Below the pieces are notes generated by a model. That model made no database searches. It worked only from the letters and a program-made list of their open reading frames with translations, and was not told the origin of the DNA. Of a stretch of DNA of 38,083 nucleotides, positions 1-38,083 are shown piece by piece. Positions within the stretch are counted from its first letter, which is position 1; each line of letters begins with the position of its first letter. Location: contig JAUHYO010000003.1 of NCBI GenBank assembly GCA_030426325.1, forward strand, positions 1 through 38,083. The letters are read 5' to 3'. Source of the DNA: Gammaproteobacteria bacterium. Its GTDB lineage: Bacteria > Pseudomonadota > Gammaproteobacteria > Steroidobacterales > Woeseiaceae. The position numbers and the translations under genes were made by a program.

Positions 1-1
1 T

Positions 2-142
2 TTCGCCGGCTGTGGCCAAAGCGGTCCGCTGTTCGTTCCGGGCAACCCCAGCACGATGGCGGTCCCGCCATCGACGAGTAGCACCGAGAACGACGAGCAG
101 GATGAGCAGGACGACGGGGGCGATTCGTCAGAATCTGATTAA
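2..142 (+). CDS. LptM/YifL-like small lipoprotein, C-terminal part (5' truncated by window)
   Basis: Frame 2 reads FAGCGQSGPLFVPGNPSTMAVPPSTSSTENDEQDEQDDGGDSSESD*. CGQxGPLxxP is the LptM/YifL mature N-terminus, followed by an acidic tail. Not in the ORF track because the start is outside the window. Confidence 0.6.
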   Translation, partial: FAGCGQSGPLFVPGNPSTMAVPPSTSSTENDEQDEQDDGGDSSESD

Positions 143-144
143 CA

Positions 145-2835
145 ATGACCGACCTTGTCCTGATCGACGGGTCATCGTATCTGTACCGGGCCTTTCACGC
201 GCTGCCGCCCCTGACCAACTCGAAAGGCGAACCAACCGGCGCGCTGCACGGCGTGTTAACGATGATCCAGAAGCTCATTCGCGAAGAGCAGCCTGAGTAC
301 GTCGCTGTTGTATTCGATGCGCCCGGCAAAACGTTTCGCGACGAATTGTACGAAGATTACAAAGCGACCCGGCCCCCAATGCCGGACGAACTGCGATCGC
401 AGGTGCAACCCATACTGGACGCCGTTGAGGCGATGGGCCTGCCATTGCTTCGCGTACCCGGCGTGGAAGCCGACGACGTCATCGGCACGCTATGCAAGCA
501 AGCCGCCAGTCGCGGCTTGAATGTCCTGGTATCGACGGGTGACAAGGATCTTGCGCAGCTCGTCAATGACAATGTAAGCCTCATCAACACAATGAACGAT
601 TCGCGTATGGATCGTGACGGCGTGAAAGCCAAGTTCGACGTTTATCCCGAACAGATCGTCGACTATCTGGCGCTGGTTGGCGATACGTCGGACAACATCC
701 CCGGCGTTCCGAAAGTGGGCCCGAAAACAGCCTCCAATTGGTTGAACCAGTATTCGAGTGCGGCCGGCATCGTCGAGAACGCGGACGAAATCAAGGGCAA
801 GGTTGGTGACAGTTTGCGTGCCAGCATCGAATCGCTGCAGTTGTCGCGTGAACTCGCCACGATTCGCGATGATGTCGACCTTGACGTCGGCGTAGACAAG
901 CTCAAACCGGGTAGTGCCGACACATCGCGACTGAGGGAATTGTACGGACGGTTCGAACTGCGCACGATGTTGAGCCAGCTTGACGACGCCAACGAGGCGG
1001 CAGCCCCGGTCGTCGAAGCGAGCGACGATACGGATTACGAAACCGTACTTGACTGGAAGGCGTTTGATCGGTGGCTTGAGAAAATCGAACAAGCCGAACT
1101 CACGGCATTCGATACGGAAACCACCAGCATTAACTACATGCAGGCGGAAATCGTCGGTCTGTCAGTGTCTGTTAAGACGGGTGAAGCAGCCTACATCCCT
1201 GTCGCGCACGACTATCCCGGCGCGCCGGATCAGTTACCGCGCGACGACGTACTGGCAAAGCTGCGCAACTGGCTCGAGGACGACAATCGAAAAAAAGTGG
1301 GGCATCACCTGAAATACGACGCCCACATCCTCGCCCGGTACGGTATCGCCCTTCGCGGCATGCAGTTTGACTCAATGCTCGAATCCTATGTCCTGAACAG
1401 TGTCGCTACCCGTCACGACATGGACTCGGTTGCGCGCCAGTACTTAGGCCGCGAGACGATTCACTATGAAGATGTCGCCGGCAAAGGCGCCAAGCAATTG
1501 ACCTTCAACCAGGTCGATCTCGATACAGCCGCACCCTACGCCTGCGAAGACGCCGATATCACGCTCGAATTGCACAAGGTGCTGTGGGAGCAACTCGGGC
1601 AGCACGAATCGCTCAGGAAGGTCTACCTGGAAATCGAACAACCCCTGGTACCCATTCTGCTCGAGATGGAGGAAGCCGGCGTTCTGGTCGATCGCAAAAT
1701 GCTGACCACGCAAAGCGGCGAACTGGCAAAAAAGATGAATGAGCTGGAGGCCAAAGCACATGACCTGGCAGGCGGCCCGTTCAACCTTGGCTCGCCGAAG
1801 CAGCTGCAGGAAATCCTGTTCGAACAACAGGGACTGCCGGTTATTCGCAAGACGCCCAAGGGGCAACCGTCGACCGCGGAGGACGTGCTGGTCGAGCTTG
1901 CCTCCGACTATGAATTGCCTGCGGTCATTATCGAGTACCGCAGCGTCAGCAAGCTGAAAAGCACCTACACGGACAAACTCCCGCTTCAGATTGCCGAGAG
2001 TACCGGCCGCATTCACACCTCGTACCACCAGGCCGTGGCCGCGACCGGTCGCCTCTCCTCCACCGACCCCAACCTGCAAAATATTCCCATCCGCACGCCC
2101 GAGGGCCGCCGCATTCGGCAGGCGTTTATCGCGCCGGAAGGCAAGGTCCTGCTTGCCGCAGACTATTCGCAAATCGAACTCAGAATCATGGCCCACCTGT
2201 CAGCAGACGCCGGCCTGGTCGAGGCATTCTCCGAAGAGCTGGATGTGCATCGGGCGACAGCCGCCGAAGTCTTCGGCCTTGAGCTTGAGGACGTTACGGC
2301 AGATCAACGCCGGTCGGCCAAGGCAATCAATTTCGGCCTGATGTACGGCATGTCAGCATTCGGCCTCGCCAAACAGCTGGGCATTTCTCGCGGTGAAGCG
2401 CAGGAATACGTGAATCTGTATTTCGACCGCTATCCCGGCGTGAAGGCTTTCATGGACGACATCCGCGAGAAGGCAAGCGCCGACGGCTTTGTCGAGACCG
2501 TGTTCGGCCGACGCCTTTACCTGCCGGAAATCAATGCCCGCAACGCGAATCGGCGCCAGTATGCCGAGCGAACGGCGATCAATGCGCCAATGCAGGGGAC
2601 GGCGGCCGACATTATCAAGCGTGCAATGATTGCCGTGCATGCCTGGCTTAATAAAGATAAACCCGACGCCCGCATGATCATGCAGGTCCATGATGAACTG
2701 GTATTCGAAGTCGCCGCGAGCGAGGTCGACGCGGTACGTGATCGCGTGTTCAAACTGATGAGCGCGGCGGCTGAATTGTCGGTGCCACTGCAGGTCGATG
2801 CCGGTATCGGCAAGAATTGGGACGAAGCACACTAG
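145..2835 (+). CDS. polA: DNA polymerase I
   Basis: 896 aa, full length. 5' nuclease N-terminus, 3'-5' exonuclease-like FDTETTS, polymerase motifs (DPNLQNIPIRTPEGRRIRQAF, DYSQIELR, RRSAKAINFGLMYGM, QVHDELVFE). Confidence 0.98.
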   Translation: MTDLVLIDGSSYLYRAFHALPPLTNSKGEPTGALHGVLTMIQKLIREEQPEYVAVVFDAPGKTFRDELYEDYKATRPPMPDELRSQVQPILDAVEAMGLPLLRVPGVEADDVIGTLCKQAASRGLNVLVSTGDKDLAQLVNDNVSLINTMNDSRMDRDGVKAKFDVYPEQIVDYLALVGDTSDNIPGVPKVGPKTASNWLNQYSSAAGIVENADEIKGKVGDSLRASIESLQLSRELATIRDDVDLDVGVDKLKPGSADTSRLRELYGRFELRTMLSQLDDANEAAAPVVEASDDTDYETVLDWKAFDRWLEKIEQAELTAFDTETTSINYMQAEIVGLSVSVKTGEAAYIPVAHDYPGAPDQLPRDDVLAKLRNWLEDDNRKKVGHHLKYDAHILARYGIALRGMQFDSMLESYVLNSVATRHDMDSVARQYLGRETIHYEDVAGKGAKQLTFNQVDLDTAAPYACEDADITLELHKVLWEQLGQHESLRKVYLEIEQPLVPILLEMEEAGVLVDRKMLTTQSGELAKKMNELEAKAHDLAGGPFNLGSPKQLQEILFEQQGLPVIRKTPKGQPSTAEDVLVELASDYELPAVIIEYRSVSKLKSTYTDKLPLQIAESTGRIHTSYHQAVAATGRLSSTDPNLQNIPIRTPEGRRIRQAFIAPEGKVLLAADYSQIELRIMAHLSADAGLVEAFSEELDVHRATAAEVFGLELEDVTADQRRSAKAINFGLMYGMSAFGLAKQLGISRGEAQEYVNLYFDRYPGVKAFMDDIREKASADGFVETVFGRRLYLPEINARNANRRQYAERTAINAPMQGTAADIIKRAMIAVHAWLNKDKPDARMIMQVHDELVFEVAASEVDAVRDRVFKLMSAAAELSVPLQVDAGIGKNWDEAH

Positions 2836-2929
2836 CCCGCATTCGGCTTAGAACCCGTCTAAACTATTTTTATCGATATTTCAATGAGATAAGAATATTG
2901 CGGAACTGATTCTCAGCGTTTCGCTCTAA

Positions 2930-3058
2930 TTTCCCTGAGTGCATTAGTCACTCGCCTGTTTACCTCCCTAAACAGGCGTGCATGCGGTTTCCCCAAGCCG
3001 CCTGCTTCTCCTGGCCCCGGGGTAGCGACAGACATCGTTACTCCGGGGTTGTTTTTTT
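2930..3058 (+). ncRNA. Candidate trans-acting sRNA in the polA-engB intergenic region (Spot 42/ErsA locus), C-rich loops
   Basis: SL1 2953-2978 CGCCTGTTTA-CCTCCC-TAAACAGGCG (perfect 10 bp). SL2 2980-3005 GCAtGCGGTTT-CCCC-AAGCCGCcTGC (one mismatch, one G-U). Terminator hairpin 3015-3048 with T-rich tract 3049-3058. The 5' end is not resolved. Confidence 0.55.
3015..3058 (+). terminator. Rho-independent terminator
   Basis: CCCCGGGGTAGCGA-CAGACA-TCGTTACTCCGGGG followed by TTGTTTTTTT; 14-bp stem with two G-U pairs. Confidence 0.85.
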
Positions 3059-3649
3059 CCGCAAGGATTTCGTTAGAAATTCATCGAGACGGGCGCGGGC
3101 CTCGTCCTCGCCAGCACGCGTCAGCGCCGAGAACTGCTGCACAGTCGCGATACCCCGCAACTCGCGCCGGACGTTGAGCATCGCCGTAGCGGCCTGGCCG
3201 CGCTTGAGCTTGTCCGCTTTCGTCAGCAATACGTGCGTCGGGAGCGCTACCAACTCGGCGAATCCCAGCATTTGCGTGTCAAATGCCGTGATCTCTCGAC
3301 GTATGTCGACGATAAGAAACAGACCGGCCAGGCTTTTCCTCGACTCGAAATAGTTCGCCATCAGGTCGCGCCAATGCGCCTGCATCCGGGTGGAGACTTT
3401 GGCGAAGCCGTAGCCCGGCAAATCAACCAGCCGCTCGCCGTCCCGCAGCCCGAAGAAATTGACCAGCTGCGTCCGGCCCGGGGTTTTGCTGGTGCGCGCG
3501 AACTGCCGCCGGTTGACAATAATATTGATTGCGCTGGACTTGCCGGCATTCGAACGCCCGGCAACCGCCACCTCGGCGCCATCATCGGCAACGAACTGGC
3601 TGGGCGCATTGGCGCTCTTGATGAAATGGGCTTCAGGGTACTGCGACAT
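3038..3649 (-). CDS. engB: Ribosome biogenesis GTP-binding protein YihA/YsxC
   Basis: MSQYPEAHFIKSANAPSQF... GRSNAGKSSAIN (G1), TPGRTQLVNFF, DLPGYGFAKV (G3), LLTKADKL (G4). Start placed at the internal Met; the listed ORF is over-extended. Confidence 0.95.
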   Translation of the reverse strand: MSQYPEAHFIKSANAPSQFVADDGAEVAVAGRSNAGKSSAINIIVNRRQFARTSKTPGRTQLVNFFGLRDGERLVDLPGYGFAKVSTRMQAHWRDLMANYFESRKSLAGLFLIVDIRREITAFDTQMLGFAELVALPTHVLLTKADKLKRGQAATAMLNVRRELRGIATVQQFSALTRAGEDEARARLDEFLTKSLRKKTTPE

Positions 3650-3854
3650 GGGGGTACGGCCTGCGGATAATGTGTATAATTTGGCGCTGCTGCGGACAGG
3701 ACCGGTAGGCAAGTGTGACGGGTTCAGTGACATGCGGCAAGGCAGTTTAGCTAGTCTTGGAATCAGGGCCCTCTGCCACGGTTCAGCACAAACAACAAAT
3801 GACCACCATTGGGCGATGGCGCACGCCACCGCAGGGAAGTAACGGTTAGAAGAT

Positions 3855-4484
3855 ATGACAATCAAATTCAGGACGCTATTCGCGGTCGCCGGCCTTAGCC
3901 TGGCAAGCACCCAGATCTGGGCCGAAAGTCTTGTCGACGGATCCATTGAAGACGGCAAAGCCCGAGCCATCACCTGCAACGCCTGCCACGGCGTTGAAGG
4001 AAACAGCCAAAGCCCCCTGTGGCCCAACCTGGCCGGCCAGAATGCCCCCTATATTGTCGCGCAGTTAAAGGCCTTCAAAGACGGCACTCGCAGCGATCCG
4101 CTGATGAGCGCACAGGCGATGACGCTGACCGATGAAGAAATGGCGAATCTCGCCGTATATTTCGAGAGCCTTCCGGCGGCAGCGCAGGCAATTGCCGATC
4201 CGAAGCTGCTTGATCGCGGTGAGTCGCTGTACCGCGGCGGCAACCTGGAAGACAAAACATCCGCTTGCCTTGCCTGTCACGGCCCGAGCGGGCGCGGCAA
4301 TCCGGCTGCAGAGTATCCGGCACTTCGCGGACAGCATGCCGCCTACACGGCGAAACAGTTAAACGATTACAAGAACGGCGATAGAACCACCGACGGCAAA
4401 ACTCGCATGATGCGCGATATCGCCGCACGACTCGATAAAGAAGATATCGCCGCACTGTCTTCCTATGTACAGGGCCTCAAGTAA
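3855..4484 (+). CDS. Di-heme cytochrome c4
   Basis: 209 aa with signal peptide and two CXXCH motifs (CNACH, CLACH) in duplicated domains; next to engB and dsbA. Confidence 0.93.
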   Translation: MTIKFRTLFAVAGLSLASTQIWAESLVDGSIEDGKARAITCNACHGVEGNSQSPLWPNLAGQNAPYIVAQLKAFKDGTRSDPLMSAQAMTLTDEEMANLAVYFESLPAAAQAIADPKLLDRGESLYRGGNLEDKTSACLACHGPSGRGNPAAEYPALRGQHAAYTAKQLNDYKNGDRTTDGKTRMMRDIAARLDKEDIAALSSYVQGLK

Positions 4485-4486
4485 GC

Positions 4487-5320
4487 ATGAAACAGTTAAT
4501 CACAGTATTTTTGCTGGCACTCATCGTCGCCGGCTGCAGCAAGGAAGAAAAAGCACCGGTCGAAGAGACCGTGGCAATCGAAGAGCCGGCAGTTGAGACG
4601 GCCGAACAGATCGCCGAGAGTTCGGTACCGGACACCGAGTCACTTGAGGTTGTCGAGGAATCCGCTGCGGAGGTCGAGCCCGAAGACAAGGCCATTGTTC
4701 TCGCGCGCGCCGACGATGCGGCTGCGACCGTTCGCAACTGGAAATTCAAGGAAGGCAAGAACTTCACGCGCCTTATCCCGACACAACCGACTGTTGGCGG
4801 CGCCGACAAGATCGAGGTTGCCGAAGTTTTCATGTACAGCTGCCCGCATTGCTTTGACCTGGAAGCGCATATCAATCGCTGGGAGGAAAACAAGGATCCC
4901 GGCGTACGCCTCGTGCGCATTCCCGCCGTCTTCAATCAGCTTGCCCAGATGCATGCGCAGCTCTATTACACGGAAGTCTTTCTTGCCCGAAGTGGCGCGC
5001 TGAAAAACCCGAACGCCTTCCGGAATATGGTGTTCCAGGAGTTCCACGACCGAGGCAATCGCCTGGCGTCCGAAGCATCGATTCAGAAGGTTTTCGAACG
5101 TGCCGGTGTCAGTGCCGAGGATTTCAACCGGACCTGGAACTCGTTTGAGGTTAACCAGGCAATGCGGGTCGCTGCCGACCTCGCACGGCGCTACAACATC
5201 CAGAGCGTCCCGACGATCATCGTCAACGGCAAGTACCGCACGGATACCGCCATGGCGGGTGGATACCCACAACTGATCGAGCTGATTGACGAACTGACCG
5301 TTCGGGAAGGCCTCCGCTAG
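4487..5320 (+). CDS. dsbA: DsbA-family thiol:disulfide oxidoreductase, lipoprotein form
   Basis: Lipobox LIVAGC, acidic linker, CPHC active site (MYSCPHCFDLE), cis-Pro region QSVPTIIVNGKY. Confidence 0.92.
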   Translation: MKQLITVFLLALIVAGCSKEEKAPVEETVAIEEPAVETAEQIAESSVPDTESLEVVEESAAEVEPEDKAIVLARADDAAATVRNWKFKEGKNFTRLIPTQPTVGGADKIEVAEVFMYSCPHCFDLEAHINRWEENKDPGVRLVRIPAVFNQLAQMHAQLYYTEVFLARSGALKNPNAFRNMVFQEFHDRGNRLASEASIQKVFERAGVSAEDFNRTWNSFEVNQAMRVAADLARRYNIQSVPTIIVNGKYRTDTAMAGGYPQLIELIDELTVREGLR

Positions 5321-5326
5321 GACGCT

Positions 5327-6229
5327 TTAGCCGTCGTTTTCCGCGACGATCCTTAGCGCACCGGATTCGGCTCGACGCCAGTACAGTCGCTTCATCATTT
5401 CAATGGTCGCCGAGCCCCGGACTTCTTGCAGGCGGAACCGGCTGAGGTAAAGCTCTCCGTCGTCCGGATAGCGAACCAGGAGCAGGTCGCTGACTGTCAA
5501 AGTGTCCGGCGCTTGCCGGGCCGACCTGGCGGTGAGCGTCGACCATTCTGTTTTTGAAAGGCCCCAGCGCCGAAAGTCGTCATCGTAACTTTTCAGGTAG
5601 GCGTGCAAGTCGCCTGTCACCTGGCTGTCCGCCCAACCTGCAACCGCGTCTTCGAGCTCCTGGCGCAGTGCATCGTTTTCGCTGGCGGCAACCCAGGACA
5701 GGCTGCGAGTAATGACAACGGGCGTCACGTTGGCCTCGAATTCGGGAATCAGCGCAAGCAATTCCTCGTTCGGCAACGCAATGCAGCCATCGGTGTCTCG
5801 CTTCGGTCGCTTGCCGCCGTCAGGGTCAACCCCGTGGACCCAGATTCCATCACCGCTGCGGTCCGCCCGTTTGTCCCAGGCGTTTGGGTAGTCCAGCGGA
5901 AATGCGCTGACCCCGTATTTTTCGTGCAAGCGCGCGGTATCAAGTTGCTCGGTAACGAAGTAAACACCGATCGGGGTTCTGCGGTCACCGGATCGCTGCT
6001 TGCCGGCACCAGCCTGCCCGATCGACATGTACACGGAAGCGTTGTCGGTAATCTCGCCATCGCGGTAGGCAAATCGGTGAAACCGGCCGGTGGACACATC
6101 CGCAACGAACACACTGGAAACCGAATCCGGGATTCGAACCAGTGCCGCAGGCAGCAGGTCGGCCGCGGCCGATACGGGCTGCGCGTTGGCAACCAGGACA
6201 AGCGCAAGAAAAAAACGTAGGCGATGCAT
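5327..6229 (-). CDS. L,D-transpeptidase (YkuD fold; Cds6-like) with NTF2-like C-terminal extension
   Basis: Signal peptide; catalytic region GIWVHGVDPDGGKRPKRDTDGCIALPNEEL; C-terminal SnoaL/NTF2-like segment with WRRAESG. Confidence 0.88.
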   Translation of the reverse strand: MHRLRFFLALVLVANAQPVSAAADLLPAALVRIPDSVSSVFVADVSTGRFHRFAYRDGEITDNASVYMSIGQAGAGKQRSGDRRTPIGVYFVTEQLDTARLHEKYGVSAFPLDYPNAWDKRADRSGDGIWVHGVDPDGGKRPKRDTDGCIALPNEELLALIPEFEANVTPVVITRSLSWVAASENDALRQELEDAVAGWADSQVTGDLHAYLKSYDDDFRRWGLSKTEWSTLTARSARQAPDTLTVSDLLLVRYPDDGELYLSRFRLQEVRGSATIEMMKRLYWRRAESGALRIVAENDG

Positions 6230-6300
6230 CGGCCGATATTACAGCCAATCGGCTGGCATGCTAAGGTTTGGACAAGCACAATTCAGCACGAGGCGCCGCC

Positions 6301-8061
6301 GTGAAACGAATCCTTTCTGCCGTCATCTTTCTCTTGCTTGCAACCCCTTCGATGGCCGACAAGGCAACCGACCAGGCGTTTCAAAACCTTGCCGACGAGT
6401 ACATCAGCGACCTGGCCAATTTTTCTCCGGTGAGCGCGACGCTGATTGGCGATCACAGCGCAGACGACAAGCTCGACCGGGTCGATGCGGCCGGACGGGC
6501 TCGCTATCGCGCGTTACTGATCGAATACATAAAGGCGCTGCAGGCTATCGACACGAATGCCCTGTCCCGTGCCAACCAGATCGATGCGGCATTGCTTGCC
6601 AACCAGCTGCAATCGGATTTGTGGTCACTCGACACGCTCCAGGAATGGGCGTGGAACCCGTTGAATTACGTTGGAATGGCGGGCAGTGCAATTTACGGGC
6701 TGCTTGCACGTGACTTTGCCCCACTGGAAAGCCGCCTGAAAAACGTAACATCGCGCCTGCGGCAAATGCCCCGTTTTCTCAAGCAATCCCGAAGTGCAAT
6801 TCAGCCGGAGCGCGTACCGAAAGTTCATGCCGAAACCGCCATCCGGCAAAACCCTGGACTCGTGTCGATCATTGACACAATGGTGATCCCTGAAATGGGC
6901 GTGTTGTCCGACGCCGATCAGGCCGCACTCAACGAGGCGATCGAAATCGCCAAAGATGCCGTCGCCGAACATCAAACCTGGCTTGAACAGGAATTACTGC
7001 CACGCGCGGCCGGTGATTTTCGAATCGGCGCGCAGCTCTTCGACAAGAAGCTGGCATTTGCACTGAACTCGCCGATGAGTCGCAAGGAGATTACCGCGAG
7101 AGCGGAACAGGAATACGTCAACGTACGCAATGAAATGTATGAAGTGGCGAAGACTGTTTACTTAGGCATTCACCCTTTCACGTCTTTTCCCGATATCCCG
7201 AGCGAGCCCTACAAACAGGCGATTATTCGAGCGGCTCTCGAAGAGGCCTACCAGGAACTGCCTCCTCCGGATGGCATTGTCGACATTGCGAAAGAACAGC
7301 TGCAACAGGCTATCGACTTCGTCATAGAGAAAAACATCGTGACAATGCCGGAAGAGCCGGTCGAGATCATCATCATGCCGGAGTTTCAACGCGGCGTATC
7401 CGTTGCCTATCTCGATCCACCCGGGCCGCTCGATCGGGAACAGGCTGCCTTTTATGCGGTTGCACCGTTGCCGTCTGACTGGAACGAAGAACAGGTGCAA
7501 TCGTTTCTTCGCGAATACAATCTTTATTCCATTCAGGACCTGACCATCCATGAAGGTGTGCCGGGACATTACCTGCAGATCGCCCTGAGCAATCGTTATC
7601 CGTCGACGCTACGCGCCGTGCTTTGGTCAGGGCCGTTTGTTGAAGGTTGGGGTGTATACGCCGAACAAATGATGATTTCCGAGGGCTACCTCAACAACGA
7701 TCCGTTGATGAAACTGATCAATCTGAAGTGGTACCTGCGCGCCGTCACCAACGCGATAATCGACTCGGCGATACATGTGGATGGCATGACGCGTGAGGCC
7801 GCGATGCGCCTGATGGTCGAGGGCGGCTTCCAGGAAGAACGCGAGGCGGCCGGCAAATGGACTCGAGCACAACTCAGTTCCGCGCAATTGTCGACTTATT
7901 TTGTCGGTTACCAGGAGCACCTCGAAATGCGCGCCGCCGTTGAAAAAGCCTGGGGTGACAAGTTCACGCTAAGGCGTTATCACGACCAGGCCCTGAGCTA
8001 CGGTTCGCCGCCGGTTAAATACGTGCGAGCCCTGATGCTGGACGAACCGATCCCCCGCTGA
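6301..8061 (+). CDS. DUF885 family exported protein
   Basis: HEGVPGH metalloprotease-like motif and DUF885 architecture; signal peptide MKRILSAVIFLLLATPSMA from a GTG start at 6301. The ORF-track ATG at 6268 precedes the signal peptide. Confidence 0.88.
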   Translation: MKRILSAVIFLLLATPSMADKATDQAFQNLADEYISDLANFSPVSATLIGDHSADDKLDRVDAAGRARYRALLIEYIKALQAIDTNALSRANQIDAALLANQLQSDLWSLDTLQEWAWNPLNYVGMAGSAIYGLLARDFAPLESRLKNVTSRLRQMPRFLKQSRSAIQPERVPKVHAETAIRQNPGLVSIIDTMVIPEMGVLSDADQAALNEAIEIAKDAVAEHQTWLEQELLPRAAGDFRIGAQLFDKKLAFALNSPMSRKEITARAEQEYVNVRNEMYEVAKTVYLGIHPFTSFPDIPSEPYKQAIIRAALEEAYQELPPPDGIVDIAKEQLQQAIDFVIEKNIVTMPEEPVEIIIMPEFQRGVSVAYLDPPGPLDREQAAFYAVAPLPSDWNEEQVQSFLREYNLYSIQDLTIHEGVPGHYLQIALSNRYPSTLRAVLWSGPFVEGWGVYAEQMMISEGYLNNDPLMKLINLKWYLRAVTNAIIDSAIHVDGMTREAAMRLMVEGGFQEEREAAGKWTRAQLSSAQLSTYFVGYQEHLEMRAAVEKAWGDKFTLRRYHDQALSYGSPPVKYVRALMLDEPIPR

Positions 8062-8168
8062 TCATTAGCCCCCGTGGCGCGGGGAACATATTCCAAAGCG
8101 GCATAAAGCTGGGCGGCCGGGACGGGGTTTGCGTGCAACGAAAACCCCGGTCTTCGCATCTAATTCTT

Positions 8169-11100
8169 ATGAACCTCACAGAACTGAGTACCCGGCAGTG
8201 GCCCTCGGTGGCCGTTGCTGTCGCACTGGTCGCCCTGTTCGGGCTAACCTCGATCTCTTCATTGCCGATCCAGCTGCTTCCGAATATTGAGGAACCGCAG
8301 ATTTCGGTCGCCAACTTCTGGCGCGCGGCAGCGCCGGAAGAAATGGAAGCGAACATCATCGAGCCCCAGGAAAATGTGTTGCGCAACACGCCAGGGCTTA
8401 CCGACATCAGTTCTTTTATCGGGCGCGGTTCAGGTTTCGTCAATCTTACTTTCGCGGTCGGCACCGATATGCAGACGGCCAAGCTCGATGTCATCAATAA
8501 CCTGAACCAGGCGCCACCGCGCCCGGCCGATGCGATTGAACCACAGGTCAATGAAGGCGGCGGTCCCCAGACACCGGGTGCTGCTTCATTGCTCGTGCGT
8601 GTTCTGCCCGGCAATCCGGATCGCGAACTCGCGAACTACCAGAAACTGATCGAAGACGAAGTCGAGCCCAGGCTGGCGCGCATTCCCGGTGTCTCGCAGG
8701 TATTTCTAGCCGGCGAACAGCCGCGCGAACTGCATATCACATTCGACTCCTACCGCGCTGCTGCCCTGGGTATCCAGGTCAATGACATCATCGCGACCGT
8801 CTCGCGCGGCACGGATTCATCCGGCGGTTTTGCCGATGTCGGTCGTCGCCAATACACCGTCCGCTTTGTTGGCCAGTTTGATCCCGACGAACTCAACCAG
8901 CAGATCGTCGGCTGGAGCAACGAAAGACCGATTTATCTCAGTGAAGTGGCCGACGTCGAAATCGTACCGCGCAAACAGGACGGATTTACCTTGCGAAACG
9001 GCTATCCGTCCTACTACATCACGGTACAACGTGATTTTGATGCCAATACCGTCACGATCCTCGACGAAATCAACAAGGTCATCGTCGAGCTCAATGAAGG
9101 CCCGCTTGCCGAGGCAGGCCTGGCGATTGATCTGAGTTTTGATGCATCCGTTCACATCCGCCGCGCCATTGCACTGGTCCAGGGCAACCTTGGCCTGGGT
9201 TTGCTGCTGGCCATCGCGGTCTTGTATTTCCTGATGCGAAGTCGCCGCGCGACATTCCTGGTCACAGCAACGGTTCCTTTATCGATACTGGTTGCATTCG
9301 TCGCGTTGCGGCTGTTCGACAAGTCGCTGAACGTCATCTCACTGGCCGGGCTCGCGTTTGCCGTTGGGCTGGTCATGGACGCGGCCATTGTCACACTGGA
9401 GAATATCGTCCGCGTTCGCCAGAGCGGCGCGAGTCTGGCGGATGCCGTGCAGTCCGGCACGAAGCAAATTACCGGCGCCCTGTTTGCATCGACAGTGACC
9501 AGTGTGGCGATCTTCGTACCGGTGTTGTTCATGGAAGGTATGGAAGGCCAGCTGTTTCAGGATCTTGCACTGACGATTGCCGTCGCAGTATCGGCCTCTT
9601 TCCTCATCGCAATCACCGTCCTTCCGGTCGCCGCCAACTTTATGCTCAGGGATGAAGACAGTGACCCTTGCAAGCACTGGTGGACGGCGATTTCCAACTT
9701 TGTCATGAAACTGACGCGCACGCCGGCACGCTGTGGCGCGTGGATCACAGGCATCCTCGGTTCATCGATCCTGGCCGTGATATTGCTCGTCCCGCAGGCA
9801 AACCTGTTGCCGCAGGCACCGTCCGACTCACTGAATGCGTTTTTCAGCATGCCGCCAGGCGGCACCGTCGAGATGATGGAAACAGAGATCGCCGGCACCA
9901 TTGTCGAACGACTCAAGCCCTATATGGATCATGAACAACAGCCGTATATTCGCGGCTACAACCTGTCGGCCTTCGGTACGTTCAATGCCTTGTTCATCTA
10001 TCCGCAGGATCCCGATCGCATTGAAGAAATGATCGACATCGTGCAGAACCAGGTGCTGGTCGACTTGCCGGATACCCAGGCATTTGTGCAGCGTTCGTCA
10101 TTGCTGAATTTCGGTTTTAACGGCGGCGGCAGCATTAATGTCGACTTGCAGGGACCCGACATCAACGTACTCTCCGAGCTCGCTGTGTCCGGCATGGGAA
10201 TCATCAACGAAGCCATGCCGGGGGCGCAGGTTCGGCCAATACCGGGGCTCGCTATTGCCGAACCCGAATTGCAGCTCGTGCCGAACGACCGCCGTATAAC
10301 CGCCGCAGGCCTTGACCGCGGCACCGTCGCCAACATCGTGCGCGCGATGACGAGCGGCACATTTGTCGGCGAATACTTTGATGGCAATGACCGCATGGAC
10401 ATGATTCTCAAAGGACCGACCTGGAGCTCGCCCGAAGAGCTCGCCGCGATACCTGTAGCGACACCGCTGGCGGGCATCCAGACCATCGGAGAACTGACAG
10501 AAATTCGGCGCACGGTCGGCCCGACCCAGCTCCGGCGCGTCAACGGCCAACGGACGCTGACACTCTCGGTAACCCCGCCTGCCGAAATGACCGTCGAGGA
10601 AGCCCTGGATACGCTGCGCAATGTCGCCGGACCAGAGCTCGGCAAGATACTGCCGGACGGTGTCAGCGTCGCCTACAGCGGAACCGCCGATCGGCTTGAA
10701 GCCGCGTTTTCAACGATGCAGGCAAATCTCGCGATCGCTGCCATTGTGCTCCTGATGATACTTGCGGCAATGTTCCGCTCGGTCTGGGATGCGCTGCTCG
10801 TCATGCTGGCCATGCCACTTGCAATTGCAGGCGGAGTCGTTGCGCTCAGAATTCTCAATCTGTTCAGTCGCCAGCCTATGGACTTGCTGACAACCATCGG
10901 ATTTCTCATCCTGCTCGGGCTGGTCGTGAACAATGCCATCCTGTTGGTAATGCAAACCCGCAGTGGTGAAAAAAGCGGACTCGACCGCCATGAGGCCGTC
11001 GCCGATGCGGTGCGTATCAGGGCGCGTCCCATTTATATGAGTACGCTGACCAGTATTTTCGGGATGATGCCATTGATGCTCGTGCCCGGAGTGGGCTCGC

Positions 11101-11270
11101 AAATTTATCGCGGCTTGGCCACGGTCATCATCGGCGGCATGTTTGTCAGCGCCCTGTTCACGCTCATCCTGATGCCGAGCATCCTGCGCCTGCCGCCCCT
11201 GTCAATAACCGGGCTGTTTCGAAAACGCCCGGTCCCAGAAAATGTATCCGGAGCAACCGCCGATGCGTAG
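8169..11270 (+). CDS. RND efflux transporter permease subunit
   Basis: About 1033 aa HAE1/AcrB-type: N-terminal MNLTELSTRQWPSVAVAVALVALFG, VGLVMDAAIVTLENI, NNAILLVMQTR, repeated TM blocks. Confidence 0.95.
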   Translation: MNLTELSTRQWPSVAVAVALVALFGLTSISSLPIQLLPNIEEPQISVANFWRAAAPEEMEANIIEPQENVLRNTPGLTDISSFIGRGSGFVNLTFAVGTDMQTAKLDVINNLNQAPPRPADAIEPQVNEGGGPQTPGAASLLVRVLPGNPDRELANYQKLIEDEVEPRLARIPGVSQVFLAGEQPRELHITFDSYRAAALGIQVNDIIATVSRGTDSSGGFADVGRRQYTVRFVGQFDPDELNQQIVGWSNERPIYLSEVADVEIVPRKQDGFTLRNGYPSYYITVQRDFDANTVTILDEINKVIVELNEGPLAEAGLAIDLSFDASVHIRRAIALVQGNLGLGLLLAIAVLYFLMRSRRATFLVTATVPLSILVAFVALRLFDKSLNVISLAGLAFAVGLVMDAAIVTLENIVRVRQSGASLADAVQSGTKQITGALFASTVTSVAIFVPVLFMEGMEGQLFQDLALTIAVAVSASFLIAITVLPVAANFMLRDEDSDPCKHWWTAISNFVMKLTRTPARCGAWITGILGSSILAVILLVPQANLLPQAPSDSLNAFFSMPPGGTVEMMETEIAGTIVERLKPYMDHEQQPYIRGYNLSAFGTFNALFIYPQDPDRIEEMIDIVQNQVLVDLPDTQAFVQRSSLLNFGFNGGGSINVDLQGPDINVLSELAVSGMGIINEAMPGAQVRPIPGLAIAEPELQLVPNDRRITAAGLDRGTVANIVRAMTSGTFVGEYFDGNDRMDMILKGPTWSSPEELAAIPVATPLAGIQTIGELTEIRRTVGPTQLRRVNGQRTLTLSVTPPAEMTVEEALDTLRNVAGPELGKILPDGVSVAYSGTADRLEAAFSTMQANLAIAAIVLLMILAAMFRSVWDALLVMLAMPLAIAGGVVALRILNLFSRQPMDLLTTIGFLILLGLVVNNAILLVMQTRSGEKSGLDRHEAVADAVRIRARPIYMSTLTSIFGMMPLMLVPGVGSQIYRGLATVIIGGMFVSALFTLILMPSILRLPPLSITGLFRKRPVPENVSGATADA

Positions 11271-12369
11271 AAATACAAATACCCTGAACGTTTCGCCGCT
11301 ACTGCTGCTCTCGCTGGTTGTTGCGCTGCCCGCGCTTGCACAGCAATCAGCGCCTGCCAGTGTCGTCCAGGTCGCCCATGTGTCGCGGACCGAACTTGCC
11401 CCAACGGTTGCCGTTCCCGGCACGGTTTTCAGCCGCAACGATCTGCAGATCACGGCCGGCGTTGCCGGTCAGCTCACTGACGTCGCCGAGCCCGGCACTT
11501 ACGTCGAGAAAGGCCAGTCGATCGCCCGAATCGACAGTCGCCCCCTGCTACTGCAACGCGCCGAACAGGAAGCCTTGTTGGAGCGCGCTGAAATTAATGT
11601 CAGGCAACTTGAAAGCCAGTTGCGCCGCCAGCGCGAACTCGGCGGATCGAACCTCGTTTCCGAATTCGAGATCGAACAAACCGAAGCCAACCGGGATCTC
11701 GCAATCAGCGATGCCAACATTACCCGCGTTCGCATCCGGCAGATCGAAGACCAGATACAGCGAGCCAATATTCGCGCGCCATTCGCGGGTGTTGTGATCA
11801 GCCGCATGCGCAACGCCGGCGAAGATGTTTCGCGTGGCGAAGTGCTGGGACAAATGACCGACATCCAGAACATGGAAGTCCGTGCTTTTGTTCCTCTCAA
11901 ACATCTTCCGCGGACGACGGTCGGAGACACGATCGAGATTTTTGCATCCAATGCAAATTACTTCGGCCGCATAAGGGCATTGGTGCCGACCGGTGATGTC
12001 CGTTCGCAGACTTTTGAGGCACGAATTGACCTGCCTCCCGGCGCGGCGGAAAACTGGACGGTCGGACAGCTCGTCAGCGTTGCGATTCCGATCAAGCAAC
12101 GAGAACTTTCGCTGACGGTACCTCGGGATGCTTTGGTTCTCCGAAGCGAGGGTTCCTTCGTGTTTCGCATCAATGACGAGAACAAGGCCGAACGAATAAA
12201 AGTCGAGATCGGCGATTCGTCTGGCACGCTGGTTGCTGTCGCCGGCTCCCTGCTTGAAGGCGACCGGGTCGCCATTCGCGGCGCCGAGAACCTGCGTGAA
12301 GGATCTGACGTCAAGATCATGATGTCCGCTCAAGGTGCGGCGCCACAGTCATCTGCATCCGAAGGATAA
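11263..12369 (+). CDS. RND efflux periplasmic adaptor subunit (HlyD/MFP family)
   Basis: Signal peptide, lipoyl/coiled-coil hairpin, IRAPFAGVVISRMRNAGEDVSRGEVLGQM; 8-nt overlap with the permease gene. Confidence 0.92.
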   Translation: MRRNTNTLNVSPLLLLSLVVALPALAQQSAPASVVQVAHVSRTELAPTVAVPGTVFSRNDLQITAGVAGQLTDVAEPGTYVEKGQSIARIDSRPLLLQRAEQEALLERAEINVRQLESQLRRQRELGGSNLVSEFEIEQTEANRDLAISDANITRVRIRQIEDQIQRANIRAPFAGVVISRMRNAGEDVSRGEVLGQMTDIQNMEVRAFVPLKHLPRTTVGDTIEIFASNANYFGRIRALVPTGDVRSQTFEARIDLPPGAAENWTVGQLVSVAIPIKQRELSLTVPRDALVLRSEGSFVFRINDENKAERIKVEIGDSSGTLVAVAGSLLEGDRVAIRGAENLREGSDVKIMMSAQGAAPQSSASEG

Positions 12370-12503
12370 CCACTACACCGCCTGCCGCCGTTCGCGTTCC
12401 CGCGCTCCGATAACGACGAAACCATCCGGACCGGCACTAGTACACGGGAGGTGCGGATGGTACTTTAACGCCTCGAAAATTGGGTACTGCGCGGGAGAGG
12501 CAA

Positions 12504-12968
12504 ATGGCGGAATCAAAGGCGAACGCTGAAAAAGAAGCGTTGGAAGCCTGGTACAAACCCTTGCTGGATCAGGTCGTGAAGGAAATGATCCGGATCAAGG
12601 CAGTGACCGGTGTCGCTGTTCAAGCGAGCCCGGCCTGGATGGTTCCGCACGACATTCTCATCGCCAAGGTCTGGGGAATGGATAATGAAGCTGACTTCGT
12701 CTGGACTATTTCTGTCGACAAGTTGATTGCGGACTATGTAGCAGGCTCGCTGGCGAAATCCCCAAGAGAGGTCGCCCGGCATTTTTCGCTGAAATGGCAA
12801 CTGGATGCCGACCGGATAGCCAGCCTGGAGACAGTCAAGGCACCCGTAGCCGATGGCGGGAACAGCATGCAGGCCTATTCAAAAAAGCTGATTCAATACG
12901 CTGAAACCCTTTATGACCTGGCCGAACGTGACGACGCCTGGCAGGAGTTGCAGCCGCTTGCCGAATAA
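12504..12968 (+). CDS. Conserved hypothetical protein (possibly DUF4826-like)
   Basis: 154 aa from ATG at 12504 with upstream GGGAGAGG; ALEAWYKPLLDQVVKEM... PAWMVPHDILIAKVWGM... PREVARHFSLKWQ. Family assignment is tentative. Confidence 0.6.
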   Translation: MAESKANAEKEALEAWYKPLLDQVVKEMIRIKAVTGVAVQASPAWMVPHDILIAKVWGMDNEADFVWTISVDKLIADYVAGSLAKSPREVARHFSLKWQLDADRIASLETVKAPVADGGNSMQAYSKKLIQYAETLYDLAERDDAWQELQPLAE

Positions 12969-12974
12969 TCAGAA

Positions 12975-14030
12975 ATGACGGCCGAAGACCTGATAAATGA
13001 TCCCGGCTTTCTGGCGTACAAGCTTGATTTCGAAACGGAGAACGTAGAGTTTCTACCGGTCGACCGTGATGAAATACGCCAGGTCCCGAGCCTGAAACGG
13101 GGAAATTTCGATCCAGGCAAGAAATCTCACGCGGTGCCACTCGCCAAAATTGTGGACCTGCTGCAATCGCATGAACCCGAACAGTCCGGCAGCCCTCCAC
13201 AGTTTATTTTTCATACAGCCTACTGTGCATCGACGTTTCTTTCGCGTTGCCTCGATGTCGATGGCCTAAGCCTAAGCCTGCGCGAACCCCAATTAATCCT
13301 CGACGCCGCGAACGCGAAGCGGCTGCAGTGGCGTTCACGAACGACAAGCTTGGATTTCAGTCGCCTGCCCGACCTGGCTGTGAAGCTGCTGCGAAAGCAC
13401 GCTACGGGATCCGAGAAACTGATCATCAAACCCATCAATTGCGTCAACAACATAATTCCCGAGTTGTTACAGGCCAGCGGCGCAACCCGCTCGCTGATGC
13501 TGTTTACCGATGTACGTAATTTCGCGCTGTCATCGCTAAGGAAAGGCGAAGGTGGCAAACAGACTGTCCGCTCGATGTTCGACTTGTTGCGCTGTGATTT
13601 TCCTCACCTCGCCAACCTGCAGTTAACACATACAATTCATATGACTGACCTGAGAATCATCATGACCCTGTGGCGATTGCAGATCGAGCAGGCGAAAGTG
13701 GCGCTTCAGGAATTCGCCGCTCGCAAAGAGATGGCGTCCCTGTACGGCGAGAACCTCATCCATCAGCCCCTGGAAGCACTGCAAGTGGTCAACGAGTATT
13801 TGCAGATTGGCCTTTCATCGCAGCAACTCACGGACATTGTCGGCAGTGACGCCCGTTTTACCGACGCGAAAAACGCGGGCCAGCGATTCAGCCTTGAGCA
13901 GCGCGAGGAACGCTACCGGAAACTCGAAGAGTACTTCGGTCGTGATCTGGATGACGGGCTCGAGTGGTTGCTTCGAAACAACCCCGGCACACAATTACGT
14001 CCTGAACTGCAGGGTGAACTCTTGAGCTGA
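12975..14030 (+). CDS. Sulfotransferase-like protein (short, non-TPR family)
   Basis: PPQFIFHTAYCASTFLSRCL aligns by eye with the sulfotransferase P-loop of the 19515-20567 gene (PPSYIFHVGHCGSTLLSRLL). Starts 6 nt after the upstream stop. Confidence 0.65.
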   Translation: MTAEDLINDPGFLAYKLDFETENVEFLPVDRDEIRQVPSLKRGNFDPGKKSHAVPLAKIVDLLQSHEPEQSGSPPQFIFHTAYCASTFLSRCLDVDGLSLSLREPQLILDAANAKRLQWRSRTTSLDFSRLPDLAVKLLRKHATGSEKLIIKPINCVNNIIPELLQASGATRSLMLFTDVRNFALSSLRKGEGGKQTVRSMFDLLRCDFPHLANLQLTHTIHMTDLRIIMTLWRLQIEQAKVALQEFAARKEMASLYGENLIHQPLEALQVVNEYLQIGLSSQQLTDIVGSDARFTDAKNAGQRFSLEQREERYRKLEEYFGRDLDDGLEWLLRNNPGTQLRPELQGELLS

Positions 14031-14051
14031 TGGCCACCCTCTCCTGCGACG

Positions 14052-15578
14052 CTACTCAGTCCGCAACTCATAAAGCATCGGTTGCAGGAACTCCTCATAC
14101 CGCTCCCAAAGTGCCACGGAGCTTCGATACATGGGTTGGCGCACCTGCGCCGCACTCGCGGTCCTGACGACAGCCTCTGTTTTCTCGAACGTAATGCAGT
14201 TTCCCTCGAATTCGAGATCACAGGCCGACAACAGCTTCCGAATTTCCTGGTCTGGATTGGCCGTCAGGTCTTCGTAGCGTACATCGTAGATCTTGCCTGG
14301 CAATGCCGCGTGCCAGTGCTGCATCAGCTCGCTGTACAGATTATAGAATTGCGCAATACTCTTGAGCTCGTACGCAAATCGATAATTACCGGTTGTGAAG
14401 TTCTGTTTGAATATTGACAGGCAGGTATCCCGCGCGTCCCTGACACAATGAATAATCTTCGCGTTGGGTAAGGCGACACTGATGATTCCAATCATCATCA
14501 TGTTAAACGGCATCTTGTCGGTTACGCGTTGGGCGTCATTATTGAGTATCGCGAGCTGCTGAAGATAGGTCGCTCCAATCTCATCGAAAATGCCGGGCGA
14601 GTAAGTATCCAGCGCCTGGTACTCAAAATTGTTGGCCGCATTGAGGAAGCGATTGGTTCCCAGCCCGAATAGGGTATCGAGCTCACCTGCACCGTACACA
14701 CTCGAATGGCTGGCGATGATTTTTTCCACCAGTGACGTTCCTGAACGGGGCATGCCGAGAATGAAAATTGGACGACTGGACGATTGGCCGGTTGCTTGCA
14801 GCTTGCTCAGGCCTTCCCGGCTAAAGCATTCGATAATGCTCCTCATCAGCGACCGGTCGCTTTCAATGTCGTAGTGAAACTCCGAGCGCCTCAGGTCATT
14901 GCCGGACTGAAGATAGCCAAACGCTTCGGCGTAATCTCCAAGGTCCTCAAACGCCTTCGCCAAGCCAAACGCGAGGTGTATTTTTGCGTCCTTGGGAAGA
15001 TTCTCTTTCTGATACAAACCGAGCATTTGATCGATATGCGGGTCCGACCGGTCGCGGTATTTATGAATACCGGAATAAGTGAAATGTGCCTGCGTGTAGT
15101 CCGGTTGCTGCTTCATTATTTGTTGGTAAAGCGTCGATGCTTCGGCCAGTTTTCCTTGCGATTTCAGAATATTGGCGAGCATGTACTTCGCAATATGGAA
15201 ATACTCGTGGTCGGACAGGACATGTCGGTAGGTCCTGGCCGCCCTGTCGAGGTCACCGGCCAGTTGATAACTGTCCGCAAGATGCATCTGGGCCTCAAGA
15301 AAGCCCGGGTCGATCGCGAGTGCCTTTTTCCACAGCGAATCCGCCTCGTCCCGGCGCCCGGACTGCGCGCAAATCGATGCGAGCCGGCAGAAAAGTTCGG
15401 GGGTTCTGATCTTGTCAGCAATCAGGGCACGATAGGCGGCCTCAGCTGCCTCCAATTGTCCGACCGAATGCGCGTGCACGGCCTGTTGAAGCCTGGCTTT
15501 TTGCTGGCTGGATACCGGCGGTCGCAGCTTGATCGCCTTAATGCGCTTTTTGCCCGACTGTTGACGTTTATTTGCCAT
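14052..15578 (-). CDS. TPR-repeat sulfotransferase
   Basis: 508 aa; N-terminal TPRs, C-terminal PIFILGMPRSGTSLVEKIIASHSSVYGAGELD (5'-PSB loop) and HCVRDARDTCLSIF (3'-PB). Confidence 0.9.
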   Translation of the reverse strand: MANKRQQSGKKRIKAIKLRPPVSSQQKARLQQAVHAHSVGQLEAAEAAYRALIADKIRTPELFCRLASICAQSGRRDEADSLWKKALAIDPGFLEAQMHLADSYQLAGDLDRAARTYRHVLSDHEYFHIAKYMLANILKSQGKLAEASTLYQQIMKQQPDYTQAHFTYSGIHKYRDRSDPHIDQMLGLYQKENLPKDAKIHLAFGLAKAFEDLGDYAEAFGYLQSGNDLRRSEFHYDIESDRSLMRSIIECFSREGLSKLQATGQSSSRPIFILGMPRSGTSLVEKIIASHSSVYGAGELDTLFGLGTNRFLNAANNFEYQALDTYSPGIFDEIGATYLQQLAILNNDAQRVTDKMPFNMMMIGIISVALPNAKIIHCVRDARDTCLSIFKQNFTTGNYRFAYELKSIAQFYNLYSELMQHWHAALPGKIYDVRYEDLTANPDQEIRKLLSACDLEFEGNCITFEKTEAVVRTASAAQVRQPMYRSSVALWERYEEFLQPMLYELRTE

Positions 15579-15608
15579 CGCTAGCCACCCTCGGCCTTCG
15601 ACGACACA

Positions 15609-17594
15609 TCAATTCCCGGCGGCATCGTCAGTTTGCCCAACCGTCATCCTGAGCGGCTCCAGAAAGGCCTCGTAGTTTTTCCAGTGCTGCAATGCATCCG
15701 AATACAGTGGTTGACGTACCTGCTCGGCGCTGGGTGTGGACACCGCTCGCTCGTTCAGATGAAAACTGAGGCACGCCTCTTCAAACTCCAGGCCGCAATA
15801 GTGAAGCATCGTCGAGACTGTCGCATCAAAATCTGCAACCAGGTCTTCGTACTGCACTGTCAGAATCTGGCCGGGCAGTACCGCATGCCAATAATCCATG
15901 AGTTGGATGTAGTCATTGTAGTACTTTCCGATCGTTTCAAGGTCGTAGGAAAACCGGAAGCTGTCGGCAAAAAACTGTTTGTAGATACTCCAGCCACTCG
16001 CCATTGGATTGCGGCGTATGTCGATAATTCGAGCGTTGGGGAACAGCGTTTTGATCAGGCCGATGTGCTGAAAGTTGTGCGGCGCCTTGTCAATGAAGCG
16101 CGGTGCATGCTGGCGGTATTGCCGCGCAAAATCGAGGTATCTTTGCGCAAGGTCACTTATCTGCTGCGCACCCAGGTGAACCATTGCCAGTGGGTATTGC
16201 CGCTGCTCCACCTGAGGCTGACTCGGGTCGCTCACATCACGAACGATGGACACGATCTCGTCAAGTTCTTGCGTTGCATCGACCTGGCTGTGGCTGGCGA
16301 GGATCTGCTCAAGCAGCGTGGATCCGCTGCGGGGCAAACCAACGATAAAGATCGGTGCATCCGTATCGTTGCCGGCCGCTCTCCTGTCGGAGAAATACTC
16401 TTGGGTAAAAACTGTGCTAAACAGCTCGTTCTGACCGGAGTACGGCGATGGGCGAAGCGCAGCATACTCGGTGTTCGCCGCATTGTAGTACTCGAAGCTC
16501 TTCGCGTACTGGCCGGCATCTTCGTGCGCTTTACCGAGAGCAAACTGAATCAACACGCTGTTTAATGGCTTGAGCTGCCCGGACAACTGCAGCGCCGACA
16601 TCGCGGCGATCTCGGCCTCGGAAAACCGGTAGGTCTTCATGTCGGCAAGCTCCCAGTAAGCCTGACCCGACGTCGAGTCAGCTTCAATAGCCTGCTGATA
16701 GCAATTCGTCGCAGCAGCTGAGTCACCAATCGTTTTCAGCAGTTTCCCCAGGGCCAGCAAACGCAACGCTTTCTTATCGTCAAGCGTTACCAGCACCCGG
16801 TAGAGCTCAATAGCCTCGTCAAATCTTCCCAGGTAATAGAGTAATTCCGCTTTAAGGTCGTACACCTCGATTTTTTCCGGCGCAAGGTCGATCAGTTGCT
16901 CACACTGATCAAGCGCCTCACGGTATCGACGACTGGCAAGCAGGGAATAAGCGTAGTCGAGCCTGAGGCCGGCTTCACGTGGTCGCGTTTCGACGCAACG
17001 CGCGAGCGTTGATGTACTGAACTCGTAATGGCGGAACTGTCGCGCGATCCGCGACAACAGTCGCAGCGTGCGAACCTCGTTCGGCACCAGCTGCAGCAAT
17101 TGCCGGCACATTCCGTCAGCGGCCTGGAAGTCGCCTTTCATGTACGCCTGTTCAGCAGTAAGCAACCGGGCATTGAATGTCTGAATCATCTTCAGTTGGT
17201 TCAGCGCATCCTGGCTCGCGGCATTCTGCCCGGCTTGCTTCAGGATTTCGCCCAGCTGTTTCCAGCTCTCGACAATCTCGGGCCTGGTCGCCGTAACGTC
17301 GTTGAGTAACCCAATTGCCGCGTCGTACTCCTCGTTTCGGGCAAGAATTTTCGCGAGCTCCACTTTCGCTTGCGCCGCATCCGGACGGTGATCGATCAGT
17401 CGTTCGAGTGCCTGCCTCGCTTCCTGGACTTCATCGCAAAGCAGGTGGCAGCGCGCAAGGAGTAGCAACTTGCCCGAGTCCGGCGGAGTCTCATCCAATG
17501 CGTCGCCGAGATCACGTTTTACATTGGCGACGTCTTTGGGCAGCTGAGCTGCAAGTTGATTCAGGGACTTGTTCTTAAGGTGTGCTTCGAGCAT
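15609..17594 (-). CDS. TPR-repeat sulfotransferase
   Basis: 661 aa; many TPRs, PIFIVGLPRSGSTLLEQILASHSQVDATQELD, DIRRNPMASGWSIYKQFF. Confidence 0.9.
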   Translation of the reverse strand: MLEAHLKNKSLNQLAAQLPKDVANVKRDLGDALDETPPDSGKLLLLARCHLLCDEVQEARQALERLIDHRPDAAQAKVELAKILARNEEYDAAIGLLNDVTATRPEIVESWKQLGEILKQAGQNAASQDALNQLKMIQTFNARLLTAEQAYMKGDFQAADGMCRQLLQLVPNEVRTLRLLSRIARQFRHYEFSTSTLARCVETRPREAGLRLDYAYSLLASRRYREALDQCEQLIDLAPEKIEVYDLKAELLYYLGRFDEAIELYRVLVTLDDKKALRLLALGKLLKTIGDSAAATNCYQQAIEADSTSGQAYWELADMKTYRFSEAEIAAMSALQLSGQLKPLNSVLIQFALGKAHEDAGQYAKSFEYYNAANTEYAALRPSPYSGQNELFSTVFTQEYFSDRRAAGNDTDAPIFIVGLPRSGSTLLEQILASHSQVDATQELDEIVSIVRDVSDPSQPQVEQRQYPLAMVHLGAQQISDLAQRYLDFARQYRQHAPRFIDKAPHNFQHIGLIKTLFPNARIIDIRRNPMASGWSIYKQFFADSFRFSYDLETIGKYYNDYIQLMDYWHAVLPGQILTVQYEDLVADFDATVSTMLHYCGLEFEEACLSFHLNERAVSTPSAEQVRQPLYSDALQHWKNYEAFLEPLRMTVGQTDDAAGN

Positions 17595-17604
17595 GAATAA
17601 CCTG

Positions 17605-18201
17605 TCAGTGACCTTGCTGCGCTTGTGGCTTATCCAGCCGAATGAAGTCGATCCAGCCAGTAAAAATCATTTTCTCATGTGTTTCCGATACGACGCCTCT
17701 GTGCATGTGAGTCATATCAGTCGGCCAGATTATCAGGTCACCCTTAATGCACTCCGTTACCAGTCCCTGGTGCGGGAACTCAGTGCCACCGTTCGGCGTG
17801 TCGGTCAAATACAGCATCCAGACCAGGGCACGATGAGCGTACTCGAGCGCATCCCTTTCGCAATGGATTGCCGGATAGCCGCCGCCCGGCGGATACTTTT
17901 GAATATTCGAGACTTTCGAAAAGCCAACAGGTCCCATGCCGGTTGCGCCGGTATCAAAATAGTACTTGTCGAGGTACTTGCTGACACACACTTCAAGCTG
18001 CTGAAAGAATGGCTCAAAGCTCCCATAGAGCTTCACTGGAATACTCATATCCATCGAGTCTTTCATGCTCTTGTCAATTCGAGCGGTTTCGCCCAATCGG
18101 CCTGGCCGGGCAAGATGCTTGTTTATGTCATATAAACCAATGATTTTGTCGCAGACTTCCGGGTCGATCTTGTAGGTTTCGATGAACGTTTTTTGAGTCA
18201 T
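17605..18201 (-). CDS. 2OG-Fe(II) oxygenase (prolyl-hydroxylase-like)
   Basis: YPPGGGYPAIHCERDALEYAHRALVWMLYLTDTPNGGTEFPHQG...KGDLIIWPTDMTHMHRG; HxE...H jelly-roll pattern. Start MTQKTFIETYK. Confidence 0.88.
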   Translation of the reverse strand: MTQKTFIETYKIDPEVCDKIIGLYDINKHLARPGRLGETARIDKSMKDSMDMSIPVKLYGSFEPFFQQLEVCVSKYLDKYYFDTGATGMGPVGFSKVSNIQKYPPGGGYPAIHCERDALEYAHRALVWMLYLTDTPNGGTEFPHQGLVTECIKGDLIIWPTDMTHMHRGVVSETHEKMIFTGWIDFIRLDKPQAQQGH

Positions 18202-18349
18202 GCGGCGGCCTTTTCGGGGACGAAAAGTATACACCATGGCCCGCAACCCGAATACACAGGGACATCACCATCAGCGAGTGGCAACTATTCTCTCTGATAG
18301 CAGTCCATACACTGCAGAGCGCCATGCATTCAATTGGAAGGCGGGCAAG

Positions 18350-19498
18350 ATGCACAGCAACAAGAAAACATTTCTGCTATCGATATTGCTCGGCCTGCTA
18401 AGTGCCTGCGCGAGTCCGTCAATCGTTCCGGATCAGCCTGTCATCTCGACTGCAGATCTGTTGCGTGCAACGCCGCTGGCCGGAGGTACCGATGTTCCCG
18501 ACCTGCCTGATATCGCGGTACTTGCGGTAAGTGCTGACATGCGAGATTTCCTGGATCAGCATGTCAATCGCCAGCACGGACGCACACTGAAACTACACGA
18601 ATTGCTGCAGGCAATAATCACAGAAGGTCGTTTCGGACTCGAGTATGACGAAACGACGAGGACCGCGCAGGAAACGTTTGCAGCGCGCAGGGGAAACTGC
18701 CTGTCGTTTACCAATCTGTTCGTTGCCCTGGCTCGCGAAGTCGGCATCAACGCCACCTACCAGGAAATTGACATTCCGCCGAACTGGTCTCATGAAGGTG
18801 GCGTCTATATGTTGACACGCCATGTCAACGTCATTGTTGAAACGGGAGGCAGTAACGTCAGGGAGGTCGATTTTAATATTGACGACTTCCAGAGCAGCCA
18901 CAACCGGAAGCTTATCTCCGATGCCAGGGCACTGGCACACTACTATTCCAACATCGGTGCCGAGTTCCTGCAGCAGGATAAGCCGATCGAGGCTTTGCGA
19001 TATTTTCGAAAAGCGGCTGCCAGCGATGAAGATTTTGCGCCGGTTTGGAGCAACCTGGGTGTGTTGTACTCACGGGCGAAACATTTCGACTACGCCGAAG
19101 CGGCTTACCTGCAGGCGCTGAGACTAAATCCCGGAGAGCTTGTTGCAATGAGCAACCTGGGTCAGCTTTACCAGTTTCAGGGAAAGCACGAGCTCGCCAA
19201 TCAGTATTACATGCAGAGCAATCAGCATCGCCTGCAAAACCCCTACTATCGATACCATTTGGCACGTGAAGCGTTTCTTGGCGAAAACTATGCGACGGCA
19301 ATCAAGCACCTTAAGTATTCGCTACAGAAGAAAAAAAGTGAAGATTCCTTTTACTTTCTCATGGGCTTGAGCTATCTCGGCAAAGGTGATGCAGTGGTTG
19401 CCCAGCGCTACTTAAGAAGAGCCGAAGAAATCGCTGCAGACGACGGGCTCAAACGCAGCTACCACAACAAGATCGAGCGCCTGTTCGAATCCGGCTGA
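18350..19498 (+). CDS. Lipoprotein with transglutaminase-like domain and TPR repeats
   Basis: Lipobox LLGLLSAC; RRGNCLSFTNLFVALAREVGI (Cys), TRHVNVIV (His), EVDFNID (Asp) triad pattern; C-terminal TPRs. Confidence 0.85.
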   Translation: MHSNKKTFLLSILLGLLSACASPSIVPDQPVISTADLLRATPLAGGTDVPDLPDIAVLAVSADMRDFLDQHVNRQHGRTLKLHELLQAIITEGRFGLEYDETTRTAQETFAARRGNCLSFTNLFVALAREVGINATYQEIDIPPNWSHEGGVYMLTRHVNVIVETGGSNVREVDFNIDDFQSSHNRKLISDARALAHYYSNIGAEFLQQDKPIEALRYFRKAAASDEDFAPVWSNLGVLYSRAKHFDYAEAAYLQALRLNPGELVAMSNLGQLYQFQGKHELANQYYMQSNQHRLQNPYYRYHLAREAFLGENYATAIKHLKYSLQKKKSEDSFYFLMGLSYLGKGDAVVAQRYLRRAEEIAADDGLKRSYHNKIERLFESG

Positions 19499-19514
19499 TG
19501 GCCTTCTCGCCAGA

Positions 19515-20567
19515 TCAACCGAATTTCTCGAGGCTCGAGGCGACCAACTCCGAATCCGCGGCAAGACCATCCATCCATGTCATGGCGTCACGAATCTCAC
19601 CTGAAAATGCCGATCTTGAATTCGCCAGAATGGCGGCACGAGTATCCGCGTTGTATTCATGTTCGGGTGCTTTTGAATAAGTTCGCAGGACATCGCTTTG
19701 TATTGCACTCTCAATATTCCCGCTATCCGTCGCGATACCCAGAAAGTCCGCTGTCGATCTGAGCGTCTCAGCAGGCTGTGCGATGAAAACCTCGAAGTCG
19801 AGTGGCAGGATGTCGCCAGCTTGCGCGTCGAGCGAGCTCACTGCACTGACTGTTTCGCTCAGCCAGCTCAGCGCTGCGAGCTGACCCGGATTCAACTCAT
19901 GCAGGACCAGTTCAAGTCCGGTTGCCTGCTTCAGGCGCTGCAGCCTGATCTGCGCGAAGCCTTTCAGGTCCTGAAGTGCATTCTCTCCGGCGAGCAAGGT
20001 TGTAATGTGCGTCTCGGGGCGATTGAAAACGAACACGAATCGCGCCCCGGGAACGACGGATCGAATTGCTGGCAACAGGTCGGTACAAATACTCGTCGCC
20101 TTAACCACGGTATGGTCGGCACCGCGACTCCACATTTTTGAAAGAACCTGCAGCCGTTCAAGCAGCGACTCATGAGAAAGAAACGAGCGTCCCTCGGCCG
20201 CATCGGCCAAGTCCTGCGCCAGCACTCGAAGCGGCAGTGGCTCACGCAGACTTTGCGTGGCTTCCAGCCGCTGAAGCAATCGTGACAATAACGTCGACCC
20301 GCAGTGCCCGACATGAAAAATGTAGCTCGGCGGATTGCCGAATGGCGTCTTCTCAAAAATATCTGCGATCGCCTGCCAGGCAATCCAGGTTCCCCTGGTT
20401 GTCTGCTGCAATACTCGCTGATCGAGAAAGCTCGCCGCGCGAATCTCATCGGCACTCAGCTCGACAAGCAACACATTGTCGTTGATCAGGTTCAGACTGT
20501 GCGGAAATATGTCGGCGCGCTCGGGCAGATTATTGGTCCAGTCGGTGAGCGAGTTCGATGCATTCAT
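19515..20567 (-). CDS. Sulfotransferase-like protein (short, non-TPR family)
   Basis: PPSYIFHVGHCGSTLLSRLLQRLEATQSLREP (P-loop) and GARFVFVFNRPETHITTLL. Confidence 0.7.
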   Translation of the reverse strand: MNASNSLTDWTNNLPERADIFPHSLNLINDNVLLVELSADEIRAASFLDQRVLQQTTRGTWIAWQAIADIFEKTPFGNPPSYIFHVGHCGSTLLSRLLQRLEATQSLREPLPLRVLAQDLADAAEGRSFLSHESLLERLQVLSKMWSRGADHTVVKATSICTDLLPAIRSVVPGARFVFVFNRPETHITTLLAGENALQDLKGFAQIRLQRLKQATGLELVLHELNPGQLAALSWLSETVSAVSSLDAQAGDILPLDFEVFIAQPAETLRSTADFLGIATDSGNIESAIQSDVLRTYSKAPEHEYNADTRAAILANSRSAFSGEIRDAMTWMDGLAADSELVASSLEKFG

Positions 20568-20635
20568 ATGGAGAAATTCTCGTGTCTATAGTGCTGGTGT
20601 TTCACGCGATACGCAGATTGTACGTTGAGCGGGTA

Positions 20636-20641
20636 TATAAT
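20636..20641 (+). promoter_or_regulatory. Candidate -10 element upstream of the PKHD hydroxylase gene
   Basis: Perfect TATAAT 68 nt upstream of the ATG at 20709; no good -35 at 17-nt spacing. Confidence 0.35.
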
Positions 20642-20655
20642 TGACTTGAGTATGA

Positions 20656-20672
20656 AGAAAACTTAGTTTTCT
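20656..20672. promoter_or_regulatory. 17-bp perfect palindrome, candidate operator
   Basis: AGAAAACT-T-AGTTTTCT just downstream of TATAAT (20636-20641), between divergent sulfotransferase-like and hydroxylase genes. Confidence 0.5.
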
Positions 20673-20708
20673 CATCCCCGCACCGCAACCCACGAAGAAG
20701 CGACGATC

Positions 20709-21374
20709 ATGATACTAGAGATCCATGACTTCCTGAGCCCGACAGAACTTCAGCGCCTGCAGCAAATTGGCGCAGAATCGACCTTTCTCGACGGCCGCCT
20801 GAGCAATCCCCACAACAAGACCAAGAAAAACGAGCAGATTGATCATTCGGCACCCGGCTACCAGGAATCCAGTCAACTGGTGGCCAACGCCATGCTGCGT
20901 CATGAAGGTTTTCGCGACTTTGCAATGCCGAACAAGATTGCACCGCCCCTGATGTGTAAGTACGAGGTCGGTATGGCCTATGGTGCACATTCCGACGTCG
21001 CACTATTGCCACTTAAGAAGCTCCAGATGGTGTTGCGATCGGATATATCGATAACGGTTTTCCTGAATGACCCGGCAAGCTACGACGGCGGCGAGCTGGT
21101 ACTGCATCTCGAGAGCCGCAAGGTACCCATCAAGCTTCCGGCCGGCGGCCTCGTCGCCTATCCATCCACATTGCTGCATGAAGTTGCCGAAGTCACGCGT
21201 GGTCAGCGCCTGGTGGCAATTACCTTCGTCGAGAGCCAGATTATTGACGAACGGCAGCGCCACATGATTTACAGTCTCGGCGAGGTATCGGCGCTGGAAG
21301 GGCTGACGATGAAACCGGAGAATCGACTGCGCCTGGACCTCGTTCGACAAAACCTGATCAGAATGTGGTCCTGA
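20709..21374 (+). CDS. PKHD-type 2OG-Fe(II) hydroxylase (PiuC/YbiX-like)
   Basis: MAYGAHSDVALL...RSDISITVFLNDPASYDGGELVL...LPAGGLVAYPSTLLHEVAEVTRGQRLVAITFVES. Confidence 0.9.
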   Translation: MILEIHDFLSPTELQRLQQIGAESTFLDGRLSNPHNKTKKNEQIDHSAPGYQESSQLVANAMLRHEGFRDFAMPNKIAPPLMCKYEVGMAYGAHSDVALLPLKKLQMVLRSDISITVFLNDPASYDGGELVLHLESRKVPIKLPAGGLVAYPSTLLHEVAEVTRGQRLVAITFVESQIIDERQRHMIYSLGEVSALEGLTMKPENRLRLDLVRQNLIRMWS

Positions 21375-21384
21375 TTCCGGTTCG

Positions 21385-22152
21385 CTATTTCTTCTCGGGA
21401 AAAAACGTCTTGAGCACGTCATCCAGCAATGGGGTCCAGTTTCGCCAATTGTGCCCTTCCCGTACAACGAAATAAGTTACGTCATACCCTTTTCGATCCA
21501 GCACACGTTTGAATCGCTTTACCGATGCCAGATTGTCGTTCTGAGTCCCCGCACTAAGAAATATCTTCAATGGAAGTAAATCTCGCTCTTCGTAAGACTC
21601 ACTCACGACATCGACATGATCACTGCTAGCCGGCGATTGCATACCGATTCCGGAAAAGATATTCGAAAGCATCAGCCCGAAACACGCGCTGTTCAGGCCA
21701 CCAAACGAAATGCCGAGAATTGCCCGATCTTCACGTGACAGGCTGACCGGCTCATCTCGGCTAATCGTTGGGACAAGTTCGTCGGCGAAAAAAGCCGCAA
21801 AATCGGCGTTGCACATGAACTGAGCATTGCGGCGGTCGACTTCAAGCCTGTCGGGATTTCGACTGTCCAGAAAAACGACAAGTACCGGCGCAACAACCCC
21901 GGCGTCAATAGCCTCATCCAATACGGGTTTGAATCCGCCTTTTTCAAGATACCTCTGCCCATCCGTAACATAGAGGGTTGGCAGCTGGTCGTCCGCCGAC
22001 GTGCCCGCCGGCCGGTAAACACGATACTGTAAGTCGTAACCCAGGTGCTCGCTGAATATTCTCTGGTTTGCGCCAAGCATCCCTTCGGACGCAGCCGATC
22101 CGGCAGTTGCCAACAACGCCATCAGTAAATATAAAAATCGCATTCGCTTCAT
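21385..22152 (-). CDS. Exported alpha/beta-hydrolase, esterase (esterase D/Fes-like) family
   Basis: Signal peptide; nucleophile elbow ILGISFGGLNSA; C-terminal REGHNWRNW. Confidence 0.82.
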   Translation of the reverse strand: MKRMRFLYLLMALLATAGSAASEGMLGANQRIFSEHLGYDLQYRVYRPAGTSADDQLPTLYVTDGQRYLEKGGFKPVLDEAIDAGVVAPVLVVFLDSRNPDRLEVDRRNAQFMCNADFAAFFADELVPTISRDEPVSLSREDRAILGISFGGLNSACFGLMLSNIFSGIGMQSPASSDHVDVVSESYEERDLLPLKIFLSAGTQNDNLASVKRFKRVLDRKGYDVTYFVVREGHNWRNWTPLLDDVLKTFFPEKK

Positions 22153-22155
22153 GAT

Positions 22156-22638
22156 CTAACGCACTCGTTTCACACGGGTCGACTTGCCCGTTTCGGCAAC
22201 CAGGAAGTAGGAGCCGAGCATCCCCGACTTGATTTCCGCTTCGAAAGGCACTGGCAAATTCCAGCTTCCCTTGCTGCTCTGTTTCCAGACGTTGCCATCG
22301 GATGTATGGAAGAAATAAATGCCGTTCGCAGCTTTTTGGATATCGACGATTGTTACTGTTAGCTGGTCGATCGAAACGACCGGTTCTGTTTTCCTGATTC
22401 CGAAATTTTCTTTTTGAACCTGCTGCAATTGCTTCTGGCTGAATACCTGACCATCGGCAATTGTGTCGTAGCAAAGCAGACGCTCGGCGTCAGCCTTGAT
22501 TTCCCTGCAGCCCTCGATTTCGGTGATGGCTACAAATTCTTCGGCCAGGGCCGCCTGCCCAAGGACGAGCGGCGCCAGAACTGTCAGCAACAGACGATAC
22601 GAAGTCGGGAATATTCGTTGAACAGAAGCATGATTCAT
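22156..22638 (-). CDS. Exported hypothetical protein with CREI..AERLLCYD motif
   Basis: Signal peptide from MNHASVQRIF...; IEGCREIKADAERLLCYDTIADG and TVTIVDIQKAANGIYFFHTSDGNVWKQ. Confidence 0.65.
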   Translation of the reverse strand: MNHASVQRIFPTSYRLLLTVLAPLVLGQAALAEEFVAITEIEGCREIKADAERLLCYDTIADGQVFSQKQLQQVQKENFGIRKTEPVVSIDQLTVTIVDIQKAANGIYFFHTSDGNVWKQSSKGSWNLPVPFEAEIKSGMLGSYFLVAETGKSTRVKRVR

Positions 22639-22930
22639 GAAACTTATTCCTGAAATTGTGTCCAAAAGTTTTTCCATAAGTGCTTTTTTTGCAATGTTTG
22701 CGGACCGGGTCGGACAGCGCGGACGAAGACTATCAAATCAGCGCAGCGCGATCAGCTGCATATGCGAAACAAGTCTATATGACGTGTGGGTATATTGTTG
22801 ATTTTTATACATATTACCGAGAGATCGAAACGCGGGCCCGGTCCACAGCGTCCGCGGCAATTGCTCCATTCGTGCAAGGACTCTTGTTAAACTACGCGTT
22901 GCATTTTGTCATCGTTACCAAGGTGTACTC

Positions 22931-24166
22931 ATGATCAAGAATAAACTTTCCCTTGCTCTCGCATGGTGTGGACTCCTGCTGGGCTCCGTTTCGGTAAACG
23001 CCGCCGAATTGGACGTTCCCGAACCCTTCCGGGGCTTTGACAACACGTCAACCTACAAGATTAGCTACGATGATCTGACAGCAGTATTGAAGGCGGTGGT
23101 TGTCGATGTGGGTCGCTCAACCCGGGAGGTTGCCGGGCAGGCTGAAGTCAAGACCGGGACGCGCGCACGTGCCAAGGTAAAACGCCTCACAGCCAACGAA
23201 GGCAACAAGTTTTACTACGAAACATTCAAGGACAATGAAGCCAGTCGCCAGTATCTTCAAAAAATACAGGCGGAACTGGAAGCTCTGCCTACAGAAGCAC
23301 CGCTGAAGTATTTTTCGCGTGACGAGCAGCTCGCCTACTGGCTCAATCTCTACAATGTCACGCTGCTGAACCAGATCATCGCCGAGTATCCGAAACGCGA
23401 CTTGAAAAAGCTGTTTCGTGCCAAGGACTCCATCCTGGACAGGAAGCTGCTCACGGTTGCCGGAATCCCGCTGAGCCTGAATGACATCCAGTTCACGATC
23501 CTGAAAGAAAACTATGACAGCAACCCGCTGATTCTGTACGGCCTGTACCAGGGCTATGTTGGTGGTCCCGATATTCGTAAGACCGCCTACACCAGCGCCG
23601 ATGTCTATTACGCGCTGGAAAACAACGCGCGGGACTTCATCAACTCCAATCGCGGCACCTTTAGCCGGGACGCGCGAACCTTCCGCGTTTCAAGCTTCTA
23701 CGATCGCAACCGGGCATTTTTTCCGAATTTCGAGACCGATCTGACCGCACACCTGATGCACTACCTGGAAGGCAGCGAGCGCGGCGAACTGCAGGCCGCA
23801 AGTTCACTGAAGCCGGATATTCATGACTGGACCGTCACCGATATGGGTGGCACCCACAGGGACACCGGTGGCAGCCTGGCCGACAGCCGTGCGGCCCTGC
23901 TGGGATCAATGCAAAGCACAACACCGGATCCAAACAACCCCGGACAACTTTTGGGCGCGACGGTTGGCTCCGGATCCAGCTACGCTGCAGCAAAAGGACA
24001 GAAGCTGACACGATATGACCCTGAACTGCTGATCAAGCTTCAGACAATCAACGAGAACCGCATGAATGAGAATCAGCGCAACGCCAATGTCACGATTGAG
24101 GAACTCGAAGACGATGCGGAAGCATCGGACAGTGCACCTGCACCGGAAAGCGACGACAACAACTAG
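22931..24166 (+). CDS. DUF547 domain-containing exported protein, copy 1
   Basis: Signal peptide; DUF547 core EQLAYWLNLYNVTLLNQIIAEYPKRDLKKLF; acidic C-terminus. Confidence 0.9.
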   Translation: MIKNKLSLALAWCGLLLGSVSVNAAELDVPEPFRGFDNTSTYKISYDDLTAVLKAVVVDVGRSTREVAGQAEVKTGTRARAKVKRLTANEGNKFYYETFKDNEASRQYLQKIQAELEALPTEAPLKYFSRDEQLAYWLNLYNVTLLNQIIAEYPKRDLKKLFRAKDSILDRKLLTVAGIPLSLNDIQFTILKENYDSNPLILYGLYQGYVGGPDIRKTAYTSADVYYALENNARDFINSNRGTFSRDARTFRVSSFYDRNRAFFPNFETDLTAHLMHYLEGSERGELQAASSLKPDIHDWTVTDMGGTHRDTGGSLADSRAALLGSMQSTTPDPNNPGQLLGATVGSGSSYAAAKGQKLTRYDPELLIKLQTINENRMNENQRNANVTIEELEDDAEASDSAPAPESDDNN

Positions 24167-24197
24167 ACCTATAGAAAATCAAGTCGGGGGAGAAGCA

Positions 24198-25382
24198 ATG
24201 AAGAAGATATATTCGTCGGTAGTTCTGATCGGTCTCGCGATGCTCGGCAATGTGGCGGCCAGCGCTGCCGAGTCGAGCGTTCCCGAGCCCTTCCGGGGAT
24301 TCGACAATACCTCCAAGTATTCGATCAACTATGACGACCTGACCGGTTTGCTGAAGGCGGTGGTTGTCGATGTCGGCCGGTCGAGCCGGGAAATTGCCGA
24401 ACCACCGAAGACCAAGACTGGAACGCGTACACGCGCCAAGGTAAAGCGGCTCACTGCCAATGAAGGCAACAAGTTCTACTACGAAACGTTCAAAGACAGT
24501 GAAGAAAGCGCAGAGTACCTGCGCGGCATTCAGGAGAATCTCGCACAGCTGCCGTCCGAGGCGCCGCTGAAATATTTCTCGCGTGACGAACAACTGGCCT
24601 ACTGGCTCAATCTCTACAATGTCACATTATTGAATCAAATCATCGCGGAATATCCGAAACGCGACTTGAAGAAACTGTTTCGCGGAAAGAATTCAATTCT
24701 CGACAAGAAATTGCTCACGGTCGCGGGCATCCCACTGAGCCTGAACGACATTCAGTTTACGATCCTGAAAGAAAACTACGACACTAGCCCGCTGGTTCTG
24801 TACGGCCTGTACCAGGGCTACGTCGGCGGGCCGGATATTCGCAAGACCGCCTACACCGGCGCGGACGTCTATTACGCCCTGGAAAACAATGCCCGGGATT
24901 TCATCAACTCGAACCGCGGTACTTTCAGCCGGGACGAAAGAACATTCCGGGTGTCGAGCTTTTACGACCGCAACCGGGCGTTTTTCCCGAATTTCGAAGC
25001 CGACCTGACTGCGCACCTGATGATGTACCTTGAAGGCTACGAACGGAATGAGCTGCAGGCGGCGAGTTCATTGAAGCCGGACATTGACGACTGGACAGTC
25101 ACCGACATGGGCGGCACTCACCGGGAGATCGGCGGTAGCCTGGCCGACAGCCGGGCAGCGTTGCTGGATTCAGTTAAAGGCACGACACCCGCGGATGGTG
25201 GCGGCGTCATGGCGGCCGCAGCCGGCTACGGCTCGACTTCGATGGCGGCAAAAGGCAAGAAAATCAGCCGTCTCGATCCCGAGTTGCTCGAGAAACTGGT
25301 CAAGATCGACGAGGATCGCATGAACGAAAACCAGCGAAATGCCAGCGTCACGATTGAAGATGTGGAGGACGATGACGAATAG
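24198..25382 (+). CDS. DUF547 domain-containing exported protein, copy 2
   Basis: Signal peptide MKKIYSSVVLIGLAMLGNVAASA; very high identity to copy 1 (41-aa identical run from APLKYFSRDEQ to KKLFR). Confidence 0.9.
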   Translation: MKKIYSSVVLIGLAMLGNVAASAAESSVPEPFRGFDNTSKYSINYDDLTGLLKAVVVDVGRSSREIAEPPKTKTGTRTRAKVKRLTANEGNKFYYETFKDSEESAEYLRGIQENLAQLPSEAPLKYFSRDEQLAYWLNLYNVTLLNQIIAEYPKRDLKKLFRGKNSILDKKLLTVAGIPLSLNDIQFTILKENYDTSPLVLYGLYQGYVGGPDIRKTAYTGADVYYALENNARDFINSNRGTFSRDERTFRVSSFYDRNRAFFPNFEADLTAHLMMYLEGYERNELQAASSLKPDIDDWTVTDMGGTHREIGGSLADSRAALLDSVKGTTPADGGGVMAAAAGYGSTSMAAKGKKISRLDPELLEKLVKIDEDRMNENQRNASVTIEDVEDDDE

Positions 25383-25511
25383 ACCATTAAATTCAGTCGC
25401 TTAAATCCTCATGGAACTCTACGTGGCGATCTGCATCTAAAATTTGAGTACAAAGAGCCACTCGCCGGCTTGGCGCTCGAAAACGGCGAGCAATGTGTCG
25501 GGGGAGTGCGC

Positions 25512-26684
25512 ATGATGAAGCAGGTCAGACCAGCTATTTTCGTTCTTTTTGGGTTCTTTACCTCGCAGGCCTTTGCAAACGAGCCCGTTGTTCCGGAGCC
25601 CTTTCGCGGTTACAACAACGCGTCGAGCTACATGATCAATTACGACGACCTGACCGACTTACTGAGCACGGTCGTCGCCGACACCGGACTTTCCGACCGG
25701 GAGATTGCCAAGCCCCCCAAAGCCAAGACCGGCACCCGAATGAAACCGAAGGTGCAACGGCTGACCGTCGACGAGGGCAATCGATTCCTGTACGAAGCCT
25801 TCAAGGACAACGAGGCGAGCCAGCAGTATCTGCGCGACATCCAGGCGAGCCTGGAAAAGGTCCCGGACGACATACCGCTGGAAGAATTCTCACGCGAAGA
25901 ACAGCTTGCCTATTGGCTGAATCTCTACAATGTCACCGTCCTCAACGAAATAATCGCTGTCTATCCAAAGCGCAACCTGAAGAAACTGTTCCAGGGCAAA
26001 AACTCGATCCTGTCCAAGAAAGTGCTCACCGTGTCCGGCATTCCGCTAAGTCTCAACGATATTCAATTCACGATTTTGAAGCAGAACTACGACAGCAATC
26101 CGTTGATACTCTACGGCCTCTACCAGGGCTACGTCGGCAGCCCAAATATTCGCAAAACAGCCTATACAGGATCGGACGTGTACTTCGGACTCGAGGAAAA
26201 TGCCTACGAGTTTATTAATTCGAATCGCGGCACTTTCATTCGGAGTGACGAAGACACCTTCCGCGTATCGAGCTTCTATGACCGGAACCGGGCGTTTTTC
26301 CCCGACTTCGAACCGCAGTTGGCCGAGCATTTACTTGAGCACCTGGCCGAAGGGACAGAGCGATACAAGATCCAGACTGCGTCCGCGATTGAACCCGACA
26401 TCGACGACTGGACCGTCACCGACCTCGGTTATGGCCGACACGAGATCGCCGGGAGCTTCGCCTACAACCAGGCTGCAATGCTGGATGCCTACCAGGGTCC
26501 GCGGCGGCGGGATGGTGGAATTTTGGTGGCTTCCGTCGAGGTCAAGCGGGCGAAGAAGAAAGTCGAAGAAGAAGAGGACGACGTTACACTTGAGGACCTG
26601 GAAGAGTATCCGCTTGGGCAGGGTGCACGCCCCGAGGAAATCACGACCGGCGAAATTTCCGAGCTTCCGGAATCTGCGGAATAG
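25512..26684 (+). CDS. DUF547 domain-containing exported protein, copy 3
   Basis: Signal peptide MMKQVRPAIFVLFGFFTSQAFA; same domain organisation, more diverged, longer acidic tail. Confidence 0.9.
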   Translation: MMKQVRPAIFVLFGFFTSQAFANEPVVPEPFRGYNNASSYMINYDDLTDLLSTVVADTGLSDREIAKPPKAKTGTRMKPKVQRLTVDEGNRFLYEAFKDNEASQQYLRDIQASLEKVPDDIPLEEFSREEQLAYWLNLYNVTVLNEIIAVYPKRNLKKLFQGKNSILSKKVLTVSGIPLSLNDIQFTILKQNYDSNPLILYGLYQGYVGSPNIRKTAYTGSDVYFGLEENAYEFINSNRGTFIRSDEDTFRVSSFYDRNRAFFPDFEPQLAEHLLEHLAEGTERYKIQTASAIEPDIDDWTVTDLGYGRHEIAGSFAYNQAAMLDAYQGPRRRDGGILVASVEVKRAKKKVEEEEDDVTLEDLEEYPLGQGARPEEITTGEISELPESAE

Positions 26685-26699
26685 CTGATCGCGGTCGAC

Positions 26700-28331
26700 T
26701 TAGTCGTCCGGATCAGACCCGAAAGCCTCGACAAACTGCTGACGGTAGTTCTTCCAGCGCCCCACTGAATTCGCGTGCAGCGGCTCACGAACCTGCCAGA
26801 CACTGGCTGTTCGAACACTGTTTCGTAGCTCGTGAAAGGCGAGGCAACACTCGTCCCACTCCTCGCCCAGCCACTCCAGCAGCTCAGGCACTATTTGTCT
26901 CGGCCGCTGCACGAGATCCTCATAGCGTACCCGTTTGATATCGGCGCCAAGTAAGGATTCCCAATGGTCGATCAGGCTGGTCTGAAGTTCAATGTAATGC
27001 CGTATATTCACAAGCGTCGTTGCATAGGCCTGACTGGGCCCCAGTCGTACTGAGTAAATCGATGTTGCGATATCGCGCCAGTCGCGCTCTGTGACAATGA
27101 ATTTTGCTGTCGGCAGAACAGCTTTGATCAGGCCGATGTACAGGAAATTATCGGGACGCTTGTCCGTTGGCCTGGCATCGCCACCATGCAATGCGTTCAT
27201 TTGATCTTCGTGCTGCTGCCGCCAGGCACGAAGCTTGTTTGTGTCTAAGCGTTCCATGCCATTCGGATAGCCGGGAAACTCCCTGGCAATCAGTCGTGGG
27301 AAAAATTCGCTTTCTCCGCCGGCAATGAAACGCGGGTGCGATGCGAGAATTTGTTCGAGCAGCGTGGATCCACTTCGAAACATTCCGCAGATAAAGACCG
27401 GCGCGTCGGCCGAGTCTTCGACTTGCTCTGGCGAGCTGCAGTTGCCCATCGAAGTGATTCGCTCGAAATGACTTTCGACAGTTTTTGGGTTGTAGGCAGG
27501 CGATGCTTTTTCATCAAGTGCGTTTCCCCTGGAAAAGCGAGCCCATGCGGAATCGAAATTTTGAAGCTGCTCGTATGCCTTGCCCAGTGCAAACTGAACG
27601 TCGCTACTCGAGCTTTTCTCGGCAGCCGCCTCGAGACGGGCCAGCAGCGGATCGTCTTGTCGCGTAAACACCTGCGTATCAGCCAGTCGCGCCAGCGCCG
27701 CATCATTGCCGGCATCCAGTTTAAGGCATCGCTCGAAGTTCTGCCTGGCCTCGTCACGGAGGCCTTGCTGTTCATAGAGATTGCCCAGGTTGTAGTACGC
27801 ACTGGTGTATTCCGGGTTGAGCGCCAGGGCGGACTCCAGGTGCGTCCTGGCCTTGTCGGCCGCCTGCAAATGATCCATGTAGATATTCGCAATATTGAGA
27901 TGCACCTCCTCGGGGGCATCGATTCCCAGTTTCAGCGCCTGCTCATACTGTCGTATTGCGGCGGTGAACTGACCATCTTTGGCCAGGTTGTAGGCATAGT
28001 TGAAACTGGCGTAGGCGGAACCGGGGTGTGTCGCAAGGTAGTTTTTATACGCCTTGAGCAGGTGGCCAAGCGGGTAACGCTTTTGCCGCATGTAGAGGGC
28101 TACACGATCAATCGCGGGCAGATCTTTTTTGACATGGATCAGGAGCTGTCGAAGCTGATCCAGTGCACCGGCGACGTTGTTCAGGCTTTCCAGTGTCCGA
28201 ACCTGGAGCCAACGGGCATCCACGTTGTTCGGGTGCCGTTCGAGAAGGCTTGATAACAGTGCCGTGGCCTCATCAAACTTTTGTTGTCTGATCGCGCTTA
28301 TGGCCTTCTGCATGTCTGTTTGAATCGTCAT
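26700..28331 (-). CDS. TPR-repeat sulfotransferase
   Basis: 543 aa; TPRs then PVFICGMFRSGSTLLEQILASHPRFIAGGESEFF and KFIVTERDWRDIATSIY. Confidence 0.9.
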   Translation of the reverse strand: MTIQTDMQKAISAIRQQKFDEATALLSSLLERHPNNVDARWLQVRTLESLNNVAGALDQLRQLLIHVKKDLPAIDRVALYMRQKRYPLGHLLKAYKNYLATHPGSAYASFNYAYNLAKDGQFTAAIRQYEQALKLGIDAPEEVHLNIANIYMDHLQAADKARTHLESALALNPEYTSAYYNLGNLYEQQGLRDEARQNFERCLKLDAGNDAALARLADTQVFTRQDDPLLARLEAAAEKSSSSDVQFALGKAYEQLQNFDSAWARFSRGNALDEKASPAYNPKTVESHFERITSMGNCSSPEQVEDSADAPVFICGMFRSGSTLLEQILASHPRFIAGGESEFFPRLIAREFPGYPNGMERLDTNKLRAWRQQHEDQMNALHGGDARPTDKRPDNFLYIGLIKAVLPTAKFIVTERDWRDIATSIYSVRLGPSQAYATTLVNIRHYIELQTSLIDHWESLLGADIKRVRYEDLVQRPRQIVPELLEWLGEEWDECCLAFHELRNSVRTASVWQVREPLHANSVGRWKNYRQQFVEAFGSDPDD

Positions 28332-28385
28332 TGCTGCAAGGGATGTTGCCTCGTTTGGCGCTCGCGCGAAACCATTTTCTGTCGC

Positions 28386-28419
28386 CCAAAAAGAAAGCGG
28401 GCCATAAGGCCCGCTTTCT
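28386..28419 (-). terminator. Rho-independent terminator downstream of the TonB-dependent receptor
   Basis: Perfect 12-bp stem AGAAAGCGGGCC-(ATAA)-GGCCCGCTTTCT at 28392-28419; on the minus strand followed by TTTT. Confidence 0.85.
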
Positions 28420-28441
28420 GTACCACTTGTTTCAGAATTGC

Positions 28442-31285
28442 TTAGAAACGTACGGTTGCTTTGGCGTAGATGAAACGACCCAATGTGTCGTAGAAGCCTG
28501 CAATCGTGTTGGCGTTGGTTGTCAGAGTACCACCAACCATCGGCGGCTCTTCGTCCAGAACGTTGTTGATACCGAAGGTGATGTCATGGTTATCCATGAA
28601 CTGGAATACACCGTTCAGATCGAAGTAGCTCTGAGACTTGGACATTTCCGCCTGGGCGATTGTGTCGGTAGAACCGTCATAATCAACGCCCTGGAAGTAA
28701 CGCCATCTGCCTTCCACGCTCCAGGTTTCATTGGAGTCATAGTGCACGGAAACCGTGTGACGCCATTCCGGAGACGGGTAGCAACGTGTGCTGATCAGGC
28801 CAACGCAGTCGTAAGCAGAGTTAGGATCTGCCGGCAACGGTGTCGTTTCCTTGGTGAGCATGTAGGTACCGATCAGGTCGGTTGTCCATGTGCCACCCCA
28901 GCCTTCGATTGCCCAGCTTGCAGCAACGTCAACACCTTCCCACTTGTTGGAACCGAGGTTGATCGTCGTATCGAAGACGTAGCCCTGGGTACCCTGCCAG
29001 AGACTGCCACCCGCGTTACGTACAACCTGGTTACACAGGATGCCGTACAGGCCACACTGCTCGAGAATCGTCGTGGCACCAATGTTGTTGATGGTGTCCG
29101 TGATCTCGATGTTCCAGTAGTCGAACGACATCGTCAGGTTGTCCATCGGATCGATGACGAAACCAATCGTTGTGGTGTCAGCTTCTTCCGGCTGGAGGTT
29201 CGGGTTGCCACCGAAGATGCCGTTGTACTGACCGGCAGGGCTCGCGGTGATGTTGCCGTACTGTGCTGCAGAAACACCCAGGTTGGCACATTGAGCTGCC
29301 GTGTAGGTCGGTGTTGCACCGGCACATGGGTCGCTGCCACTCCAGAGACCGAGAGCCTGCGTTGAGAACAGCTCAGATACGTTAGGTGCACGTACTGCGC
29401 GGTTGAAGCCTGCGCGTACACGAACCAGGTCAACCGGCTGCCAGTCGAGGCCGGCACGGTAGGTGCTGGCGCCGCCGCTGGTGTTGTAGTCCGAATAGCG
29501 GTAGGCGAGGTCCATCGTCAGGTTCTCAGCGCCTGGCTTGCCGGAAAGCAGCGGGATGTTGGCTTCGGTGAAGATTTCCGCGGTCGTGTAACCACCGTCA
29601 ACACCCGGTGTCGGTCCACCCTGGCCAAGCAATGAACCCTGGGAGAAGACAGAGTCCGAAACGCGCTGGTAGTTCTCGTCACGATGTTCGAAACCGGCAA
29701 CAAGCAGGATCGAATCATCAGCACCCGGGAAACTAAAGCCGGTGTCACCCGTTACGAACACGTTGAAGAGTTCGGTGGCGGTTTTGCCGGTTGCAACAGC
29801 CGTACCGGTCAGACCATTGGCCATTGCCGGCGTTACGCCATTGTAGGTGAAGACTTCGTAAGGAATACAACCCGGGGTTGCGGCACAAGCGGCGCCATCA
29901 ACGGCAACTCTCACTGGCGGTGCGAAAAAGTCATTGACGTAAGCGAGGCTTGATGCGGTCGATCCGTACAGGAACGATGCGTCGTAATCCCAGTTGTCGT
30001 TGATTGCGCCCTTGATGCCGGCGACAACACGGTAGCCGTCATGCTCAAAGTTACTGGCACGAGGACCGCCTTCGACATTTCGCTTGCCGATGTAGATGCC
30101 GTATTCGTTCGCACCCGGGAACAGCGCATCCAGTGAATCCTGGAATGCCTGCGGCCAAACGCTGTTACCTGCCGGCAGGAAGTATTCTTCAGCGAAGAAG
30201 GTACCCGATTCTGCGATCTGACCTTCTGTGCGGTCCGTTGCGAAAGTAGCTTCAGCGTAAACGATCGCGTTCTCATTCATCTCGTAGTCGATGAACGTAC
30301 CGAATGACCAGCGCTCGTCAGGACGCATGAAGTGGTTGATCGGCGCGTAGTTGTAAACGTTGCTGCCGTCGTACGGAGCAAGCGAGCCGTCCGGCTGCAG
30401 CGACAGGAACTGTGACTGGCTGTAGTCAGATACGCCGTTTACGGCCGGTGAGATGAAGAAGTTGGGAACAATCGCGTTCGCCGAACCACCGCAAGACGTT
30501 GAGCTGTTGCTCAATGCACAACTTGAGTAGTCGCGTGAAGCCTGCAGCAACTCTTCGTTGTCGCGCCAGGTGATGTAGGCCGTTGCATTACCGCGACCGT
30601 CTGCGAAATCGCTACCCAGGACCAGGTCGATATTGTAGGTCTGTCCGTCAAGGCCCGAGCTTCCTGTGGGGTAATCGAAGTTACGCGCGTCCATCAAGCC
30701 CGTAATGTAGCTGTTGTCATTGTCATGCTGGTAACCACTGGCACCAATGCTGAGTTCAACACCGTCCATACGACGCATGATGAAGTTGACAACGCCGGAT
30801 ACGGCGTCAGCACCGTAGGTAGCGGATGCGCCACCGGTCAGTACTTCGATTCGCTCAACCATCGCGGCCGGAATCTGGTTGACGTCTACAGAGTTTGTAG
30901 AAACGCCACCCGGCTGCATGCGACGGCCGTTCATCAGCACGAGGGTACGGTTAGCACCGAGTCCGCGCAGATCGATTGTCGCAGTACCCGTAATACCATT
31001 GGCGTCGAATGAATGCTGCGCCGTCTCAACGGAAGGCAGGCTGTTCAGCAGATCTTCCACTCGCGTCAAACCGAGCTGGGCGATGTCTTCTGATCCCATT
31101 ACCGTCACGGGGCTGGTACGACCAAAGCCGTCTTCAGTCACGATACGTGAACCGGTGGTTACGATTTCCTCTATGGGTGCGGCACCATCTTCAGCGTCTT
31201 GCGCGACAGCACTGCCGAGTACGCCGAAAGACGACACTCCGAGTGCAGCGGCAACCGCTGATGCCAAAGGCTTACGATTAAACAT
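28442..31285 (-). CDS. TonB-dependent receptor
   Basis: 947 aa; signal peptide, EEIVTTGSRI, plug LRGLGANRTLVLMNGRRM...ATYGADAVSGVVNFIM, C-terminal FIYAKATVRF. Confidence 0.96.
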   Translation of the reverse strand: MFNRKPLASAVAAALGVSSFGVLGSAVAQDAEDGAAPIEEIVTTGSRIVTEDGFGRTSPVTVMGSEDIAQLGLTRVEDLLNSLPSVETAQHSFDANGITGTATIDLRGLGANRTLVLMNGRRMQPGGVSTNSVDVNQIPAAMVERIEVLTGGASATYGADAVSGVVNFIMRRMDGVELSIGASGYQHDNDNSYITGLMDARNFDYPTGSSGLDGQTYNIDLVLGSDFADGRGNATAYITWRDNEELLQASRDYSSCALSNSSTSCGGSANAIVPNFFISPAVNGVSDYSQSQFLSLQPDGSLAPYDGSNVYNYAPINHFMRPDERWSFGTFIDYEMNENAIVYAEATFATDRTEGQIAESGTFFAEEYFLPAGNSVWPQAFQDSLDALFPGANEYGIYIGKRNVEGGPRASNFEHDGYRVVAGIKGAINDNWDYDASFLYGSTASSLAYVNDFFAPPVRVAVDGAACAATPGCIPYEVFTYNGVTPAMANGLTGTAVATGKTATELFNVFVTGDTGFSFPGADDSILLVAGFEHRDENYQRVSDSVFSQGSLLGQGGPTPGVDGGYTTAEIFTEANIPLLSGKPGAENLTMDLAYRYSDYNTSGGASTYRAGLDWQPVDLVRVRAGFNRAVRAPNVSELFSTQALGLWSGSDPCAGATPTYTAAQCANLGVSAAQYGNITASPAGQYNGIFGGNPNLQPEEADTTTIGFVIDPMDNLTMSFDYWNIEITDTINNIGATTILEQCGLYGILCNQVVRNAGGSLWQGTQGYVFDTTINLGSNKWEGVDVAASWAIEGWGGTWTTDLIGTYMLTKETTPLPADPNSAYDCVGLISTRCYPSPEWRHTVSVHYDSNETWSVEGRWRYFQGVDYDGSTDTIAQAEMSKSQSYFDLNGVFQFMDNHDITFGINNVLDEEPPMVGGTLTTNANTIAGFYDTLGRFIYAKATVRF

Positions 31286-31430
31286 GTTTATCCCCTAAAT
31301 AAGTTTGGAATCTTGCAATCCCGAAAATCTATCCCGGACGCTTAATCGCTTCGCAATTACGCCACGTAGCAAAAAAGCCTCAGATAGGATTGCGACGATG
31401 CTAGCGCAACACGCCTGAAAGCTCAACAGA

Positions 31431-31450
31431 ATGTGACCAAATTGACACAT
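31431..31450. promoter_or_regulatory. Imperfect palindrome, candidate operator between divergent TonB receptor and cyclase genes
   Basis: ATGTGAC-CAAATT-GACACAT: 7-nt half-sites with one non-symmetric position pair. Confidence 0.35.
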
Positions 31451-31658
31451 GCATTTGCTTATATGAAAAAAGTAGTTAATAAACATGCGTTTACGTTGTT
31501 GCTTTTTAGCAAATGTCACTTGTCGGTGCATTATCGCCTCGTTTTCCGGTATTTCTGTTGCATTAATGAAACGATGGCGCTTCGCCCGGGTTTTGCAGGC
31601 TCTCGCCTCTGGGTCGCTAAAGTCCTCGGCTCCGGCCGGTTTCGTGTAAATTCACGCC

Positions 31659-33800
31659 ATGCCATTTAGCCCCCGCACGACCCGACTGCTGATCCGGATT
31701 CTGATCAATGCCGCCGTGCTCTCGCTGTTTGCGACGCATGTCACAAGCAGCCCGCGCTTTGAAATTATCGACCGGGTGGAACATTACCTCTACGACGTTC
31801 GTGTGCGCCTGACGCTGCCGGGCGGCGTTGACGACCGCATCGTGATTGTCGATATCGATGAGGCGAGCCAGGTTCAACTCGGGCAGTGGCCCTGGGAGCG
31901 CGTGACGCTTGCGCGCATTGTCGACCGGCTCTTCGACGACTATGGCATTCGAGCGCTCGGCTTCGATGTCCTGTTTGCCGAAGCCGGCCGCAGCGGCGGC
32001 AATGATGCATTCGCCGAATCGTTTATTGCACGGGATGTCGTAACCGGCTTCGTTTTTAAGGATTCCATCGCCGCCAATGAGCCGGAGTTCACCGGCAGCC
32101 TGCCGCCACCGATCATTCCGAAAGACGACCTGGCTGGATTTTCCGTGCCATTTGTTGAGGCCAGGGGATTCACCGGAAGCCTCAGAGAATTGCAGGACAA
32201 TGCGGCCGGCGGCGGTTTTTTCGATTCTCCGCTGATCGATTCGGATGGCGTTTTTCGACGCGCGCCACTCGTGCAACGCTACCGCGGTAATTTGTACCCG
32301 TCGCTGGCGCTATCGCTTGTCCATGTACTCGAGGGTGCCCCGCCAGTCGGTTTCATCTTCGCCAATGACAGCCGACGAGGCATCGACCTTGAAGCCTTTC
32401 GCCTCGGCGAGCGCAATATCCCGGTCAACGAGCAGTCGGCGGTCTTCATCCCGTTTCGTGGACCCCAGGAAAGTTTTCGCTACATCCCGGCGAGAGACGT
32501 CATCAATGGAACCGTCGGCAACGACGCTCTGGAGAACAAGATCGTACTGATGGGCGCAAGTGCCGCCGGATTGCTCGATTTGCGCTCAACACCGGTTGGG
32601 CAGCGGTATATCGGTGTCGAAGTGCACGCCAATCTTGTTGCCGGCCTGCTCGATGGCACGATCCGCAAGCAGCCTGCCTGGTCTGTCGGTCTCGAGCTTG
32701 TCCTGCTTTTTCTGGTTGGTGCGCTGATTGCATTGCTGTTGCCCCGGCTGTCGCCGCTTAACACGCTTTTGTTTGTCTCGGCCATCCTCGCCGTCACCAT
32801 GGCAGGCAACCTCTGGCTCTGGAGCGCGTTCAACCTGGTCATCCCGATTGCCCCGTTGCTCGGATACACACTTGTCTGCGGGCTCTTGCAAATCACCTAC
32901 GGCTTTTTCATCGAGCAAAGAAACAAACGGCACCTGTCGCAGATTTTTGGCCAGTACATACCGCCCAGCGTAGTCGAAGAAATCGACGCAAGCGGAGCCG
33001 ATGTCTCGCTGCAGGGTGAGACGCGCAATATGAGCGTGCTGTTCTCGGATGTTCGCGGCTTTACCACGATCTCCGAAGGTCTCGATGCCCGCGAACTCAC
33101 TCAAATGATGAACGAATTCCTAACGCCGTTTACTCGCGTCATCCAGCAACACCGTGGAACGATCGACAAATACATGGGCGACTGCGTCATGGCGTTCTGG
33201 GGGGCGCCCCTGCCTGACGAGAATCATGCACGCAATGCCCTGCTCGCTGCCTTTGGCATGATCGACGCTGTACACGCGCTCGATGAGACCTTTGAAGCCA
33301 AGGGCTGGCCTCGCGTTCGCGTCGGCGTGGGCATTGCGACCGGCGATATGAACGTCGGCAACATGGGCTCGGAGTTTCGTGTCGCTTACACCGTGATGGG
33401 CGATACCGTGAATCTCGGCAGCCGGCTTGAAGGCCTCACCAAGCAGTACGGCGTGGACATCATTGTCAGTGCCAATACAGCGGCGGTCATTGACGATTTC
33501 GCCTTTCGGGAACTCGACCTCGTGCGCGTCAAGGGCAAGCAGGAACCGGTCGCAATATTTGAGCCTGTCGGCCTGCGGGCAGAGCTCAGCGCCGAGGCCG
33601 TCGCAAGACTCGCAGATTATGAAAAAGCGCTAAGCCTCTACAGGAGTCGCGACTGGGATTCCGCAGACGCATTGTTCAAAAAATTGAAAGAACACGGTGG
33701 CGACCTTCTATATAATGCGTACCTCGATCGGATAGAGCGCTTCAGACAAGAGCCACCGGCTGCGAATTGGGACGGGGTGTTCGACCACCAGAGCAAATAG
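31659..33800 (+). CDS. CHASE2 sensor domain-containing class III adenylate/guanylate cyclase
   Basis: N-terminal CHASE2 (DDRIVIVDIDEASQVQLGQWPWER...RALGFDVLFAE), TM segments, cyclase core VLFSDVRGFTTISE, KYMGDCVMAFWGAPL, VGVGIATGDMNVGNMGSEFRVAYTVMGDTVNLGSRLE. Confidence 0.95.
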   Translation: MPFSPRTTRLLIRILINAAVLSLFATHVTSSPRFEIIDRVEHYLYDVRVRLTLPGGVDDRIVIVDIDEASQVQLGQWPWERVTLARIVDRLFDDYGIRALGFDVLFAEAGRSGGNDAFAESFIARDVVTGFVFKDSIAANEPEFTGSLPPPIIPKDDLAGFSVPFVEARGFTGSLRELQDNAAGGGFFDSPLIDSDGVFRRAPLVQRYRGNLYPSLALSLVHVLEGAPPVGFIFANDSRRGIDLEAFRLGERNIPVNEQSAVFIPFRGPQESFRYIPARDVINGTVGNDALENKIVLMGASAAGLLDLRSTPVGQRYIGVEVHANLVAGLLDGTIRKQPAWSVGLELVLLFLVGALIALLLPRLSPLNTLLFVSAILAVTMAGNLWLWSAFNLVIPIAPLLGYTLVCGLLQITYGFFIEQRNKRHLSQIFGQYIPPSVVEEIDASGADVSLQGETRNMSVLFSDVRGFTTISEGLDARELTQMMNEFLTPFTRVIQQHRGTIDKYMGDCVMAFWGAPLPDENHARNALLAAFGMIDAVHALDETFEAKGWPRVRVGVGIATGDMNVGNMGSEFRVAYTVMGDTVNLGSRLEGLTKQYGVDIIVSANTAAVIDDFAFRELDLVRVKGKQEPVAIFEPVGLRAELSAEAVARLADYEKALSLYRSRDWDSADALFKKLKEHGGDLLYNAYLDRIERFRQEPPAANWDGVFDHQSK

Positions 33801-33849
33801 CTCCGCCGCGGGTTCTGCTCGTTCGGCTCAGGGGATAAATCAAATAACA

Positions 33850-35199
33850 ATGATGCCTTTCGCTAAAACCCTGGCAGGCGCCAGGCTGTTACTTCTGATA
33901 TCGCTGGTCACAGGCACCGGTCTTGCCTCCGCGAACGATACGCTGCAGGTTGCAAGCAGCGCGGATACCCAGCGCTTCCTGGCCCGTGCCGAGGATTTGT
34001 TGACGCTCGGCGAAACCGCGGCGGCCTATCAACTGCTCAGCGAGAAGGAATCCAAACTCGCCGGCAACCCCTTCTTCGATTACCTGCTCGGTGTCGCGGC
34101 GCTGGATTCAGGCCGTGCCAGCGACGCCATTTTCAGTTTGCGACGGGCGCTCATTGTCGCACCAGGCTTTTCCGGTGCACGCATGGAACTGGCCAGGGCG
34201 TACTTTGAGTCTGGCAATATGGCGCAGGCCCGCCCGCTGTTCGTGCAATTGCTGGATGAACAACCTCCCGCTGCCGTTCGCGCCGTCATCGACGACTACA
34301 TCGCGTCGATCGATGCATCACCCGCCGCGCCGAAAAGCAGTCTTCGATTCCATTACGACGTCGCGGCAGGCTACGACACGAATGCCAACGGCTCGACAGA
34401 CAGCCAGCAGTTCCTGGGGTTCATGCTGAGCCCGAACAATGTCGAAGCGGACTCGTCTTTCGCCGAACTCGGCGGCGGTTTTTCCTGGAGCAAACCCAGC
34501 AGCACTCGCGTCGCCTGGTATACCAACGGCCGCCTTGCTTACCGGCATAACCCGGATGCCGACTTCGTCGACTCTGCGCTAGTAAGCGTCGCGGGCGGGA
34601 TGAGCTGGCAACGTGGGAAGTTTTTCGGCCGCGCCGGTCTCGACGCCTACTGGTCAGCCCGTGACGGCAGTGCCAACCAGAACCAGGTCGGTCTGGACAC
34701 CTTGATCGGCCGGCGGCTTGGCAGTCAATGGGACTTAAGCCTGGGCATTCGCGGCGGCGCCCTGCGCTACGACGACAACATCGACATCATGGATGTCAAT
34801 CGCCTGATGTTCACCGGTCGGCTTGGCCGCGCTTTTTCCTCCGGCGGCAGCTTTGGCATCGAACTGGTCGGCGGTAATGATTCAGAGCGGCGCGGCAATT
34901 CGCCGTACGGCAACACCAAACTCGGCGGCCGCATCACATTGTATGCACCGGTTGGCCACGACCGGATGCTGTACTTCTCGAGTGGCAGCCTGACCAGCGA
35001 CTACGATGGCCTGTTCTTCGGTACACCGCGCGAGGACACACAAGTGTCAACACTGATCCAGGTTGAATTCAGGAATGTCCTCAAAGACGGCCTGTCGCTG
35101 ACACCGCGACTGCGCCACATCGACAACGATTCGGATGTCGCGCTCTACGACTATGACCGACTGGAAATCAGCCTCAACCTCCGGTGGACACCCCAATGA
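33850..35199 (+). CDS. TPR plus outer-membrane beta-barrel protein (SLAM/DUF560-like)
   Basis: Signal peptide; TPRs with ARMELARAYFESGNMAQARPLFVQLLDEQPPAAVRAVIDDYIASI; C-terminal barrel-like alternation ending EISLNLRWTPQ. Confidence 0.72.
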   Translation: MMPFAKTLAGARLLLLISLVTGTGLASANDTLQVASSADTQRFLARAEDLLTLGETAAAYQLLSEKESKLAGNPFFDYLLGVAALDSGRASDAIFSLRRALIVAPGFSGARMELARAYFESGNMAQARPLFVQLLDEQPPAAVRAVIDDYIASIDASPAAPKSSLRFHYDVAAGYDTNANGSTDSQQFLGFMLSPNNVEADSSFAELGGGFSWSKPSSTRVAWYTNGRLAYRHNPDADFVDSALVSVAGGMSWQRGKFFGRAGLDAYWSARDGSANQNQVGLDTLIGRRLGSQWDLSLGIRGGALRYDDNIDIMDVNRLMFTGRLGRAFSSGGSFGIELVGGNDSERRGNSPYGNTKLGGRITLYAPVGHDRMLYFSSGSLTSDYDGLFFGTPREDTQVSTLIQVEFRNVLKDGLSLTPRLRHIDNDSDVALYDYDRLEISLNLRWTPQ

Positions 35200-36827
35200 T
35201 GTTTCCAAAAACTCACCACGTCCTGCTTTTGATAAGCGCGTACTCGCTGCTCAGTTCCGGCCTGGCAACCGCTGCGGATGCCGGATCGGTATTGTTTGTC
35301 AAAGGTGCTGTCACCGCCGAACGAACACCGGCTGTCAGTCTCAACCGGGGTGACACCGTGCTGGACGACGATACCATCGCGACCGGCGACGCATCGCGCG
35401 CTCAGCTGCTGATGATCGACGGGGCGAAAATTGCGATTCGGCCCAACAGTGTCCTGCGAATCGACGAGTACGCTTACGAAGAGTCGGCAGCGACCGTCGT
35501 CTCACAATCGGACAACAAGAGCGTTCTGTCGCTGGTCAAAGGCGGATTCCGCACGATTACCGGTGCCGTTGGCAAGGAAGATCGTTCCAACTACGAGGTG
35601 CGGACACCCGTCGGTGTGCTGGGCATTCGGGGCACCAATTTCGCCGTGCTGCTGTGTGGCGGTGATTGCAATGCGGCGCCCAATGTCGCTGCTGGCCAGC
35701 CCATTGAGGATGGCCTCTATATAGCGGTTACGGACGGCGCCGTTGTGTTTCGCGCACAGGGCGGCGAGATTGTCGTCAGTGCCGGCGAGTTTGCGTTTAT
35801 TCCGATGGCAACGCGAGTTCCGGAACCGCTGGACGAACCACCGGCCTTGCTCATGGACGATGAGCTGCGTCTGGACGCCGATGGCAGCACCAACCTGTCC
35901 GGATTCGACAGCAAACTCGGCACCCGCCGCAGCCCGGATACCAACAAGCCTGGCGGACAAAGCAGTGCACCCGATGATGGAAGTTCCGGCGAGGCACCGC
36001 GGCAACCAGTGATCGGCACCGACGCCGACGGATCGCAAATTGACATCACACCGGGTACGACGCCGCAACAACGCATCGGTCGCATGATCAGTTTTGCGAC
36101 CGGTCCTTTTGGCGGTGCCAGCACCCACAGCGGCACCCAGTTCAATGAACCCGCCGAACTTCAACTTGACCTGTCCAACAACCTGGTCGGTTTCAGCGGC
36201 CCGTACCCGGCTCAAGCGGCACCGCTGACGGCGGCGGTTGACATTGGCACGTCGGCGAATGTCGAGACCGGCTTTGATTCGATAACGGTTCTGCGATGGG
36301 GTCGCTGGTCGGGCGGTATCGCAAGCGCTGTCGTTCCCGGCAATACCGGCGACGACAGCGTGGACCTCAGTAACCAGAGCCTTCACTGGGTCAGTGGACC
36401 GGATCAGGCGGCACCGGCAATGCCGATCACCGGCGTCGCAAATTACACGCTGGTTGGCGGCACGTCCCCGACCGACAATCTTGGCAATATTGGCGTCCTG
36501 GGCAGTGCAAGCTTCAGCGCCGACTTTACCAACCTTCGCGTTGACAGCACGCTGGTCATCGATATCGCGGGCATGAACTGGACGGCAAGCGGCACCGGAA
36601 ACTTAGGTTCCATCGCCGGTTTGCCACCGCACCTGTTCTTCGGCAATTACGGCACCGTCAGCATTGACGGCGTTGCGGCCGGCACAGGACAGTTCACCGG
36701 CTTCTTCAGCGAACCTGGCACCACGTCAGACCCGGCAATCCCCGGAGGGGTCGGACTGACCTACAGCCTGCAGGACGGGCAAGGTGCAATGACGGTTTCC
36801 GGCGCGGCTGCTTTCGCAAACCCGTGA
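35196..36827 (+). CDS. FecR domain-containing exported protein with C-terminal beta-barrel-like region
   Basis: Signal peptide; FecR-like AQLLMIDGAKIAIRPNSVLRIDEYAYEE...VRTPVGVLGIRGTNFAVLLC; ATGA overlap with the upstream stop. Confidence 0.88.
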   Translation: MMFPKTHHVLLLISAYSLLSSGLATAADAGSVLFVKGAVTAERTPAVSLNRGDTVLDDDTIATGDASRAQLLMIDGAKIAIRPNSVLRIDEYAYEESAATVVSQSDNKSVLSLVKGGFRTITGAVGKEDRSNYEVRTPVGVLGIRGTNFAVLLCGGDCNAAPNVAAGQPIEDGLYIAVTDGAVVFRAQGGEIVVSAGEFAFIPMATRVPEPLDEPPALLMDDELRLDADGSTNLSGFDSKLGTRRSPDTNKPGGQSSAPDDGSSGEAPRQPVIGTDADGSQIDITPGTTPQQRIGRMISFATGPFGGASTHSGTQFNEPAELQLDLSNNLVGFSGPYPAQAAPLTAAVDIGTSANVETGFDSITVLRWGRWSGGIASAVVPGNTGDDSVDLSNQSLHWVSGPDQAAPAMPITGVANYTLVGGTSPTDNLGNIGVLGSASFSADFTNLRVDSTLVIDIAGMNWTASGTGNLGSIAGLPPHLFFGNYGTVSIDGVAAGTGQFTGFFSEPGTTSDPAIPGGVGLTYSLQDGQGAMTVSGAAAFANP

Positions 36828-38083
36828 AGTTGGAGCTCGTCATCGTCGGTGCCGGGCCGGCGGGATTGAGCGCGGCGGCCCACGCCGAAAAGCTGGGTCT
36901 GACTTACCTGCTGCTGGAGAGCAGCAAAGCACCGGCGAATACCATCCAGCGCTACCAGAAAGGCAAGCATGTCATGGCCGAACCTGCGGTAGTGCCGTTA
37001 CGCAGCGACCTTCGATTCTCGGCAGGAACTCGTGAAGCTATTCTCGACAGCTGGGAAAGCGGCATTAACAGCCTCGGTGTCAACGTTCGGTACAACGCTG
37101 AGGTTGTCGCGATACGCGGAGAACGGCCCGACCTCGTTTTATCACTCGCCGGCGGCGAAAACCTGACGGCCGAAAACGTCATTCTGTCGATCGGCCTGCA
37201 GGGCAATCCACGCAAAATCGGCGTCGAAGGCGAAACAGACCGCAGTGTGCAGTACACGCTGGACGATCCCGACGAATACCGCGGCGAGACCATCGCCGTC
37301 GTTGGTGCCGGCGACGCCGCCATTGAGAATGCAGTCGCACTGGCGCGCAACAACACAGTCATCATCATCAATCGCCGCGACGAGTTCGCGCGCGCAAAAG
37401 ACGGCAACCTCACCCTGATAACCCGCGCGATCGAAGACGAATCGATCAGCTGCTTTTACAACACGGGCGTCGCATCAATAGAACCTTCGGTCGCAATCAA
37501 TTTAAACACCGAAACCGGCGAAACACGCCTGCCCTGCGACCGCATCATTGCCAGAATCGGCGCAATCCCGCCGCGAAAGTTTGTGGAGTCGACGGGTATC
37601 CGCTTCCCGAGCGACGACCCAACGACGTTGCCGGAACTGAGCAGCCAATACGAGTCGAACGTGCCGGGTCTGTATGTTATCGGAGCGCTGGGCGGTTACC
37701 CGCTGATCAAACAGGCGATGAACCAGGGTTACGAAGTTGTCGAGTTCATCAAAGGCAACGAAATTCTTCCAGCGGATCACGGCATTCTCGAAGAGAAGTT
37801 TCAACACCTGCCCTACGACAAGAGCGTCGACGAAACGCTGGAGATTATTCGCGACAACATACCCTTGTTCGAAAACGTCAATGGCCTGGTCCTGCGCGAA
37901 CTGGTACTCGCCAGTACACTGCTGACGCCGGCAAAATCAGACGTCATATTTCACAAGAATGATTACACCAATACGTTCATTTCGATCGTCGAAGGGGAGG
38001 TTGATGTCGAGACTGACAGCGGCAACCTCATTACGCTGGGACCGGGTCAATTTTTCGGCGAAATGAGCCTGTTGTCGGGTCGT
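36824..38083 (+). CDS. FAD/NAD(P)-dependent oxidoreductase with C-terminal cyclic-nucleotide-binding domain (3' truncated by window)
   Basis: GTG start overlapping the FecR stop (GTGA). MKLELVIVGAGPAGLSAAAHAEKLG...IAVVGAGDAAIENAVALA...NVPGLYVIGALGGYPLIKQAMNQGYEVVEFI...FISIVEGEVDVETDSGNLITLGPGQFFGEMSLLSGR. Absent from the ORF track. Confidence 0.88.
   Translation, partial: MKLELVIVGAGPAGLSAAAHAEKLGLTYLLLESSKAPANTIQRYQKGKHVMAEPAVVPLRSDLRFSAGTREAILDSWESGINSLGVNVRYNAEVVAIRGERPDLVLSLAGGENLTAENVILSIGLQGNPRKIGVEGETDRSVQYTLDDPDEYRGETIAVVGAGDAAIENAVALARNNTVIIINRRDEFARAKDGNLTLITRAIEDESISCFYNTGVASIEPSVAINLNTETGETRLPCDRIIARIGAIPPRKFVESTGIRFPSDDPTTLPELSSQYESNVPGLYVIGALGGYPLIKQAMNQGYEVVEFIKGNEILPADHGILEEKFQHLPYDKSVDETLEIIRDNIPLFENVNGLVLRELVLASTLLTPAKSDVIFHKNDYTNTFISIVEGEVDVETDSGNLITLGPGQFFGEMSLLSGR

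Follow-up and report, generated by a model that had tools for sequence, protein, structure and literature searches.

The polA-engB interval

The window, i.e. the whole stretch of 38,083 nucleotides analysed here, carries polA at positions 145 to 2835 of the forward strand (equivalog model NF004397, 1230 bits) and engB/yihA, convergent with it, at 3038 to 3649 of the reverse strand (TIGR03598, 215 bits). The initial annotation had placed a candidate small RNA between these two genes, and the two equivalog models verify both neighbours. The RNA, predicted from its fold, from matches in relatives and from covariation, would span positions 2937 to 3058 of the forward strand (about 120 nt, the 5' end being placed from the promoter); it lies on the same strand as polA at a distance of about 100 nt, and its final 21 nt or so are antisense to the stop region of engB.

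Four hairpins make up the RNA, all on the forward strand. At the 5' end, SL0 (2937 to 2953, GAGTG/CACTC), which had been overlooked at first, has five pairs, all with double changes, and 93% of its cells are paired (n = 61 sequences). SL1 (2954 to 2977) displays the loop CCUCCC (2963 to 2968), complement of GGGAGG, on a covarying stem with 96% and 92% of cells paired. SL2 (2980 to 3005) carries the loop UUCCCCAA, with CCCC at 2991 to 2994, and eight pairs with double changes. SL3 (3013 to 3058) is an intrinsic terminator with its U tract: the terminator scan gives 17 pairs, a hairpin at 3013 to 3050 and a T tract at 3052 to 3058; its loop in the window, CAGACA, is not C-rich. The sequence thus agrees with the arrangement first described, two back-to-back hairpins with C-rich loops (CCTCCC and CCCC) followed by a terminator and a T tract. 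The folding energy of the region is -60 kcal/mol against -35.2 +/- 3.5 in dinucleotide shuffles (z = -7.05; none of 200 shuffles as good).

Conservation and covariation of the hairpins

The comparison drew on polA loci from 80 gammaproteobacteria, the nearest being Woeseiaceae MAGs 84-88% identical, and the same hairpin series is found 3' of polA in many of them. A plain MAFFT alignment misaligned the stems of distant members and was dropped; therefore covariance models and alignments fitted to them were used. The first model, R1, was built from four polA-locus RNAs (that of the window and those of L002, L004 and L005), with no Xanthomonadales and no Burkholderiales among them; the broad model, R2, from 62 sequences. 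On 598 kb of loci R1 gives 27 matches at E <= 1, about 24 of which fall within the polA-engB interval. Its false matches in gammaproteobacterial DNA reach about 20-23 bits at worst, and the noise floor of R1, set by 343 kb of E. coli DNA containing many known sRNAs, is at 9.3 bits, the highest score there.

Double changes occur in all 37 pairs, and 92% of cells pair among 61 distinct sequences. The covariation score for these sequences is 0.537, compared with 0.148 when shuffled and at most 0.08 with slid partners; fitting the alignment to the model works in favour of these figures, but the distance from the controls is nonetheless large. The stems of SL1 and SL2, for which compensatory changes had been proposed as a check, both covary. 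The loops are kept across members while the stems vary: CUCCC is present in the SL1 loop of 130 of the 143 unique members, CCC in the SL2 loop of 122 and CCC in the terminator loop of 91. Strong covariation, together with class-wide matches adjoining polA or engB, bears out the proposal of a locus-conserved sRNA with C-rich loops.

R2 matches about half of the Gammaproteobacteria genomes drawn evenly from the class (189/369). When 399 genomes of the phylum are searched, 32 of the class are matched and only three outside it, weakly; these three are all that the search offers towards the alpha-r7 sRNAs of Alphaproteobacteria, which are also polA-linked and have C-rich loops (PMC3771888). Placement was counted on the best 90 matches of the class that have flanking sequence: polA and/or engB adjoin 73 of them, 68 in the canonical orientation and five inverted, and the 17 that have neither neighbour are in part contig ends and in part dispersed copies.

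The placement varies in several ways. In L123, L124, L144, L148 and L168 the RNA is found in the polA-engB interval on the other strand, in the same direction as engB and pointing towards polA. Four matches (L196, L197, L198 and L200) have near-perfect sigmaE-type promoters but no polA or engB gene within 1.5 kb, and are dispersed members of the family. Tandem copies are found in L008 (5804-6175), in contig C33 of genome G171 (13149-13900, four matches) and in L087, L092, L093 and L106; a sigmaE-like motif precedes most of the tandem copies examined. In L003, a close Woeseiaceae relative, the RNA is missing 3' of polA, where unrelated sequence and then the contig end are found.

A sigmaE/AlgU-type promoter in register with the RNA

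Upstream of the RNA, positions 2902 to 2929 of the forward strand match exactly (11/11) a sigmaE/AlgU-type promoter motif, with the -35 element GGAACT at 2902-2907, a spacer of 17 nt and the -10 element TCTAA at 2925-2929; the motif ends 7 nt before SL0. Even with one mismatch allowed, only 0.28 such sites are expected in the window, and the exact motif occurs at only two sites in the whole 3.27-Mb genome, one of them that of the RNA. A scan of the region for sigma70 promoters found none. The stretch TTTCCC (2930-2935), counted by the initial annotation as an additional C-rich segment of the RNA, is indeed present, but it is probably promoter sequence since it lies after the -10 element and at or before the probable start of transcription (about 2935-2937).

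The motif was absent from the training of either covariance model. Among the members found by R1, 46 of 65 agree with GGAACT-N15..18-TCTAA in at least 9 of 11 positions, where shuffles give about 1.5; in the class as a whole, 57 of 90 members have it at this level with a spacing of 17 or 18 and 3-10 nt 5' of SL0, against 0.2 expected. Copies away from polA also have it in register. A close variant of the motif lies upstream of rpoE in four of five relatives. In the genome of the window itself, the assembly of which is 88% complete, no rpoE equivalog is found above the cut-off (best 87 bits, for a cut-off of 236); a sister genome has one rpoE, at a contig end. The register of the motif, its variant upstream of rpoE, and the similar motif of the Pseudomonas RNA ErsA, of which the transcription by sigma22/AlgU is established, favour control of a sigmaE type, which is the best reading of this promoter on sequence grounds.

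The second exact site in the window (25413-25440) precedes the second of two tandem genes for DUF547 (PF04784) exported proteins, at 24066-25382 and 25512-26684 (listed region 25470-26684). The 5' UTR of this second gene begins with a GAGT...ACTC hairpin that R1 matches at 20 bits. The match (25446-25544) was considered as a second copy of the RNA and rejected: it has no terminator and corresponds to the 5' UTR.

Kinship with anti-hemB and sX13

At the gathering threshold no Rfam family matches the window. A permissive search gives a single significant match, the Burkholderia anti-hemB RNA (RF02837; also Burkholderia RNA 7 or ncS04), at 32.1 bits and E = 5.3e-6, which is below the gathering score of 49.5 bits. 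The alignment spans the full model (1-81) and includes the CCUCCCU loop of SL1, SL2 and the GC-rich terminator. Conversely, 24 of the 30 best class-wide matches of the anti-hemB model adjoin polA and/or engB, and R1 matches all 30 loci brought in by that model; on Rfam-confirmed anti-hemB loci it scores 22.5 to 43.9 bits. The two RNAs share the order of the hairpins, the CCUCCCUGA loop, the terminator and the tail-to-tail arrangement with engB, which is adjacent in most anti-hemB loci as it is convergent with the RNA here, and most anti-hemB members also have a sigmaE-like motif upstream. They differ in their surroundings in a locus of Burkholderiaceae type (L253, 1501-1583), where the RNA is flanked by engB and hemB, faces engB and has no polA beside it. 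While the name anti-hemB implies an antisense role towards hemB, position and structure suggest instead an engB-convergent RNA of the family described here, so that the name may be misleading as to function. In Burkholderia, ncS04 is transcribed as a 105-nt RNA, is reported to bind Hfq and showed no induction under the stresses applied (PMC5688073).

The case of sX13, from Xanthomonadaceae, had been raised at the outset from its C-rich loops. Its Rfam model (RF02232) finds nothing in the window, even when E values of up to 10 are allowed, and those of ErsA (RF01719) and Spot 42 (RF00021) do not match at permissive settings, so that none of the three models initially named as a check recognises the RNA. 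The link with sX13 is nevertheless revealed by R1, which was not trained on Xanthomonadales and yet scores bona fide, Rfam-confirmed sX13 well above the E. coli floor, at 32.3 bits (E = 5.5e-7) and 21.4 bits (E = 3.7e-4). R1 also matches seven polA loci of Rhodanobacteraceae, one of which passes the Rfam gathering score for sX13. Like the RNA of the window, sX13 lies downstream of polA (PMC3771888) and has C-rich loops on stable stems and a terminator; all three of its loops, that of the terminator included, are C-rich, against two of three here. The promoter motif of bona fide sX13 is weak (CGAACC-N17-TGTTA, 7/11). As judged from model matches, sX13, anti-hemB and the RNA of the window are one family, because R1, trained on neither group, matches Rfam-confirmed loci of both, because the anti-hemB model leads back to polA and engB, and because of the placement in L253. 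Neither the anti-hemB link nor the promoter of sigmaE type had been foreseen in the initial annotation.

ErsA and Spot 42

ErsA (Pseudomon-1) resembles the RNA of the window by its location in the polA-engB interval (PMC8575079) and by its C-rich stretches. Its loci have the promoter TGAACT-N18-TCAGA, which agrees at 8 of 11 positions where the window agrees at 11, and its dependence on sigma22/AlgU for transcription is proven (PMC8395346; PMC8575079). Together with Hfq it represses oprD and algC (PMC8395346). It differs from the RNA here in having no CUCCC-bearing SL1, in its longer single-stranded middle and in its dependence on Hfq. R1 does not match ErsA, and R2 scores it at 24-26 bits, the level of unrelated matches in E. 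coli: in the 343-kb control DsrA reaches 23.5 bits and a site next to tRNA genes 21.7 bits. Spot 42 itself (spf) is hit by R2 exactly at the gene, at 20.8 bits, third among these control matches; R1 does not match it in the same 343 kb. Since unrelated E. coli matches score alike, R2 decides neither case. For ErsA, the shared interval and the similar promoter motif that supported the suggested link hold, and the model scores lie at the noise floor; homology by locus and promoter is plausible.

Three further polA-interval RNAs with C-rich hairpins are matched weakly to moderately by R2, in L029 (5697-5854; Pseudomonadales) at 30.3 bits, in L034 (Methylococcaceae) at 20.6 bits and in L061 (Cellvibrionales) at 20.8 bits; L029 and L034 also have GGAACTTTT upstream. 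These RNAs are possible intermediates towards ErsA.

Proposed function and alternative readings

We propose, with a probability of about three in four, that the RNA is a trans-acting envelope-stress sRNA transcribed from its own promoter, whose C-rich loops repress mRNAs with G-rich ribosome-binding sites, and that it belongs to a family including sX13 and anti-hemB. Under envelope stress, sigmaE would transcribe the RNA from its sigmaE/AlgU-type promoter; the transcript would end at its own terminator and fold into stable hairpins, SL1 presenting CCUCCCU, which resembles an anti-Shine-Dalgarno sequence, and SL2 presenting CCCC. By analogy with sX13 (PMC3771888), these loops would pair with a group of mRNAs at G-rich ribosome-binding sites (AGGGAGG, GGGG), and this pairing would lower the translation of the targets when the envelope is under stress. 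Repression by sX13 is independent of Hfq and relies on its C-rich loops together with G-rich motifs close to start codons; sX13 levels are higher at 37 C and under high salt (PMC3771888). Given this behavior, and the repression of oprD and algC by ErsA, envelope proteins may be expected among the targets.

AGGGAGG-N4-9-ATG precedes seven genes in the genome of the window, against two for the reversed pattern; counted as sites, there are seven in this genome and 17 in the sister genome, about twice the reversed control, numbers too small for a test. Some of the sites precede genes for lipoprotein-like or exported proteins. Orthologous CBS-domain genes of the two genomes (L206 and L220) have before the start codon the sequence AGGGAGG, exactly complementary to the SL1 loop, and are a candidate target.

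Other readings of the locus have to be weighed against this proposal. The RNA lies directly 3' of polA and has a terminator at its end, so that it might be seen as the mere 3' UTR and terminator of polA, the hairpins having no function of their own; we consider this highly improbable, given that the three further hairpins covary and their loops are conserved, that a dedicated promoter is present, and that relatives are found between engB and hemB without polA (L253), inverted (5/90) or away from both genes (17/90, some at contig ends). The common strand and the short distance would also suit an sRNA cut by RNase out of the polA mRNA, with no promoter of its own. Against such processing stands the exact GGAACT-N17-TCTAA motif just before SL0, in register in most relatives and in copies away from polA as well, which makes this origin improbable.

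It likewise seems scarcely credible that the RNA belongs to the Spot 42 family and serves carbon catabolite control. It shares with E. coli spf the polA-yihA interval, on which the suggested link was based; yet the Rfam Spot_42 model finds nothing, unrelated E. coli matches score at least as high as spf, no comparable in-register promoter motif lies upstream of spf, which has a different promoter, and Spot 42 moreover encodes SpfP. The interval is thus what the two RNAs have in common, with no relation of sequence or structure above the control. Another alternative concerns the action of the loops: rather than repressing mRNAs, they could titrate a protein or an RNA with G-rich loops. The repetition of similar C-motifs would also suit such a sponge, as would the tandem copies in L008 and the four matches in G171. 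On the other hand, repression by sX13 needs both its C-motifs and G-motifs in the target mRNAs (PMC3771888), and in SL1 the loop sequence is specifically CCUCCCU, the complement of an extended Shine-Dalgarno sequence; a decoy therefore seems unlikely to us. The repression of mRNAs by an envelope-stress sRNA remains the preferred reading.

At a larger scale, a single envelope-stress RNA may have occupied the polA-engB interval in the ancestor of the Gammaproteobacteria, betaproteobacteria included, and given rise to sX13, anti-hemB, ErsA and the RNAs described here; Spot 42 would then be a rewired descendant that has kept neither the sigmaE promoter nor the C-rich loops. We hold this scenario as a tentative one, rather unlikely in its entirety.

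Significance

The existence of polA-linked sRNAs with C-rich loops in distant bacteria was already remarked by the authors of the sX13 study, who asked whether more exist (PMC3771888); for the Gammaproteobacteria the answer is positive and class-wide. Among open-licence papers, we found none that joins sX13, ErsA and anti-hemB or names a common sigmaE promoter, and both the link at the family level and the shared promoter appear to be new. The Rfam families sX13 and anti-hemB, which share no clan, are now joined, with ErsA as a probable third, and a shared regulator is added to them through the sigmaE/AlgU-type promoter at a fixed distance. If this holds true, sX13 and anti-hemB merit a retest as envelope-stress RNAs. 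MicA and RybB are the Hfq-dependent solution to the reduction of membrane-protein synthesis under stress; loops resembling an anti-Shine-Dalgarno sequence would then be an ancient alternative to it.
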